From an uncultured Rubritalea sp. (GTDB lineage: Bacteria; Verrucomicrobiota; Verrucomicrobiia; Verrucomicrobiales; Akkermansiaceae): a DNA stretch of 64,000 nucleotides. Made by a program: the position numbers and the translations under genes. The stretch's first letter is position 1. Every line of letters begins with the position of its first letter. Of this stretch, positions 1 to 64,000 are shown in pieces. The DNA lies in NCBI GenBank assembly GCA_937132085.1, contig CAKZNV010000164.1, positions 1 through 64,000 on the forward strand, given 5' to 3'. The notes beneath the pieces are model-generated. The model was not told the origin of the DNA. It saw nothing but the letters and a program-made list of their open reading frames with translations, and did not search any database.

Positions 1-3000
1 AAGCCATCCAGATTTTAGAAGCGAATAACGATCTTAACAAACAAGAATTCCCAGCCGATTATCTTCAGCTACTCAAAGCCAGAGCCTATCTACTCAGTAG
101 CCAACCTGAGAAAGCCGTCACAGCGACTCAGAAGCTACTCAAGGAGTTCCCGAAATCTAAGTGGCAACATAAAGCGAAGTTCCTCCAAGCTCAGGCACTG
201 TCTGATCAAAAACAGCACGACGAATCTTCCGCTATCTACGAAGCAGAAGCCAACACCCTCTTCTCAGCAGAATACAAAGACAAAGGTGCTCAGCTCCTAC
301 TAGAAATAGCAACCGTTCTCTCCGCAGAGCCAAAAGCAGATACTATAGGAGCCATAGACGCACCTAAGCCTGATCTAAACAAAGCCGACAACCTGCTCCG
401 TGAAGCCTATGAAATGGACTGCACTGAAGAGCTCAAGGAAACAATCCTCGCTGAGCGTATCAAACTCAATACTCGCAAACAAAACTGGAAAAATGTAGCC
501 AAGCTCAGCTACATCTACCTTGATCGATTCGATAAACAATGGAGAGGCAAAATCGGCAGTTTATCCAGACTCACACTCGAACCCACTAATAAGAAAGCCA
601 AGCTCCAAGGAAAAAACAGCTTCCTTGTTAGATTCCACCTTGCAGAGGCTCTGCACCGCTCTAACGACAGACTCTCCGCTAGCCGCTACCTTCGTGAGAT
701 GATTTCAGACCTAGATAAGTCTAATGTTGAAAACAACCAAGCCTTGCTTGCTGACGCAACTTGGCTACACCTCATGGCCACTCGTGAGAGTGGCGGAGAA
801 CCTAGAGATCTAGAACAATGGATGGTAGATGCGAAAGCCTACTTGAAGCGCTTCCCTACTCATATCCATGCAGACTCGACCGTCTATACGATCGCCATCA
901 TCTACCAACAAGAGGCGAAACATAAGCTAGCCATAGAAGCCTATCAGCACTTTCTCGATAATCACTACCAGCTAAAAATTGCCGCTGACCCACTCACATT
1001 TCGACCAGAGTCAAAAACTGAATTCGCCGACCGTCAGGACAAAAACAAGAAACGCAAAGAAGAGGTCAGCTATCGTATTGGTAAGATCTATCTAGCGATG
1101 GACGAGTTTGAAAAAGCGCAGCAAGCGTGGAACCTCAGCTCTAAGAACTTCCCTAACGGCTCCCGCTGGGCGGACTGTCAACGAGGACTAGTCGATATCC
1201 AATTCAAACAAACTCTCTATGCCGTCTCAAAAATCGCCACTTCAGAAGAAGCTCAAAAGCCAGAAATGCGCAAGCAAGCGAGTGAGTCATTACTAGCATT
1301 CATCAGCAAACAACCACTCGACTCTCGTGTGCCAACTGTCCTCTACCTCATCGGCAACATCCACTTCCAGCATGCACTCTCTTTTGACACAGCGATCAAG
1401 GAGTCACCAACTGACGAACTCAAGACACAGCAGACCACAGCCTTTAAAGACACCATCAAAAGCTGGGAAAAGCTCATCAGCTCCTACCCTCGTTCAGATC
1501 ACGCTAAAGAAGCAAACTATCTCACAGCACGCATCTACGAAGATAGATTCAAGGATCTCGACAAGGCTCTCAGCATCTACAAATCCATCCGTCACGACGA
1601 CGCCAAGAACCGAATCGCCACACTGACTCTAGAGAAACTCGTCTCATTCAACGACAAGACATTCACCACAGATCAGAAACCATTCATCACTCTGAATTCC
1701 AGAAATGTTGAGAATGTCACAGTCCGTCAGTATTGGTTAGATGTCGAATCCTACTTCAGAAAAGGTCGCAGACTCGAAGATATCAGCTCACTCGACATAG
1801 ATCTGGTAGAGGCAGATAAAACATGGGAGCTCAAGCTGCCTAACTACAAAAAGCATCATTTCCTAGAATCTAAAGTAGATATCCCCTTCCCGTCTAACAA
1901 GCCAGGTATCTGTATCGTCAAAATAGAGAGTAAAAACTTCTCCACCACCACTATGGTCATGAGAAGCGACATCGATATATCTCTGCGCTCAAGCTCTAAT
2001 CCTAGATCTAATGCTAACGAACTCCTAGCCTACATCTACAACGCGAAAACTAAGTCTCCCGCTAAGGACATCAAGCTCCTCATCGCAGACGGTGGCCAAG
2101 TCATCACCACAGGCACTACCGATGCCAATGGCGTATTTCATTCAACGGACAAGCTTCTTTCAGAAATCAAGGATCTACGCATCCTAGCTCTCTCCCCATC
2201 TGGCGCAGCCACTTGCTCAGCGGTGAATCACTCTGGACAAAACTTCATCCAATCACAAGCAGTTGCGGCAACATCAAAAAGTGCTCACAAATTCAAAGCA
2301 TTCTTTAATCTACCTAAAGACACCTTCAGCCCAGGCGAGGCGTTACCAATTTCAGGAATCGTTAGATTCTCAAAATCAGGCACACACATACTGCCAAATA
2401 AAGATCAGCAATCCTACACGCTCACTATCAGACAGGACAAAAAACTACTTAACAAAGCGAAGATCGAGCTCAACGAACACGGAGTCTTTAACTATGACTA
2501 CATTTTACCATCACGACTTAAGGAAACGTCTATTAACCTTACTCTAAAACCAAACTTCGATGATGAGCTACGCGAGACTTCTAGGCTAGTCATCATCTCT
2601 AAAGACAATCCTGATAAAGTCATCTTGGAGCTAAAGATGAAAAAGCAATGGGTCGCAAAAGATGAGAAAATAGAAGGCACAGTCACTGCTAGTTATCGCT
2701 GGGGCGCTCCATATGCGAACAAGGAGGTGAAGATCAATTTACCAGATGACATGCAGATCAACCTCATCACAGACGACAATGGAGTAGCTACATTCAGCTA
2801 CGATCCACAATTTTTCGATTCTGGCTACGAGCTGAATTTCTACGCTACTATTCAAAATGATGATTACTACTCTAACGATACTATCGTCCTCGTAGATCCT
2901 ATTAGCTTCGTCATCCTCGCTAAGATTGACCGAGCTTACGTCGCTGCAGGAGATCCTGTTAATATTCAAATCCAGACTCTAAACCCAGATCGCTCAGCGA

Positions 3001-6000
3001 CATCACAAGAAATTCTGATAGAGGTATTACGCTATAAAGACTACTACGCTGATCCCATCTTGAGTAGCTGTAAATCATTAGAGGACGTGAGTTCATCCTA
3101 CTCTAAAGAAATCTTCATTGAAAAAACAACACTTAGCACCGATCCCAAGACAGGTCAGATCAACCATACATTCATACCTAAAAAGAGCGGTAGATTCTTC
3201 ATCCGTCTCACTGGTACAGATGCGAAGGGACGCCAAGTCTATGCAGAGTCATCCATCACAGCACATGACGCAGACAGCGAACAGCTCCTCATCATGCACG
3301 CTCTTCCAGAAGAGCAAATCTCTAAAGCTGGTAACACCACTAATATAGAAACTTGGTCTTACTTTAAGTCACCGGCAACCGCACTCCTCACAGTCGAGAT
3401 TTCAAGCATCGTCGAAAAACGTATCGTCACACTTCAGCCTGGGAAAAACATAATTCCTATAGCGCTAGAGGCTCAGCACTGCCCAGTCGCACGCATCCAC
3501 CTCACACTAATCAAGAACAGAGAGCTCTACACAGCTGAGCAAAGTATCGAGGTAGAAAACAAAATCGACATCATCGCCACGATCACTGAAATCAATCGTG
3601 ACAAAGGTCTAGCCTTAAAGCTCAAACTCCAAGCTCTCGACTCAAACAAAAATCCTATCGCCACCGATTACTTCCTCAATCTACGAGAAAGCCACGATAG
3701 CCCATACCTTAGACCTCAACGATTCTTCAACACATACAGCGTCCTTAGCTACGCAAATACATCAAGCTGTGGACTACTTCACAACGGCACACAACAAGCA
3801 ATCCGAACAGATGTCAGAGATGAGCTTGCAAGGCTAAACCAAAGTGAATCCGACAGCATTCGCAGATACAATAACCAAATCCTTAACCCTGCTGTGCTTA
3901 ACAGAGGTAGAGATCAGGTAAGAGCGATCGCTCGACGTTCAAACTACCGCAATAATTCAAACGACGATCCATTTGAAGATTCTCAATCAGTTCAAGGCAA
4001 TGGCTTAAGATTCTATCGCCCAAGCAGCCCTAGCTTTAGAGGAAATGGCACATTCATTGGCGGATACGAACCACCTGAACTTCCTAATTCAGTAGAAGTA
4101 GGTGGCGGTCTTAATGGCGGATTAAGATTTAGAGAGCAATTTCAGGTCTTCCCTATTACACCTGCTACCCCAAACGCATTTGCACAATTTAACAAAATAG
4201 ACCTCGCTTGGACAAGGCTTGAGCACATTCCAGCTGAAGGTAAGGAAATCATCATCACAGCAGAAGAAGCGATAGCAGCTGGCTACAAACTACAGATACT
4301 CGGATTTGGTAACGATGGATCACACGGAACAGTCGAATTAGACATAGCCCCTGCTGATTACCAAATCGCCAGCAATGCTCCTAGCACAGCGATCAAAGGA
4401 GACAAGTGGACACCTAGCTTCACTATGACTCGTGAGGATACTGATAAAGAGCAAAGCATCGAAGCGAATGTCACTATCTACAGCGACAAAACCAAACACA
4501 CATTCAACTTCAAAGTGGGAGATAAAACAGCTACTCTTACTCTAGATCAAATCAACTTAGAAGAACATGTGAATTATTCTATCTCTACAGAATTCGCAGT
4601 ATTAGATAACTCCTTTTCAGCCAGACCAAAAGGCATCCCTAGTTCTAAAAAAACAGACCGTAAGCTAGCTAAAGGTCAGCATAAATTTAATGACTCTGAA
4701 GCTCATACATCCACTGCAATCATATTAGATGACATCACTAGGCTAGTAGAAACAGCAACACTCACCCCAATAAGATCAAGCTACGGACACTCCACTCCTC
4801 TGCATGAATCACATTCAGCAGGACAGCTCATGGCTTCCACTAGTTACCTACAGTTCCTCATTGATCATAAACTACAGCCAGAAAGACAAGCCCAACTGAG
4901 AAAAGTAATCAGCGGAACCTGTGCCGACCTCACATTGAGCATCAAAAACGACTACGGTTGGTCAGAGGTTAAGAATCGCAGAGAGTCTTCACTGCTTCAC
5001 TCAGCCACTGCTTACCAAGCTCTAGTCATGGCGGATAAGCTCAAGATCGACTTTGAGAAATCTACCTTGAAGCTAGCGCTAATGCACTTACAAGCTAAGC
5101 AGAAAGACCTACCGATCGAGCACTACAACTCACGTGCTCTCGTGCAGTTCGCTCTCGCATTCAGTGGTGACACAGACTTCGCAGTCTGTAACCGCCTCTA
5201 CCGTGAGCGTGAAAAGATGGACAACATCGGCAAAACGATTCTAGCGAATGCGTTCATCTTGTTAGACCGAAAAGAGTTTGCAGTCAACCTCCTCAAAGAG
5301 ATCAAAAACGACAATACCGTGCGTATCCCTGATGAGCAATTCCTCAACTCCCCAGCTCTTCTAGACGCTTTGATTTCCCAAGCTAAATCAGAAACAGATC
5401 CAGCCAAAGTTAACAATCACACGCTTACAACTAAGTTCAACTCAGCGATCGACCGAGGATTCTCAATGAGATCTTACGTGGCTAGATTTAAGAACAAGCC
5501 AATCAAGGTTTTGCCTAACAATGTTAAGATGGGTGAGAAAATGGAGAAATTTGAAGTCAAAGAAGACTTTGCTTACATCACAGAGATCGAAACTGATTTC
5601 AAAGAAGCGAAAGAAATGCCAAAACAAGCTGACTTCTATATCTCCGATAGAAAATACTATAGCGCAGCCCCAAGCTACAATGGAAAACCACTCAGAGCAG
5701 CAGGAAGCTCAGAAGTAAAAACACTGGCTATTGGTGAGACAGTGAAAGTCATTCTCGAAGGCAAGATTTCTAACAAGAACTATCCTGACTGTGTAATCAT
5801 AGAAGAACTCCCAGCAGGCTTCGACTATCTCTCAGGCTCACTCAGAGGAAACCACAGCGGAGCGAGAAAAGAAGGCAATCACCTCATCATCACCTACGGT
5901 TCCATCCCTAATAAATACAAGCTCAGCTACACACTCATCGCTAGCCGCCCAGGCACTTGGAATCATCGCCAGACTATCCTTACACCGACCTATAACATCG

Positions 6001-7778
6001 CTAAACAGGTTTATAATAAAGCTGATGTTCTTACCGTGTTAGAGAATGGAAAAAAGTCTAACAATCCATACAAACTCAACGCTGCAGAACATTACGAACT
6101 AGCAAAATTGAACTTCAACGACAACAACTACGAAGCAGCTAAGAAGCACATCATTGCCTACAGAACGCAGAAGAAAACAACAGAAGATCCTGCTCTAGCT
6201 CAGATGCTTCTCTGGATAGAAACTGCCAGCCCACAGCCAGACGCCCAGCTTCTAGCAGATTCATTCGAAGTGCTCACTGAGAGAAACCCAGACCTCGTTA
6301 TACCCTTCGATAAAATTCTCAAAGTAGGCAAAGCCTATCGTGGCCTCGGCGAATTCGAGCGTAGTAAGGATGTTTACACCGCCACGCTAGAGTCTGGCTT
6401 CAATGCCGATTCCTACGTTGGTGCAGCACTAGAAGATCAAGGGAAGTTCATGCTCTCTATCGACTACCAAGACAAGCTCTGGCTGCTCTACCCAGATCTC
6501 GGAGAAGTCACCAATTCACGATTCGCTCTCGGTCAGCAGATCTATGCCAAGACCTCAGTAGCGAAAACTCTCGGCACCAATCCTGAGACGAAAAAGCCCT
6601 ACACTGAAAAGGAAATCAGCACACTCTCACTCGGCTACATGCAGGACTTCATCACCCACGCTCCGACTCATACACTCGCTAGTGACGCCGCTTTCTCAAT
6701 AGCCAACGCACTCTTCGCCCTAAAGCGCTACCAAGATGTAGTAGAGCACACCAAGCAAGCTGCGATCACCTACAAAGACAGCCAGCACTCCACCAGCTTC
6801 CGCTACATGGAGGCACTCGGTCACTTTTGGCTCAGAAACTACAAGCAGGCACTCGCCTCTGCATCGATCGTAGCAAAAGGAAACTCAGAAGATAAGAACC
6901 TAGCATCCTTCATCACCGCACAGATTTACCACGCTAATAACCAACCTGAGAAAGCCATCGAATGGTATAAAGGAATCAAAGACAGCTACCCTGATGCTAA
7001 GCAATCGATCGCTTACTTTGAGCAGAAATCGATCTCACTCGATGAAGTGAAAATCCTCAACTCTGGCGACAAAGCGAAGATCAAACTCAAGTATCGTAAC
7101 ATCAAGGAAGCTCAATTCCAGATCTACCGAGTCGATCTCATGAAGCTCTACCTCAGAGAAAAGAACCTCAGCAATATCTCCAAAATCAATCTAGCTGGCA
7201 TCAACCCGAAGCACACTCTCACCGTAAAGCTGGGCGATGGAAAAGACTTCAAGGAAGTAGAAAAAGAGATCACTCTACCGCTAGCAAAAGATGGAGCCTA
7301 CCTAGTCATCTGCCGAGGTGACTACATCCACACCTCCGGCCTAGTCCTCATCACCCCACTGAAAATGGATGTCCAAGAGTATCCTCGAAACAACTCCGTC
7401 AGAGTGAATATCACCGACAAGAAGACAGGCCAGTTCCTCGACTCAGTGCATGTAAAAGCGGTTGGTCAAAACAGAACAGACATCAAATCTGGAGAGACAG
7501 ATCTCCGCGGAGTCTGGCAAGGAGACTCTATCGCCTCACCAACCACGATCATCGCCAGAGACAAAGACGGCCGCTACGCATTCTTCCGCAGCAAGCTAGC
7601 CTTCAACCCACGCTCAAACCGACAAGAAGAAAGACTCAACAATAAACCAAAAGTCGACTTCAACAGAAATCTTAATCAAAAGCAGGATGCCCTACAGAAG
7701 AAAAACCTCTACAACTACGAAGAAAAACGTCGTTCTAAAGGCAAAGGTGTAGAGATTAAGAAAGCTTGGAAGAAGTAA
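1..7778 (+). CDS. Giant TPR / alpha-2-macroglobulin-like protein (5' end outside window)
   Basis: The reading frame is open from base 3, so the gene starts before the window; the first internal ATG at 414 is not the start. About 2,590 residues are visible. The N-terminal ~450 residues are helical TPR-type repeats (for example the segment YRIGKIYLAMDEFEKAQQ). The middle carries macroglobulin-like beta domains (FNLPKDTFSPGEALPISG and the DRAYVAAGDPVNIQIQ segment) and a helical part near 4700-5400. A late beta domain has the bacterial A2M-type phrase EELPAGFDYLSGSLRG, and TPR repeats return near 6070-6950. No CxEQ thioester motif is visible, so covalent protease trapping is unlikely. The last ~50 residues are strongly basic. 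Bacterial A2M-like proteins act in the periplasm or on the surface; the role of this one is inferred. Any signal peptide lies upstream of the window. Confidence 0.8.
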   Translation, partial: AIQILEANNDLNKQEFPADYLQLLKARAYLLSSQPEKAVTATQKLLKEFPKSKWQHKAKFLQAQALSDQKQHDESSAIYEAEANTLFSAEYKDKGAQLLLEIATVLSAEPKADTIGAIDAPKPDLNKADNLLREAYEMDCTEELKETILAERIKLNTRKQNWKNVAKLSYIYLDRFDKQWRGKIGSLSRLTLEPTNKKAKLQGKNSFLVRFHLAEALHRSNDRLSASRYLREMISDLDKSNVENNQALLADATWLHLMATRESGGEPRDLEQWMVDAKAYLKRFPTHIHADSTVYTIAIIYQQEAKHKLAIEAYQHFLDNHYQLKIAADPLTFRPESKTEFADRQDKNKKRKEEVSYRIGKIYLAMDEFEKAQQAWNLSSKNFPNGSRWADCQRGLVDIQFKQTLYAVSKIATSEEAQKPEMRKQASESLLAFISKQPLDSRVPTVLYLIGNIHFQHALSFDTAIKESPTDELKTQQTTAFKDTIKSWEKLISSYPRSDHAKEANYLTARIYEDRFKDLDKALSIYKSIRHDDAKNRIATLTLEKLVSFNDKTFTTDQKPFITLNSRNVENVTVRQYWLDVESYFRKGRRLEDISSLDIDLVEADKTWELKLPNYKKHHFLESKVDIPFPSNKPGICIVKIESKNFSTTTMVMRSDIDISLRSSSNPRSNANELLAYIYNAKTKSPAKDIKLLIADGGQVITTGTTDANGVFHSTDKLLSEIKDLRILALSPSGAATCSAVNHSGQNFIQSQAVAATSKSAHKFKAFFNLPKDTFSPGEALPISGIVRFSKSGTHILPNKDQQSYTLTIRQDKKLLNKAKIELNEHGVFNYDYILPSRLKETSINLTLKPNFDDELRETSRLVIISKDNPDKVILELKMKKQWVAKDEKIEGTVTASYRWGAPYANKEVKINLPDDMQINLITDDNGVATFSYDPQFFDSGYELNFYATIQNDDYYSNDTIVLVDPISFVILAKIDRAYVAAGDPVNIQIQTLNPDRSATSQEILIEVLRYKDYYADPILSSCKSLEDVSSSYSKEIFIEKTTLSTDPKTGQINHTFIPKKSGRFFIRLTGTDAKGRQVYAESSITAHDADSEQLLIMHALPEEQISKAGNTTNIETWSYFKSPATALLTVEISSIVEKRIVTLQPGKNIIPIALEAQHCPVARIHLTLIKNRELYTAEQSIEVENKIDIIATITEINRDKGLALKLKLQALDSNKNPIATDYFLNLRESHDSPYLRPQRFFNTYSVLSYANTSSCGLLHNGTQQAIRTDVRDELARLNQSESDSIRRYNNQILNPAVLNRGRDQVRAIARRSNYRNNSNDDPFEDSQSVQGNGLRFYRPSSPSFRGNGTFIGGYEPPELPNSVEVGGGLNGGLRFREQFQVFPITPATPNAFAQFNKIDLAWTRLEHIPAEGKEIIITAEEAIAAGYKLQILGFGNDGSHGTVELDIAPADYQIASNAPSTAIKGDKWTPSFTMTREDTDKEQSIEANVTIYSDKTKHTFNFKVGDKTATLTLDQINLEEHVNYSISTEFAVLDNSFSARPKGIPSSKKTDRKLAKGQHKFNDSEAHTSTAIILDDITRLVETATLTPIRSSYGHSTPLHESHSAGQLMASTSYLQFLIDHKLQPERQAQLRKVISGTCADLTLSIKNDYGWSEVKNRRESSLLHSATAYQALVMADKLKIDFEKSTLKLALMHLQAKQKDLPIEHYNSRALVQFALAFSGDTDFAVCNRLYREREKMDNIGKTILANAFILLDRKEFAVNLLKEIKNDNTVRIPDEQFLNSPALLDALISQAKSETDPAKVNNHTLTTKFNSAIDRGFSMRSYVARFKNKPIKVLPNNVKMGEKMEKFEVKEDFAYITEIETDFKEAKEMPKQADFYISDRKYYSAAPSYNGKPLRAAGSSEVKTLAIGETVKVILEGKISNKNYPDCVIIEELPAGFDYLSGSLRGNHSGARKEGNHLIITYGSIPNKYKLSYTLIASRPGTWNHRQTILTPTYNIAKQVYNKADVLTVLENGKKSNNPYKLNAAEHYELAKLNFNDNNYEAAKKHIIAYRTQKKTTEDPALAQMLLWIETASPQPDAQLLADSFEVLTERNPDLVIPFDKILKVGKAYRGLGEFERSKDVYTATLESGFNADSYVGAALEDQGKFMLSIDYQDKLWLLYPDLGEVTNSRFALGQQIYAKTSVAKTLGTNPETKKPYTEKEISTLSLGYMQDFITHAPTHTLASDAAFSIANALFALKRYQDVVEHTKQAAITYKDSQHSTSFRYMEALGHFWLRNYKQALASASIVAKGNSEDKNLASFITAQIYHANNQPEKAIEWYKGIKDSYPDAKQSIAYFEQKSISLDEVKILNSGDKAKIKLKYRNIKEAQFQIYRVDLMKLYLREKNLSNISKINLAGINPKHTLTVKLGDGKDFKEVEKEITLPLAKDGAYLVICRGDYIHTSGLVLITPLKMDVQEYPRNNSVRVNITDKKTGQFLDSVHVKAVGQNRTDIKSGETDLRGVWQGDSIASPTTIIARDKDGRYAFFRSKLAFNPRSNRQEERLNNKPKVDFNRNLNQKQDALQKKNLYNYEEKRRSKGKGVEIKKAWKK

Positions 7779-7798
7779 TCTAGCCATAGCTCCGTAAC

Positions 7799-7815
7799 GG
7801 CGGTTTCCAACCGCC
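7799..7815. terminator. Short perfect hairpin after the A2M-like gene
   Basis: A 7-bp perfect stem GGCGGTT/AACCGCC with a 3-base loop lies 21 bases after the stop codon. No T-tract follows, so it may be a weak or factor-dependent terminator or simply a 3' end stabiliser. Confidence 0.35.
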
Positions 7816-7827
7816 AAGCCAACCAAC

Positions 7828-7952
7828 ACCTCCCCTTTGACTGAAGGCCAAATTTATACCAACTCAGTGAAAAGAGCCATCTGACGCATCCCCCGATTCC
7901 CAATCAACCCCAGCGTTAACTGAAGGTGAACTTTGTGCTGTAATTGTCATCG
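7828..7952. repeat. Dispersed relative of the 117-bp repeat family
   Basis: This stretch aligns along its whole length with the units of the array at 18349-18938. Shared blocks are ACCTCCCCTTT, AAATTTATACCA, GACGCATCCC, AACCCCAGCGTT, CTGAA-GTGAACTTT and TGCTGTAATT-TCATCGA. In place of the CCCCAATCGGGG hairpin it has GACTGAAGGCC, the same replacement as the degenerate first unit of the array. It therefore looks like a single solo copy of a dispersed family. No coding role is apparent. Confidence 0.75.
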
Positions 7953-8245
7953 AATCATCAAGCAATCTATCTTCTCAGCACGTGTCTATGAGCTAGGATT
8001 TAAACTATTTAGTTCTTTAAGAAATAAATTCTGAATGCTAAATTGATAGCCATACGCACAAATCCAGAAATGCTTTGGCACTCTAGTTACACAGCCTATT
8101 CATCTGTGATTCCCTTAGAGACAACCTTGAATGAAACACCATGCTGAACACTGTAACTCAGAAAACAGTTAATGAGTTACAAATAAACCACCGACCCTTT
8201 CGATAGGAAAAACAACTCAAGCAAAATCAAATAATAATAAAAACG
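7953..8245 (+). other. Upstream region of PEP-CTERM gene with a 9-bp inverted repeat
   Basis: No gene is visible. At 8152-8160 and 8173-8181 there is a perfect inverted repeat TGTAACTCA-N12-TGAGTTACA, 65 bases before the PEP-CTERM start, which has the size of a regulator binding site. A TGTCTATGAG motif at 7983-7992 resembles a motif found upstream of the other PEP-CTERM genes. There is no Shine-Dalgarno sequence; the bases before the ATG are A-rich. Confidence 0.4.
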
Positions 8246-8884
8246 ATGAAAACCAAATACACAACAGCATGCCTCTTCGCAGTAGGCACAATTTCAGCAT
8301 CCGCTGTCATCACGGCGACCAGTGATAACTTCGACACAGGTATCGCCGGCACTTGGCTTAGTGTTGGCACTGTGACTCCAGGCATCCTTCACGACGCAAC
8401 ATCTTCATTTGACGGAGGACTCACCGGCGGCGACCTCCTCAATGATGACGGAGGTCTACGCTTGGACACAAGCAACGGCACTGCCGGGGATGAGGCAATG
8501 GGACTCACCATTGGTGGCCTTATGGAAGAAGGAAGAACTATCACCTTCAGCTATGGCCTCTACAATGACAATAGTAGCTTCAACAGTGTTACAGCCCAAC
8601 TCTTTAACCTTACAGACAATACCGTCCTTATGACTTCTGCTCAACACATCATTGATGGCACAGCAAGTCAACCAACTCCAGAGAACATTGACGATTCACT
8701 AGTTTATATCGCACTAAATAGCGATGAAGGAGATGTTCTGCAAATCCGCTTTATTGAGAATCACAATAACACAGCTCGTGACATTTTTGTAGACAACTTC
8801 AGTGTCACATCTGTCCCTGAACCATCCACCACAGCCCTTCTAGGCCTCGGTGGTCTAGCTCTGATACTGCGCCGTAAAAAATAG
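8246..8884 (+). CDS. PEP-CTERM sorting domain protein
   Basis: The protein has 212 residues. Residues 1-20 form a Sec signal peptide ending near SASA. The body is a beta-rich domain (residues about 25-188) starting with a DNFDTG segment, like a jelly-roll or carbohydrate-binding fold, but no specific family is recognised. The tail has the complete PEP-CTERM signal: VPEPSTTALLGLGG, a short hydrophobic stretch and RRKK at the end. Such tails are cut by exosortase, and substrates are usually exported surface or matrix proteins. The gene is monocistronic, with a terminator 38 bases after the stop. Its ligand is unknown. Confidence 0.85.
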   Translation: MKTKYTTACLFAVGTISASAVITATSDNFDTGIAGTWLSVGTVTPGILHDATSSFDGGLTGGDLLNDDGGLRLDTSNGTAGDEAMGLTIGGLMEEGRTITFSYGLYNDNSSFNSVTAQLFNLTDNTVLMTSAQHIIDGTASQPTPENIDDSLVYIALNSDEGDVLQIRFIENHNNTARDIFVDNFSVTSVPEPSTTALLGLGGLALILRRKK

Positions 8885-8921
8885 CCAACATAGCCATACC
8901 AAACACACTCGACAAGTTCTC

Positions 8922-8958
8922 AACCTCGTTTCGCAATATGCGTAACGAGGTTCTTTTC
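8922..8958 (+). terminator. Rho-independent terminator
   Basis: A 9-bp stem AACCTCGTT/AACGAGGTT, extended inside by CGC/GCG across a T-T mismatch, is followed by CTTTTCT. It ends the PEP-CTERM transcript. Confidence 0.8.
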
Positions 8959-8993
8959 TATCTCTAAACCAAGTCAACTCCGCTTGGAGCAGG

Positions 8994-10271
8994 CTAGGTA
9001 AGCTCATCCACTGTTCTCGAAGTAGCACCTTGATGGAACTCTAACACTTCCAACGCTGCATCACACTGGCAGCTAGCCAACTCTTTATCAGCTAACAACA
9101 TCTGCACAGCGTCTAACAGCTCCTGCTCAGAACTGATTTCTGTTACCCCATCCTTGCGTTTGATGTCTTCAACTAATGGCTGGAAATTCTGCATATTAGG
9201 ACCAGTAATCACAGGAACTCTGGCCGCCATCGCTTCAGTAGGGTTTTGCCCACCTTTGCCGAGTATTGATTTACCTACAATCACTATATCAGCGTGAGCG
9301 GTCCAGTCTCGGAGTTCCCCAGTGCTATCCACCACAAGGCTTGCGCCCCTCAGATCTTTATAATCACTACGCAAGACTACCGCATTACCCAGCTTCTCAA
9401 GATCGCTCTTCACCTCAGCTCTTCTCTCAGCATGACGAGGCACTAACACTAACAATACCTTAGACTGCAAACTATCCAGAGCATTAGCGATCCAAGCCTC
9501 TTCACCTGCATGCGTGCTAATAGCCATCACGACTGGTTCATCGTGCTCATGCTGAAGACCAGCTAACATCTCAGTAAACTCGTCCCGCTTCTGTGGCACT
9601 AGCACACTGGCTCCGTCTTGGTCGAATTTCACACTCCCCGTTACCACCACCTTCTCAGCAGCCATCCCCACATTGATCCATCGATTTCTATCCTCATCAT
9701 CCTGAGCGCAGAGCTTACTGATCATTTCTAACAACGGTCGTAGAATTAGGCCTAACTTCATGTATCGCCCTTCAGATCTAGGTGACAGCCTAGCATTGGC
9801 AATGCTCACTGGGATATTCATCTTGCGAGCTACGTTCAGCATATTAGGCCAGATCTCCGACTCCATGAGAACGATCTGCTTAGGAGCAAAACGCTTAAAA
9901 ACACTTCTAGTAATAAAACTAAAGTCCAGCGGACTATAAATCACCCGCACCGCATCCGGAGCATGCTCTATAGCTACCTCATGCCCAGTCGCCGTTGTAG
10001 GCACTAGGATAAATCTTTCTTCAGGATGCTGGCGTTGCCATTCCTTGATCAGCTTAATAGCGATCAATACCTCACCCACACTCACCGCATGGATATAAAC
10101 GGCACCTTGTTTCTCATAATCAGAGTCTTCCTTAAACTTACCAAATCTCTCTAACAGCCCCGTGCCGAGACCGCCACGCTTTGCCATCTTCATCAGCCAC
10201 CCAGGAAAGGCGAACACGAAAAATAGAGGCAACAGCACATTATAAGCTGCAAGAACAAGAAACCGAGTCAT
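8994..10271 (-). CDS. waaA: 3-deoxy-D-manno-octulosonic acid (Kdo) transferase
   Basis: The 425-residue protein has the usual length for WaaA/KdtA (glycosyltransferase family 30), which transfers Kdo from CMP-Kdo to lipid IVA on the inner face of the inner membrane. Residues 5-28 form the N-terminal membrane anchor. LLERFG at 40-45 contains the Glu that acts as general base in this family. HAVSVGEV at 61-68 and LMESEIWPN at 133-141 are hallmark motifs, and TEAMAARVPVITGP marks the nucleotide-sugar-binding C-terminal half. It lies 5 bases after rsmD on the same strand and is probably co-transcribed. Its presence indicates an LPS-bearing outer membrane. Confidence 0.93.
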   Translation of the reverse strand: MTRFLVLAAYNVLLPLFFVFAFPGWLMKMAKRGGLGTGLLERFGKFKEDSDYEKQGAVYIHAVSVGEVLIAIKLIKEWQRQHPEERFILVPTTATGHEVAIEHAPDAVRVIYSPLDFSFITRSVFKRFAPKQIVLMESEIWPNMLNVARKMNIPVSIANARLSPRSEGRYMKLGLILRPLLEMISKLCAQDDEDRNRWINVGMAAEKVVVTGSVKFDQDGASVLVPQKRDEFTEMLAGLQHEHDEPVVMAISTHAGEEAWIANALDSLQSKVLLVLVPRHAERRAEVKSDLEKLGNAVVLRSDYKDLRGASLVVDSTGELRDWTAHADIVIVGKSILGKGGQNPTEAMAARVPVITGPNMQNFQPLVEDIKRKDGVTEISSEQELLDAVQMLLADKELASCQCDAALEVLEFHQGATSRTVDELT

Positions 10272-10276
10272 GACAA

Positions 10277-10846
10277 TTACTCAGCTCCCTTCTTTTGGAA
10301 AAAATGAATAGAACAACCACCATACTTCCTTTTATCCACAAGCTCCCAGCATTCAGAGCCCGCGATCTCTGCTCTTTCATCCGCCTCTATCACCAGCATA
10401 CCTTCATCAGTCAGAAGATTAGAAAATTCATCCATCGCAAACATTTCAGCGACAAAGTCTCTATCCCCCTGATGTTTCCAATAAGGAGGATCAGCAAAGA
10501 TTACATCGTATTGACTAAGCGATACTTTACTCAAAAATTTCATCACATCCGCCTGAATCACCTTACCACCTTCAAGACGAAGAGTTCTAAGATTCATCTT
10601 CACCGTATTGATGCACTCACGGTTCTCATCGACGAATACACATGTCTCAGCCCCACGGCTAATACTTTCCAGCCCCAGCGATCCAGACCCTGCAAACAGA
10701 TCTAGCACCTTGGCTCCTGGGATCAGATGAGCTAGCATTGAAAACAATGCCTCACGAGTCCTGTCCGTAGTAGGTCTCACCTCTGCCTTGCCTGCACTAG
10801 GCACTCTAAAATTTCTTCTCCCTGCTGTTCCTGCTATGATGCGCAT
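10277..10846 (-). CDS. rsmD: 16S rRNA (guanine(966)-N(2))-methyltransferase
   Basis: This 189-residue Rossmann-fold methyltransferase methylates G966 (E. coli numbering) of 16S rRNA during 30S maturation. It starts MRIIAGTAGRR, typical of RsmD, and carries RPTTDRTREALF (24-35). The SAM-binding motif LDLFAGSGSLGLE is at 48-60 and the catalytic DPPY at 119-122. Length and motif order match the family. It is the first gene of a two-gene unit with waaA. Confidence 0.93.
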   Translation of the reverse strand: MRIIAGTAGRRNFRVPSAGKAEVRPTTDRTREALFSMLAHLIPGAKVLDLFAGSGSLGLESISRGAETCVFVDENRECINTVKMNLRTLRLEGGKVIQADVMKFLSKVSLSQYDVIFADPPYWKHQGDRDFVAEMFAMDEFSNLLTDEGMLVIEADERAEIAGSECWELVDKRKYGGCSIHFFQKKGAE

Positions 10847-10898
10847 GACTGAAATTTAATAATAGCGGAGGACTTAGCAAGCTATAAGTGACCAGCAC

Positions 10899-10927
10899 AA
10901 AAAAAGGCTCTGTCCGAAGACAGAGCC
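10899..10927 (-). terminator. Strong intrinsic terminator with UUCG loop
   Basis: Read on the minus strand, a perfect 9-bp stem GGCTCTGTC/GACAGAGCC closes on a TTCG tetraloop and is followed by seven T. It ends the minus-strand PEP-CTERM transcript. Confidence 0.9.
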
Positions 10928-10954
10928 CAAACTAATTAATGAAAAAATATGCTT

Positions 10955-11605
10955 CTAGCGCCTACGTCTGATTAAAACAGATGCAGAACCTAGTAAAATT
11001 AATAATGAGCTAGATGGCTCAGGAACAACAGTCGCCTCAATACTCACATTGTCGATCATGACACCACGTGAAAGATTTCCACCTGTGATTTTGACTTCGT
11101 AATCACCGGTCGCAACTGCATCAAATTTATAAGTGCTAACGGTCTTCACACCATCACCAGCTTCATTGATTGTCTGAGAAAAAATTGTTTCGTTGTTAGA
11201 AGTTTCAATAACGATATCGATCACACCACTAGATTGGTATGAGTAAGCAAAGGTATCGATACTAAATGTATGCTCACCCGCTTCCGCTATTTGGAAAAGC
11301 TGTGAAATACTCCCACTGTCATGCACTCCATACACATTATTGCCATCAGCGATCTCCTTACCTGGCTGAAATGGGCCAGAGGTCGTCCAGTCTGCAATAC
11401 TATTTGTTACTGGATCAATATTGTTATCCCAGTAGAGCAGATCTTCGTTTCCCACACCTTGACCTGAAGCTAGCTCAGAATGATAGGCTATTCCGTTTTC
11501 AGAAAGAGTCATGCCATTGAAGTCTCCATTGAGAAGAAGATTCTCAGCTTGCGCCGAAAGTGAGGTAAAGGCAACAAGGCCTAGAAGGGGGATTATTTTA
11601 TTCAT
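10955..11605 (-). CDS. PEP-CTERM sorting domain protein
   Basis: The 216-residue protein has a signal peptide at 1-20 (MNKIIPLLGLVAFTSLSAQA). The mature part begins ENLLLNGDFNG, the phrase that opens DUF642-like or carbohydrate-binding jelly-roll domains. Its last strand, RGVMIDNVSIEA, also fits such a lectin-like fold. The C-terminus has VPEPSSSLLILLGSASVLIR followed by RRR, a full PEP-CTERM signal. It is monocistronic, with its own promoter candidate and terminator. A secreted sugar-binding or matrix role is inferred only from the fold impression. Confidence 0.83.
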   Translation of the reverse strand: MNKIIPLLGLVAFTSLSAQAENLLLNGDFNGMTLSENGIAYHSELASGQGVGNEDLLYWDNNIDPVTNSIADWTTSGPFQPGKEIADGNNVYGVHDSGSISQLFQIAEAGEHTFSIDTFAYSYQSSGVIDIVIETSNNETIFSQTINEAGDGVKTVSTYKFDAVATGDYEVKITGGNLSRGVMIDNVSIEATVVPEPSSSLLILLGSASVLIRRRR

Positions 11606-11636
11606 AGTGATCGGGGGGATAACTTATTTTTTATAA

Positions 11637-11663
11637 ATTATAGATATATACACCCTCTGTAAA
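11637..11663 (-). promoter_or_regulatory. Putative promoter of the PEP-CTERM gene at 10955
   Basis: On the minus strand, TTTACA (11658-11663) is followed after 15 bases by TATAAT (11637-11642), giving a predicted leader of about 25 bases. The -10 is perfect but the spacer is shorter than the usual 17. Confidence 0.45.
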
Positions 11664-11760
11664 GGGAAAATATAAATAAACCCGAAAGATCTATCTATAC
11701 TAAACGATTCAAAATCAACAGAATAACACCAAGTATAGACAGCCCTTAAGCAGAAACCTA

Positions 11761-13341
11761 TTAATTCAGCACTTTAGGTAACTGAATCTCATAGACGTCA
11801 TAATCGCCCTCCTGCTGTGCATCAGCAGTTAAAATTCCTGTCTTAGGATCTAGCTTAAAGTGAGTATCTCCAATCACTAGAACATCATCACCTTCCACTC
11901 TCCACTTCCCTTTAAGCTTTAGATGCTGGGCTTTCACCACACTGTTTTCATACAAATTAATACCTTCACCCAACTCCGAACTACCTCTCTTCGCTGTCAG
12001 CATCAGTGAGACATGCATGATATTCTTAGCATCAAATTTCTGATAAACTGGCTCTTTTATTAGCTGCTTCAGTCTATTGGTATACGGTAGAATGAATCGA
12101 TCACTCTGGAACTTCTTAAACTCATGCGTTCCAAGAGCGGCAATCATCTTCTTCTCTAAGCGTGGACGCATGACATCAGCTCGTCCCACCAGCACACGCA
12201 CTTGCTTCTCAGGTGCAGGTGATAGAGTCAGCGGAAGAGTTTTCTCTAGCTCCCCCTGTGGCACTACCCAGAACACACGAAGCCCAGGTTGACCGAAATA
12301 CGATTGCCACCAAGTCTTAATCATCCCATTAGATTCCTCCAGACTCAGCCCTTGAGCCATGAGTCCTTTACGCATTTGCTGGAACACCTCCACCTGTTGG
12401 TTCACTGGAGTAGTCCACTCAGTCTCTTTCACCGTAGCTGTCTTTCCTGGCTCAACGCTATTGATCACACTATAACGGAACTTCCCTTCTATATTCTCAA
12501 AGGCAAAAGCAAATGGCACAGCCTCATTGCTCTTATTTTCCACATGTAAAGTCTCCTCAGCATCCACACTAAACACTACTGGAAGCGGGAAATTACCAAT
12601 TCCTCGGTAAAATAGAAAATCCTCATACTCATCCCCCACCTTAAGCATATTCGCATCACTCACTCTCGGGTAAATCCAAGTAGTAGTCTCATCTGCCTTA
12701 AACGTGAAAGCAGGATCAGACTCAGCTTTAGGAATCACTTCCACATCCCATTCGATACCACCTTCATACATTTTAGAAAAGTCCAACGGCTTATAAAGGA
12801 CCATCTCTCTAGCACCCAACTCTTTCTTAAGTGCTGGTAAAATCTCGAATCCCTCACCAGTCATCTTGTTAGGCGTATCACCAGACTTTCTCTGCGGATA
12901 CCATTGGCTAATCGTTCCACCATTAAAGCCAACTTTGACATTCACCTTACCAGCATCATCACCATAAAAATAAATCACTGGAGTCTCCATCTTCACTGTC
13001 ACATTACTCAGAGAAGCCATTGGCATCCCCTTCATGAGAGACATAGGCACAATCTTGTTACCTTCACCTTTTAAGACAAACATCTGGTTAGCATTCTTAG
13101 CGTATCCATTCTGAACAGAACTCATAAGCTGAGGCATAAACCTGTGACTCCAATTCAAATTCTTCATTCCAATATGAGAATAGACAAACGGCGGTAAATG
13201 CTCCTCCTCCACATGTAAACCTGTCAGTAACTCACCTCCAGAACCAGAAACCGTCGTAAACGTTCCCCATTCATGTAATTCATAAGCAGAAGCCATTTGA
13301 CTCAAACCACACAACGCAAATACCAAACCATGTCTTTTCAT
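11761..13341 (-). CDS. Secreted protein of unknown function
   Basis: The start at 13341 is preferred because it begins directly with a signal peptide (MKRHGLVFALCGLSQMASA); a start at 13377 would add 12 residues before it. The predicted protein has 526 residues. The mature N-terminus YELHEWGTFTTVSGSGG recurs in hypothetical secreted proteins of Planctomycetes and Verrucomicrobia as I recall them, but I know no function. The body is mainly beta-rich, with no cysteine motif and no membrane span. The C-terminal ~90 residues read like a beta domain (HFKLDPKTGILTADAQQ). It is unlinked to any recognisable pathway gene. Confidence 0.6.
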   Translation of the reverse strand: MKRHGLVFALCGLSQMASAYELHEWGTFTTVSGSGGELLTGLHVEEEHLPPFVYSHIGMKNLNWSHRFMPQLMSSVQNGYAKNANQMFVLKGEGNKIVPMSLMKGMPMASLSNVTVKMETPVIYFYGDDAGKVNVKVGFNGGTISQWYPQRKSGDTPNKMTGEGFEILPALKKELGAREMVLYKPLDFSKMYEGGIEWDVEVIPKAESDPAFTFKADETTTWIYPRVSDANMLKVGDEYEDFLFYRGIGNFPLPVVFSVDAEETLHVENKSNEAVPFAFAFENIEGKFRYSVINSVEPGKTATVKETEWTTPVNQQVEVFQQMRKGLMAQGLSLEESNGMIKTWWQSYFGQPGLRVFWVVPQGELEKTLPLTLSPAPEKQVRVLVGRADVMRPRLEKKMIAALGTHEFKKFQSDRFILPYTNRLKQLIKEPVYQKFDAKNIMHVSLMLTAKRGSSELGEGINLYENSVVKAQHLKLKGKWRVEGDDVLVIGDTHFKLDPKTGILTADAQQEGDYDVYEIQLPKVLN

Positions 13342-13570
13342 AACTACACTTCTACTCCCATTTCTAAATCCACTCAACAGAAATCCCCCCAGTTTACATG
13401 CTCTTTACAAACTGTCTATTTAGTGAAGGAGTGAATTGGTAAATTAGTTATTTAGTAACAGCACCGGCATGCTAGTCCCGCAACTGCGGTGATGATTCAA
13501 ATGCTCCATCGTGCACAGCCCCAAAAGAATCTATTTATATCCGTAATTCAACAAAACTCACAACCTCAGC

Positions 13571-13600
13571 ATAAATTCTGCTAATCCTGTAAATTCTGTC
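13571..13600. repeat. Nine-base microrepeat of the AATCCTGT type
   Basis: Three consecutive 9-base units (AAATTCTGC, TAATCCTGT, AAATTCTGT) differ by a few bases. Similar short runs occur in intergenic DNA of many unrelated bacteria. The rest of 13378-13570 has no gene; it contains a small inverted repeat, CCGCA-AC-TGCGG, at 13478-13489. Confidence 0.5.
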
Positions 13601-13601
13601 C

Positions 13602-13633
13602 AAAAAAAATGCCACCTGAAACCAGGCGGCATT
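13602..13633 (-). terminator. Intrinsic terminator of the nusA-infB-rbfA operon
   Basis: Read on the minus strand, a 10-bp stem ATGCCGCCTG/CAGGTGGCAT (one G-U pair) with a 4-base loop is followed by eight T. It lies just after rbfA. Confidence 0.9.
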
Positions 13634-13662
13634 TAAAAATTCTTATGTAAATTCAGTTAACT

Positions 13663-14022
13663 TTACTTCTCATCCTTAGGTGTAGCAGTAGGCAACTGAT
13701 CCACTTCATCGAGAAGGTTCACAATCTTAACTCCACGCTGGACCGAGTCATCACTCTTGAAAGTAAGAACTGGTGTGCATCGTAAAGTGATACGCTTGTT
13801 GATGCGAGATTGCACCAGACTACGCTTACCATTTAGCTTATCAAGAACCTTGTCCTTGTGTCCACCTAGGATACTTACAAAGACTTTCGCCTCTCTAAGA
13901 TCTTGAGTCACCTCAACATCATTCACTGTCACCAGCGCATCCTTGAATTCAAAATCCTTCTGAACCACGAGACTAATCTCACGTTTCATCAGTTCGTTAA
14001 TTTTATTTAAGCGCTGAGACAT
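13663..14022 (-). CDS. rbfA: 30S ribosome-binding factor A
   Basis: The 119-residue protein matches RbfA, which binds the 30S subunit and helps 16S rRNA 5' end maturation and cold adaptation. Family features are the opening RLNKINELMKREISLVVQ and the KH-like core with EVTQDLREAKVFVSILG (about 37-53). The conserved PVLTFKSDDSVQRGVKI lies near residues 83-99. It is the last gene of the operon, 33 bases after infB, and has a short polar tail (PTATPKDEK). Confidence 0.93.
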   Translation of the reverse strand: MSQRLNKINELMKREISLVVQKDFEFKDALVTVNDVEVTQDLREAKVFVSILGGHKDKVLDKLNGKRSLVQSRINKRITLRCTPVLTFKSDDSVQRGVKIVNLLDEVDQLPTATPKDEK

Positions 14023-14055
14023 AATTGATAGTTGTTAGATTGGTTTGTTAATAGA

Positions 14056-16191
14056 TTACAGAGTCTGATCGATCTTATCAAGCTGGTAACATTCGATGAT
14101 GTCGCCCTCTTCATAGTCGTCGAAGCTACCGAGACGGATACCACATTCGATACCAGTCTTGACCTCTTCCACTTCATCCATATAGCGACGTAGTGTTGAC
14201 ATCTTGCCATCGAATACTGGAACTCCACCTCTGAGAACACGAGCGTGTGCCTTACGGTTAACTTTACCATCCTGGATGATACAACCACCGGCTCTGCCTT
14301 TGTTCACCTTGAACACCTGCTTCACGAGAGCATGTCCGAGGACTGTCTCACGTGTCTCTGGCTCAAGTAGTCCGAGCATGCTCTCTCTCACTGTGTCGAT
14401 TAGTTCGTAAACGATTGAGTAAAGTTTGATCTGAACGCCTTCACGCTTAGCTGCTGTTACCGCTTTGCCTTCCACCTTGGTATTAAATCCTAGGATAATA
14501 GCATTCGATGAACTAGCGAGCATCACATCAGATTCAGTGATAGCACCGGCTGCAGCATGGAGGAACTTAGCCTCTACCTTCTCAGACTCGATGTCTTCAA
14601 TAGCACCTTCGATAGCACCTACTGAACCTTGCACATCTGTCTTAAGAATAAGCTGAAGCCTCGCCTTTTGAGCTCCACCACCAGCTTTGCCCATGTTGAG
14701 GATATCTTCGATACGGCTCTTCTTTGAACCACCGAGACGCTTCTGACGGCGCTCAGTCTGTCTCTCTTCGGATAGCTTCTTAGCAGCTCTCTCAGATTCC
14801 ATTTCGACCATCTCGTCACCTACGTGAGGAAGCTCAGCAAAACCGAGAATCTCCACTGGAGTAGCTGGACCAGCTATATCAACACGCTTACCGTGATCAT
14901 CGAGCATTGATTTGATCTTACCTGCGAATGGTCCACAGATGAATGGCTGACCTACTCTAAGTGTTCCGTTCTGCACGATCACTGTTGCTGTAGGGCCTTT
15001 ACCTGCTTGGATGCTTGCTTCGATCACTGATGCACGAGCATTAGCTGATGGGTTCGCCTTGAGTTCTAGAACTTCTGCCTGAAGCGCCATGAGATCTACG
15101 AGATCATCCATGCCTTGACCAGTCTTAGCTGATACCTGCACACATTCAGTGTCACCACCGAAGTCTGTAGGAGTAAGCTCATGTTCCATTAGCTGGGACA
15201 TAGTCTTCATTGGGTCAGCACCTGGAGTATCACACTTGTTGATAGCTACGATGATTGTCTTACCAGCTGCTTTCGCATGGCTGATCGCCTCTTTAGTCTG
15301 TGGCATGATGCCGTCATCCGCAGCTACTACGAGCACGATGATGTCAGTAATATCAGCACCACGCGCTCTCATCTTAGAGAATATAGCGTGTCCTGGTGTA
15401 TCGAGGAAAGTGATTGGTCTACCTTCACTATCTGTAACCGCATAGGCTCCGATGTGCTGAGTGATTCCACCAGCTTCACCTGAAGCTACGCGAGATTTTC
15501 TCACATAGTCGAGGAGCGAGGTCTTACCGTGGTCCACGTGACCCATGAAGGTGATGATTGGAGCACGAAGCTGCATTTCATCTTCAGGCTCTTCGTCTTC
15601 CTGTTCAGGCTCTTCGAATTTCTCTTCTACCTTATGCACACCACCACCCTTTTCACGCTTCTCACGCTCGAAGGTAAATCCGTGTGTCTGGCAGAGTTGC
15701 TCAGCGATATCTGGCTCGATTGCCTGATTCAGAGCTACGAAAACTTCTAGTTTGATCAGATCAGCTAGTAACTGGAATGGCTTTAAGCCCATGCTCTCAG
15801 CTAGCTCGCTAACGATGATTGGTGGCTTGAGCAAGATCATCTTGTCATCGCTCGCATCAACAACACTAGAAGCACTAGGTGCGTCTGTAGTTGTAGGTGC
15901 AACTTCTGCCGAACCGCCATCTGACTTCACTGTATCTACAGCTTCACCATCCTTGATTTTAGAAATACTAGGTAGAATATCTTTCTTAGTCGCAGAAGTT
16001 TTCTTCACCTGTGAAGTCTTCTTCTTACCATCTTCAGCGAAAATATCTAATGCTTCACGCTTCTGATCATCCACAGTCTTTACCTTGGAAGCTTCCTCCC
16101 TTTGGCGTTGACGTCGTGAAGCCTTAGGCTTGTCAGAGACTAAGTCTAAAGTTTCTTTCTTCTTGTTGTTGTTATTTTTCTGATCAGCCAT
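14056..16191 (-). CDS. infB: Translation initiation factor IF-2
   Basis: The 711-residue GTPase positions initiator tRNA on the 30S subunit and promotes subunit joining. The N-terminal ~115 residues are a charged, low-complexity linker. IF2N-like (PPIIVSELAESMGLKPFQLL, 123-142) follows, and an acidic stretch (193-206) leads into the G domain. The G domain shows GHVDHGKT (217-224), DTPGH (264-268) and NKCD (318-321). The C-terminal domains are complete, including GRAGGCIIQDGKVNR and the domain IV end ECGIRLGSFDDYEEGD. It is shorter than the E. coli protein because of the N-terminal region. It sits between nusA and rbfA in the conserved order. Confidence 0.96.
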   Translation of the reverse strand: MADQKNNNNKKKETLDLVSDKPKASRRQRQREEASKVKTVDDQKREALDIFAEDGKKKTSQVKKTSATKKDILPSISKIKDGEAVDTVKSDGGSAEVAPTTTDAPSASSVVDASDDKMILLKPPIIVSELAESMGLKPFQLLADLIKLEVFVALNQAIEPDIAEQLCQTHGFTFEREKREKGGGVHKVEEKFEEPEQEDEEPEDEMQLRAPIITFMGHVDHGKTSLLDYVRKSRVASGEAGGITQHIGAYAVTDSEGRPITFLDTPGHAIFSKMRARGADITDIIVLVVAADDGIMPQTKEAISHAKAAGKTIIVAINKCDTPGADPMKTMSQLMEHELTPTDFGGDTECVQVSAKTGQGMDDLVDLMALQAEVLELKANPSANARASVIEASIQAGKGPTATVIVQNGTLRVGQPFICGPFAGKIKSMLDDHGKRVDIAGPATPVEILGFAELPHVGDEMVEMESERAAKKLSEERQTERRQKRLGGSKKSRIEDILNMGKAGGGAQKARLQLILKTDVQGSVGAIEGAIEDIESEKVEAKFLHAAAGAITESDVMLASSSNAIILGFNTKVEGKAVTAAKREGVQIKLYSIVYELIDTVRESMLGLLEPETRETVLGHALVKQVFKVNKGRAGGCIIQDGKVNRKAHARVLRGGVPVFDGKMSTLRRYMDEVEEVKTGIECGIRLGSFDDYEEGDIIECYQLDKIDQTL

Positions 16192-16265
16192 TGAGCCGTT
16201 ATTATTCTAATTTTTGTAGAAGGCAGAGTTTCCTCACATCCCCCTTGTTTTTAAATCTCTTACTA

Positions 16266-17534
16266 CTAAGCAGTCTCGTTTTGCTTCTTCTGAACTGTAT
16301 CCAGAATAACAGCTGCCTCTTCTTCGGTAATCTCTAAAGCTTGAGAAATGTAACCTGCATCCATCTGCATAACCATATCAGCATTGATACCGCCTGCTCT
16401 GAATAGCTTGTCTGCAGTCTCGGAATCAATTCCTAACTCATCAGCTAGTGATGAAGACGCATCTGTTACTCTTGCTTCGAACTGCTCATGCACGGACTCA
16501 TCCTTGCTCACCTGCACATCCCAGCCCATAAGCCTTGATGTTAGACGAGCATTCTGTCCACGACGACCAATCGCCTTACTAAGTTCTTCTTCGTCCACAG
16601 TCACATTGACTACTTTCTTCTCTTCATCCAGAGTCACTGATCTAAGGATAGCCGGCTTGAGCGCCTCATGGACAAACTCAGTAGGGTTATCATTCCAGCG
16701 GATGATGTCCACCTTCTCATTGTTCAGTTCTCTTACGATGTTTTTAACACGAGCTCCACGAAGGCCTACACAAGCACCTACTGGGTCAATGTTTGGATCA
16801 TCACTCCAGACAGCTACCTTAGTGCGGTAACCAGCTTCACGAGCAACTCCCTTGATCTCTACAGTGTGGTCAGCGATCTCGCTCACCTCTGCTTCGAACA
16901 AACGTCTTACGAAATTTGGATGACTACGTGATAGGATGATCTCAGGTCCGCGGAGTTCGTTCTCCACTGCTACTACATAAGCACGGATTCTGTCACCTAC
17001 GTTGTATTCTTCAGTATTCACTCGCTCACGTGAGCTCATCTTACCTTCGAACTTTCCTAGATCTACCCAGACATCACTTTTCTCAAAGCGTCTTACTGTG
17101 CCGCTAACGATGTCACCAGCACGGTCCTTGAACTCATCATAGATCATCTCCTTCTCCGCCTGGCGAAGTCTCTGCATCATCGTCTGCTTAGCAGTCTGCA
17201 CCGCAATACGTCCGAAGTTCTTAGGAGTGATGTTAAATTCCATAGGATCACCTACCACTGCATCAGCCTTACGCTGCGTAGCGAGTGAGAGCTTCACCTC
17301 ATTCCAGTTATCTTCATGATCTGCGTCCTCTACCACTTTGAGGGTAGCGAAGATAGTGATATCACCTTTCTTCGTATCCACAGCAGCACGGATCTCTTCG
17401 ATAGCGTCTGAGCCAGCGACCATCTTGCGATAGGCTGAAATAAATGCGAATTGGAGTGCTCCTACTACCTTCTCACGGTCGATACCTTTCTCTTTTTCGT
17501 AGTAGTCGATTAGTGCAACGATGTCGTTAGTCAT
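16266..17534 (-). CDS. nusA: Transcription termination/antitermination factor NusA
   Basis: The 422-residue protein has the standard NusA order: an N-terminal RNA polymerase-binding domain (1-125), then an S1 domain starting GDIVSGTVRRFEKSDVWVDL. Two KH domains follow (GACVGLRGARVKNIVREL and KAIGRRGQNARLTSRLMGW), then one C-terminal helical repeat (ELGIDSETADKLFRAGG). NusA modulates pausing, termination and antitermination. It opens the operon with infB and rbfA. The usual upstream neighbour rimP is absent here; instead there is a long leader with hairpins. Confidence 0.95.
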   Translation of the reverse strand: MTNDIVALIDYYEKEKGIDREKVVGALQFAFISAYRKMVAGSDAIEEIRAAVDTKKGDITIFATLKVVEDADHEDNWNEVKLSLATQRKADAVVGDPMEFNITPKNFGRIAVQTAKQTMMQRLRQAEKEMIYDEFKDRAGDIVSGTVRRFEKSDVWVDLGKFEGKMSSRERVNTEEYNVGDRIRAYVVAVENELRGPEIILSRSHPNFVRRLFEAEVSEIADHTVEIKGVAREAGYRTKVAVWSDDPNIDPVGACVGLRGARVKNIVRELNNEKVDIIRWNDNPTEFVHEALKPAILRSVTLDEEKKVVNVTVDEEELSKAIGRRGQNARLTSRLMGWDVQVSKDESVHEQFEARVTDASSSLADELGIDSETADKLFRAGGINADMVMQMDAGYISQALEITEEEAAVILDTVQKKQNETA

Positions 17535-17595
17535 GATGATCTATTCTAGTTAATGAATTTAAATTGTTTTGAAAATGTTGTCCAGATACACAAAA

Positions 17596-17644
17596 GAGTG
17601 GGTTGTAAATAACCCACTCCTTCCTTGCGGCCAGAGCTGTCTGG
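17596..17644 (-). promoter_or_regulatory. Two hairpins in the nusA leader, one terminator-like
   Basis: On the minus strand, the first hairpin is CCAGA-CAGC-TCTGG (17631-17644). The second is a perfect 9-bp stem GAGTGGGTT/AACCCACTC with a 6-base loop (17596-17619), followed by TTTTGTGT. The second looks like an intrinsic terminator placed 61 bases before the nusA start. No minus-strand gene lies upstream for it to terminate, so an attenuator controlling the nusA operon is a reasonable inference. Confidence 0.5.
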
Positions 17645-18140
17645 CAGTGTTCTGCACCATAGTCCCTAGAAAAGCAAGTATAAACTCAATGGTTTATAAC
17701 AGATCATTCCCAGTCATTTTCTGCCTAAATTTCACCTCTACAAATCATCTATCCACTACCTCGACCCTGCCAAATTCCTCCTCAGCCGATTTTTGAACCA
17801 CATTTGGGGCACAATCAACCATCCAAAAACACCTAAAACGCCAATTTTTAGTCGTCTCGAACCAACATTCATCCCTCCACTCGAAAAAAATCAGCAAGCT
17901 CAAAACAAAACTCACATTTTCTCAAAACAGCTCAATCCTTGGCAAACATTTGGTTTTCATTCATTTACAGCAAATCGAAATAACACCTCTGAAAAAAAAT
18001 CAAACTTTCATCAAAAAACAGCTTGCAATAATTCAGGTTTCGGACTACTTCTTCGCCGCACTCCAAAGGGGCAAGCTTCCAAACGAAAGCTTAAACCGAA
18101 AGAGTCACTAACAAACTTCACCGTTTGTAATCCAACCAAA
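17645..18140. other. Gene-free region between nusA leader and tRNA-Lys
   Basis: Open frames here on the plus strand have no family resemblance, low-complexity composition and no start context; one runs straight through the tRNA. The stretch probably holds the nusA promoter (minus) and the tRNA promoter (plus). A TGTAAT hexamer at 18126-18131 is a possible -10 box for the tRNA; no convincing -35 was found. Confidence 0.4.
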
Positions 18141-18213
18141 GCGCAGATAGCTCAGTTGGTAGAGCAGTTGGCTTTTAACCAATTGGTCCAGGGTTCGAGT
18201 CCCTGTCTGCGTA
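18141..18213 (+). tRNA. tRNA-Lys (anticodon TTT)
   Basis: A full cloverleaf of 73 bases can be drawn. The acceptor stem is GCGCAGA/TCTGCGT (one G-U pair) and the D arm GCTCAGTTGGTAGAGC. The anticodon stem is GTTGG/CCAAT with loop CTTTTAA, giving TTT at 18174-18176. The variable loop has 5 bases, the T arm is CAGGG-TTCGAGT-CCCTG, and the discriminator is A. The CCA end is not encoded. A terminator follows directly. Confidence 0.96.
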
Positions 18214-18228
18214 TTTTTTATCAAATCT

Positions 18229-18260
18229 AGCCTGAGAGTTTAACTACCTCAGGCTTTTTT
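18229..18260 (+). terminator. Terminator after tRNA-Lys; left copy of a 35-bp inverted pair
   Basis: The stem AGCCTGAG/CTCAGGCT (18229-18236 and 18248-18255) encloses an 11-base loop and is followed by six T in total. The 35 bases 18229-18263 recur perfectly in inverted orientation at 18981-19015. Confidence 0.9.
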
Positions 18261-18348
18261 GTGTCTAGGTGATAGCTTCACTATCATTTGAGATTAGAAA
18301 TTCACAATTTGAAACCATTTAAGCTCCTTAAGCTCAGATCTTCATCAT

Positions 18349-18938
18349 ACCTCTACCTTTAACTGAAGGCCTATTTCATACAAGACCAACGGAAAGGCGA
18401 AGCCGCATCTCCTGGGTATCTCCACACCACAGACTCGTTCCCTGAAAGTGAACTTTATCCCCCATCTCCCCTTTCCCCAATCGGGGAAATTTATACCAGA
18501 ATAGGGAAAGGAGCAAAGCAATGCATCCCTATTACCTCTCCAACAACCCCAGCGTTCGCTGAAAGTGAACTTTATCAACCACCTCCCCTTTCCCCAATCG
18601 GGGAAATTTATACCAGAATAGAGAAAGCAGCAAAGCGACGTATCCCTATTACCTCCCCAACAACCCCAGCGTTCCCTGAAAGTGAACCTTATCAACCTCC
18701 TCCCCTTTCCCCAATCGGGGAAATTTATACCAGAATAGGGAAAGGAGCAAAGCGACGCATCCCTATTACCTCCCCAACAACCCCAGCGTTCCCTGAAAGT
18801 GAACCTTATCCCCCCCCTTTCCCCAATCGGGGAAATTTATACCAGAATAGGGAAAGGAACAAAGCGACGTATCCCTATTACCTCTCCAACAACCCCAGCG
18901 TTCGCTGAAAGTGAACTTTATGCTGTAATTCTCATCGA
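18349..18938. repeat. Tandem array of about 117-bp units
   Basis: Four close units have matching points TTTCCCCAATCGGGGAAA at 18472, 18589, 18706 and 18818, giving periods of 117, 117 and 112 bp. A degenerate unit precedes them from 18349. Each unit holds that perfect 7-bp hairpin (TTTCCCC-AATC-GGGGAAA), then ATTTATACCAGAATAG, a CCCTATTACCTC block, AACCCCAGCGTT and CTGAAAGTGAAC. Because 117 is a multiple of three, open frames run through the array on both strands with repeating peptides (FPYSGINFPDWGKGRW on the minus strand). I regard these as artefacts. A diverged solo copy lies at 7828-7952. Confidence 0.9.
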
Positions 18939-18980
18939 GTTATTTCAAGCGTCATCTGGCTCCTTACCGTTCTCATTGAC

Positions 18981-19015
18981 CACAAAAAAGCCTGAGGTAG
19001 TTAAACTCTCAGGCT
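18981..19015 (-). terminator. Terminator of the vWA gene; right copy of the 35-bp inverted pair
   Basis: Read on the minus strand this is the same 35 bases as 18229-18263, without a mismatch: stem AGCCTGAG/CTCAGGCT, then T-tract. It lies 27 bases after the stop of the vWA gene. Confidence 0.9.
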
Positions 19016-19042
19016 TATTACTATTTCACTAATCCTCGCTAC

Positions 19043-20242
19043 CTACTTAAACTTATACCCTCTTTCCTTCGCCTGCTTCTTCACAGCGTTTTGTATGGCT
19101 TGATCTAGGGTTTGGTCTTTGTCGTCGGCTTTCTTTTCTGCACGCACTTTTGCTACATACGCAGCACGCTCTTTATTAGCCTGCTTCATCTTTTCTTTGA
19201 TTTCGTTACGTTTTTTCTGATTCTCAGCAACATGCGCTTGGAGTTCCTTAGTAGTTTTGGTCTGCAGGTCTTTAGGTAGTGTTTTCTTATCTAGCTTACC
19301 CCAGTCGAATCCTTTGGTTTTTGCAGCATCACAGAGATCCCAATTCGCATTCCAGTAGTTGCCACTAGATTTAGTAGCAGATCGGTCGACAGCAGCTCCA
19401 CCTGTAGCATTTCCATCCTGCTTCGTTTGGTTCCCCCAATTTATTTTACCTCCTGCTCCATAGTAAATATAAGTTTTATTCAGCTCTAGGTTTAGCTTCA
19501 GAATTATTTTATCCTGTGGAGATTCTATATGAGCAATCACCTTGTCTTGATTGATAACCGCAAAGCTACCTCCTGCAGCTAATGCCCCATTCTTCCATCC
19601 ACCGTTAATACCAGCAGACTCACCACCACAGTGAATCGTGTTTACCACAATGTTTTGCTTCACAGCCGCTTGGCAAGAAGTCACAGCGTTAATAGGACCT
19701 TGCGTAAATGCTTCATTACCTGCGATGAAGATCGCTTTATAGGTTTTCGGGTTATCATCCCACTTGAGGTCTGCCACCGCTCTACTAATCACCGCCCCAC
19801 AATATTCCTCACCACCATTTGTCTTGAGAGCGAATAGCTCTTTGCTCACTTCATCCAGATCACGAGTCAATGGCTCAAGCTGGCGAATATAATTTCCCTG
19901 CATGTCTAATCCATTATTACCGTATTCATAAAGCGCTACTTCTACAAATGGCACTTTGCCGTTTTTCTCAGCATCATTAAAAGAATTCACAACCTTCCAA
20001 AGCTGCGTCCGAGCCTGATCGATCAGACCGTCCATACTGCTACTCGTGTCTAACAGAATGGCTATTTGCACCTTCGTCTGTCCATCAACCACCTGCGGTT
20101 GCATTGGTTTAACGTTGGGGTCTTGTTGAGGAATAGTTCCTTTTGCGATGAGGATAGGCGTAAGCCCTAGCAGGCAAGTGGAAATGATAGTTGCTCGGCT
20201 CAGGCTACGGATTGCTTTGTTGGATATAGGTAATGCATTCAT
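19043..20242 (-). CDS. Secreted von Willebrand factor type A domain protein
   Basis: The 399-residue protein has an N-terminal hydrophobic signal or anchor (about 15-34). The vWA domain has MIDAS motif DTSSS at 65-69, and its downstream metal site is probably within the FIAGNEAFTQGP region. The ~65 C-terminal residues are highly charged and probably helical (KEKMKQANKERAAYVAKVRAEKKADDK split by short breaks). The vWA fold binds partner proteins through a divalent metal; the partner is unknown. It is monocistronic and shares its terminator sequence with the nearby tRNA-Lys. Confidence 0.8.
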   Translation of the reverse strand: MNALPISNKAIRSLSRATIISTCLLGLTPILIAKGTIPQQDPNVKPMQPQVVDGQTKVQIAILLDTSSSMDGLIDQARTQLWKVVNSFNDAEKNGKVPFVEVALYEYGNNGLDMQGNYIRQLEPLTRDLDEVSKELFALKTNGGEEYCGAVISRAVADLKWDDNPKTYKAIFIAGNEAFTQGPINAVTSCQAAVKQNIVVNTIHCGGESAGINGGWKNGALAAGGSFAVINQDKVIAHIESPQDKIILKLNLELNKTYIYYGAGGKINWGNQTKQDGNATGGAAVDRSATKSSGNYWNANWDLCDAAKTKGFDWGKLDKKTLPKDLQTKTTKELQAHVAENQKKRNEIKEKMKQANKERAAYVAKVRAEKKADDKDQTLDQAIQNAVKKQAKERGYKFK

Positions 20243-20750
20243 GGTCAGTTATGTATTTTATGAGTTTATGGCAAGAAAATCGTTTTCTCACTCAATTCAA
20301 TATACCTAAATTCCCCTCACCCACTGTAAATTGATTGTAAAAACTAGATCATCGGGAACCTGTATCATCAGCAGGGTCTTAGCAGAGTTTCTAAAACCTC
20401 GCTTACTGAACAAAAGGTCAAGTTCACCAAACTATTTAACTCACCTTAATCATTAAAGCCGCAGTAGTATTAGAAGTCCGATTTCACAAAAAAACGCAAC
20501 TGACTCAAAACTAAACCTCTAACAACTTTTATTAATCAGCTGTTTAAATAATCGTTAAAATCCATACAAAGTATGTCTTGAAGTCCTAACAGAAATAATT
20601 CTATGACCTGCCGCACAAGGAACAAGCAGCCTAAAGGTTGCATCTTTCAGGAAGCAGTAATTGCCGATGAAAGATTGTTTCTTCCCCCCCACACTCCCCC
20701 AAACTGGTTTCCCCCCTCAACGGTATCTAGATTAGAATATTTTACACTCG
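20243..20750. other. Gene-free AT-rich region
   Basis: No convincing gene is seen. The open frame starting at 20603 has no family resemblance and overlaps the PEP-CTERM gene. Runs of C (20686-20720) interrupt otherwise AT-rich DNA. The region presumably holds the promoter of the minus-strand vWA gene and regulatory DNA for the plus-strand PEP-CTERM gene. Confidence 0.4.
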
Positions 20751-20784
20751 TGTCTAAAATTCCCTACAAAATCTTTGTTATACT
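20751..20784 (+). promoter_or_regulatory. TGTCTAAAAT motif and extended -10 promoter candidate
   Basis: TGTCTAAAAT lies at 20751-20760, and an extended -10 element TG-T-TATACT at 20776-20784, predicting a leader of about 50 bases for the PEP-CTERM gene. No good -35 is seen, as is common for extended -10 promoters. The TGTCTA motif resembles those before other PEP-CTERM genes here. Confidence 0.4.
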
Positions 20785-20843
20785 AAACATAGGCAAAGCC
20801 GCAAACGGAGCACTATTAACTAAACCACAAACAACAATAAATA

Positions 20844-21737
20844 ATGAACAAAACAATAATCACACTCCTCTCTATTACAGGTTTGTCACTATCCGCTAAT
20901 GCGCAAACTGCATACGGCCTAGACTTCGCAGATCCAGGTTGGGTAAACGACAAAACAGGTGAAACTAGTGAGTTCCAAAAGAACGAAGCTGGTAAAGGCA
21001 ATGAAGCAGGTTGGAACGCAACGCATTCACTTGCTAATATCAACGGCTCTGGAGTAGGCGTCACACTAGAACTTAGCCACGAGCCACATGCTTGGAATAT
21101 TGAATCTCGTCCAGCACTAGACACATACTTCCCTAGTGAGCACGGCAAATCTGGAGCAATCCTACGTGTTTGGAATGATACAGCCAATATCAAAGAAGGT
21201 GAAATCCCTGCACTATCTCTTACTTTCACCCAAGACATCACTCTGCAACAGCTCGGCCTAGAAGGCTACAGAGCGGATGATGCTTGGCAGGTTCAGATCT
21301 TTGACAAGGATGGCACAGTTATCAGACCTAACTGGAAAGATGCTACTCAAGCTACTTCAGTAAACCCAGGTGACCCACTTTCAGGTAGCCCAATCAACCT
21401 TCTCACTACAACAGGTGTAAACGGAGCGACTGGAGCTGAGACTACATCGCTAGGAACTTACACTCCTGCAGGATTTATTCTTTTTAATGAAGAGCAAAAA
21501 TCTACTCGAGGAGCATCTATCCTTAACTATAATGATACGACTGCTGTTCGAAAAATTGTTCTTTCTATGATCGAAGTAGACAGAGCTGGAGCAGCTACTG
21601 GTGATCCTTCAGATCAATCAATGTATGTGGGAAGTGGCATTCTTGCGAAAGAGTTCTCTACTGTTCCTGAGCCATCTTCAACAGCTCTTCTCGGACTTGC
21701 AGGTCTAGGAATGCTCGTAAGAAGACAGCGTAAGTAA
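20844..21737 (+). CDS. PEP-CTERM sorting domain protein
   Basis: The 297-residue protein has a signal peptide at 1-20 (MNKTIITLLSITGLSLSANA). The mature part is beta-rich with no recognised catalytic motif; it contains ELSHEPHAWNIESRP and several acidic loops. The tail has VPEPSSTALLGLAGLGMLVR followed by RQRK, the exosortase sorting signal. It lies alone between a promoter candidate and a strong terminator. Its biochemical role is unknown. Confidence 0.83.
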   Translation: MNKTIITLLSITGLSLSANAQTAYGLDFADPGWVNDKTGETSEFQKNEAGKGNEAGWNATHSLANINGSGVGVTLELSHEPHAWNIESRPALDTYFPSEHGKSGAILRVWNDTANIKEGEIPALSLTFTQDITLQQLGLEGYRADDAWQVQIFDKDGTVIRPNWKDATQATSVNPGDPLSGSPINLLTTTGVNGATGAETTSLGTYTPAGFILFNEEQKSTRGASILNYNDTTAVRKIVLSMIEVDRAGAATGDPSDQSMYVGSGILAKEFSTVPEPSSTALLGLAGLGMLVRRQRK

Positions 21738-21760
21738 TTCACTTTACCTACTACTTTTTA

Positions 21761-21799
21761 TAACCCGCTTTGGTTTCCACCAGAGCGGGTTATTTTTTT
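21761..21799 (+). terminator. Intrinsic terminator
   Basis: A long stem starting TAACCCGCT/AGCGGGTTA and continuing inward (TTGGT paired with ACCAG, one G-U) is followed by TTTTTTT. It ends the PEP-CTERM transcript. Confidence 0.9.
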
Positions 21800-21882
21800 G
21801 TATTGAGCACTCCGTGAAATAAATCGCCTCTCCTCACCTCTAAACTTTACACCATCCATTCCCAATCTATCATCCCACTACC

Positions 21883-23256
21883 ATGTCATTGAAAGCACTA
21901 CCATCAGTCGAAACTCTAGCCAATCAACTGAGTCAACATTGTCCCCTACCTAAACCACTTATTATCGGTTTTGTGCGACGTGAGATAGATCAATGGAGAA
22001 CTAAGCTACTCGCTGGTGAGACTCATGAGCGTGAAGAGATCGAAGCTGACATTTCTGGTAAACTAGAGCACTTCTCAGCATCTAGACTCCAACCAGTCAT
22101 CAATGGCACTGGCGTCCTTATTCATACTAACTTAGGACGCTCCCCATTAGGAAAAACCGCCGCCAATGCCCTGCAGCAAATCGCTACTGGCTACTCAAAT
22201 CTCGAATTCAACCTCCCGGAGGGAACTCGTGGCAAGCGTGCTGGCTATCTAGAAACTGCCCTAGCCTGTTTACTAGGAGCGGACTCAGCCACAGCGGTCA
22301 ATAACTGCGCCGCTGCACTCGTCATCATTCTACGTCACCTAGCCAATGGTGAGAAAAACGAAGTCATCGTCTCACGTGGTGAGCTGGTAGAAATAGGCGG
22401 AGGCTTCCGTATACCAGAAATTCTCGAAACCTCAGGAGCCAAACTCGTAGAAGTAGGTGCCACCAATAAAACGCACCTCAGCGACTACGCCAATGCCATC
22501 ACTCCGAACACCGCTCTCATCCTAAAAGTCCATCGCTCTAACTTCTACATTGGTGGATTCACCTCCGAACCAGAAGTAGCGGAACTCTCTGCATTAGCTA
22601 AAGAACACGACTTCCCACTAGTAGAAGACATCGGCTCAGGCGCTATGATGAATACAGATGAGCTAGCACCGATCGACCACGAACCTACTCCACAAGCTGC
22701 GCTCAGAAACGGGGTAGATCTCGTCTGCTTCTCTGGCGACAAACTCCTTGGTGGACCTCAATCTGGTATCATTGCTGGAAATTCTAAACTAGTGGCTGGC
22801 ATCAAGAATGAGCCATTCTTCAGAGCTGTCCGCTGTGATAAGCTCATCCTCACCGTGCTCCAGGAAAGCATCGATGAATACCTACGCACTCAAGCAGACC
22901 CTAGCAAAACAGACATCCCCACTCTGAGAAACCTCGCAGAGACAGTGGAGAACCTTCAAGCAAGAGCTGAAAAAATCCTCTCCGAGATAGGAACTCTTTC
23001 AAAAGCTGAAATCCAGATTATTTCCTCTACTGCTACTACAGGCGGTGGAACAATGCCTACTTCACAGATCCCATCGGTAGCACTAGCTCTAACGCCAACA
23101 GGGATTTCACTCAACAAGCTCTCCAAGAGCCTGCGCATCGGATCACCAGCGATCGTAGGCTACACAGAGAGTAATCGATTCTGCCTCGATCTTCGCACCA
23201 TTTTCCCATGGCAAGACGAGGCCATTAGCGCCACTTTGAAGCAACTTCTCGCTTAG
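21883..23256 (+). CDS. selA: L-seryl-tRNA(Sec) selenium transferase
   Basis: The 457-residue PLP enzyme converts Ser-tRNA(Sec) to Sec-tRNA(Sec) using selenophosphate. The family core is complete: GTGVLIHTNLGRSPLG (75-90), NCAAALVIIL (141-150) and SRGELVEIGGGFRIPEI (164-180). The PLP lysine is within SGDKLLGGPQSG (Lys about 287). Length fits bacterial SelA. No selB, selD, tRNA-Sec or obvious selenoprotein gene is next to it, so the rest of the pathway must lie elsewhere if it is functional. A small secreted-protein gene follows after 47 bases. Confidence 0.93.
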   Translation: MSLKALPSVETLANQLSQHCPLPKPLIIGFVRREIDQWRTKLLAGETHEREEIEADISGKLEHFSASRLQPVINGTGVLIHTNLGRSPLGKTAANALQQIATGYSNLEFNLPEGTRGKRAGYLETALACLLGADSATAVNNCAAALVIILRHLANGEKNEVIVSRGELVEIGGGFRIPEILETSGAKLVEVGATNKTHLSDYANAITPNTALILKVHRSNFYIGGFTSEPEVAELSALAKEHDFPLVEDIGSGAMMNTDELAPIDHEPTPQAALRNGVDLVCFSGDKLLGGPQSGIIAGNSKLVAGIKNEPFFRAVRCDKLILTVLQESIDEYLRTQADPSKTDIPTLRNLAETVENLQARAEKILSEIGTLSKAEIQIISSTATTGGGTMPTSQIPSVALALTPTGISLNKLSKSLRIGSPAIVGYTESNRFCLDLRTIFPWQDEAISATLKQLLA

Positions 23257-23303
23257 AAAAATCACGTTGCTTAATATAAAAAAGCCTATAACTTCATTAG
23301 ACA

Positions 23304-23813
23304 ATGTTGCAGAAATTATCCATCGCAGTCACTACCTGCCTCTTCTCACTATTCATAGCACAAGCGTCAGTAGCCCAACAAGCGGAGGCACCTAAGAAGA
23401 CGACCAATCAGCTAGCCACAGAAGCGATGAGCGAAATGCTCAATATCTTCAATGCAGCAGCCAAAGCGAACTCACCTGACTCTGCTCGTGCGGCTGCGAC
23501 TCAGATCAATGCTCATACTGTAAATCTAACTACTCTGACTCCCCTTCTCGCTAAGTCGAAGAAGCCTACTGAGACCGAGATGCGTAAATTTGCAGAATTT
23601 GTCCTCAAGAATAACACCCAAATCAAAACTGCACTGAAAAGGATCGCCGTTTTGAAAGAGAGCAACACACCAGAGACCAACTCAATCATCAAGACCGCCA
23701 TGGACAGCATGAGCAGTAAAACTAGACCACTCACCACTGCCATCAACAGACTTTACCCAACAAAGAAGATGAAAGCCTACATCCAACAGGCAAAGAAAAA
23801 ACAAGCGCAGTAA
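23304..23813 (+). CDS. Small secreted helical protein, unknown function
   Basis: The 169-residue protein has a signal peptide at 1-24 (ending ASVAQQ). The rest is rich in Ala, Thr and Lys and predicted almost entirely helical. No cysteine, metal or catalytic motif is visible. The basic C-terminus reads KKMKAYIQQAKKKQAQ. It follows selA by 47 bases and may be read from the same transcript, but no functional link is evident. A structural or chaperone-like periplasmic role is possible; nothing in the sequence decides. Confidence 0.6.
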   Translation: MLQKLSIAVTTCLFSLFIAQASVAQQAEAPKKTTNQLATEAMSEMLNIFNAAAKANSPDSARAAATQINAHTVNLTTLTPLLAKSKKPTETEMRKFAEFVLKNNTQIKTALKRIAVLKESNTPETNSIIKTAMDSMSSKTRPLTTAINRLYPTKKMKAYIQQAKKKQAQ

Positions 23814-23868
23814 ATTCATCTCGATTACGTTGACATCAACCACTCAAATTTTAACATCCTAATATATC

Positions 23869-24384
23869 ATGACTTGGAACGACACATTTCTAACACTCTA
23901 TCGCAGTAGCCTAGAGAAATACAAGAGCGGCAATACCGACTTTAAATCACATTATTCAGACGAAGACATCGCCTTCCTCAAGACTATCGGCTACAAGCCA
24001 AGAGAACTATTCGACTTCGTAGAAGACCTCGCAGAAGAAGAAGTTCCATCAGAATCCACCGCTCTCCTCGTAGCTGCTGTTAGACGTGACTACCTCACTG
24101 TCGCACAAGAAGGAAAGCACAGCGAAAAGGAAATCACTCGTGACGAAGTCCCTACTTTCGGAGATGAACTCACAGGCATCACTTACCTACCACGCATCAT
24201 CGCGAAGGCTCGTGCTAAGATCAAAGGCGAGCTAGATCCAGACATCATGTTTGGCTGCGGTGGAGACAGAAAGTTCCTCAGAGACCATGGCAATATCCCG
24301 ATGGCAGACTTCCTCAGAAATGTATGGGCTGCCGGCACTGACGATCTCAAGATCGCTGACTACGTTAAGTCATACAAAGCGTAA
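23869..24384 (+). CDS. DUF5069 family protein
   Basis: The 171-residue soluble protein matches my recollection of DUF5069. The family part is the second half: a YLPRIIAKARAKIKGEL segment (about 105-121), then FGCGGDRKFL (128-137) and a final helical part with VWAAGTDDLKIADYV. The first half (FLTLYRSSLEKYKSGNTDF) is helical and acidic. No signal peptide is present. It is 10 bases upstream of a NUDIX gene, so the two are probably co-translated. The function of DUF5069 is not established to my knowledge. Confidence 0.65.
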   Translation: MTWNDTFLTLYRSSLEKYKSGNTDFKSHYSDEDIAFLKTIGYKPRELFDFVEDLAEEEVPSESTALLVAAVRRDYLTVAQEGKHSEKEITRDEVPTFGDELTGITYLPRIIAKARAKIKGELDPDIMFGCGGDRKFLRDHGNIPMADFLRNVWAAGTDDLKIADYVKSYKA

Positions 24385-24394
24385 AACTATCATT

Positions 24395-25009
24395 ATGAAA
24401 GACTACAAAGGAGAACAAATCCTCGTCGTAAAGCGTGAACTCTTCGACACTCTCGGAGAATTCCAAGGCATCAATACTAACGTAGAAAAATACCATTCTA
24501 CTCTCTTAGACCCGGCTAACAACTTCTTCATGGATAGAGGTCAGGCTGAAGATGATCCTACTCACAAACAGCTCATCCCATACGCTCTATTGCGCTACAA
24601 CGGGAAATACCTGAACTACCAACGTGGTAAATCTGGTGGCGAAGCAAGACTACATGCTAAACGATCACTCGGAATCGGTGGTCACATCAATCCTGTAGAC
24701 GTGCGTGAAGATCACCTCGGTCTCGATACCTACATGGCTGGTGTTGAGCGTGAGATCGATGAAGAGCTCGTCATCGCAGATGGCTATGAGCAGAAAATCG
24801 TAGCACTACTCAATGACGACTCTAACGAAGTGGGCAAAGTCCACCTCGGCGTTGTTCACGTTTTCGATCTGAAATCTGACAACGTAACTTCAAACGAAGA
24901 CTCTATCGCGGATCTCAAGTTCAGCAGCGTAGAAGAATTACAAGGCGAAATGCGTGATTCACTAGAGTCATGGTCACAGTTCTCAGCTGATATTCTAGAT
25001 CAACTCTAG
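24395..25009 (+). CDS. NUDIX-like hydrolase
   Basis: The start at 24395 gives a 204-residue protein beginning MKDYKGEQILVVKR. An in-frame ATG at 24251 lies inside the preceding gene and is rejected. A NUDIX-type box is visible: GGHINPVD (about 105-112) followed by VEREIDEEL (126-134), which supplies the REx2EE metal-binding glutamates. The spacing between them is longer than canonical because of the insert VREDHLGLDTYMAG. NUDIX enzymes cleave nucleoside diphosphate derivatives; the substrate here is unknown. It pairs with the DUF5069 gene and is followed by a strong terminator. Confidence 0.75.
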   Translation: MKDYKGEQILVVKRELFDTLGEFQGINTNVEKYHSTLLDPANNFFMDRGQAEDDPTHKQLIPYALLRYNGKYLNYQRGKSGGEARLHAKRSLGIGGHINPVDVREDHLGLDTYMAGVEREIDEELVIADGYEQKIVALLNDDSNEVGKVHLGVVHVFDLKSDNVTSNEDSIADLKFSSVEELQGEMRDSLESWSQFSADILDQL

Positions 25010-25040
25010 AACTTAAGAACTCCACAAACTTTAAAACCAA

Positions 25041-25079
25041 AAAGCCCTCAGCCGCATTTAGCAACTGAGGGCTTTTTTT
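25041..25079. terminator. Bidirectional terminator between convergent genes
   Basis: A perfect 11-bp stem AAAGCCCTCAG/CTGAGGGCTTT has T-tracts on both sides. It serves the NUDIX gene (plus) and leuB (minus). Confidence 0.9.
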
Positions 25080-25088
25080 GTTCTAAAG

Positions 25089-26252
<1,164 letters not shown>

Positions 26253-26273
26253 TCAGAGATTATCTAGTTAGCT

Positions 26274-27218
26274 CTATCTTTTACGACGAAGCAGTAGCGA
26301 TAACGAACCGAGACCTAGCAATATAGCGCTACTTGGCTCAGGCACAGCTACATTAGTGACTTCGTAATTCCCATTATAAGAATCCACTCCGTCATTCAGT
26401 CTGACTCCACTAGGAGTCGCACTAAAGCCATAGCTTGCTACCCCATTGATCAAGACAACTTCACTCGATTGAATACCATTACTTACGAATGGATCTACCG
26501 CAGCTAGAGGCTGTCCAGTCGCCGCTGCAATCAAAGCTACGGCCTGATCGTGAATATCAATAAAACCACCTAAGCCTACAAGAATTTGCTGACCATTGAC
26601 CTCTACATAACTCACATTAGGATCTGAGACTCTCTGGAAACCTCCATTGTCACGATATGATTCAAACAGAGCCTGTTCATTTCCTATCACTAGGGGAGTA
26701 TGGTTCTTTAATTCATCCGCAAAATCATTGAACCAACGGTTCGCTAAATTATTAGCACCAAAAGTTGTGTCGTAATTCCCACCCGGAGTATCAAACCAAT
26801 CATGGCCATTGAGACTACTCAGAGTCACCATCGTGCCACTCATATTAAGCTCTAACAGCACATGATCTGCGTCTTTAAATGCCACATTTGTAGCGCTATC
26901 GCTAGCCGTATAGAGCTCTACATTACCACCTGCATGACTAGAATCTCCACCTAAAGCATTGAGCAACATCGTAGAGTTCGGTGTGACAGCCAACTCTCCA
27001 GGAGTTGTCTCAGCATACACTACATATCCAGAAGTATTGTAGCCTGTAACCAGCGCAGAAATAGGAGTATCCCCTTTCACAGTGGCATTCATGAAAAATA
27101 ATGAACTAGCACCAATCAATGTGGAGTTTATAAAACGAGAAGAACACAAGAAGCTAAGAGATGGAACCAAAGTAAACACTGTATTACGATATGATTCCTG
27201 GGGGGATGGAGTTTTCAT
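26274..27218 (-). CDS. PEP-CTERM sorting domain protein
   Basis: The start at 27218 (MKTPSPQES...) is preferred over 27251 because a promoter-like TTGACA overlaps the upstream ATG. The protein then has 314 residues. The N-terminus is unusually long before the hydrophobic stretch (FINSTLIGASSLFFMNATV), so the signal peptide is atypical. The body is beta-rich, with NTSGYVVYAETTPGELAV near the start and no catalytic motif recognised. The tail has VPEPSSAILLGLGSLSLLLR followed by RKR. It is divergent from the sigma factor gene at 27380, suggesting shared control. Confidence 0.78.
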   Translation of the reverse strand: MKTPSPQESYRNTVFTLVPSLSFLCSSRFINSTLIGASSLFFMNATVKGDTPISALVTGYNTSGYVVYAETTPGELAVTPNSTMLLNALGGDSSHAGGNVELYTASDSATNVAFKDADHVLLELNMSGTMVTLSSLNGHDWFDTPGGNYDTTFGANNLANRWFNDFADELKNHTPLVIGNEQALFESYRDNGGFQRVSDPNVSYVEVNGQQILVGLGGFIDIHDQAVALIAAATGQPLAAVDPFVSNGIQSSEVVLINGVASYGFSATPSGVRLNDGVDSYNGNYEVTNVAVPEPSSAILLGLGSLSLLLRRKR

Positions 27219-27227
27219 AGTGGAATT

Positions 27228-27256
27228 ATATAATACAGAGAACTTAAACATGTCAA
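27228..27256 (-). promoter_or_regulatory. Putative promoter of the PEP-CTERM gene at 26274
   Basis: On the minus strand a perfect TTGACA (27251-27256) is followed by an AT-rich block containing TATTAT (15-base spacer), TTATAT (17) and TATAAT (20). A start point here would leave a very short or absent leader before the ATG at 27218. A second GTCTA-type motif (CGTCTATA) lies at 27371-27378. Confidence 0.4.
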
Positions 27257-27264
27257 GACAAAAA

Positions 27265-27351
27265 TAGGTAAACCACTAAGGATTAGAGAACATCATCAGT
27301 TTAACTAAATGAGTAATCATCAAGTAAATATAAAAAATAGTTGTTTACCTA
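27265..27351. promoter_or_regulatory. 9-bp inverted repeat between divergent genes
   Basis: TAGGTAAAC at 27265-27273 and GTTTACCTA at 27343-27351 are perfect inverse copies 69 bases apart, between the PEP-CTERM gene (minus) and the sigma factor gene (plus). They have the layout of paired operator sites for a regulator acting on both promoters. Confidence 0.45.
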
Positions 27352-27379
27352 ATAGATGTGAAACACTGTATATAGACGT

Positions 27380-27928
27380 ATGGGATTATTCTCAAAAAAC
27401 TCAAGTGATGCAATAGTCACGCAACTAACAGAGCACCAGCCTGCCCTGCTAGCCTTTATTATCACCCTTATTCCAGGTGATCCTTCAGCACCTGATATAC
27501 TCCAGCGTGTTAACTTAGTGATCTGGAAGAAACGACGCGATTTTAAAGAAGGATCTAATTTTAAATCTTGGGGGTTCTCTATTGCTCACTGGGAAGTCAG
27601 AGCCTACCTCAAAGAATGCAAACGTAAGAGTTGGCTTGTCGTAGATGAAGAACTCACTAATAAACTCAGTGTCTCAATGACCAATTTAGTAGAGGAAAAA
27701 CCCTTTGCTCACCTTTCAGGAGATCTAGAGCGTTGTATCCAAAACCTAAGACCTCAAGACCAAGATCTCATCCAACATCGCTATTTTTCAGACCAACCGC
27801 TTAAAGATTTTTCGGAACAGACAGGACGACCAGTCAACTCTCTTAAAACAACTTTAAGCCGAATTCGTATCGCACTACGAAAGTGCATCGAAGCCAAAGT
27901 AACGATTCAATCCATTAAGCCTCAATAA
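27380..27928 (+). CDS. RNA polymerase sigma factor of the ECF-like Rhodopirellula/Verrucomicrobium group
   Basis: The 182-residue protein has region 2 (LLAFIITLIPGDPSAPDILQ, then RDFKEGSNFKSWGFSIAHWE, about 29-75). A linker follows, then region 4 ending LKTTLSRIRIALRKCIEAK (about 150-170). This matches the small sigma factors common in Planctomycetes and Verrucomicrobia. It directs RNA polymerase to a specific promoter set. The FecR/LamG gene starts 4 bases downstream and is the obvious partner or anti-sigma candidate. An ECF-like promoter precedes the PEP-CTERM gene that follows, a plausible target. Confidence 0.85.
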   Translation: MGLFSKNSSDAIVTQLTEHQPALLAFIITLIPGDPSAPDILQRVNLVIWKKRRDFKEGSNFKSWGFSIAHWEVRAYLKECKRKSWLVVDEELTNKLSVSMTNLVEEKPFAHLSGDLERCIQNLRPQDQDLIQHRYFSDQPLKDFSEQTGRPVNSLKTTLSRIRIALRKCIEAKVTIQSIKPQ

Positions 27929-27932
27929 GACC

Positions 27933-29474
27933 ATGGAACTTTCAGAATTCGAACTCTTACTCCAAAAAATCCTCCACGACACAGCCACTCCAGAGGAACA
28001 GGCTTATCTGCAACAATGTCTCCATGAGTCGGAAGAGCTTAGACAGCTCTATTGTCAGCACACTCGACTAGAGGCACTCTTAACAATGAGATCACAAGGG
28101 ATAAAGGCCCTATTGTCTCCGACCCCAGTCATCCCTCTTGAAGTGATGCAGAAGAGTCAGAATAAAAAGATGGTTCGATGGATGACCGCTTCAACAATTG
28201 CAGCCCTGTTAATGATCGGCATTTTTCTCACTATTTTCCTCACTCCCCAATCTTCAGGATTAGATTTCGAAACTTCTCCTAACTCAGCATTCACACTCAC
28301 TCATGACAAAAAGAGCTTAGAAAATCAGAATAAAATGAAGAAAGGTTCTACTCTGACTCTGACTTCCGGCTCAGTAGCCCTAAAGTTTGGCTCTGGTGTC
28401 ACCTCTATTATTGAAGCTCCCGCTAAACTGACGCTCCTCAAAAATGATCACCTGCGTTTAGATCATGGTAAAGCATGGTTTGAAGTTCCTTCTAAAGCGG
28501 TAGGCTTCAAGGTCACCACCCCGGAATTTGAGGTGATTGATCTGGGAACTGAATTTGGCATTAACTCTACTCCAAATTTAGAAGACGAATGCCATGTATT
28601 TAAAGGAAAGGTAAAGCTAACTGCACTGAAAGGCCTAAAAGCTAGTGCTATCTTGAAGGCTGGAAACGCTTCTAAAACGACCGTTGCTGGCAGAATAAAA
28701 CCGATCAAACTCAATGAGTTAGCCTACCTAAAATCTCTACCAGTAAAGCCTCTGCATCTTCACTGGACATTTGATACCATTAAAGATGGTAAGTTCACTA
28801 CAGAAAGTAGCTACAAGAATCTCTCGCTCACCCAGAACACACTCCATAGTAAGCAAACCGTAGCCCAAGCGCAAACGAACGGGAAATACGGAAAAGCCCT
28901 CCGATTCGCAGAGATGGGCGACCACCTAAACACCGACTGGCAAGGCATCTCAGGGTCACAAGCTCGCACAGTTGCATTTTGGATAAAGCCGTCCTCTGAA
29001 GGAAAACAGGGCTTAACTTCACTATTAGGATGGGGAAAACGCGGAGGAACTCTCGATCAAGGTTGCTTCCTTCTCTTCTCTCGTAATTCAGGCAATAAAA
29101 TAACCTTTGGCCTAGCTGCTAGAGGTATTGAGCTAGAGAGTCCAAAACAGCTTCCAGTTAATCAGTGGACACACTTCACCTGTGTTTACCACGGGAAATT
29201 AGATGAGAACAGGCAGCCCCATTTCACCTTTTACTTCAATGGAGAAGTAGCGCCTCATAGTTATAAAAACCTAAACAAAGGTAATCCAGAGCCGCGAGTA
29301 AATACGATTACAAATCACTTCCAATCTGTTCCTTTAAGCATAGGCTCATCACTGCACAGTAATCCCAACTATGATTTCCCTAAAAAGACTGCACTAGATG
29401 AACTACATGTTATTTCCAGAGCTCTCAGCTCTGAAGAAATCCAATTCCTCTTCCTGAATAATAAGTTACAATAA
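27933..29474 (+). CDS. FecR-like membrane protein with LamG (concanavalin A-like) domain
   Basis: The 513-residue protein has a cytoplasmic helical N-terminus (1-90) like an anti-sigma domain (LLQKILHDTATPEEQAYLQQ). A single transmembrane span lies at about 91-110 (ASTIAALLMIGIFLTIFL). A FecR domain is at about 130-255 (GKAWFEVPSKAVGFKVTTPE and IDLGTEFGI). A C-terminal LamG/laminin-G-like lectin domain (about 275-510) contains VAFWIKPSSEGKQG and LDELHVISRALSSEE. The layout suggests extracytoplasmic ligand binding passed through the membrane to the sigma factor encoded 4 bases upstream. The ligand is unknown but the fold suggests a glycan. Confidence 0.82.
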   Translation: MELSEFELLLQKILHDTATPEEQAYLQQCLHESEELRQLYCQHTRLEALLTMRSQGIKALLSPTPVIPLEVMQKSQNKKMVRWMTASTIAALLMIGIFLTIFLTPQSSGLDFETSPNSAFTLTHDKKSLENQNKMKKGSTLTLTSGSVALKFGSGVTSIIEAPAKLTLLKNDHLRLDHGKAWFEVPSKAVGFKVTTPEFEVIDLGTEFGINSTPNLEDECHVFKGKVKLTALKGLKASAILKAGNASKTTVAGRIKPIKLNELAYLKSLPVKPLHLHWTFDTIKDGKFTTESSYKNLSLTQNTLHSKQTVAQAQTNGKYGKALRFAEMGDHLNTDWQGISGSQARTVAFWIKPSSEGKQGLTSLLGWGKRGGTLDQGCFLLFSRNSGNKITFGLAARGIELESPKQLPVNQWTHFTCVYHGKLDENRQPHFTFYFNGEVAPHSYKNLNKGNPEPRVNTITNHFQSVPLSIGSSLHSNPNYDFPKKTALDELHVISRALSSEEIQFLFLNNKLQ

Positions 29475-29538
29475 AGGAGCAATCTCTTACCTGTTCAAGA
29501 ATAGTCAGAATTCTCATAAAAAGATTCATCTTTTTGTT

Positions 29539-29568
29539 AACCTCTTCATTTGGATGCCTGTCTATAAT
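29539..29568 (+). promoter_or_regulatory. ECF-type promoter candidate before the PEP-CTERM gene
   Basis: AACC at 29539-29542 and GTCTATAAT at 29560-29568 are spaced as in ECF promoters (AAC, 18 bases, GTCTA). A dyad CTGTC/GACAG (29558-29562 and 29574-29578) brackets the -10 part. The stretch ends 98 bases before the PEP-CTERM start at 29667. TATAAT is also a perfect housekeeping -10, but no matching -35 exists at 16-18 bases. Confidence 0.45.
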
Positions 29569-29666
29569 TGTATGACAGTCTTTGAGCGACCTCAATTGCT
29601 AGCATATTGAATAACTACACTGGATATTTCATTCAGTAATAGAACCCATAAAATTAAACTAAAAAA

Positions 29667-30344
29667 ATGAATACAAAAATATTATCTACAGCCCTTGGAC
29701 TGTTCAGCATCGTCTCATCACAAGCAGCAACAATTGTTTGGGACGCAGGAACTACTGATGTTTCAACAGCTGGTGGCTTTATCAATGCTGGATCTGATGC
29801 TAATGTTTCAGTTTCTCTAAATGGAGCACCTGTTACAGCAACTTCCACTGGAGCTCTTAATGTAGGAACAGCAACGCCTACGATCAATGGCGTTACATTC
29901 ACAGCCACAGGTGCTGGTTCAGGCCCATTCGGAACCTTTGGATCTGATGCTGATGTGCAAAGCGTCATCCATTTTCATAATGCAGCTGCTGCTTACTCAC
30001 TAGATTTCTCTGGCTTAAAAGCTAACACTGAATATCAGATCCAGATTCTAGGAATTCATGACAACCGCACAGCAAGCAACATCAACCTAAGAACTACTGT
30101 CTGGAACACAGCAGGCGGAACAGCTAGTGCAGGTCTCGTAAGAGGTAACGGCGGATCAGTCATCGGTAGCTTCACTACAGGTGCAGCAGAAACAACTCAG
30201 CTAATCACAGCTACTAATACTGTAGGCGCTGATCCTGGAACAGCAGGCTTCGTTCTCCGTGAAATCGCAACAGTTCCAGAGCCATCATCAACAGCACTAC
30301 TTGGACTCGGCGGTCTAGCGCTTATCTTACGTCGTCGTAAGTAA
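29667..30344 (+). CDS. PEP-CTERM sorting domain protein of the sigma/FecR cassette
   Basis: The 225-residue protein has a signal peptide at 1-21 (ending SSQAA). The mature domain begins TIVWDAGTTDVSTAGGF and is rich in Thr, Ala, Gly and Asn, with almost no charged residues; it reads as a beta-sandwich. The YQIQILGIHDNRTASNINL segment (about 127-145) resembles the conserved core of such domains. The tail has VPEPSSTALLGLGGLALILR followed by RRK, nearly identical to the tail of the gene at 8246. It is the likely output gene of the neighbouring sigma factor. Confidence 0.85.
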   Translation: MNTKILSTALGLFSIVSSQAATIVWDAGTTDVSTAGGFINAGSDANVSVSLNGAPVTATSTGALNVGTATPTINGVTFTATGAGSGPFGTFGSDADVQSVIHFHNAAAAYSLDFSGLKANTEYQIQILGIHDNRTASNINLRTTVWNTAGGTASAGLVRGNGGSVIGSFTTGAAETTQLITATNTVGADPGTAGFVLREIATVPEPSSTALLGLGGLALILRRRK

Positions 30345-30381
30345 TTTTACACAACGTGTTTAATAGCACACTCTTGATTTC

Positions 30382-30415
30382 AAGCCCTCAACCTTTAATT
30401 AGGTTGAGGGCTTTT
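30382..30415. terminator. Perfect 13-bp stem terminator, bidirectional
   Basis: AAGCCCTCAACCT/AGGTTGAGGGCTT with a 6-base loop is followed by TT on the plus strand after CTTTT. It separates the convergent PEP-CTERM and isomerase genes. Confidence 0.88.
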
Positions 30416-30455
30416 ATTATGTATAGAAATACCGTCACTCTCTCCTTTAACGCTA

Positions 30456-31295
30456 TTAGAGTAATGGCACTAACTGCTCATTACACCATTGACCGTTCTG
30501 GATGGTGACTACGTCTGGCTGAGTGACGGCAAGTTCGCACTCGTCTTCACAGATGATCCAGCCTTTGTAGTCTCTCTGAACAAGAAATTCTGTGATCTTG
30601 TGGAAATCCACTTTCCCCTCCCCCATCTGCGCCCAGGGTTCTGGGCCATTTCCTGAGTAGTCCTTGTAGTGAACGTGATTGATGAGGTGTTGCCATCTGG
30701 TCATGGTGCCGATGATATCCATGCCACCGCGGATGATGTGGCCTACGTCTGGAGTCCAGCCAGTAACGGATGGATCGAGCGAATTGAGCACCACATCGTA
30801 GTCATCCTGAGTCCGAACGAGTGATCCCGGAGGTGAGTTTGGGTGGAAAGAACAGGTCAGTCCTGCCTCAGCAGCTCTACGAGATACTCGGTTGACGTTG
30901 TTGACGAGGTTGAGTCTGCGCTGCTGCAGATTGTGCCTTCCATCTGGCAGTGGCACGGTGCCTAGGGCTGCACCTGGGAAATGCTTGAGCATCTCAATGG
31001 TCCAGTCTGCACAAGCTCTCTCGGATTCTGTTTCTTCTTCGCCATCCCATTTACAAATGAGAGCGAGTGCTGCGAGTTCGATGCCAGCTTCGTCGAGTGC
31101 ATCCTTGAGCTTAGCAGGGTCTTTGAAGTCGCCCAGCCAGTAGTCATCATAGGGCTCTAGCACCATTGGCTCGATGCCTCTGAAGCCAGCTTTTCCTGCT
31201 ACCTGAGCCATGTGGCCAAGCTTGTTTTTATTTCCCTCACCATGGTCGTCCATGAACCAGGTGTAAACTTCTGCGCCAAATTTTATATTATTCAT
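30456..31295 (-). CDS. Sugar phosphate isomerase/epimerase-like TIM-barrel protein
   Basis: The 279-residue protein fits the AP-endonuclease-2/xylose-isomerase-like barrel. Visible elements are FRGIEPMVLEP early, LTCSFHPNSPPGS with a metal-type His, the TGWTPDVGHIIRGGMD segment with Asp and His, HVHYKDYSGNG, and GWIICEDECE with the metal-binding Glu. Such enzymes isomerise or epimerise free or keto sugars, with a divalent metal. No signal peptide is present. It is the last gene of a four-gene operon beginning with the DUF1080-cytochrome fusion, 19 bases after a second barrel of the same superfamily. Confidence 0.82.
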   Translation of the reverse strand: MNNIKFGAEVYTWFMDDHGEGNKNKLGHMAQVAGKAGFRGIEPMVLEPYDDYWLGDFKDPAKLKDALDEAGIELAALALICKWDGEEETESERACADWTIEMLKHFPGAALGTVPLPDGRHNLQQRRLNLVNNVNRVSRRAAEAGLTCSFHPNSPPGSLVRTQDDYDVVLNSLDPSVTGWTPDVGHIIRGGMDIIGTMTRWQHLINHVHYKDYSGNGPEPWAQMGEGKVDFHKITEFLVQRDYKGWIICEDECELAVTQPDVVTIQNGQWCNEQLVPLL

Positions 31296-31314
31296 CGTCT
31301 TGTGATTTTAAGAT

Positions 31315-32316
31315 TTAAATTGCAGAACGCACCTTGAGCATTGTGTCTAGGATCGTGTTCCATGTTTTACTGTTTTCTAGGATATTGTTATCAAACATGC
31401 AGCCGTCCCAGCAGATGTGTTGAATATTGCGCTCCTCATGATCTTGCAACCACATCTGAGCACAACGCACGATGTCTAGTTTGCCATTAGGATCATCTGC
31501 TGGGCAGTGTTTTCCAGTCTTATCATGTGATCCAGAGCCGTGCACTGAGCCATCGTTCTGAGCGACGTGGAAATCGATCGTCCATGGGCGAAGCTGATCT
31601 GTTAGTATCTTATAAGCAGCCCAGAATTCTTCATCGCTATAGCCAGATTTGAGCAAGGTATGCTCAGGTGCATTATAGCCTAGGAGATACAAGTAAGTGT
31701 GTGATAAGTCAGCTTGGAAACCCACAGCTTCAGGCAGATTAGTCTCCTCAAGTGTATTTAGCATATGCTTCCATGAGTGCATTCCACCCCAGCATATTTC
31801 CCCTTCCGCTGCTAACTTCTCTCCGTGATCAGCAGCGATCATCCCAGCTTCTCTGAAGGTTTTCGCGAGGAGCTTGGTATTCGCTAGTTCATTGTCTGCG
31901 AAGTCTGTTGGTCCGCCAGCAGAGTCGATACGGATCACCCCATAATCTCGCACTCCGTGTTCGTTTAAAATCTTCGTGACCCTACATGCATGACGAATAG
32001 CGGTGAGGAAATCTCTTCTCTCACCAGATGAGCCAAATGCAGAGCCGCCAAGTGTCCCAGGCCAGATTGGAGCCACGACAGATCCCACCTTTAATCCATG
32101 TCGATTGATTTTATCAGCCAATGCCCTGATCTCATCATCAGAGGAAGAAGGATCGTGGTGTGGGTGATATAAGAATAAATCCACTCCGTCAAATTTCTGC
32201 CCATCGACTGACGCCTTTGCAGTGAATTCTAGCATTCTATCTAGCGAGATTGTAGGCTGGTCAGAGGCGTCATCTTTGCCAACAATTCCTGGCCACATTG
32301 CGTTATGTAATTTCAT
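31315..32316 (-). CDS. Sugar isomerase/epimerase-like TIM-barrel protein, divergent
   Basis: The 333-residue cytoplasmic protein reads as the same xylose-isomerase-like barrel superfamily as its downstream neighbour but is clearly different. Likely metal ligands are in [34 protein letters not shown], the [12 protein letters not shown] segment, and the final [12 protein letters not shown]. The cysteine-containing C-terminus is unusual. The adjacent barrel, AraC regulator and DUF1080 fusion suggest a step in sugar or keto-sugar catabolism. The precise reaction cannot be read from the sequence. Confidence 0.75.
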
Positions 32317-32336
32317 GATGTTATAAATTGGTGGGT

Positions 32337-33062
32337 CTAAATGATGTAAAGTTTACGATATTTGAGTGGTGAGATGTTCATGGCTCTAGAGAATTGTCGG
32401 CTAAAATGACTTTGATCATAGAATCCGCACTCCCCTGCAATCGTTGCGAGATCATCGGTGCTCTGAGTCAGTAAATGACAAGCATGTTGCACCCTAGTGT
32501 TGAGGATGTAGCGTGATGGGCTGACATTAAAAATAGCTTTAAACTTACGCTCCAGCGCACTTATAGAAAGCGATGCTTGCTGAGCGAGGTCTTCAATGGT
32601 GAGTTTTTCTGCGAAATGCTTCTTGATGTAAGAGGTAATCTTATTGATTTCTGGACTAGACTCCATCGCTGTGTCGCTCGTCGAAAATGCACGTGTGATC
32701 CCAAGAATAACAACGACGTTCTGATTATCATCTAAGACAGGCACTTTCGTCGTAATCGACCAATCCACCAACCCATGATTAGAAGGAACAAGTTCAACCT
32801 TGTTGATGATAGGTTTCTTCGTTTCCAGGATAGCTTCATCATCTTTTCTAAATGCATCAGCCATCGAAACAGGTAAGAAATCATAATCAGTTTTACCGAT
32901 AATTTCATCCTCCGGCAAGTTCAGTTTCCTAGCTAACTGTTGATTAATTCTAACAAAACGAAAATCAGTATCTTTGACAAAGTAAATAAATCTCGGCATC
33001 TCATCGAAGAGAAGCTTCGCTGGATCAGGCATTTCTAAGAATGATTTCAAGTAGTCTTTCAT
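32337..33062 (-). CDS. PAS-domain AraC-family transcription regulator
   Basis: The 241-residue protein has a PAS domain at about 20-128 ([20 protein letters not shown] and [14 protein letters not shown]). An AraC/XylS double HTH follows at about 140-241 ([48 protein letters not shown]). The PAS type, with phrases like GKTDYDFLP, is shared with sensor proteins of this group. It sits inside the operon, 6 bases after the DUF1080 fusion gene and 20 before the isomerase. It probably controls this operon, perhaps through the palindromes at 36193-36296. Confidence 0.88.
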
Positions 33063-33068
33063 CGGCTA

Positions 33069-36000
33069 TTACTTAGGTTGAGTGGTCAGATAGAGCATTA
33101 GATCACGAAGTTCATCTGGGTTGAGCGAATTGATCAGTGAGGGCGGCATAGTAGAAATAGTCGATGCTGTTCGTTTCACTATACTAGATTTCAGAACAGG
33201 AGTCAGAACAGTAAGATCAAAGGCACTAGCAGCGATGTGAACATGAGCCTCGTCTTCTTTCATGATCTTGCCCTGCATTGTCGCTCCATCTTTGAGTTGG
33301 AATACCGTGGTAGTGTATTGGTCTGAAATTACTTCTGAGGGATCAATGATCGCCTTAAGAACGTCTTTCTTTTCAAAGCGATTTACTAGATTAGTAAGAT
33401 CTGGTCCTGAACTTCCGCCTTCTTTAGAGTGGGTGTGACAACGTGCACAGAGTGTGGCTTGGAACATGTGCTTACCATTGACGATATCAGCTTTTGACAG
33501 ATCCTTTACTGCCTCAGTTGCCTCTTCTAAAGTCCATGCTCTTCCTGGTCCTTTTGCCATGACCATTGGTTTGGCAGTTGTATCTATCTTTGATGACTCT
33601 TTAGCGATGACTAGTAATTCTGGCTTAAGGTTCTTCATTGCTTCAGATCGGATTTTCTTAATGAATCCCTTATAGCTATTTCCACCGCTTTTCATTTCTG
33701 CTGAAGCTAGCCATTTATAATATGCTCGCACTGTTGCCTCATCCCATCCCAGTTTGTGGTTTTTAAGCATGAGAGCATAGTGAAGCGCCTGAGAATCAGG
33801 CTGGTTTTTCAGCATATTTTTAAAGTCTTTAGCATACTTAGTATTCCCAATAAGTAGGTCCTGTGGGATGTCTTCCTTAATTGCTACTGAACTTTGCATG
33901 AGAAAGATCGTCTTCTTGAGAACTTGAGCTGACTCTAGGTAAACGAGCACTCGGCATAGCTCTCTGTTCAGAGTTGAGCTAGCACTCGGGTATTGTGAAT
34001 CTAACTTCTTTAAAAGCTCAGATTGAATCGTATCTACTGGCTTACCAGTGCGGATGCTTGCTAGTGAGATGGCTCTTAGATATTCTAATTTTTGAGCTTC
34101 ATTGAGTTGCTTGAAATCGATCTCTAACAGCTTACTGAAGATGATTTTAGCACCTGCTCCATTCCTAGAAAGAGCCAGACTAGCTGTGATGATATGCTGA
34201 GGACTTCCAGCCATTTGATAATGCTTCACCCACTTGTTTATATCAAGACGCTCAAGTGAAATTCTAGCGGCATATCTCAGCATACGATCATCGCTACCTA
34301 GTTCATTCCAGAGTGCCTCTACATCAGTAGATTTTTGAATATGTTTCAGCTTTTCCTGAGCATCACTGATAGCAGGAGTAGCCACGGAAGTAGTGTCAGC
34401 ATTTCCAGTATAGCTTACACGATACACCCCAGACTTCAGTCTTCTACCGCCAGTAGTGAAATACATCGCACCATCTGGACCAATGGCTGCATCAGTCACT
34501 GGTAGAGGTCTACCACTAACAAATATTTCTTTCTTAGCTGAGTAAGTAGTTTCATCTGGAGAGAGATGCAGAGCATAGATTTTTCCAAACGTCCAATCTA
34601 GGATGAACAATGCCTTTTGATACTTAGCTGGGAATTTAGCACCCGTGCCAAATAGAACACCCGTAGGACAACCAGGGCCTATATCGATAACTGAACCTAA
34701 ACTATCTGCATAATACTCTGGCCACTTCGCGGTGCCTGTGCGCCAGCCATATTCAGCACCTTTTACGAGATGAAGCACACGAGTAGGTCGATACCAAGGA
34801 GTGCCAATATCCCACTCCATATCAGAATCATAACCGAAAATGCTGCCTGTTGGGCTTGCCGCAATGTCGTAGGTATTTCTCATTCCAGTTGCTATGATCT
34901 CTCTTTTCTTACCATCAGCAGAGAGCTTGATTAGCGTTCCGCCTGGAGCCTTGATGCCAACAGCATGGCCACTCGCATCGTTGAAATGTGGGTGAAGTGT
35001 GTCTTCCGCCCAGTTTTTATTGAAGCTAGTCACCGCATCTTTAGGTGGGTGCGTATGATTACCTACGATGAGATAAATGCCGTCACCATCTGGTGATTTC
35101 ATCAGTCCATGAGTGCCGTGCTCACCACCACCTCTGATAGGTAGTATGAACTCTCTTTTATCAAACTTCCCATCATTGTTCGTGTCTGTTAGACGGTGAA
35201 CTCCAGCACTGCCTTTTTTATCTGAAGTCACGTAGAGGCTGCCGTATGCCCAGCATAAACCCTGAGCGTGCCCCATGTTATCGACGCGTTCTTTAGAAGA
35301 TATTTGACCATCTTTTAAGGTGATTTTGAAAAGGCTACCATATTGATCACTGGTATAGAGAAAGCCTTTGTCGTCAAAGCAAATGGAAACCCATGAACCT
35401 TCCGTCTTTTTATCGACAGAATAGATCTTTTCGATACTGAATCCATCAGCCACTGTGAGTGAGTCTTTCACTGGCTTCTCAATAGAGTCAGCTAATTCTA
35501 ACATTTTAATGTCTTTATACTGCACCGTCATTGGTGGTCCAGCATGAAGCTGTAATGCTAATAAGCCTTTAACTGCGCTACGGTTTGTCTCATTATCTTC
35601 TACTCGAATGGTGGTGAATCCGTTGATCTGGTGCATCAGCGTGTTTCCATCAGCAACGACTCTATAAGAGTTCCATTTACCCTTTTGAATAGACGCCGAC
35701 ACTTTATCTGCATCTTTAATTGGCTTAGGAGAGACTGTCTTTTTACCACTCGGGCTAATTTGTATATTCTGCCCACGCTTGGCAACGATCCCTCTGCCAT
35801 CTTGCTCGTAAAGAATACCGCTGTAATTTGCGCCAGTTTCCATATCGGCTTGATAGCCCTTGATAGTAAATTTCTCCTTATTCTGCCACTGACTACGGTA
35901 TTGGACTCCACCATTTCCAGTATCTGTTAGAAATCTAAAGGATAGGTTTAACTCAAAATTAGCAAACTGCTTTTTTGTATAAGTAAGATAAGTCGTCTGC

Positions 36001-36167
36001 TTACATGGCGACTCAGCGGTTGACTTACCTGTGATGGCTCCGTCTTCGATTGACCAATAACGTTTATCGCCCTCCCAGCCATCAAGAGTCTTACCATCAA
36101 ATAAGCTAATAGTATCAGCCTGCAGGGTAAGACTGAGGATACTGCTGAATATAAGGAAATGTCTCAT
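33069..36167 (-). CDS. DUF1080 / beta-propeller dehydrogenase / cytochrome c fusion
   Basis: The 1032-residue secreted protein has a signal peptide at 1-17. A DUF1080 (3-keto-disaccharide hydrolase) domain spans about 18-225 (SLFDGKTLDGWEGDKRYWSI, the NGGVQYRSQ strand). A six-bladed sugar-dehydrogenase-like propeller of the PVC membrane-bound type lies at about 230-600 (GYDSDMEWDIGTPWYRPTRV, IGPDGAMYFTTGGR). HEAT-like helices fill about 610-860. A c-type heme domain at about 890-1032 has CARCH near residue 907 and SSGPDLTNL after it. It may oxidise a sugar, pass electrons to heme and hydrolyse the keto-glycoside in one polypeptide; that combination is inference. It heads a four-gene operon. 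Confidence 0.88.
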   Translation of the reverse strand: MRHFLIFSSILSLTLQADTISLFDGKTLDGWEGDKRYWSIEDGAITGKSTAESPCKQTTYLTYTKKQFANFELNLSFRFLTDTGNGGVQYRSQWQNKEKFTIKGYQADMETGANYSGILYEQDGRGIVAKRGQNIQISPSGKKTVSPKPIKDADKVSASIQKGKWNSYRVVADGNTLMHQINGFTTIRVEDNETNRSAVKGLLALQLHAGPPMTVQYKDIKMLELADSIEKPVKDSLTVADGFSIEKIYSVDKKTEGSWVSICFDDKGFLYTSDQYGSLFKITLKDGQISSKERVDNMGHAQGLCWAYGSLYVTSDKKGSAGVHRLTDTNNDGKFDKREFILPIRGGGEHGTHGLMKSPDGDGIYLIVGNHTHPPKDAVTSFNKNWAEDTLHPHFNDASGHAVGIKAPGGTLIKLSADGKKREIIATGMRNTYDIAASPTGSIFGYDSDMEWDIGTPWYRPTRVLHLVKGAEYGWRTGTAKWPEYYADSLGSVIDIGPGCPTGVLFGTGAKFPAKYQKALFILDWTFGKIYALHLSPDETTYSAKKEIFVSGRPLPVTDAAIGPDGAMYFTTGGRRLKSGVYRVSYTGNADTTSVATPAISDAQEKLKHIQKSTDVEALWNELGSDDRMLRYAARISLERLDINKWVKHYQMAGSPQHIITASLALSRNGAGAKIIFSKLLEIDFKQLNEAQKLEYLRAISLASIRTGKPVDTIQSELLKKLDSQYPSASSTLNRELCRVLVYLESAQVLKKTIFLMQSSVAIKEDIPQDLLIGNTKYAKDFKNMLKNQPDSQALHYALMLKNHKLGWDEATVRAYYKWLASAEMKSGGNSYKGFIKKIRSEAMKNLKPELLVIAKESSKIDTTAKPMVMAKGPGRAWTLEEATEAVKDLSKADIVNGKHMFQATLCARCHTHSKEGGSSGPDLTNLVNRFEKKDVLKAIIDPSEVISDQYTTTVFQLKDGATMQGKIMKEDEAHVHIAASAFDLTVLTPVLKSSIVKRTASTISTMPPSLINSLNPDELRDLMLYLTTQPK

Positions 36168-36192
36168 AGCTGAAATGTCGTTTTTAAGGATG

Positions 36193-36296
36193 CTTCAATC
36201 TAGACAGTTAATTAGAATCTGTCTTGCATGAAGAAACTTATTTTTTGTATGTATTCGGCGCTAACGAAAATGATAAATTTTCACCCATTAGCCGAA
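36193..36296. promoter_or_regulatory. Two palindromic sites in the divergent control region
   Basis: Site 1 (36193-36233) has arms CTTCA-N4-AGACAG and CTGTCT-N4-TGAAG around 11 bases. Site 2 (36254-36296) has TTCGGC-N-CTAA and TTAGCCGAA outside, with GAAAAT and ATTTTC nested inside around GATAA. Both lie between the DUF1080-cytochrome gene (minus, start 36167) and the cupin-like gene (plus, start 36388). They are candidate operators; the encoded AraC-type regulator is one possible ligand, although AraC sites are usually direct repeats. Confidence 0.5.
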
Positions 36297-36387
36297 ACTA
36301 TACATAATTAACCAAAACACATCAATTTAATCCAACCCAACAAAAAAACTAGCTTCGTGCTCATCAGTGAACTAAGGTTGCGACCTA

Positions 36388-37581
36388 ATGAATACATACT
36401 TTGAAACACTTGGGCGCACAGTCTTGGAACGCTGGCAACAGCAGAATTTCTCGCTTGAGGTCTTTCCAGAGCTTACTCGGATAGCTATGGATGAAAATCC
36501 GCCGTCTGAAAACGTAGATCTAGAGGAGATGATTCATGAATTCCTATCTAATGATCAACAGCCTCTTCAGGGGCATTCTGGATTTGGTCAGCCGGAGTTA
36601 GTGGCTTATACTGATCCGCGTTTTTACATTCAGATCCTCTTCTGGATGGAAGGAACCACCGATATCCACCAGCACGAATTCTCAGGAGCATTCCACGTCA
36701 TGCAAGGATCCAGTGTTCATTCCCAATTCAATTTCGTAAACGCCAAGTCAGTCACTCCCCATCTACGTGTAGGAGATCTCAAGCTAAAGCAGATCGATCT
36801 ATTAGAAACTGGTCGCACCGTTCCCATCACCTCTGGCAAAGCATGCATCCACTCACTCTTCCATCTCGATACGCCCTCCGTCACCGTAGTCGTCCGCACT
36901 CAGCACGATCCCGGCACTGGACCGCAGTATAATTACCTGCCTCCTCACATGGCGGTCGATCCAATTCATGCTGATTCACTAACGATGCGCCGCAAGCAGC
37001 TACTCGATGTTCTAGAAAACCTAGACCACCCCAACTACACATCACATGTTAGGGAAATGATTGATAGCCTAGATTTCGAACGAGGTTTCCACACTCTGCA
37101 CCATACCATGGATCGCCTCATGGCACTCGGGGAGTGGGAATCTGTTCTTGAGGCATTTCAGAATAAGCACGGTGAACTTGCGAAGGGAGTGCCCGCTACT
37201 TTAGCTGAATATCTTCGTAGGGAATACATCACCCAAATGCGCTACCAGATCGAGAACCCAGAACATCGCTTTTTCTTGGCGCTACTGATGAACGTCCAGA
37301 ATCGCAAAGACATCTACTCTCTCATCAGCGAGCGATATCCAGACAACTCACCGACCGATATGATCCTAAGCTGGGCTCAAGAATTGATAGATCGTGCAGA
37401 TTTTGGTCTCACACTTCTTGATGCTGCATTCCCTGAATCCATTGAGGCGGACCTTGATACACAGTTTGATCTACTCATGAATGGACTTTATAATGCGCTA
37501 GAGGGCAACACAATTTCAGAAGATCAAGCCGAGGTCCATACATCCATCACCAACTCCTGCCTAAGTCCCCTGTTCTCATAG
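36388..37581 (+). CDS. Cupin-like protein of unknown function
   Basis: The 397-residue cytoplasmic protein is not a family I recognise. Its first half (about 65-200) reads as a cupin: IHQHEFSGAFHVMQGSSVHS contains a His-x-His pair and the turn glycine, and a later CIHSLFHLDTPSVTVVVRTQ could supply the second motif. The second half is helical (repeated Leu/Arg/Glu-rich stretches). Cupins of this layout bind a metal and act as dioxygenases or small-molecule sensors. It is divergent from the DUF1080-cytochrome operon and shares its palindromic control region, so a role in the same process is possible. Confidence 0.6.
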   Translation: MNTYFETLGRTVLERWQQQNFSLEVFPELTRIAMDENPPSENVDLEEMIHEFLSNDQQPLQGHSGFGQPELVAYTDPRFYIQILFWMEGTTDIHQHEFSGAFHVMQGSSVHSQFNFVNAKSVTPHLRVGDLKLKQIDLLETGRTVPITSGKACIHSLFHLDTPSVTVVVRTQHDPGTGPQYNYLPPHMAVDPIHADSLTMRRKQLLDVLENLDHPNYTSHVREMIDSLDFERGFHTLHHTMDRLMALGEWESVLEAFQNKHGELAKGVPATLAEYLRREYITQMRYQIENPEHRFFLALLMNVQNRKDIYSLISERYPDNSPTDMILSWAQELIDRADFGLTLLDAAFPESIEADLDTQFDLLMNGLYNALEGNTISEDQAEVHTSITNSCLSPLFS

Positions 37582-37602
37582 AATCAAGTGACGTAGACAA
37601 AG

Positions 37603-37638
37603 AAAAAGGCTATTAGCAAGATCGCTAATAGCCTTTTT
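37603..37638. terminator. Bidirectional terminator, 15-bp stem
   Basis: AAAAAGGCTATTAGC/GCTAATAGCCTTTTT with a 6-base loop serves the cupin-like gene (plus) and ileS (minus). Confidence 0.92.
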
Positions 37639-37670
37639 CACTTATCGTTGAATACCTTCTTTAGAAGCTA

Positions 37671-40445
37671 CTATACCACGTCTGCACAGCGCTCGCAGAG
37701 ACCGCTGTCTAGCAGTGGCTCATAGCGGCGGCAACGTGGGCACATGCAGTGCTCAGTAGCTGTTGCTGTGGCGCTGAGTTCAGCACCGTCTTCGAGTTTG
37801 AGGTCGGAGAGGATGAAGAATTCAGTAGCGAACTCTCTATTGGCTAGATCAGCTCTACAAGCGTGATCTTCTGGGACTGTTAGAGTCACTGCAGCTTCGT
37901 TATTCTTGTTGAATGCCTTCGCTTTTACCTGCTCTTCGATCGCTGTCTGGATGACTCCACGGATCTCTAACAGGCTAGCCATTTTCTCTGAAACTTCACC
38001 CGGTGTCCACTCATCTTGAGCGACTGGGAAATCTTGTTCGTGAACTGAATCTGCGAATCCAGCGTGTCCCCAAGCTTCCTCAGCTGTGTAAGCTAGGATC
38101 GGTGCTAGGAGTTTAGCCAATGCAGTGAATACGTCATGCATCACTGTCTGAGATGACTTACGGCGTAAGCTTTCTACTCCATCACAATACATTCTGTCCT
38201 TCGTTACATCCACGTAGATCGCAGAGAGGTCAGAGGCACAGAATTGGTTCACTTGGTTAAAGACTTTACGGAACTCGTAGCTCTCGTAGGCAGACTTACA
38301 TTCGCCGATCACAGTGTGAAGCTTCTCAAGCACCCACTGATCTAACAGAGGCATGTCTTTCTTCGCTACACGATCCGTCTCAGGATTAAACCCATCCATG
38401 TTTCCAAGGAGAATTCTCAATGTATTTCTTAGTCTACGATATGGCTCAGCGATCTGCTTGAACAGGTCTTCTCCGAAAGGAACTTCAGTCTGCCAGTCCA
38501 CACTAGATACCCAGAGACGAACGATGTCTGCTCCGTATTTATTATAGTAATAAGCTGCATCGATCGGCTTGCCGCTCTTCTTAGCTTCTGACTTAGATAG
38601 CTTAGTATCACCATTCAGTTTACCAGCTCTTTTCGCTTTGAGTAGATCCTGATCCACTACGAATCCGTGAGTCATCACAGTCTTATAAGGAGCTGCGTCA
38701 CGCACACCCACTGAGAGCATGAGTGATGACTGGAACCATCCACGGTGCTGATCCGTAGCTTCGAGGTAAAGATCCGCTGGACCTTGTAGCTCTGGACGGC
38801 GATCAACAACAGCCTTGTGAGATGAACCTGAATCGATCCATACGTCTAGCGTGTCGCGGCACTTAGTGTAGCCTTTCGGTAAACCTAGTCTAGCGGCTAG
38901 CTCTTCGTCGTTGAGTTCGAACCAGATGTTAGAACCTTCTGCTTCGATCAAATCTGCGATCTTACCAGCGAGCTCTGAACAGATCACAGCCTCACCCTTT
39001 TCATCGAAAAACACAGGAACTGGGACACCCCAAGTTCTCTGACGGGAAACACACCAGTCTGGTCGTGATTCCACTGTTCCGTAGATACGGTTTCTGCCCC
39101 ACTTAGGAAGCCAGTTGACTTTATCGATCTCTTCGAGAGCCTTCTCACGGAGCCCATCGAGTGAGATGAAGAATTGCTCTACAGCACGGAAAATGATCGG
39201 AGTCTTAGATCTCCAGCAATGTGGGTAACTATGAGTGTAATTCTCTTTACCGAGAAGATGACCTTTAGGAGCGAGGATTTTTAGAACGCCGATATTAGCT
39301 TCGTTCTTCTCCATCACGTGTAGTCCTACTAATGAATCCACACCGACTTCTTCAGTGAAGAAACCTTCGTCGTCCACTGGTGAGAAGACACCAAGTCCGT
39401 TTTGTTGACCAGCAGAGTAATCGTCCGCACCGTGACCTGGAGCAATGTGCACTGCACCTGTTCCTGTCTCAGTCGTGACGAAGTTCGCATGGATGAGCTT
39501 TGATGTGCGATCAAGGAATGGGTGCTGAGCTTCTAGCCCTTCGAACACCTCCCCTTTTACCTCTTGGAAAGTCTCTTTAAGCGCAAAGCCTGTCTTAGCC
39601 TCCACGTTATCGAGCAGCTCTTTCGCTACGACTAGATTCTTAGTGATGAGATTTCCTTCGTGATCTGTCTTTTCAAATCTACCAACAGTGTAGATAAACT
39701 GAGGATGCACGGCGATACCGAGGTTCGCTGGTAGCGTCCATGGAGTCGTTGTCCAGATGATCATTGAGATATCTTCACCTAGCTTATCACCTAGTAGTGG
39801 GAACTCTACGTAGATTGAGATGGATTTCTTATCCATATACTCGACCTCAGCTTCAGCGAGAGCAGTCTGTGCACCGTATGACCACTGCACTGGCTTCTTG
39901 CTCTGGTAAACTGCTTTTTTATCGATCAATGCCGCAAATGTTCTCACGATATCTGCTTCATAAGCTCGATCCATTGTTAGATAAGGATTCTGCCAGTCAC
40001 CGAAGACACCGAGTCGACGGAATGACGCCTTCTGAGTATCGATCCAACCATTAGCGAAATCTACGCATCGGCGGCGGATCTCAGCTGGCTCTAGGTCACG
40101 TGCGTTTTGCACTACTTTAAATTCGATCGGTAGTCCATGACAGTCCCAACCTGGGATAAATGGAGTTTCAAATCCAGCCATTGTCTTAGACTTAACGACG
40201 AGATCCTTCAAAATCTTGTTCAGAGCAGTTCCCATGTGGACGTCACCATTCGCAAATGGAGGGCCATCATGGAGAATAAAACGAGGGGCACCTTGGTCAA
40301 TTCGGCGCTTCTGTATTCGTTGATACAGTGCGTCATTTTCCCATTGTTCAAGTCGTGCTGGCTCATTTTTCACTAGATCACCTCTCATCGGAAAGGTAGT
40401 CTGTGGCAGAGTCAGAGTGTCTTTATAGTTTGCTTCGTTGCTCAT
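37671..40445 (-). CDS. ileS: Isoleucyl-tRNA synthetase
   Basis: The start at 40445 (MSNEANYKDTLTLPQTTFPM) is chosen because family members begin with this KDTL-x-LP segment. An ATG at 40502 would add 19 residues lacking family likeness. The protein then has 924 residues. The class I HIGH-type motif is DGPPFANGDVHMG; the KMSKS-type motif is KLSKS in DTKLSKSEAKK. The editing domain and the anticodon-binding C-half are present. The C-terminus has a zinc finger CMCPRC-x9-CERC, as in bacterial IleRS. It charges tRNA-Ile and stands alone here. Confidence 0.95.
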   Translation of the reverse strand: MSNEANYKDTLTLPQTTFPMRGDLVKNEPARLEQWENDALYQRIQKRRIDQGAPRFILHDGPPFANGDVHMGTALNKILKDLVVKSKTMAGFETPFIPGWDCHGLPIEFKVVQNARDLEPAEIRRRCVDFANGWIDTQKASFRRLGVFGDWQNPYLTMDRAYEADIVRTFAALIDKKAVYQSKKPVQWSYGAQTALAEAEVEYMDKKSISIYVEFPLLGDKLGEDISMIIWTTTPWTLPANLGIAVHPQFIYTVGRFEKTDHEGNLITKNLVVAKELLDNVEAKTGFALKETFQEVKGEVFEGLEAQHPFLDRTSKLIHANFVTTETGTGAVHIAPGHGADDYSAGQQNGLGVFSPVDDEGFFTEEVGVDSLVGLHVMEKNEANIGVLKILAPKGHLLGKENYTHSYPHCWRSKTPIIFRAVEQFFISLDGLREKALEEIDKVNWLPKWGRNRIYGTVESRPDWCVSRQRTWGVPVPVFFDEKGEAVICSELAGKIADLIEAEGSNIWFELNDEELAARLGLPKGYTKCRDTLDVWIDSGSSHKAVVDRRPELQGPADLYLEATDQHRGWFQSSLMLSVGVRDAAPYKTVMTHGFVVDQDLLKAKRAGKLNGDTKLSKSEAKKSGKPIDAAYYYNKYGADIVRLWVSSVDWQTEVPFGEDLFKQIAEPYRRLRNTLRILLGNMDGFNPETDRVAKKDMPLLDQWVLEKLHTVIGECKSAYESYEFRKVFNQVNQFCASDLSAIYVDVTKDRMYCDGVESLRRKSSQTVMHDVFTALAKLLAPILAYTAEEAWGHAGFADSVHEQDFPVAQDEWTPGEVSEKMASLLEIRGVIQTAIEEQVKAKAFNKNNEAAVTLTVPEDHACRADLANREFATEFFILSDLKLEDGAELSATATATEHCMCPRCRRYEPLLDSGLCERCADVV

Positions 40446-40624
40446 AATTAGTCTCAATTCATTGAGTGAGCGGAAGCTAGACACACTCCGCTTAGTGGTC
40501 AATAGCGAAGTCTTACACCATGCAATTTAGTCTCCCCATATAGTAAAAACCTTGATGACAATGTAGAAATAGCTTTTCCACTTGTCTAGTGAAAGAATGA
40601 GGTTAGCTTATGCGTAATAGCATT

Positions 40625-40643
40625 TAATATTATTCTCATTATC
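40625..40643. promoter_or_regulatory. Fur-box-like sequence
   Basis: Read on the minus strand, GATAATGAGAATAATATTA matches about 14 of 19 positions of the classical Fur box (GATAATGATAATCATTATC). It lies 20 bases before the double DUF1080 gene. AT-rich DNA often gives such matches, so confidence is low. Confidence 0.3.
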
Positions 40644-40662
40644 GAGAAACACATCCACATTT

Positions 40663-41931
40663 ATGAAAATCACATCACTGACTACACTACTCTGCATAAG
40701 CTGTATAACAGCCCCGTTAGCTAATGCAGGCAACGAATTCACCTCTCTTTTCAATGGTAAAGACCTCACTGGTTGGACTGGCTCAGGCTATGAAGTCAAG
40801 GACGGAGCCATCGTCTGCACACCTAAAGGCAAGAACCTCGTTACTAAGAAGTCTTATAATGATTACGTCTTTAACTTCGAATTCAAACTACCAGCTGGTG
40901 GAAATAACGGAGTCGGTATTAATTACCCAGGACAGGGAGATCCGGCTTATACAGGTTTAGAGCTTCAAGTGCTCGACGACACTGCTCCTAAGTATAAAGA
41001 TCTAAAACCTCATCAATTTCACGGTGGCATCTATTTCTTCAAGGCTGCTAAGAAAGGTCATCTCAAACCAGTCGGTGAATGGAACAAAGAAACGATCACT
41101 GTCAGCGGTAATCATGTCAAAATAGAGCTTAATGGCGTAGTCATCAACGAAGGTAACCTAGATGAGCTACAGAAGCAGAACGCCAAGCACACTGGTGTAA
41201 AGCGCCGCTCAGGTCACATCACATTCTGTGGACATGGTGATGCAGTCGCATACAGAAATATCTCTATCAAGGAAATCAACCTGCCGAAAGTAGACCTTAC
41301 AGGCTTTACTTCTCTCTATAATGGTAAAGACCTCAGTGGATGGAAACAAGACCCTGGACATATCGGTCACTGGCAGCCTCGTGGTGAGAGCCTTTTCTAC
41401 GATAGTAAATCAACCGCTAAGGAAAAGAACCTCTGGACTGAAAAGAGCTACAAAGATTTCACTCTAGCAGTGGACTGGCGCTGGGCTGGTCACGCTACTA
41501 GAAGACTAGACAGACCATTCCTAGACCCGAAGACTGGCGGAACCATGCTAGACAAAGATGGCAAGCCAATGACTAAGAACGTGATCGAACTCGATAGTGG
41601 AATTTACCTTCGTGGCAACAACCGTTCACAAGTAAACCTCTGGAACTGGCCATGTGGATCAGGCGAAGTCTACGGCTACAGAATGAATGGCAAACTATCC
41701 CAAGAAATCCGTGCGGCTCTAGTCCCTAAAGTGAATGCAGACCACCCTATCGGAGCATGGAACCGCATCATCATTACGATGAAAGGTGATCGTCTAACAG
41801 TCGTTCTTAACGGAGAAACAGTCATCGAAAACGCTCAACTCCCAGGAGTTCCAGCAGAAGGCCCTATCGCTCTTCAGCACCACGGATCAGAACTTGAATT
41901 CCGTAACATCGCTATCAAAGAGCTCAAGTAA
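40663..41931 (+). CDS. Secreted protein with two DUF1080 (3-keto-disaccharide hydrolase) domains
   Basis: The 422-residue protein has a signal peptide at 1-22 (ending PLANAG). Two DUF1080 domains follow: one at about 25-205 starting EFTSLFNGKDLTGWTGSG, and one at about 215-422 starting FTSLYNGKDLSGWKQD. Both keep the opening FxSLxNGKDLxGW and the late FCGHGDAVAYRNISIKE or QHHGSELEFRNIAIKE strand. The family hydrolyses 3-keto-glycosides in the periplasm. It opens a run of genes including ApbE, an MFS transporter and a Gfo/Idh oxidoreductase. The tandem domains may bind different substrate parts; that is inference. Confidence 0.88.
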   Translation: MKITSLTTLLCISCITAPLANAGNEFTSLFNGKDLTGWTGSGYEVKDGAIVCTPKGKNLVTKKSYNDYVFNFEFKLPAGGNNGVGINYPGQGDPAYTGLELQVLDDTAPKYKDLKPHQFHGGIYFFKAAKKGHLKPVGEWNKETITVSGNHVKIELNGVVINEGNLDELQKQNAKHTGVKRRSGHITFCGHGDAVAYRNISIKEINLPKVDLTGFTSLYNGKDLSGWKQDPGHIGHWQPRGESLFYDSKSTAKEKNLWTEKSYKDFTLAVDWRWAGHATRRLDRPFLDPKTGGTMLDKDGKPMTKNVIELDSGIYLRGNNRSQVNLWNWPCGSGEVYGYRMNGKLSQEIRAALVPKVNADHPIGAWNRIIITMKGDRLTVVLNGETVIENAQLPGVPAEGPIALQHHGSELEFRNIAIKELK

Positions 41932-41939
41932 CCCCTTAA

Positions 41940-42041
41940 AATAACACGAGGAGAACATTCATTAAGAACACAATAGCTGTGTCAGCTCTCGGAATACCGA
42001 ACATCGTAAAAGTAGCCTACCGACTCATCCCTTCCACTTGA
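41940..42041 (+). pseudogene. Remnant of a Tat-exported protein gene (Gfo/Idh or isomerase type)
   Basis: Just after the DUF1080 gene, frame 41940-42041 reads NNTRRTFIKNTIAVSALG, then IPNIVKVAYRLIPST and a stop. TRRTFIKN is an exact twin-arginine signal motif, and ALGIPNIV is typical of Tat signals on verrucomicrobial Gfo/Idh and sugar-isomerase proteins. There is no start codon (the frame has a stop at 41937-41939) and only ~34 codons remain, so the gene has lost its start and nearly all of its body. A Gfo/Idh gene downstream (44514) lacks such a signal and may have taken over the role. Confidence 0.65.
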
Positions 42042-42106
42042 TGAGCACTCGATACTTGTCTTGAAAATGACTACACTGCTGGCACAACTAAAGAACCAAC
42101 CGCTTA

Positions 42107-43153
42107 ATGACCTATACCTCTAGAGCTACTTTTCTGCTATTCATTCTACTTGTTTCCTGCAAGCCAGAATCATCGACTGAGAATGTCGAAGTAGAAAAGA
42201 CTAGCAACTCCCCTGCTCCAGCTGCTGAAAATCGCTATCATTTCTCCCAACCTGTCATGGGCACTACGTTTCAGATTACTTGTTATTCTGAGAATGAAAG
42301 CAAAGCCCGAACCGCCGCATTTGAGGCATTTCAGCTAGCCAAGGAAATAGAGCTAGTCTGCTCCGACTATACCAGTAAGAGCGAAATAAATCGCGTGCTC
42401 AATACCCCTAGATCACTCACAGTCTCTGACACATTGGCAGAAGTTCTCGGTTTTGCTCTCATCATGGCAAAAGAAACTGAGGGCGCATTCGACCCAACCA
42501 TTGGCCACCATACTTACAACTGGCGCCGAGCGAAGGCCAAACAGAAACTTCCAGACCAAGAGACTACCGATAAAGCTAAATCACTCACAGGATGGCAGAA
42601 AATCTGGCTTAGCGGAGACAATGTTCTGCATCGGTCATCAGACAATCTAAGAGTAGACCTAGGAGGAATCGCCAAAGGCTACGCTGCTGACAAAATGCTA
42701 GCCCTCATCAAAAATCACGGCATCCCCTCTGCTATGATAGCCGCTGGCGGTGATGTGCGCCTAGGTGATGCCCCACCTGAATCTGATGGTTGGAAAGTCG
42801 GCATCAAGAACCTCACTACATCGACGGCTCCAGCAAACAAACTACCATACGTCATCCTAAAAAACTGTGCTATATCCACATCTGGCGACCTTCACCAGTA
42901 TATTGAAATCGACGGAACTCGCTATTCTCACATCGTAAACCCAACCACAGGCTTAGGCCTAACTCGTAGAGTCTCTGCAACAGTAATTGCCCCAACCGCA
43001 ATCCAGTCCGACACCCTAGCGACTGCCAGCTGCGTTTCCCAAGAATACGCCAACAAACTCCTCTCAAAAAAGACCAAGATAAAACTTCTATTAGCAGAAA
43101 AAAATAGCCAAACTAACTCAACAAATTTCCCAACAATCCACCAACAACCATGA
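42107..43153 (+). CDS. apbE: FAD:protein FMN transferase, lipoprotein
   Basis: The 348-residue protein starts with a lipoprotein signal (LFILLVSC; Cys near residue 18). ApbE family motifs are visible: PVMGTTFQITCY, DLGGIAKGYAADKMLALI with the metal/FAD-binding region, AGGDVRLG, and ISTSGDLHQYIEIDG followed by YSHIVNPTTGLG. ApbE attaches FMN covalently to Thr of target proteins or hydrolyses FAD in the periplasm. It overlaps the MFS gene by 4 bases (ATGA), so the two are translated together. No flavin-modified RnfG/NqrC target is in the window. Confidence 0.92.
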   Translation: MTYTSRATFLLFILLVSCKPESSTENVEVEKTSNSPAPAAENRYHFSQPVMGTTFQITCYSENESKARTAAFEAFQLAKEIELVCSDYTSKSEINRVLNTPRSLTVSDTLAEVLGFALIMAKETEGAFDPTIGHHTYNWRRAKAKQKLPDQETTDKAKSLTGWQKIWLSGDNVLHRSSDNLRVDLGGIAKGYAADKMLALIKNHGIPSAMIAAGGDVRLGDAPPESDGWKVGIKNLTTSTAPANKLPYVILKNCAISTSGDLHQYIEIDGTRYSHIVNPTTGLGLTRRVSATVIAPTAIQSDTLATASCVSQEYANKLLSKKTKIKLLLAEKNSQTNSTNFPTIHQQP

Positions 43154-44469
43154 ATACTCAGACTAAAACTGCTCCAGGCATTATACCGAAACTCTCTATT
43201 ATGATGTTTCTCCAATTTTTTATATGGGGAGCATGGTATGTAGCGTTATGGAATTTTTTACAATCAAAAGGCATGACAACCGCTGGCGCTGGAGGATCAT
43301 ACGATGCAGCAGCTTACACCGTTGCTCCAATTGCAGCTATCCTAGCTCCACTTACCTTAGGTTTAATTGCTGATCGTTTCATAAACACAGAGAAAATGCT
43401 CTCAATACTCTTTTTGTTAGGAGCAGCTCTCTTGTATTGGGCTCCTAGCCTAGCTGAAGCAGGATCGCCTACCACCCTTATGGAGCAGTTTAGTCACCCA
43501 ATGATCCTCTGTCTATTGGCGTATATGCTCTGTTTTATGCCTACCCTAGGTCTTACAGCTAGTCTGTCTTTCAAACACCTAACTAACCCTGAGAAACAAT
43601 TCCCCATCGTGCGAGTCATGGGGACTATTGGTTGGATAGCAGGTAACTGGGCTATGTGGGGATGTCGCTCAGCAGGTCTAGATCCTATTAAGTTTTCAGA
43701 TAACTCAGCTCATATTTTCACCGCGGCAGCCATCGCATCTGCAGTTCTCGGTATCTTCTGTCTCTTCCTCCCTAAAACAGCTCCGGTATCTAAAGGTAAG
43801 AAAATCTCAATCGGAGAAGTATTTGGTATCGAGGCGTGGGGCTTACTAAAGAATAGAAACTTCTTCATCTTTGCTCTCTGTAGTTTCCTTATCTGTATAC
43901 CGCTAGCTGGATACTACGCCAGAGGTGCAGGATTCGTTTCAGAGATGGGCGTCACCCTCTTTGGTTCAACTACTGGAGCTATGAGCACAGGTCAAATGTC
44001 CGAGATTCTCTTCATGATCATCATGCCTGTTTGCTTTGCTCGTTTAGGAGTAAAGTGGATGTTAACTATCGGTATGGCCGCATGGGTAGCTAGATATGGC
44101 CTATGGGGATTTGCATTCGGTCAAGAAGGCCCATTACTAACACTTCCTATTTTCATCGGAATCCTACTACACGGAATATGCTATGACTTTTTCTTCGTCA
44201 CAGGTATGATTTACACTGATAAAAAGGCAACACCAGCAATCCGAAGCCAAGCTCAATCACTCATCGTAATGCTAACTCAGGGACTAGGTCTAGGTATTGG
44301 AGCTCAGCTCTTTGGACGTTGGGCTGCTAGCTGCACAACTGATGGCAAGGTAGATTTTGCTCGATTCTGGTATATCCCCGCTTTATTCGCCCTCGCTGTG
44401 CTTATTTTGTTCGTTCTCACATTCTGGGAAAAAGCAAAAGCTAAGTCAGACACAGACTCAGCTGCTTAA
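43150..44469 (+). CDS. MFS transporter of the nucleoside:H+ symporter type
   Basis: The 439-residue protein has about 12 hydrophobic spans, starting KLSIMMFLQFFIWGAWYVAL as in the NupG/XapB-like nucleoside symporter family. LGLIADRF after span 2 is the MFS cytoplasmic loop motif, and FPIVRVMGTIGWIAGN in span 5 is typical for this family. In Verrucomicrobia and Planctomycetes such genes often lie in sugar-catabolism clusters, and the substrate may be a sugar rather than a nucleoside. It overlaps apbE and is followed after 44 bases by a Gfo/Idh gene. Confidence 0.85.
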   Translation: MNTQTKTAPGIIPKLSIMMFLQFFIWGAWYVALWNFLQSKGMTTAGAGGSYDAAAYTVAPIAAILAPLTLGLIADRFINTEKMLSILFLLGAALLYWAPSLAEAGSPTTLMEQFSHPMILCLLAYMLCFMPTLGLTASLSFKHLTNPEKQFPIVRVMGTIGWIAGNWAMWGCRSAGLDPIKFSDNSAHIFTAAAIASAVLGIFCLFLPKTAPVSKGKKISIGEVFGIEAWGLLKNRNFFIFALCSFLICIPLAGYYARGAGFVSEMGVTLFGSTTGAMSTGQMSEILFMIIMPVCFARLGVKWMLTIGMAAWVARYGLWGFAFGQEGPLLTLPIFIGILLHGICYDFFFVTGMIYTDKKATPAIRSQAQSLIVMLTQGLGLGIGAQLFGRWAASCTTDGKVDFARFWYIPALFALAVLILFVLTFWEKAKAKSDTDSAA

Positions 44470-44513
44470 TCTATCACTAATCTCAAATCTATAACCTTAA
44501 CTAAATAACAACT

Positions 44514-45581
44514 ATGCCTACTATACTTTGCGTTGGCGCAGGAAACATGGGTCGCTCTCATGCTCTTGCTTACCACAACATCCCTGAATTTGATATCGCC
44601 GGAATCGTAACTCGCTCAGCGGGATCTCGTGAGAAGCTCAATGAAGAACTCGGAGGCGGCTACGACCTCTTCGATGATTTCTATAAAGCTCTCGAAGAAA
44701 CTAAGCCAGACGCCGTTTCTATCTCTACCTATCCAGACACTCACGCTCCATTCGCTAAAGCAGCATTCGCCGCTGGCTGTGATGTGTTCATTGAGAAACC
44801 ACTCGCTGAAACTGTCGAAGAGGCTGAGGAAATCGTAGAATCAGCGAAGCAACACGGCAAAAAACTCGTGATTGGCTACATTCTCCGTCACCACCCATCT
44901 TGGCAGAAATTCATCGAAATGTCACATGAGCTAGGTAAGCCACTCGTGATGCGAATGAACCTAAACCAGCAATCATCTGGCGACATGTGGAACACCCACA
45001 TGAACCTCATGTCCTCTATCTCACCGATCGTTGACTGTGGCGTCCACTACGTAGACGTGATGTGCCAGATGACTCGCTCTAAGCCAATCCGCGTTGCAGG
45101 TCTCGGTGCTCGTCTTTCTGACGAACTACCTGAAGATAAGATCAACTACGGCCACCTCCAAGTCACCTTCGAGGACGGATCAGTAGGTTGGTATGAAGCT
45201 GGCTGGGGACCAATGATGTCTGAGACAGCATTCTTCGTAAAAGACGTGGTCGGTCCAAAAGGCTGTGTCACTATCGAAGCGAAAGATGCTGGAGCTGAAG
45301 GCCAGTCAGATAATGTCGATGCCCACACCAAGACAAACACTCTCCGCAGACACTTCTCTGAGCTCGATGAAAACAACCAGTTCGTCAAAAAGGATGAATG
45401 GGTAGAAACTGGTGATGAGCCAGACCACGATGGCCTCTGCCACCGTGAACAAGAGTTCTTCCTCAAGGCTATCCAAGATGACGAAGACTTGACTGACCAC
45501 ATGGAAGATGCGATTAATTCAATGAAGATAGTTGCAGCTGCCGATAAATCATTTAGAACAGGTGAAATCGTCAACCTGTAA
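44514..45581 (+). CDS. Gfo/Idh/MocA-family oxidoreductase
   Basis: The 355-residue cytoplasmic enzyme has an N-terminal Rossmann motif VGAGNMGRSHALAYH (about 6-20). The EKPLAETVEEAEE segment (about 101-113) holds the catalytic-domain Lys, and SPIVDCGVHYVDVMCQ carries the family's Asp/His pair. The C-terminal part is acidic. Family members oxidise or reduce sugar hydroxyls with NAD(P), commonly at C3 in DUF1080-linked clusters. It has no Tat signal, unlike many verrucomicrobial relatives; a Tat remnant lies upstream at 41940. A tiny lipoprotein gene follows. Confidence 0.88.
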   Translation: MPTILCVGAGNMGRSHALAYHNIPEFDIAGIVTRSAGSREKLNEELGGGYDLFDDFYKALEETKPDAVSISTYPDTHAPFAKAAFAAGCDVFIEKPLAETVEEAEEIVESAKQHGKKLVIGYILRHHPSWQKFIEMSHELGKPLVMRMNLNQQSSGDMWNTHMNLMSSISPIVDCGVHYVDVMCQMTRSKPIRVAGLGARLSDELPEDKINYGHLQVTFEDGSVGWYEAGWGPMMSETAFFVKDVVGPKGCVTIEAKDAGAEGQSDNVDAHTKTNTLRRHFSELDENNQFVKKDEWVETGDEPDHDGLCHREQEFFLKAIQDDEDLTDHMEDAINSMKIVAAADKSFRTGEIVNL

Positions 45582-45605
45582 TAAATGACTTACAACCAGA
45601 ACAAT

Positions 45606-45755
45606 ATGAAACTCTATAAATCAATCACACTCGCTCTCATAGGAGCATTTGCGGCACTTTCACTCAGCTCATGTAATGCGCCTATCGTGAACCGCACACT
45701 AGGTATACCAGGACAGATTGTTCAGAGCGTTGTCGGACCAATACTAGGCCGATAA
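45606..45755 (+). CDS. Tiny lipoprotein (49 residues)
   Basis: The ORF encodes MKLYKSITLALIGAFAALSL, then SSC at the lipobox (LSLSSC, Cys about residue 23), then NAPIVNRTLGIPGQIVQSVV and GPILGR. This is a complete lipoprotein signal with a 27-residue mature peptide, like the small entericidin-type or slime-layer lipoproteins in layout only. It follows the Gfo/Idh gene by 24 bases and is closed by a strong terminator, which supports that it is a real gene. Function unknown. Confidence 0.7.
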   Translation: MKLYKSITLALIGAFAALSLSSCNAPIVNRTLGIPGQIVQSVVGPILGR

Positions 45756-45776
45756 ACTACCTTACAGATCAATTTT

Positions 45777-45812
45777 AATGCCTAACAAGATTAGTTCTTG
45801 TTAGGCATTTTC
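45777..45812 (+). terminator. Intrinsic terminator, 14-bp stem
   Basis: AATGCCTAACAAGA/TCTTGTTAGGCATT with a 5-base loop is followed by TTCTTT. It ends the carbohydrate gene run. Confidence 0.9.
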
Positions 45813-45864
45813 TTTGGTTGATTCTTGTGGCTAATGTGTCATTCTGTCGCAACGCCAACACTCA

Positions 45865-47067
45865 ATGAAGGACGGATTTCTCGATAAACTAATTACAAGG
45901 CTGGACCGCTTTTCACCAAGCGAGGTGCAGAATCTTGTGTCTCGACTAGTCAGAGAAAAAGGCTTCATGGAAAGTGTTTTCGAGTCACTTCGTGAGGGCG
46001 TTCTCATTTTAGCACCCGAGGGAGCGATTACCTTTGTAAACCAAGCCTGCCACAAGCTGCTAGGACTCGATACAAGCAAAAGTATTGGCCAAAAAGTGAC
46101 CAGTGTTATCCGTGGGCTAGACTGGGAGAGTCTAGCTCATCCTGACCGAGTCGTCACTCGTGACATGGAGGTCTTTTACCCAGAGAACCGATTTCTCAAT
46201 TTCTACCTAGCCCCGATCAATGGACAAGTGGGAGACCAAGAAGAGCATCTAGGTTATGTGATGTTGATCCATGATGTCACAGACTCTAAACGTGAGCGTG
46301 AAGAAACAATCGAGAGTGAGCAGCTAAATGCTCTGACATTTCTAGCCGCAGGTGTTGCTCATGAGATTGGCAACCCACTCAACTCGCTCGATATTCACCT
46401 TCAGCTAATGAAGCGCAAGATCAGCAAACTAGACGAACTAGAGGACGACAATAAGGAAAATCTAGAAGGCCTCTTAGCTACAGCTCAGCAGGAAATCCGT
46501 AGACTAGACAACATTCTCAAGCAATTCCTCCATGCGATACGTCCTCAGCCGATGCATCGAGAAAAGGCTCAACTCCATCTCATCTTAAAGACAACCCTAG
46601 AAACTCTAGCAGCAGAGCTAGCGGAACGCAACATTCAGGTTTCCCTGAATCTTGCCGATAATCTACCCCTGCTAGATTTAGATAAAGATCAGGTTCAGCA
46701 AGCTCTCTACAACATTCTAAGAAATGCTGCTCAGGCAGTGCCAGCTGATGGTGGAGAACTCCAAATTAGCACTCGATACACTGATCACGAAATTATTACT
46801 AGTATCAGTGATAATGGCTCAGGCATTTCACCCGAGCAGATGGGAGCTCTATTTGAACCTTATCAAACGACTAAAGAGTCCGGCACCGGCTTAGGCTTGC
46901 TCATTGTCAGAAGAATCGTCCGTGAACATGGTGGAGAGATAGAGATCGATAGTGAGGAAGGCAAAGGAACAACTGTGAAACTGTATTTCCCAAGATTTGA
47001 GAAGCATGTGAGACTACTGGAAGAAAACAGTCAGGACAAACCACCAATCGATATAGAATTAAGCTGA
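45865..47067 (+). CDS. NtrB-like PAS sensor histidine kinase
   Basis: The 400-residue protein lacks membrane spans. A PAS domain lies at about 30-140 (GVLILAPEGAITFVNQACHK). The dimerisation/phosphoacceptor helix has HEIGNPLN with His about 166. The ATPase domain has N-box LYNILRNAAQAV, SISDNGSGIS (G1) and GTGLGLLIVRRIVREHGG (G2). A cytoplasmic sensor of this type resembles NtrB. Its stop codon overlaps the start of the sigma-54 regulator by one base, so they form a pair. The signal sensed is unknown. Confidence 0.9.
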   Translation: MKDGFLDKLITRLDRFSPSEVQNLVSRLVREKGFMESVFESLREGVLILAPEGAITFVNQACHKLLGLDTSKSIGQKVTSVIRGLDWESLAHPDRVVTRDMEVFYPENRFLNFYLAPINGQVGDQEEHLGYVMLIHDVTDSKREREETIESEQLNALTFLAAGVAHEIGNPLNSLDIHLQLMKRKISKLDELEDDNKENLEGLLATAQQEIRRLDNILKQFLHAIRPQPMHREKAQLHLILKTTLETLAAELAERNIQVSLNLADNLPLLDLDKDQVQQALYNILRNAAQAVPADGGELQISTRYTDHEIITSISDNGSGISPEQMGALFEPYQTTKESGTGLGLLIVRRIVREHGGEIEIDSEEGKGTTVKLYFPRFEKHVRLLEENSQDKPPIDIELS

Positions 47068-48479
47068 TGACAGATGCAACGGTATTAATAGTGGATGATG
47101 AAAAGCCCACACGTGACGGACTCAGACTCGCTCTCGAAGATGAGTTCGATTGCTATGTGGCCTCAAACATCGCTGAAGCACTGAACATCCTGAGATCTGA
47201 AAAAGTGGATGTCATGCTGACTGATTTACGCATGGGTGCAGATAATGGAATGGATTTGCTAGAGAAGGCTCTCGCATTACCAAGTCCACCTATCGCCATC
47301 ATGATGACAGCTTATGGAAGCGTCGATACAGCAGTCGAGGCGATGCATCGTGGAGCCTGGCACTTTGTCACCAAGCCATTAAATCTCGATGAAGTGGAGC
47401 TGATGATCAAGCGTGCTCTGAAAAGCAAGATCACGGAGAAGAAAAACATCGTTTTAGAAAAGGAAAATCAAGAGCTCAGACAACAACGAGGCAAACCGAA
47501 TCATGGTCTAGATCGACTGATCGGTAGCTCCCCTGCTATGGCGCAAATTCACAGCATGATCACACAAATCGCCCCTACCAAGGCGACTGTGCTGATAGAA
47601 GGAGAAAGTGGAACAGGTAAAGAGCTGGTGGCAGGAGCTATTCACTCTCTGAGTGGACGTCCTCATAACAAACTCGTCACCATTAACTGCGCAGCCCTAT
47701 CACCACAGCTACTTGAAAGTGAGTTATTTGGACACGAAAAAGGCGCATTCACTGGAGCTACCCAGAGGCGGATCGGACGATTTGAACAAGCTGACGGAGG
47801 AACTCTATTTTTAGATGAAATCGGAGAAATCGATCAAGCGACCCAAGTCAAACTGCTTCGAGCATTGAGTGAAAAGACCATTGAGCGAGTAGGTTCTAAC
47901 ACAGTAGTAAAAATCGATGTCCGAGTAGTCACTGCTACTAATAAAAACCTCCGCAAGATGGTCGCCAAAGGTGGATTCCGAGAAGACCTCTTCTTCAGAC
48001 TCAATGTGGTTCAAATAAACATGCCTCCACTGCGAGACCGAAAAGAAGATATCATCCTCTTAGCCAATGCATTCCTAAAAGAATTTGCTACTGAAAATAA
48101 TAGGGAAACAAAGCCACTAACGGATGACGCAGCTGCACTCATCCAAAACTACGACTGGCCAGGCAATGTCAGAGAGCTACGAACCGCTATAGAACATGGT
48201 GTTGTAATGAGTAACAAATCTGTCATCGACTCCATTCATTTACCTCAATTCCTCAAAGAGCTTGCAGATATTAGTCCAAATACTGAAATAGTTTCTAGTG
48301 AAGCGAAAAACACGCTTGCCCAAACGCCTAATTTAAACTTGAGTGCGCTTGAGCAAGACACAATACTCAAAGCACTTCAGCATACTAAAAATAATAAAAC
48401 AGTAGCTGCTGAGCTTCTGGGTATAAGCAGAAGAACCCTGCAAAGAAAAATCAAAGAAATAGACCAAGAAAAAATGTAA
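47067..48479 (+). CDS. Sigma-54-dependent NtrC-family response regulator
   Basis: The 470-residue protein has a receiver domain with Asp about 53 (LTDLRMG) and Lys in VTKPLNL. The AAA+ sigma-54 activation domain has Walker A GESGTGKE (179-186), GAFTGA (226-231), the loop that contacts sigma-54, and Walker [15 protein letters not shown]-terminal Fis-type HTH reads [20 protein letters not shown]. It activates sigma-54 promoters after phosphorylation by the kinase encoded directly upstream. Its target genes are not evident; a good -24/-12 promoter was not found in the window. Confidence 0.94.
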
Positions 48480-48523
48480 TTGGCTCCACCATTTACAAAC
48501 CCAAAAAATCTCTTAATACAACC

Positions 48524-50203
48524 ATGGCCAGCAACTCTATCTCAATCGAACCGAAGTCTTTTATAAGAAGAATCTTGTTCTTCACCATTCTCATCGGCAT
48601 CGCTATCGTCTATATCGGATTCACATTTAGGGGCTTAACATCTCCTTTCGGCATGGACCAAGCGCAGATCGGCAGAGAAGTCGCTCGTGGCCATAACCTT
48701 ACTACTAAAAGCATCCGACCGCTAGCAATTCACCAGCTACAGGATAGAGAAGTAGCATTTAGTTTGAACAGCTTCCATGACACGACTCATGCGCCTCTCA
48801 ATATTTTATTCTATGCCGGTGCTATTAAAATCTTCGGTGGCGATGTAGAGGCTAACAACAAGATGTCGGCTAACCAGAATGTCTTCTACCTTGACCGAGT
48901 CATAGCGGGAACATGCGCCCTATTTTTCATCATCGCTATTGGTATTAACTACTTATTGGTCACTCGAATCTTCGATGCCAAAATCGGTGCAATCGTAGCA
49001 ATACTCATGATGCTTAGTCAGAGTATGTGGAATTACACACTCTCTGGCCTACCTCAAATGCTCATGCTCTGTATATTCTCAGGAGCGTGTTATCTGATTT
49101 GGAAAGCGATAGAGAACCAGAATGCAGAGCGCTCAGCTGTGGCTCCAGTAATCTTGGCAGGCTTTCTGTTCGGCCTATTAGCCTTAGCTCACTGGCTCAC
49201 ACTCTGGATCTTTGTAGGTTTCTTAGTGTTTGCAATCATTCATTTCCGCCCACGTGGAATCATCGCCATTTTCCTAGTTGTAACAGTGCTATTCTTCATC
49301 GCTGGACCTCTGATCTTCAACGCGAACAATAGTGATGGAGCTCTAGGAACTGCGTTCTACTTCGTCCAAGGAAAGACAGGTATTGACCAGGACAACATGT
49401 TCCGCACCCTTGAAGAGCCAGTATTCAATATGAACGGAATCATCCTCAACATTGTTCAAACTACATTCCTTCAGACAAATGAGATTCACAGACACCTAGG
49501 AGGCTTCGTGCTTGCAACTGCGTTCTTCCTTTCACTAATGCACCCATTCAAGCGCAGCACTATCTGTAGCTATCGTTGGTGTATTTTCTCAATGTGGGGC
49601 TTTGCCGCTTTTGGAATGTCTGTCTACGGCATTAGCAATAGCCCAATTGACCCGAATCAGATGCATATTCTGTTCATGCCTCTAATGTCAGCTTTCGCAT
49701 TAGCTCTCATCAGTATCCTATGGGCTCGTATCCCACTTAGCCAATATGAAGGAGTCGCTAAGAACCTCCCATTCATCATCATTATCATTATCACTGCTAG
49801 CCCTATCACCATCAATTTCATTAACGAGGTCAGAAATTCTCAATATAGAAATACAGTCCCAGGCTACAATGCTAATAACAATAACCGACTTCTAACTGAC
49901 GAGGTCAAACCCAATGACATCGTATTCTCAGATCAGCCATGGGCTGTAGCATGGTATGCTGATAGAGTTGCGATCTGGACTCCTAAAGATTCTGAAAGCA
50001 TGACCAAGATTATGGACATCGCTAAACAGACAAACGGCAATATCATTGGTCTTCACAGAACCCCATTCCTCGGTCAAATCTCAGGAAATGCTGATGTCAT
50101 TGTGGATAAAAACTTCCCTAATTTCATTCCACTCATGACTCCTAACTCTAAAAGAGCATCGGGCTTCGTTCTATTTTCTAAAAATAAACCTAGTGCTAAC
50201 TAA
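48524..50203 (+). CDS. GT-C-type polytopic membrane glycosyltransferase-like protein
   Basis: The 559-residue protein has about ten hydrophobic spans, beginning RILFFTILIGIAIVYIGF, and a large soluble C-terminal part. The first extracytoplasmic loop has SPFGMDQAQIGREVARG, matching the position of the catalytic acidic residue in ArnT/PMT-type (GT39) enzymes. These move a sugar from a polyprenyl-phosphate donor to lipid or protein in the periplasm. The donor and acceptor are unknown. It lies 5 bases upstream of xseB, so they may share a transcript, although no functional link is obvious. Confidence 0.7.
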   Translation: MASNSISIEPKSFIRRILFFTILIGIAIVYIGFTFRGLTSPFGMDQAQIGREVARGHNLTTKSIRPLAIHQLQDREVAFSLNSFHDTTHAPLNILFYAGAIKIFGGDVEANNKMSANQNVFYLDRVIAGTCALFFIIAIGINYLLVTRIFDAKIGAIVAILMMLSQSMWNYTLSGLPQMLMLCIFSGACYLIWKAIENQNAERSAVAPVILAGFLFGLLALAHWLTLWIFVGFLVFAIIHFRPRGIIAIFLVVTVLFFIAGPLIFNANNSDGALGTAFYFVQGKTGIDQDNMFRTLEEPVFNMNGIILNIVQTTFLQTNEIHRHLGGFVLATAFFLSLMHPFKRSTICSYRWCIFSMWGFAAFGMSVYGISNSPIDPNQMHILFMPLMSAFALALISILWARIPLSQYEGVAKNLPFIIIIIITASPITINFINEVRNSQYRNTVPGYNANNNNRLLTDEVKPNDIVFSDQPWAVAWYADRVAIWTPKDSESMTKIMDIAKQTNGNIIGLHRTPFLGQISGNADVIVDKNFPNFIPLMTPNSKRASGFVLFSKNKPSAN

Positions 50204-50208
50204 AAGCG

Positions 50209-50511
50209 ATGCCTAGTAAAACTAAGAAAGCTACAACCAGTTTCGAAGAATCTATTCAGGAACTAGAAGAAATAGTCACTTCAATGGAAGAAGAACAACT
50301 TCCCCTTGAAGAACTGATTTCTCACTACGAACGCGGAGCACAATTACATAAACAGTGTGAAGTCTTCCTAAATTCTGCTAAACAGAGACTAGAGACTATC
50401 GCTCACCAAAATACTGAAGACGAATTAAAGTCTGACCCGACTCCTTCAAAATCCAAGGACGCCACAAGCACACCAAATAAAAATCTCGATGATGAAATCC
50501 GACTCTTCTGA
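50209..50511 (+). CDS. xseB: Exodeoxyribonuclease VII small subunit
   Basis: The 100-residue protein has the XseB helical hairpin: SFEESIQELEEIVTSMEEEQ, then LPLEELISHYERGAQLHKQC and LNSAKQRLETI. With XseA it degrades single-stranded DNA; xseA is not in the window. A polar tail of about 35 residues (rich in Ser, Thr, Lys and Asp) is longer than usual. Its end overlaps the start of dxs by 23 bases, indicating coupled translation. The xseB-dxs adjacency is common in bacteria. Confidence 0.9.
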   Translation: MPSKTKKATTSFEESIQELEEIVTSMEEEQLPLEELISHYERGAQLHKQCEVFLNSAKQRLETIAHQNTEDELKSDPTPSKSKDATSTPNKNLDDEIRLF

Positions 50512-52372
50512 ACTGCCTCGTCTACTTAAGACGATCAAATCACCTGCTGACCTTAAAAAGCTAAATCGCTCTGACCTTCCACTTCTTGCGGAAGAAATCA
50601 GAGAAGTGCTCATTTCTCGACTCTCCGTCACAGGTGGTCACTTGGGGCCAAACCTTGGTGTTGTTGAGCTTTCTATCGCGATGCACTACGTGTTCGATAG
50701 CCCTGCTGACAAATTCACCTTCGACGTGTCTCACCAAGGCTACGTCCACAAAATGCTCACAGGTAGAGCTGAAGAAATCCACACGATCAGAACCTATGAA
50801 GGACTGAATGGATTCCTCCTACGCACTGAGTCCGAGCACGACAGCTATGGTGCTGGCCATGCAGGAACTGCTCTTTCATCAGCTCTAGGAATGGCATCTG
50901 CTAGGGATTTAGTCGGAGGAGACAATCACGTAATCGCCTTTGCTGGTGATGCCGCATTCACCTGTGGACCTACACTTGAAGCTCTAAATAACATTTCAGA
51001 AACTACCAAAAAATTCATCATTGTTCTTAATGATAACGAATGGTCGATCGACAAGAATGTAGGAGCTATCCCAAGATACTTCAACAACCTTCAAACTAGC
51101 ACTACTTATTCAGCGGTGCGTAAGAAAACTGCTGATCTCGTAGAGAAAATTGCCGGATCTGGTATCCGTAAGCTAGCTCACAAAGTCGAGCTAGGTGCTA
51201 AGAATCTCTTTTCGGAGAACATCCTGTTTGAAAACTTCGGCATTCGTTACTATGGACCAGTTAAGGGACATGATGTGAATTCACTGATTGACACATTCGA
51301 ATATCTCAAGGAACAAGACGAGCCTGTCATCCTCCATGCTATCACTGAAAAGGGTAAAGGCTACGTTCCAGCTCTCGACAACCCAGGCAAGTTCCACGGT
51401 CTAGGGCCTTACAAGAAAGAAGACGGATCTACCGCTTCAGCTAGCCTTCCTACTTTCTCAGAAATCTTCGGTAGAACCCTTACCGACATTGCTAAAAAGG
51501 ATAAGAAAGTCACTGCCATCACTGCGGCAATGCCTGGCGGCACTAAATTAGACATTTTCAAAGAAGAACTCAACGAGCGCTACTTCGACGTAGGAATTGC
51601 AGAAGAGCATGCTGCGCTATTTGCCTGTGGTCATGCTTGTGAAGGCCTCAAGCCATTCCTCACGATTTACTCTACCTTCATGCAGAGAGCTTACGACATG
51701 ATCATTCATGACATCGCTCTGCAGAATCTCCCGGTTCGTTTGTGTATGGATCGTGCTGGTCTCAGCGGCGATGATGGCCCTACGCACCACGGATTATTCG
51801 ATATCGGATACCTTCGTCACATTCCAGACCTCATTCACATGCAGCCAAAGGATGAAGACGAATTTGTAGACATGATTCACACAATGGCAGCCTATGATGA
51901 CGGCCCTACCTGTATCCGCTACCCACGTGGAGCTGGTGTCGGAGCTAAACCTAAGGCTACTCCAGAAATTCTTACTATCGGTGAAGCTGAGCTTCTCCAA
52001 GAAGGAACTGATGTCTGCCTAATCGGACTCGGTCATTTCTTCGAGATCGCGGTAGAGACCAAAGACGCTCTAGAAGCTCAAGGCTATTCTGTAACACTCA
52101 TCAACCCACGCTGGATCAAGCCGCTTGATGCGAATATGATCAAGAAATACGCGGCGCAATCTAAAGTTGTCTGCACCTTCGAAGATCATGTCATCCTGCA
52201 CGGATTTGGAGCTAGCGTTATAGAGCTACTTCACACCTCTGCTATCTACAAGCCAGTCGAGAGAATTGCTTGGCCAGATGAGTTCGTAGAACACGGAAAA
52301 GTGCCTACACTCAGAGAAAAGCACGGCATCTCTACAGAAAATGCAGTCAAGCTGATTAGCAAGCACCTCTAA
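50489..52372 (+). CDS. dxs: 1-deoxy-D-xylulose-5-phosphate synthase (divergent type)
   Basis: The 627-residue TPP enzyme condenses pyruvate with glyceraldehyde 3-phosphate, the first step of the MEP isoprenoid pathway. Family parts are GGHLGPNLGVVELSIAMHYV, DVSHQGYVHKMLTGR, FEHIA-like FDVGIAEEHAALFACGHA, and DRAGLSGDDGPTHHGLFDI. The TPP motif reads AGDAAFTCG with a later LNN, where the common form has GDGA, and DVSHQ replaces the usual DVGHQ. It overlaps xseB and is followed after 9 bases by ruvB. Identity is firm at family level; the motif differences set it apart from E. coli-type Dxs. Confidence 0.88.
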   Translation: MMKSDSSELPRLLKTIKSPADLKKLNRSDLPLLAEEIREVLISRLSVTGGHLGPNLGVVELSIAMHYVFDSPADKFTFDVSHQGYVHKMLTGRAEEIHTIRTYEGLNGFLLRTESEHDSYGAGHAGTALSSALGMASARDLVGGDNHVIAFAGDAAFTCGPTLEALNNISETTKKFIIVLNDNEWSIDKNVGAIPRYFNNLQTSTTYSAVRKKTADLVEKIAGSGIRKLAHKVELGAKNLFSENILFENFGIRYYGPVKGHDVNSLIDTFEYLKEQDEPVILHAITEKGKGYVPALDNPGKFHGLGPYKKEDGSTASASLPTFSEIFGRTLTDIAKKDKKVTAITAAMPGGTKLDIFKEELNERYFDVGIAEEHAALFACGHACEGLKPFLTIYSTFMQRAYDMIIHDIALQNLPVRLCMDRAGLSGDDGPTHHGLFDIGYLRHIPDLIHMQPKDEDEFVDMIHTMAAYDDGPTCIRYPRGAGVGAKPKATPEILTIGEAELLQEGTDVCLIGLGHFFEIAVETKDALEAQGYSVTLINPRWIKPLDANMIKKYAAQSKVVCTFEDHVILHGFGASVIELLHTSAIYKPVERIAWPDEFVEHGKVPTLREKHGISTENAVKLISKHL

Positions 52373-52381
52373 TATCATTCT

Positions 52382-53401
52382 ATGGACGAACCGCTCTACG
52401 ACAAAACATCACAGCAGGCTCAAGATAACAATTACGAGCACTCGCTTCGTCCACCTGCATTCAGTGAATTCCACGGTCAGGATAAGATAAAAGAACGCCT
52501 CATCCTCATGGTAGAGGCGGCTCAGCAGAGAGACGATGTCCTAGAGCACATCCTCCTCTCTGGCCCTCCGGGACTCGGTAAAACTACTCTAGCCAATATC
52601 GTCGCTGGAGCAACTGGAACTCAACTTCACACCACATCCGGACCTCAGATTGAAAAAGCGGGAGACCTAGCTGGCATCCTCACTAATGTCCAAAAAGGTG
52701 ATATCCTCTTCATCGATGAAATTCACAGACTTCATCCAGCCATCGAAGAATACCTCTACCCTGCAATGGAAGATTTTCGACTCGATATCATCATCGACTC
52801 AGGACCAGCAGCTAGATCCATTCAGCTAAATCTACCTAAGTTCACACTCGTAGGCGCCACGACGAGAGCGGGAATGCTCACCTCTCCCCTACGCTCAAGA
52901 TTCGGCTTAATAAACAGACTCGACTACTACTCACGTGATGAACTTGCTGTGATCCTAGAACGATCAGCCGGTCTGTTAGACATAGAAATCACTGTCGATG
53001 GAGCTCTCGAAGTAGCATCCAGATCACGTGGAACTCCACGTATCGCCAACAATCTACTGCGCTGGGTGCGTGACTACGCTCAAGTAAAAGCTGATGGAAA
53101 GATCAACGCAGAAATAGCCAATAGCGCACTAGCGATGATTGAAATTGATGCAGATGGTCTTGATGAGATGGACACCCGCATCCTTGAAGCTGTCATTTAC
53201 AAGTTCAACGGCGGCCCAGTAGGGCTATCATCAGTAGCTGTCGCTGTCGGTGAAGATGCCTCCACTTTAGAAGAGGTGCATGAGCCATTCCTCATTATGC
53301 AAGGATTCCTCAAGCGCACTCCAAGAGGTCGAGTAGCACTACCTTCTGCTTACACTAAAATTGGAGCCACACCTTCACAGAATCCCGACGAACTATTCTA
53401 G
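52382..53401 (+). CDS. ruvB: Holliday junction DNA helicase subunit RuvB
   Basis: The 339-residue AAA+ motor drives branch migration with RuvA. The protein starts with the family-typical [19 protein letters not shown] segment. Walker A is [11 protein letters not shown], Walker [12 protein letters not shown], and [20 protein letters not shown] contains sensor 1 and the arginine finger region. The C-terminal winged helix has [13 protein letters not shown]. Length and motifs match the family. ruvA and ruvC are not in the window. It follows dxs by 9 bases. Confidence 0.96.
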
Positions 53402-53457
53402 TCTAGAAAATACATTGTCACTCTATCTATCTTGTCTATAGTTGTTAGATGTAGATT

Positions 53458-55020
53458 ATGAGTGTTCGATTTGTCATAGAGAAACAGATTTCAGCCAGAA
53501 AAAGTGCTGATGCTTTTGTCGCACTCGACACTCAGACAAATACAAAAGTAAGGATACTGCGTATTCACTCACCTCTAACAGGAGTTCAACTATGCACGAT
53601 AGAAGACGCAGTCCTCGTCACGAAACATCAGCTCAGTAACATCCAGAGTGACTATGTGCTCAATATAGTCGACACTGGTATTGATGAAAATGGAGCCTGG
53701 ATAGTCACCCCTCTTCTTGGTAGCCAACAACTCACTACAGCACTCGAATTACCTTTAGCTCCTGATGAACTCCATTCGTTAGCCACACAATTCCTACAAG
53801 GTATTCAACGCATCCATGAAAAGAACATGGTTCACGGAGCTCTCTCGATCAACTCACTAGAAGTCATCGTCAATGAAGACTCCCGTAATCACTACATCAT
53901 AACGGATCTAGGAATGCGCCAGCTTCTCATCCTAGCACAAAACGAACAAGCTCTAGAATCACTGCCCAGTGATCTCCCCACATTAGCTCCTGAACTATTT
54001 CAAGATCGCGAAGCCACACCACAGACAGACCTCTACATGGCTGGGCAGATCTTCTACTACCTCTTAGCTGGAGGCCACCCCATGGTAGGTCTCAGCACTA
54101 GCGAGGCACTCAACAAACATGTCACTCACGAGCTACCATTACTCAACACAATCAACCTAGAGATCTCTAACAGAATAGCAAAATGGGTAGACTCCCTCAT
54201 CCAAGCGGCTCCAGAAAAAAGACCACTTTCTGCACTAGCAGCCCTGCATGACTTAGAAGAAATTTCCAAAACCCCGATTCATCAACAAGCCAAGAAGAAA
54301 GTATCTACTTCTACATCATCTAACAAAAAAACATTCCCGCTCATAGTCTGCGCCCTTCTCTTACTTAGCTTAGGCTGTGTAGCTTATTATCTATTCTCAG
54401 GGAACGACTCAACGCCTTTAGAAAACCAGACAGTAAAAGGCATAACTATTAGCCCTCACCTCCAAGGCTCCGTAGAAGGTGGAACCCTACGATCGACCAC
54501 TAAGTTCTGCTCTATAGGAAGCAACAATTCGTCTAAGAAAGAAGCTTGGGGAACTAAGAAATCTAACAATGCGCTTGGCCCTGATCTAGGTTCTACCTGG
54601 AGAGCATTCCTCGTTTATAAAATATCAGACATAATCAGTAAGGACTCTGATGACGATATAACGAACATCAGTGATCTCACAGAAATAGAGCTAAAGCTCA
54701 CACTTAAAGCTGATCCGATAAAATACGGCAGAAAAACTAGAACTGAATTCGCTCCCCTCCTCCACTACGCAGGCAACTATTCCAAAACAACTTTCCAAGA
54801 ACGCAGGGACGCAACTAGATCAGTCACAATTCCACTACTCAAACCTAGTCCTGACTCAACCAATGGAAGCTACACCTTCATATTACCAAAAATGGATCTT
54901 TCTAAGCTATCACCAAACGATTATCTATTCTTTGTCCTCATCGCGAACCATCCTGCTCGCAAGGATGAGTCCATGACATTTCTCCCATCAGAGACTAAGT
55001 TAGAAATTATAAAACGATAA
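53458..55020 (+). CDS. Membrane pseudokinase with extracytoplasmic domain
   Basis: The 520-residue protein has a Ser/Thr-kinase-like fold at about 5-270. The catalytic loop reads HGALSINS (126-133) where active kinases have HRDLKxxN, so the catalytic Asp is replaced. The glycine-rich loop and the VAIK lysine are not recognisable. The DFG position is DLG (150-152), and the C-lobe motif QTDLYMAGQIFYYLLAGGHP is well kept. A span at about 293-314 leads to a ~200-residue outside domain (GSTWRAFLVYKIS). It lies 10 bases before a CreB-like regulator and 56 after ruvB. A sensing or scaffolding role with the two-component pair is inferred. Confidence 0.78.
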   Translation: MSVRFVIEKQISARKSADAFVALDTQTNTKVRILRIHSPLTGVQLCTIEDAVLVTKHQLSNIQSDYVLNIVDTGIDENGAWIVTPLLGSQQLTTALELPLAPDELHSLATQFLQGIQRIHEKNMVHGALSINSLEVIVNEDSRNHYIITDLGMRQLLILAQNEQALESLPSDLPTLAPELFQDREATPQTDLYMAGQIFYYLLAGGHPMVGLSTSEALNKHVTHELPLLNTINLEISNRIAKWVDSLIQAAPEKRPLSALAALHDLEEISKTPIHQQAKKKVSTSTSSNKKTFPLIVCALLLLSLGCVAYYLFSGNDSTPLENQTVKGITISPHLQGSVEGGTLRSTTKFCSIGSNNSSKKEAWGTKKSNNALGPDLGSTWRAFLVYKISDIISKDSDDDITNISDLTEIELKLTLKADPIKYGRKTRTEFAPLLHYAGNYSKTTFQERRDATRSVTIPLLKPSPDSTNGSYTFILPKMDLSKLSPNDYLFFVLIANHPARKDESMTFLPSETKLEIIKR

Positions 55021-55030
55021 ACCATTTCAC

Positions 55031-55723
55031 ATGCCTCACATCCTCATCGTAGAAGACGAAAACTCCATCGCAGAGACTATCATCTATGCGCTAGAAACTG
55101 AACATTTCCATACCACTCATGTTACCACTGGTGCAGAAGCTATCGCTAAGCATGATTCTCACCGTATCGATCTCATCGTCTTAGATATAGGCCTACCAGA
55201 CACCACAGGTTTCGAAGTCTGCCGTGAAATCCGTTCTTCTAACTCTACTCCTATTCTTTTCCTGACTGCTAGAGATTCAGAAATCGATCGTGTATTAGGA
55301 CTCGAATTCGGAGCTGATGACTACGTCACCAAGCCCTTCAGCCCACGTGAACTAGTAGCTCGCATCAAAGCTATTTTGCGCAGGACATCACCACCAAAAT
55401 CTGAAGCTCAATCTAACAATTCTACCAAAGCCCTCAGCGTGGACAAAAATGCAATGAAAGTTACCTGCTACGGCAATCCCCTAGACCTGACTGCTCACGA
55501 ATACAAACTGCTCTCCACATTCATCTCCCAACCTGGACGCACCTTCACACGTGAGCAGTTGTTAGAACACGCTTGGGATGATCCAGGATCAGCTATGGAT
55601 CGCACCGTGGATGCTCACATCAAATCTCTCCGAGCTAAGCTCAACGCTAGCTCACCACACTGCTCAGAAGTCATCCAAACTCGCAGAGGACTAGGCTACT
55701 GTTATCAACCTCCCATCTGCTAA
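55031..55723 (+). CDS. creB: OmpR/CreB-like response regulator
   Basis: The 230-residue protein has a receiver domain (1-115) with Asp about 52 in LIVLDIGLPD and the KPFSPRELVARI switch segment. A C-terminal winged helix of the OmpR type follows (LDLTAHEYKLLSTFISQPGR, then DAHIKSLRAKL). Together with the next gene, which has CreC features, it resembles the CreBC system that in Enterobacteria responds to carbon metabolism and beta-lactam stress. The pairing is supported by 9-base spacing. The gene creD was not found next to it. The targets are unknown. Confidence 0.85.
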   Translation: MPHILIVEDENSIAETIIYALETEHFHTTHVTTGAEAIAKHDSHRIDLIVLDIGLPDTTGFEVCREIRSSNSTPILFLTARDSEIDRVLGLEFGADDYVTKPFSPRELVARIKAILRRTSPPKSEAQSNNSTKALSVDKNAMKVTCYGNPLDLTAHEYKLLSTFISQPGRTFTREQLLEHAWDDPGSAMDRTVDAHIKSLRAKLNASSPHCSEVIQTRRGLGYCYQPPIC

Positions 55724-55732
55724 AAAAGTCTC

Positions 55733-57157
55733 GTGCGCCTTACTCGTCTCATCGTTCTCGTCATGGCCCTTGTCACCAGCATTGGCTTTTTCATGCTGTA
55801 TCATTACCTTACCGTCGATCTAGAAAATCAGACATTTCAAGCTACCGAAGAATCACTCGTCGACACTGCTCACCTCCTCGCTGGGGTCGTCGAAGCCGAT
55901 ATCTCTGAGGGTGAAATCCAGCTCGAATCATTGATCGAATCACTTAGTGCAGCTCACAGTAGAAAATTCGAAGCGCAAATTTTCAAGCTACGCAAGAACA
56001 GAATAGGCATCCATGTCTACATCACTGACAAGACAGGAACTGTAATTTACGACTCCAATAACGGCCAACACCTTGGCTCAGATATGTCGAAATACAATGA
56101 TGTCCTGCTCGCTCTACAAGACCGCTACGCTGCTCGCTCCAGTAGACTCGACGAGAATAACCCGAACAGCTCCGTCTTCTACATCGGTGTTCCACTCAAG
56201 TCTGACAGCGAAATCATAGGATCTCTAACAGTTTATAAACGTCAGTCAGATGTCCGAGCCTTCATCACCTCCAGAAAAAGCTGGATCTCACTCTCAGTAA
56301 CCATGATCGCTCTCGGCATCATCGTCTTCACCATTGCTGTATTCACATGGATCTTCCGCCCTATCGGCAAACTCACCACCTATGCTATTGCTATGACTAG
56401 AGGCGAGCGACCAGAGCTACCGAAACTAGGTAGAGGCAGAGAAGTCAACACTCTAGGACGAGCCCTCAAGGACATGCGTGAATCCTTAGATGGTAAATCC
56501 TACGTAGAAAATTACACCCAGATCCTGACTCACGAACTAAAGTCACCATTAGCAGCCATCCGTGCTTCTTCCGAGCTGCTTCAGGAAGACATGCCTACTC
56601 AGCAACGAGAAAAATTCCTCTCTAACATCAGCCATGAAGTAGCCAGATCTCAGAGACTCATCGATGGACTATTAAAACTATCGCACTTAGAAGCACAACC
56701 TCAGCTCAGCATCAAAAAACTCATCAATCCCCATGAGCTAGCAGAACACCTCAAACAAACCCACAGCCACAGACTAGCGCCTAAAAACATCGATTTTAAA
56801 ATCACGATCGATAAAGAGATCCAATTCTCAGGCGACCCCGATTTGCTAGATGCAGCGCTCTCAAATCTACTTGAAAATTCGATTCACTTTTCACCAGAGG
56901 ACTCCACCATCGAACTAGCGATAAGAAAAGATCTCGATCAAACAATCATCACCCTCACTGATCAAGGTAGCGGAATCCCAGACTACGCCCTCGGACGCGT
57001 CTTCGATCGTTTCTACTCACTCAGTAAACCTTCATCTTCCCAAAAGTCTAGTGGCCTAGGGCTAGCCTTTGTTAAAGAAATCATCAACCTCCATCACGGA
57101 ACTATTACATTAGAGAACCTTCCGGATCAGGGCACTATTGCTACTATTACTCTTTAA
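55733..57157 (+). CDS. creC: CreC-like sensor histidine kinase
   Basis: The start is GTG at 55733. The 474-residue protein has span 1 at about 4-24, a periplasmic sensing region to about 185 (IGIHVYITDKTGTVIYDSNN), span 2 at about 186-206, and a HAMP-like linker. The phosphoacceptor is in YTQILTHELKSPLAAIRASS (His about 267), nearly the CreC phrase. The ATPase motifs are LSNLLENSIHFSP, DQGSGIP and SGLGLAFVKEI. Length equals that of E. coli CreC as I recall it. It ends the pseudokinase-creBC unit. Confidence 0.85.
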   Translation: MRLTRLIVLVMALVTSIGFFMLYHYLTVDLENQTFQATEESLVDTAHLLAGVVEADISEGEIQLESLIESLSAAHSRKFEAQIFKLRKNRIGIHVYITDKTGTVIYDSNNGQHLGSDMSKYNDVLLALQDRYAARSSRLDENNPNSSVFYIGVPLKSDSEIIGSLTVYKRQSDVRAFITSRKSWISLSVTMIALGIIVFTIAVFTWIFRPIGKLTTYAIAMTRGERPELPKLGRGREVNTLGRALKDMRESLDGKSYVENYTQILTHELKSPLAAIRASSELLQEDMPTQQREKFLSNISHEVARSQRLIDGLLKLSHLEAQPQLSIKKLINPHELAEHLKQTHSHRLAPKNIDFKITIDKEIQFSGDPDLLDAALSNLLENSIHFSPEDSTIELAIRKDLDQTIITLTDQGSGIPDYALGRVFDRFYSLSKPSSSQKSSGLGLAFVKEIINLHHGTITLENLPDQGTIATITL

Positions 57158-57264
57158 ATAGAAAGAAAGTCGGCCTTCATTAAGCTTACGCTCAAGTCAG
57201 ACTGACCTTCTTTGCAACACACCTAATGAAACTAATTAAACGTTAGGCTAAACTATGATATTCT

Positions 57265-57279
57265 GAAGACAATGTCTTC
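57265..57279. other. Perfect 15-base dyad between convergent genes
   Basis: GAAGACA-A-TGTCTTC lies 20 bases after the vWA gene end on the minus strand. It can form a short hairpin but no T-tract follows; it could be a weak terminator or a protein-binding site. Confidence 0.35.
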
Positions 57280-57299
57280 TGTAGATAGATACTTTTCTA

Positions 57300-59444
57300 T
57301 TACTCAGCTTCTTTCAGTTTATTCACTAATTTGATAAATTCTCCTCTGTAGCCTTTACCGTCAGCGCCCTTTCCAGCCTCGGCCAGTTTGGATACCAACT
57401 GTAAATTACCATTTCCTCGGTAGTCACTTTCTCTTACTACCATCCCGAACAATGCAACAGATGAAGCAAACTTGAAATCCCCATCAACAGCATCCCAAGG
57501 AGTAACAACATCTTCTACTGGCTTTGAGAAATAGGTGCTTTCATCTAGCATTTTTTGATCTGGGCGCTTGTAGGCAAGTTTAACAAAGAGAAGCTCATTC
57601 TTATTCTCAGCCGTATGCTCAGCCTCTTCAGTTTCTTTCTCAGGAACATTCTTTTTATACCTGAGCTCATCTAGTTTCGCTTTATCCAACGCTTTCCCTG
57701 GCACTACCTCATAGAAGGCTGTCACCGTGTGACCTGCTCCTATTTCTCCAGCATCTGCTGTCTTATCCAGAAAGGCTGAGTTAGGAAGCATTCTATTACT
57801 GTAGCCGATGAGTCTGTATTCTTTAACTCTAGCAGGGTTAAACTCTAGCTGAATTTTCACATCCTTCGCTATTGTCACAATCGTGCCCATCATGTCTTCT
57901 AACAGAACCTTTCGTCCCTCCTTAATCGTATCGATGTAACTGTAGTTTCCATTTCCGTTATTGGTAATCGATTCCAACATTCGATCATTCATATTACCTC
58001 TTCCGAAACCTAGAACTGATAGATAGACTCCATCTTTAGCTTTGTTTTTCACTAGTTCAGTAAGAGCTTTATCACTCGACACCCCGACATTGAAGTCTCC
58101 ATCAGTAGCTAAGATCACTCGATTCACTCCATCTTTGATGAATTCTTCCTTGGCTACCTTATAAGCTAATTTGATCCCTTGACCACCAGCTGTAGAACCA
58201 CCAGCACTGAGACGACTAAGAGCATTCATAATTTTCCCCCTACCCGCATCGGTCACAGGAGTGGCTGGTAAAGCTAAACCAGAAGCCCCCGCATACACCA
58301 CGATACTCACTGAGTCCTTAGCATTCAGTTCCTCTAACAGATACTTCATACTCTCTCGTAGTAGAGGTAGTTTCTTAGAGCTGTTCATCGACCCCGAAAC
58401 ATCTAACAAAAATACTAGATTAGTAGCTGGGCGTTCCTCCCTGATAATATCTTTACCTTTCAGAGCGACACGAACTAGCTTATGATCCTTATTCCATGGA
58501 CAGACAGTCACATCACTATGGATAGCAAATGGATGTTTTCCTTCAGGCTGAGCGTATTGATAATCAAAATAGTTCACTAATTCCTCAATCCTAACTGAGT
58601 CTTTAGGAATAGGTCTCCCAGACGTTATCAGGTTCCTCACATTAGCGTAAGAAGCAGTGTCTACATCCACAGCGAAGGTAGAACGCTTAGACTCCTTATC
58701 CACAGGAGAGACAAAACTGTTTTCGACCAACTGACCATAGCGTTCAGTATTCTTATCTACTGGGGGCATGTATTCTTTCCTACGTGGAATCATATCAAGA
58801 TTCTTACTTAGTCCACTCCCTGCACTTCTAGCTTTAGATTTTTTAGGAGTAGCCGATGGAACACCAAAAGCAGAACCACCGCCGCCTCCAACACCCCAAC
58901 CTTCACCAAAGTCATCTCCATCGCCAAACTCTAGGCTTGGTTGAGTCACCCTAACCTTTGGAGTAGGAGAACCTAAAGGTGATGGAGAATTAGCAGCAAT
59001 TATTTTAGCCTTTGCTCCAGATGGAGCATTAGCTTTTTTCTCTAATTCATTTGCTATTTCAGACTTCTTGGCCACACCTTCATTCATCTCCAACTCAGCC
59101 TTGACTCCTGGAGCAGACTCACGATCCATAAAATCACTCTGCTGATCTATCTGGGAAGAAGCCGCTGCATTTTCCAGAGCTATATGCTTCGACTGCGGAG
59201 AGGCAAACTGCTGATAACTCACCACAGCAATCCCTCCGATAGCAACACAAGCAGCAAGAGCAGTCAGTTTATGACCAACTCCCCATTTACTAGAACCTCT
59301 GACAATCACCTCTCCCCCAGCACCCTGCTTAGCATCTATTCTCTGCTCTAGTTCCTTAAGAAACTCCTCATCATGTTGTCCTTCTTTTTTCATTTTTGCA
59401 TGCTCCTTTAATAAGCTGTCTAATAATTGTTCATCATTTTTCAT
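57300..59444 (-). CDS. YfbK-type von Willebrand factor A protein with membrane anchor
   Basis: The 714-residue protein begins with a charged cytoplasmic helix region (1-57) and a single span at about 58-77. A long low-complexity linker with glycine and proline runs follows (to ~215). The YfbK-family lead-in is STFAVDVDTASYANVRNLIT (about 255-274) with VRIEELVNYFDYQYAQPEGK. The vWA domain has MIDAS DVSGS at 348-352 and TDGDFNVG. The C-terminal YfbK extension reads DGDFKFASSVALFGMVVRES. It follows the sigma factor by 27 bases. The N-terminus and location suggest it acts as anti-sigma or sensor; this is inference. Confidence 0.85.
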   Translation of the reverse strand: MKNDEQLLDSLLKEHAKMKKEGQHDEEFLKELEQRIDAKQGAGGEVIVRGSSKWGVGHKLTALAACVAIGGIAVVSYQQFASPQSKHIALENAAASSQIDQQSDFMDRESAPGVKAELEMNEGVAKKSEIANELEKKANAPSGAKAKIIAANSPSPLGSPTPKVRVTQPSLEFGDGDDFGEGWGVGGGGGSAFGVPSATPKKSKARSAGSGLSKNLDMIPRRKEYMPPVDKNTERYGQLVENSFVSPVDKESKRSTFAVDVDTASYANVRNLITSGRPIPKDSVRIEELVNYFDYQYAQPEGKHPFAIHSDVTVCPWNKDHKLVRVALKGKDIIREERPATNLVFLLDVSGSMNSSKKLPLLRESMKYLLEELNAKDSVSIVVYAGASGLALPATPVTDAGRGKIMNALSRLSAGGSTAGGQGIKLAYKVAKEEFIKDGVNRVILATDGDFNVGVSSDKALTELVKNKAKDGVYLSVLGFGRGNMNDRMLESITNNGNGNYSYIDTIKEGRKVLLEDMMGTIVTIAKDVKIQLEFNPARVKEYRLIGYSNRMLPNSAFLDKTADAGEIGAGHTVTAFYEVVPGKALDKAKLDELRYKKNVPEKETEEAEHTAENKNELLFVKLAYKRPDQKMLDESTYFSKPVEDVVTPWDAVDGDFKFASSVALFGMVVRESDYRGNGNLQLVSKLAEAGKGADGKGYRGEFIKLVNKLKEAE

Positions 59445-59471
59445 ATCATTTACCCTTTCTAAAATTGTTCC

Positions 59472-60005
59472 TTACTTGCTAACACATTCTTTCAGCTGAG
59501 ACCTCGCTCGCTCTAGTCGTTTACGTAAAGACGCTCCTGAAATCTTTAATTCGGTAGCCGACTCCTCAGTATTAGAACCATCGTAGTAAAAACTACGCAC
59601 CGCACCTGCCAAGCTCTCAGGAAGTTTAGACAAGCAGTTCTCCAGCTTAATAAATATACTAGGCCCCCCATCTTGCCGCTCTGCTTGCCATTCTCGCATC
59701 TGCCCCTCTATAGAATCTAACATTTCATCTTCCATAGGAACTAGTCGTTTGTTTTTACGTAGCGACTCTCGCCACTTGTTTCTTACAATTCCTCTCATCC
59801 ACGATGGAAAATCCCTCGTCACATCAAATTTATCCTTATTAGCCCAGGCCACCACGAAGCTATCTTGAACTATATCTCTGGAGAGCGTGTCCTCCTTAGT
59901 TATGGCTCGAGCATAAGCAAGCAGGTCACGATGGTGCTCTCTCGCTAATTCAGAAAATTTAATCCGATCTATCATTTCTTGATTTTGCACAACTTTTGTC
60001 ATCAT
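59472..60005 (-). CDS. ECF RNA polymerase sigma factor
   Basis: The 177-residue protein has region 2 (LLAYARAITKEDTLSRDIVQ, DSFVVAWANKDKFDVTRDFP, SWMRGIVRNKWRE). Region 4 is ENCLSKLPESLAGAVRSFYY followed by NTEESATELKISGASLRKRL. It fits the sigma-70 ECF family. The following gene, 27 bases downstream, encodes a membrane-anchored vWA protein, the likely regulator of this sigma factor. A long AT-rich region lies upstream. Confidence 0.88.
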   Translation of the reverse strand: MMTKVVQNQEMIDRIKFSELAREHHRDLLAYARAITKEDTLSRDIVQDSFVVAWANKDKFDVTRDFPSWMRGIVRNKWRESLRKNKRLVPMEDEMLDSIEGQMREWQAERQDGGPSIFIKLENCLSKLPESLAGAVRSFYYDGSNTEESATELKISGASLRKRLERARSQLKECVSK

Positions 60006-60429
60006 TCACCTATAATTGATAAACTCCCTCACATTTGTGACATCTAATTTTTTTAGTGAGCTGTTTAACCTGAAATACACCTCAAAAAACAACAGAGCTA
60101 ATCACTCTGATAACTAGAATTCATAATCTTGTATTCAAAGTAGTGAAATCCAGAACCATAATCACTTAGATCTATCGATAGATGTGTTTGAAGCGTGTTT
60201 GTTAGCTATCAACATAGCCAAATCTTATTAAGAATAATTATCATTCAAAAAAAACAGCTATAAAATATGTAATGTTTTATGATAATTAAGATACATTGAT
60301 TTTAAATAAAACTTAACTAATTAGATCTAATCCTATGTATAGGGACATAATATGTCGAAAAATTTAATAATTATGCTAAATACGTATAAATTGAATTTCA
60401 AAACAATTTAAGTGTAATATAAAAAAAAG
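60006..60429. other. Long AT-rich divergent intergenic region
   Basis: No gene is visible. It holds a 14-base perfect palindrome ATCTATCGATAGAT at 60170-60183, and a Fur-box-like block AATAATTATCATT at 60233-60245. The composition is much richer in A and T than the neighbouring genes. It separates the ECF sigma gene (minus) from the outer-membrane gene (plus) and probably carries both promoters. Confidence 0.4.
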
Positions 60430-60455
60430 TTGACAATCTATCCATCATATATAAT
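60430..60455 (+). promoter_or_regulatory. Putative promoter of the outer-membrane gene
   Basis: Perfect TTGACA (60430-60435) and perfect TATAAT (60450-60455) are separated by only 14 bases, giving a predicted leader of about 80 bases. The spacer is three bases shorter than usual. Confidence 0.5.
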
Positions 60456-60540
60456 ATCCAAAAAATACAATTCATAGTTAGCAACCCCCTATTCCTAGAA
60501 CATAAATCCCACTAACCTCCCCAACCAAACGCCCATAATC

Positions 60541-61761
60541 ATGAATACTTTACCCCTATTAAAAGCTGGATCCTTCATCGCTTTAAGTTCTGTAGTATCA
60601 GCACAAAGCCTCTTCGTAGAGGATCCTAATGAAGATACTGAAAGCTCCCTACCCCTCAGATATACAGCCTCGGTAGGCGTAGGTTACAACGATCACTTTA
60701 CTTCAAACAGCTCTAGAGCAGCGACGAATTCAGCATACATCAATGCTTCATTAGGCGCAGACTACGCTACCTACACTCCAAGAACATCATGGAACGTAGG
60801 AGCTTCATTAACTGCCAACAAATACTTAGATGATTCAAGCGGTGATGGAGTTTATTACAACGGAAGACTAAATTTCAACTTGAACCATAGACTTAGCGAA
60901 AGAACTCGTTACGTTAACTCAACTTACTTTAACTACGGTATTGAGCCAAATTACTCCTATTCATTTGCTCCTAACAGAACTCCTTCAGAGCATCTATACT
61001 ATGTAACTGATCACGCAATTGGTCATCGTTGGACAGCTCGTCTTGCTACATATACAGGTGTAAAAGTATCAGGCGTAAACTACCGTGGAAGCATTGATGC
61101 AGGTAACGACAGACTAACATACGGAGTGTATAATAATTTCCGATATTCTGTCTCACCTCAGTCAGTTCTAACTGCAGACTTCGCCTACAACAAGAACGAA
61201 GCAAGTGGTTCATCTAGTGATTCAACAGGCATCACAGCGGCCATCGGCTTAGAACACAAGCTCTCTCGTTCTAGCTACTTTACAGGACGCGTAGGAACTA
61301 CTTACCGTGATGTTGATGACGGCAGATCTGGTTACTATAACCCTTACGTAAACTTAGCTCTTACTAACAGAATAAATAACAATCTAACTGTAAAGACTTA
61401 CGCTAGATACGGAATCGAAAACTACGGAACGAGCCAAGGTGTTAACACATATGACACTAACCAATCTCTCAGAATTGGAGCTAGCGCTACATACATGGTT
61501 TCTCCAAAACTTAGTCTAAATGCAGGAGTTAACTACATTAGAACAGATTTCTCTGATGGTCGTAATGCTTCAACTGGAAGCGCAGTATCTGGATATGACC
61601 AATCACTAATTAATCCATACGTAGGCTTTACTTATAAACTTAAGGAAAATGTATCCATCAACGGATCATACTACTACACCAAGAGTGACTCATCTATCAC
61701 TAGTTCATTCTCTGACTATGAGAGAAACAGACTACAACTCGGTGTAAGCACCACATTTTAA
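60541..61761 (+). CDS. Outer-membrane beta-barrel protein
   Basis: The 406-residue protein has a signal peptide at 1-21 (ending SVVSAQ). A short acidic segment leads into about 14-16 alternating amphipathic strands rich in Tyr, Asn and Ser, such as NVGASLTANKYLDD and SLNAGVNYIRTDFSDG. It ends LQLGVSTTF; a C-terminal Phe on an aromatic strand is the classic signal for insertion by the BAM complex. It resembles the predicted outer-membrane barrels seen near exopolysaccharide and PEP-CTERM systems. Substrate is unknown. It is monocistronic. Confidence 0.83.
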   Translation: MNTLPLLKAGSFIALSSVVSAQSLFVEDPNEDTESSLPLRYTASVGVGYNDHFTSNSSRAATNSAYINASLGADYATYTPRTSWNVGASLTANKYLDDSSGDGVYYNGRLNFNLNHRLSERTRYVNSTYFNYGIEPNYSYSFAPNRTPSEHLYYVTDHAIGHRWTARLATYTGVKVSGVNYRGSIDAGNDRLTYGVYNNFRYSVSPQSVLTADFAYNKNEASGSSSDSTGITAAIGLEHKLSRSSYFTGRVGTTYRDVDDGRSGYYNPYVNLALTNRINNNLTVKTYARYGIENYGTSQGVNTYDTNQSLRIGASATYMVSPKLSLNAGVNYIRTDFSDGRNASTGSAVSGYDQSLINPYVGFTYKLKENVSINGSYYYTKSDSSITSSFSDYERNRLQLGVSTTF

Positions 61762-61799
61762 TCGCACAAGCTACATTCCCTATTTTCCCCATTGAACAC

Positions 61800-61834
61800 A
61801 AAGGAGGTCGCCCGAAAGGACGATCTCCTTTTTC
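61800..61834 (+). terminator. Intrinsic terminator
   Basis: AAAGGAGGTCG/CGATCTCCTTT (one G-U pair) with a 10-base loop is followed by TTTC. It ends the barrel gene. The remaining bases to 62002 contain no visible gene. Confidence 0.85.
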
Positions 61835-62002
61835 TTGTCTATAAAGCTAGCTACAGTGAGCATGACAGCCTTGCAGCACGATTCATTAGCCATATCACTT
61901 GACTTGTGCGAATTTATCACGCTATGCATCAAGCGCATTGAGAAATGCATATTGCTACAGCAAAAGCATAGAGCTCTAGTAATCACAAAACACTAAATTA
62001 TC

Positions 62003-62302
62003 ATGGCAAAAAAAACAGCAAAGAAGACCGCTACTAAAACAGCTAAAAAAGCAGTTAAAAAGGTAGCGAAGAAAGCAGCTAAGAAGACAGTCAAAAAAGC
62101 AGCTAAGAAAGTTGCTAAAAAGGCAGCTAAGAAAGCAGCTAAAAAAACTTTGAAGACAACAAAGAGCGCACAAGATTTCAACCAACTCGAGATAGCAACA
62201 GAAGCATACTACGTCTATCAAGAGAGAATGGCATCTAACACACCAGGCTCAGAAGCTGGTGACTGGGCTACTGCTATCCAAAGGCTCATCTCTGCTAGCT
62301 AA
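62003..62302 (+). CDS. Lysine-rich histone-H1-like protein with small C-terminal domain
   Basis: The 99-residue protein has two parts. Residues 1-50 are AKK/VKK repeats (MAKKTAKKTATKTAKKAVKK and onward), highly basic and helix-prone, as in bacterial H1/Hc1-like nucleoid proteins. Residues about 55-99 are neutral to acidic: LEIATEAYYVYQERMASN then GDWATAIQRLI, which resembles the small DUF2934-type motif (Ala-Tyr, Tyr, Arg, Asp-Trp). The basic arm should bind DNA without sequence specificity; the role of the tail is unknown. Near-perfect codon repetition (AAA/AAG GCT) suggests growth by repeat expansion. A strong terminator follows. Confidence 0.8.
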   Translation: MAKKTAKKTATKTAKKAVKKVAKKAAKKTVKKAAKKVAKKAAKKAAKKTLKTTKSAQDFNQLEIATEAYYVYQERMASNTPGSEAGDWATAIQRLISAS

Positions 62303-62337
62303 CAATCAGATATCATCTGATACAAACACTTAACTAA

Positions 62338-62375
62338 ATACCCATGTGAGAGAAACTCTCACATGGGTATTTTTT
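62338..62375. terminator. Bidirectional terminator, 15-bp stem
   Basis: ATACCCATGTGAGAG/CTCTCACATGGGTAT with an AAA loop is followed by T5 and serves the H1-like gene and the convergent ftsK. Confidence 0.92.
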
Positions 62376-62386
62376 GTTAGAACTTT

Positions 62387-64000
62387 TTACTCACCAACAT
62401 CAATGAGGATATCTCTAGCCTTAGCTCCATCAGCAGGCCCTATGATCCCTCTATCCTCTAGGATATCCATCATTCTAGCTGCCCTAGTGTATCCCAGTCT
62501 TAGTCTACGCTGTAGTAGCGAGGTCGAGGCCTTCTTCTCTTGATGAATCACTTCTAAACATTTCTGAATCACCTCTTCATCAGCATCTGAGACATCACTC
62601 TCACCACCGTCAGAAGCCCCCCCCTTTTCAATACTTTCCTGAATAGCCTTCTCGAATTTCTGCTCTCCTTGTGAGGAACAGAACTCGACAATAGCCTCCA
62701 CCTCCTCATCGGAAACGAATGCCCCCTGAGCTCGCTCCAGCTTAGCTGATCCTGGTGGCAAATAAAGCATATCCCCCTTACCTACTAGCTTGTCGGCTCC
62801 CTTAGTATCGAGAATAACTCTAGAATCGAGCGCACTGGAAACCTGGAAGGCAATTCTACTAGGGATGTTCGCCTTGATAATACCCGTCACAACGTCCGCT
62901 CTTGGAGTCTGCGTAGCAATAATGAGGTGAATTCCCGCTGCACGAGCTTTCTGAGCAATACGAGCAATATTCATCTCAACATCCGCTGGAGCAGTCTGCA
63001 TAAGATCAGCAAGCTCATCAATGATCACTACGATGTAAGGATAGCGATCTGGCATAGATTCCTCTAGCTCGACTTCATCCTCATCTTTCTCCATTGGAGG
63101 CCCTAGCTCACCATCTTCCATCGCTCTAGCGATTGATTCCACCATTTCAGGATCAGGCTCTTCTTCCTCCAGAGCTTGCGCTTCTGCTAACTCCTCCTCT
63201 GTAGGCTCTTCCTTTTCAGGACGAGGTCTATCATTGAAGCCGTCGAAATTTCTCACTCCACATTTAGCGAATGCCTTATAGCGCTTCTCCATCTCTGCAA
63301 CCACCCACCTTAATGCCGCAACCACCTTATTAGGATCTGTCACCACTGGCACCACTAGGTGCGGAAGTTTACCGTATATCTGCATTTCCACCACCTTCGG
63401 ATCCACCATGATAAAGCGCAGTTCATCAGGGCTAAATTTGAATAGAATACTCGCAATGATCGAGTTAATACAAACTGATTTACCAGCACCAGTTGCACCT
63501 GCCACAAGCAAGTGAGGCATCGCCGCTAAATCACCAATCACAGTATTTCCATACACGTCCTTACCAAGAGCCAGAGGTATTTTCTTCTTAGCACTAGTAA
63601 ACTCTGGATCTTGCAGAAGCTCTCTGAGAGCAACAGCCACCTTCTTATCATTAGCTATCTCAATACCTACAGTATCCTTACCAGGTATCGGTGCCAAAAT
63701 ATTAATGCGCTCCGCTTTAGTAGCACGAGCTAGATCCGCCTCTAGCTGAGTAATACGACTCACCCTAAGACCTAAGCTAGGATAAACCTCGTATCGAGTA
63801 ATCGTTGGGCCTTTAGTAATATCACCCGGTGTGACATCCACACCAAATGCTTTCAGCGTCTCTACAATCGTCGCTTGAGTAGCAATTAGCTCATCTTTAT
63901 CTGCCTGAGGCTCCTCTTCTGGTTCCTCTTCATAGTCTAACAGATCAAAGCCTGGTGTCTCATACCCCTCATATGCATCGGTGGAAAGACTCAGATCTTC
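62387..64000 (-). CDS. ftsK: FtsK/SpoIIIE DNA translocase, C-terminal part
   Basis: The frame stays open to the window edge, so the 5' part (membrane spans and linker) is outside; the GTG at 63841 is internal. About 537 residues are visible. ITKGPTITRYEVYPSLGLRV starts the alpha domain. Walker A is GATGAGKS and Walker B VVIIDELADL; NIARIAQKARAAGIHLIIAT and the KGDMLYLPPGSAKLERAQG region follow. The gamma winged helix is at the end (SLLQRRLRLGYTRAARMMDI). It pumps chromosome ends through the division septum. An insertion of about 60 acidic residues (PTEEELAEAQALEEEEPDPE and beyond) lies between the Walker motifs. Confidence 0.95.
   Translation of the reverse strand, partial: EDLSLSTDAYEGYETPGFDLLDYEEEPEEEPQADKDELIATQATIVETLKAFGVDVTPGDITKGPTITRYEVYPSLGLRVSRITQLEADLARATKAERINILAPIPGKDTVGIEIANDKKVAVALRELLQDPEFTSAKKKIPLALGKDVYGNTVIGDLAAMPHLLVAGATGAGKSVCINSIIASILFKFSPDELRFIMVDPKVVEMQIYGKLPHLVVPVVTDPNKVVAALRWVVAEMEKRYKAFAKCGVRNFDGFNDRPRPEKEEPTEEELAEAQALEEEEPDPEMVESIARAMEDGELGPPMEKDEDEVELEESMPDRYPYIVVIIDELADLMQTAPADVEMNIARIAQKARAAGIHLIIATQTPRADVVTGIIKANIPSRIAFQVSSALDSRVILDTKGADKLVGKGDMLYLPPGSAKLERAQGAFVSDEEVEAIVEFCSSQGEQKFEKAIQESIEKGGASDGGESDVSDADEEVIQKCLEVIHQEKKASTSLLQRRLRLGYTRAARMMDILEDRGIIGPADGAKARDILIDVGE

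Follow-up and report, generated by a model that had tools for sequence, protein, structure and literature searches.

How much of a glycoside-oxidising pathway can be held in a single polypeptide? The question is raised by one gene in the window, the whole 64,000-nucleotide stretch of DNA analysed here. A first-pass annotation had read this gene as a 3-keto-glycoside hydrolase (DUF1080), a sugar-dehydrogenase propeller and a cytochrome c in one chain, which could oxidise a glycoside at C3, deliver the electrons to heme and cleave the product without release, as a self-contained route.

The fusion protein and its operon

The open reading frame starts with ATG, has no internal stop and encodes 1032 aa, with coordinates identical to those given previously. 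Its parts are as follows.

33069..36167, minus strand: DUF1080-propeller-helical-cytochrome c fusion, 1032 aa (orthologs L082, L083, L084)
36117..36167, minus strand: probable signal peptide, residues 1-17 (MRHFLIFSSILSLTLQA), a short hydrophobic N-terminus (ortholog L084: AFA|DE)
35505..36113, minus strand: PF06439/DUF1080 domain, residues 19-221, of the 'NSGxxYRS...GYQxD...QxHxGPxM' subfamily (profile match)
34392..35462, minus strand: GSDH-like propeller, residues 236-592 (fold and profile-profile comparison; H350 equivalent to sGDH H144, R430-N431 to R228-N229)
35118..35120, minus strand: codon of H350, counterpart of the soluble glucose dehydrogenase catalytic base, invariant in 69/69 aligned sequences
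33588..34370, minus strand: all-helical HEAT-like middle region, residues ~600-860 (AlphaFold2 secondary structure)
33081..33491, minus strand: TIGR02603 cytochrome c domain, residues 893-1029 (profile match; cupredoxin instead in the Roseibacillus clade)
33435..33449, minus strand: heme motif C907-A-R-C910-H911 (CxxCH), from sequence
33147..33149, minus strand: M1007, probable heme axial ligand, aligned with Kustd1711 M292, the residue altered in PDB 7zs1/7zs2

Profile matches, fold and the CxxCH motif bore out the presence of the three modules on one polypeptide with an export-like N-terminus. PF06439 matched residues 19-221 with E 2e-36 (126.2 bits against a gathering cut-off of 26.8). Cytochrom_C matched residues 896-973 and the TIGR02603 'putative heme-binding domain' residues 893-1029 (93.8, cut-off 68.15); C907/C910/H911 and the distal M1007 agree with this assignment. 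As judged by its sequence, the protein is probably exported and extracytoplasmic. Residues ~600-860 were modelled by AlphaFold2 as helices throughout, mostly with pLDDT >90, and HEAT_2 scores were below cut-off for this region of the relative L096. The structure model of the whole fusion had a pTM of 0.68. Both this fourth region and the operon had been overlooked previously.

The fusion is the first gene of a tight four-gene operon, with gaps of 6, 20 and 19 bp. A further cluster is found on the other strand.

32337..33062, minus strand: PAS-AraC transcriptional regulator following the fusion after 6 bp, conserved in relative genome G005
31315..32316, minus strand: TIM1, xylose-isomerase-like TIM barrel with invariant E173, D203, H206, H250 and D304
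30456..31295, minus strand: TIM2, IolE-like TIM barrel with the probable metal quartet H151-D183-H209-E250
40663..45581, plus strand: tandem DUF1080 protein, ApbE, a Nuc_H_symport-family transporter and a Gfo/Idh/MocA oxidoreductase, which may form another cluster of this pathway

The operon is kept in G005 and, minus the regulator, in G003. No signal peptide was seen in TIM1 or TIM2, which their sequences suggest are probably cytoplasmic; with two more enzymes of this kind encoded in the operon, the route can hardly be called self-contained. TIM1 gave no match against PDB, either as a single sequence or as a profile. The oxidase candidate, DUF1080 and the two TIM barrels lie inside the operon, where no reductase was found; a Gfo/Idh gene lies ~8 kb from the fusion, in a separate cluster. 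The 40663-45581 cluster was rejected as part of the operon, being on the other strand with IleRS between. Its membership of the pathway is uncertain because the other genomes examined do not have it next to the fusion.

Fused, split and exchanged parts in relatives

The fusion is neither an artefact nor due to chance, since three congeneric genomes carry it with 53-67% identity. It is not unique to the window genome either: Verrucomicrobial relatives have it too. A full fusion in Bacteroidota was rejected, the 'full-length' matches being two adjacent genes. In this phylum DUF1080 is a free-standing protein whose gene adjoins the propeller gene, usually near a TIM1-type barrel; Chitinophaga pinensis is one cultured species with such a split pair. 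The suggested cleavage without product release found no support, and the Bacteroidota counterparts are separate proteins.

DUF1080 and propeller formed a single gene in 21 loci and neighbouring same-strand genes in 25, counts that are biased upward by a sample picked with a DUF1080-containing query. The fused state switches at least four times on the tree, and the partnership seen in the window recurs across phyla as fusion or gene adjacency. TIM1 homologs, 54-60% identical, were present in 19 of the 25 split loci compared to 2 of the 55 loci where no DUF1080 was found. Split loci with TIM1 often also contain Gfo/Idh, as do Bacteroidota loci; the window genome contains no close homolog of the Bacteroidota Gfo/Idh enzyme.

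The C-terminal domain is also subject to exchange. In the Verrucomicrobial Roseibacillus clade, cytochrome c gives way to a cupredoxin whose type-1 copper ligands (His-Cys-His-Met) are complete; the same swap is present in further genomes, and every fused form examined retains one carrier, heme or copper. This exchange identifies the C-terminus as an electron carrier, in line with the delivery of electrons to heme proposed initially, and argues strongly for a propeller that would act as a redox enzyme handing electrons to it. Because relatives either encode the parts in two adjoining genes or have a copper domain in place of the heme, the parts of the fusion very probably work together. Both its architecture and its redox coupling are thereby supported.

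That the propeller itself is a glycosidase, the cytochrome having another role, appears most improbable given its dehydrogenase-type fold, its catalytic His and a carrier which is swappable and yet always kept in the fused forms examined. What speaks for a glycosidase comes from a protein made in E. coli BL21(DE3)pLysS, a strain that carries lacZ. This protein, Lac161_ORF7 (verrucomicrobial TIGR02604-HEAT-cytochrome c), was reported to free glucose from lactose with a Km of 1.8 mM and a kcat of 13.2 per s; it was purified from that strain, 3/3 unrelated ORFs tested positive and, as the authors remark, the Km is similar to that of LacZ (PMC5342196). We counted this glucose release, reported with no mention of an electron acceptor, against an oxidative mechanism.

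Residues kept and lost in the propeller and DUF1080 domains

Since searching PDB with the propeller profile gave no significant sequence match, fold and profile-profile comparison were used. The propeller-only model retrieved 2ism, 3a9g, 1cq1, 1c9u and AA12 at the top of the list, sugar dehydrogenases first, and hhalign aligned the propeller with PF07995 proteins at 98.9% (E 1.5e-17). The PQQ sugar-dehydrogenase (GSDH) fold is therefore well supported, at scores below the family cut-offs (20.6 against 25 bits for Pfam GSDH; 59.1 against 122.2, about half, for TIGR02604, where close relatives likewise score 50-80).

The initial proposal was to fall if catalytic residues were lost from either domain, and the outcome was mixed. 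The propeller kept the catalytic His and Arg-Asn pair of sGDH, invariant in all 69 aligned sequences. The residues holding PQQ in sGDH were absent at the aligned positions (K377 to T526, R406 to P556, R408 to T558), which are variable also among the PF07995 proteins of the alignment. The DUF1080 motifs were kept in part. No PqqC was found in the window genome by profile search, whereas 5/195 phylum members exceeded the cut-off as positive control. PqqE, over cut-off in none of 58 relatives, was dropped as a PQQ marker for lack of specificity, its matches below the cut-off being generic radical SAM proteins. PQQ scavenging would be compatible with missing synthesis.

The lost PQQ contacts and missing PQQ genes, together with HHIP among the top fold matches, could also suit a scaffold without enzymatic activity, the role of the same fold in HHIP. 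We consider this very improbable in view of the carrier swap and of the invariant polar residues, which include H350, R430, N431, D447-D453, R463, D524, D559 and R575.

Propeller-fold dehydrogenases known so far act mainly at C1, and we know of no propeller of GSDH fold that oxidises C3. This, along with the three lost PQQ-holding residues, weakens the C3 oxidation first ascribed to the propeller. It could instead be an aldose (C1) dehydrogenase with a heme acceptor, as in PQQ sugar dehydrogenases and AA12, to which a CBM66-like DUF1080 module would bring the substrate, a possible though rather unlikely arrangement. Consistent with it, CBM66 structures fit the N-terminus better (target TM 0.70-0.75) than longer DUF1080 proteins do (0.47-0.61), and in the relative L013 DUF1080 is exchanged for a sandwich weakly resembling rhamnosidase/GH2 sugar-binding domains. 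Motifs of characterised PF06439 proteins are also only partly kept: GGD, PEYQVLDNDNHPDAK and QDHGDxVWFRN of the BT2157 subfamily were not found on alignment, the GGD, PE and HPDAK residues are absent, and the correspondence is confined to N-(S/G)-G, YQ, a single Asp, Q206 and H208. On the other hand, the subfamily has its own invariant polar set (N85, Y90, R91, Q106, D108, Y120, R125, H179, N182, Q206; H208 nearly so), beyond the expected need of a simple binding module, DUF1080 stands free in Bacteroidota and keto-sugar-type TIM barrels adjoin in the operon.

The label 'hydrolase' did not fare well, as the solved BT2157 entries (PDB 8tda, 9fbe, 8rr2) are titled 3-keto-glycoside eliminase/hydratase and several residues that this subfamily conserves are missing from the fusion's domain. 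The solved sequence nearest to the latter by profile, BT3469 (4jqt), is functionally uncharacterised. The PF06439 name does not fix the reaction, because THTE_1561 is a reported endo-glucanase/xanthanase (PMC10881899).

In the window genome, PF06439 has 18 matches and the fusion query no more than 2, so that most DUF1080 proteins must obtain their substrate otherwise. Cleavage might then precede oxidation: another enzyme such as Gfo/Idh would oxidise C3, DUF1080 would cleave the 3-keto-glycoside and the propeller would oxidise the 3-keto sugar thus set free, or some other aldehyde. The mainly C1 activity of known propeller dehydrogenases would suit this order, as would the Gfo/Idh/MocA and tandem DUF1080 genes 4-9 kb off and the Gfo/Idh genes of Bacteroidota loci. 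We hold it to be distinctly unlikely, since the fused DUF1080 looks exported whereas the Gfo/Idh proteins carry no such indication.

A possible pathway and its nearest known counterparts

The explanation that we consider best, if tentatively and at slightly less than even confidence, is an extracytoplasmic sugar/glycoside dehydrogenase with a built-in electron acceptor, in a 3-keto-type pathway modelled on the known oxidation-elimination-hydration-reduction route. The propeller would oxidise a sugar hydroxyl and electrons would pass through the C-terminal c-type heme to respiration. DUF1080 would act either on this substrate or on the keto product formed from it; its most likely reaction is 1,2-elimination and/or hydration of a 3-keto-glycoside, in preference to direct hydrolysis. 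A small keto sugar may then be taken up into the cytoplasm, where the TIM1 and TIM2 metalloenzymes would convert it further. The need for another oxidase was counted in favour, no LacA-type GMC oxidoreductase being found in the window genome despite the 18 PF06439 matches. Counted against were the lost sGDH PQQ contacts, PqqC and PqqE not being found, the missing BT2157 motifs, the CBM66 likeness and the NAD-dependent Gfo/Idh enzymes in the window, which could form 3-keto sugars instead.

To our knowledge, the many paralogous propeller-heme proteins of Verrucomicrobia and Planctomycetes have no agreed function. The DUF1080 partner, fusion or adjacency, TIM barrels and heme/copper swap suggest a concrete one for one branch, respiratory sugar/glycoside oxidation coupled to bond cleavage. 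Should the first step prove to be C3 oxidation, non-hydrolytic glycoside breakdown would have a third chemistry besides flavin GMC and NAD-dependent Gfo/Idh enzymes. We regard as unlikely a new class of heme/copper-coupled glycoside 3-dehydrogenases in which a GSDH-fold propeller without the usual PQQ use oxidises C3 of intact glycosides, the electrons are taken up by a fused carrier that can be cytochrome c or type-1 copper interchangeably, and the fused DUF1080 cleaves the product. If such a class exists, some members of the large and so far unexplained PVC CxxCH protein family would gain a function.

Members of that family (TIGR02604, HEAT and TIGR02603, e.g. Lac161_ORF7), also from Verrucomicrobia/Planctomycetes and extensively paralogous, share the propeller, helical region and C-terminal heme c with the fusion, whose TIGR02604 score is half of the cut-off. 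Lac161_ORF7 differs in its three described domains without DUF1080 and in a reported activity of beta-galactosidase, not oxidation (PMC5342196). BT2157 and Caulobacter CCNA_01705 have the Pfam family and fold of the fusion's DUF1080, which belongs to another subfamily than BT2157 (GYQxD, QxHxGPxM; no GGD, PE(Y)Q or HPDAK). CCNA_01705 works next to a glycoside oxidase, and in Caulobacter lactose use DUF1080 genes act with glycoside 3-dehydrogenases (PMC9007349). PQQ sugar dehydrogenases (sGDH 1c9u, Asd 2g8s, 3a9g, 3das) share the fold and the sGDH His144 and Arg228-Asn229 equivalents; the fusion differs by the Lys377/Arg406/Arg408 equivalents it lacks, the absence of PQQ synthesis found in its genome and the added DUF1080. 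AA12 pyranose dehydrogenase likewise joins propeller and cytochrome (PMC6881789), b-type in AA12 and c-type in the fusion.

Two TIM-barrel enzymes of the 'sugar phosphate isomerase/epimerase' type with an oxidase are also found in LgdA/B1/B2/C, where two TIM barrels and oxidoreductases run the levoglucosan route (PMC7676230), and with AtOGE (PMC10628242). The first oxidation is NAD- or flavin-dependent in these routes, whereas that of the fusion would be extracytoplasmic, heme-linked and on a propeller, with no reductase in the operon. The TIM2 quartet is close in set and spacing to the AtOGE ligands H132-D163-H189-E233 (PMC10628242), and N153 occupies the place of the AtOGE catalytic His134.

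Domain layout and exchange of the electron carrier

The open reading frame proposed by the first-pass annotation is present exactly at 33069-36167 (- strand, 1032 aa; hereafter the fusion). Pfam and NCBIfam scans placed two of its domains over curated cut-offs:

residues 19-221: 3keto-disac_hyd domain (PF06439/DUF1080)
residues 893-1029: heme-binding cytochrome c domain

Over the propeller no model reached its cut-off (TIGR02604, 59 vs 122; GSDH, 20.6 vs 25). The AlphaFold2 model of the fusion, built on a 38-sequence alignment (mean pLDDT 88.6), predicts a helical region between propeller and cytochrome. Modelled alone, the propeller gave a pLDDT of 86.7 and a pTM of 0.89, and sugar dehydrogenases ranked first in a Foldseek comparison with the PDB (2ism, 3a9g, 1cq1, 1c9u, AA12), HHIP and 3das coming next. 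A short hydrophobic stretch at the start is compatible with a signal peptide.

The cytochrome residues C907, C910, H911 and M1007 are conserved, and M1007 aligns with M292 of a Kuenenia diheme protein, a residue altered by mutation in 7zs1 and 7zs2. A Roseibacillus-type clade includes nine fused proteins that have no CxxCH (L002, L003, L005-L010, L088). Scans of two of them, L005 and L009, identified a C-terminal cupredoxin (PF00127 exceeded its cut-off, the azurin model did not). Four of the nine carry the full set of type-1 copper ligands (HN..., C-T-Y-P-G-H-x-x-M), as do eight other propeller proteins from the order:

L005:1863-4943, L009:6989-10069, L002, L088, L166-L173: DUF1080-propeller or propeller proteins with cupredoxin in place of cytochrome c

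Since cytochrome c and cupredoxin share little beyond one-electron transfer, this swap is in our view the best evidence for a redox role of the propeller, with the C-terminus as electron acceptor. The first-pass annotation proposed that the fusion could oxidise a glycoside at C3, pass electrons to heme and cleave the product without release. This interpretation is partly supported: its redox coupling is now better founded, through a swap absent from its argument, while C3 specificity, cleavage by the DUF1080 domain and product channelling are putative. Cupredoxin domains of this type also occur in many ORFs of ~950-1500 aa across the order.

Putative active sites of the propeller and DUF1080 domains

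With PF07995 proteins as a bridge, hhalign gave a probability of 98.9% for a match between the propeller and the GSDH family. H350 stands where soluble glucose dehydrogenase (sGDH) has its catalytic His144, and R430-N431 where it has Arg228-Asn229; none of these residues varies among 69 aligned sequences. The PQQ-holding residues of sGDH, Lys377, Arg406 and Arg408, are replaced by T526, P556 and T558. PqqC had no match in the window genome, in a search that put 5 of 195 phylum genomes over cut-off. PQQ is therefore only a candidate cofactor: it might be scavenged, held in another way or not used at all. The genome has no match to GMC oxidoreductases either, so nothing in it points to a flavin-dependent glycoside 3-dehydrogenase of the LacA type, and the 3-keto step would fall to the propeller or to Gfo/Idh enzymes. 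Such a choice supports, without proving, a part of the propeller in C3 oxidation.

The catalytic alignment proposed at first pass thus held for the propeller His and Arg-Asn, not for the PQQ-holding residues, and only partly for DUF1080. Compared with the solved protein BT2157 and its kin, the latter keeps N-(S/G)-G, a YQ pair, an Asp and Q206-x-H208; the GGD, PE and HPDAK residues are absent. Across the 15 sequences of its own subfamily, 25 columns, many of them polar, are invariant; among solved structures, sequence profiles place 4jqt closest to it. Foldseek hits to the N-terminus of the full model included BT2157 entries, titled 3-keto-2-hydroxy-glucal-hydratase and 3-keto-glycoside eliminase/hydratase, among DUF1080 structures, and also CBM66. 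Catalysis by the domain is plausible, with a CBM66-like binding role as its strongest rival. Members of PF06439, which has 18 matches in the window genome, are reported as 3-keto-glycoside eliminase/hydratase, probable 3-ketolactose hydrolase (PMC9007349) and endo-glucanase (PMC10881899).

The only biochemistry found in the literature for propeller-HEAT-cytochrome proteins of this kind concerns Lac161_ORF7 from a verrucomicrobial cosmid, described as a lactose-cleaving enzyme with a Km of 1.8 mM (PMC5342196). The protein had been produced in BL21(DE3)pLysS and purified from it, with glucose release as the assay (PMC5342196); we suspect contamination by host LacZ.

Fused and split relatives

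Scanning 84,980 species genomes, together with 58 relatives, yielded about 100 loci, near relatives among them not being independent: 21 fused, 25 with a propeller-cytochrome gene adjoining a separate same-strand DUF1080 gene, and 55 without detected DUF1080, fractions biased because the query included DUF1080 and only the best 80 loci were retained. Bacteroidota and Balneolota pairs are split in every case; the fused loci belong to Verrucomicrobia and one Isosphaeraceae. Mapped on a propeller tree, these three states require 16 changes; when strongly supported branches alone are counted, the fused state must still have changed at least 4 times. An architecture this widespread is not new in itself; the novelty is the function to which it points for a large orphan family. 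In L013:6410-9445, a related propeller-cytochrome protein, the N-terminus weakly resembles rhamnosidase/GH2 sugar-binding sandwiches and not DUF1080, a case of N-terminal module swapping.

Gene neighbourhood and the putative route

The fusion opens a co-directional set (gaps of 6, 20 and 19 bp) continued by a PAS-AraC regulator and two TIM barrels:

31315-32316, - strand: TIM1, xylose-isomerase-like
30456-31295, - strand: TIM2, IolE-like

This order recurs in genome G005 and, without AraC, in G003, both in other genomic contexts with a PhoH gene upstream; G006 has the fusion without TIM barrels. In G005 a dihydroxyacetone kinase gene (Dak1-Dak2, L101:12895-14724) overlaps the TIM2 end, hinting at a short-chain keto product there. 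The ortholog in the congener G004 (L105:9529-12146) is a broken copy, with several in-frame stops and a reading frame in pieces, through gene decay or sequencing error.

TIM1 homologs (54-60% identity) occur in 19 of the 25 split loci vs 2 of the 55 without detected DUF1080, commonly accompanied by DUF4432, Gfo/Idh and a ~403-aa protein. The last, conserved in Bacteroidota loci (L021:9237-10448, L066:13117-14328; MSLAKxALEQGEGILRLTPTWVPRSFCVPGRRIKLHPDDYY), had no Pfam match when scanned on L021.

An established levoglucosan route of four enzymes includes two of TIM-barrel type (PMC7676230). In TIM2, H151-D183-H209-E250, aligned with IolE, show spacing similar to the ligands H132-D163-H189-E233 of the TIM-barrel eliminase AtOGE (PMC10628242), whereas N153 stands where AtOGE has its catalytic His134; a hydratase or epimerase would therefore suit TIM2 better than an eliminase. 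Since no signal peptide was seen by eye in TIM1 or TIM2, the putative route would have to pass through the inner membrane.

A further cluster, whose neighbourhood is not conserved in the other genomes compared, may be a second keto-sugar locus:

40663-45581, + strand: tandem DUF1080 protein, ApbE flavin transferase, Nuc_H_symport-family transporter, Gfo/Idh/MocA

Elsewhere in the window, 48524-50203 (+, 559 aa) and 36388-37581 (+, 397 aa) are ORFs without Pfam matches, and SelA (L-seryl-tRNA selenium transferase; 21883-23256, +) may indicate selenocysteine use by the organism.
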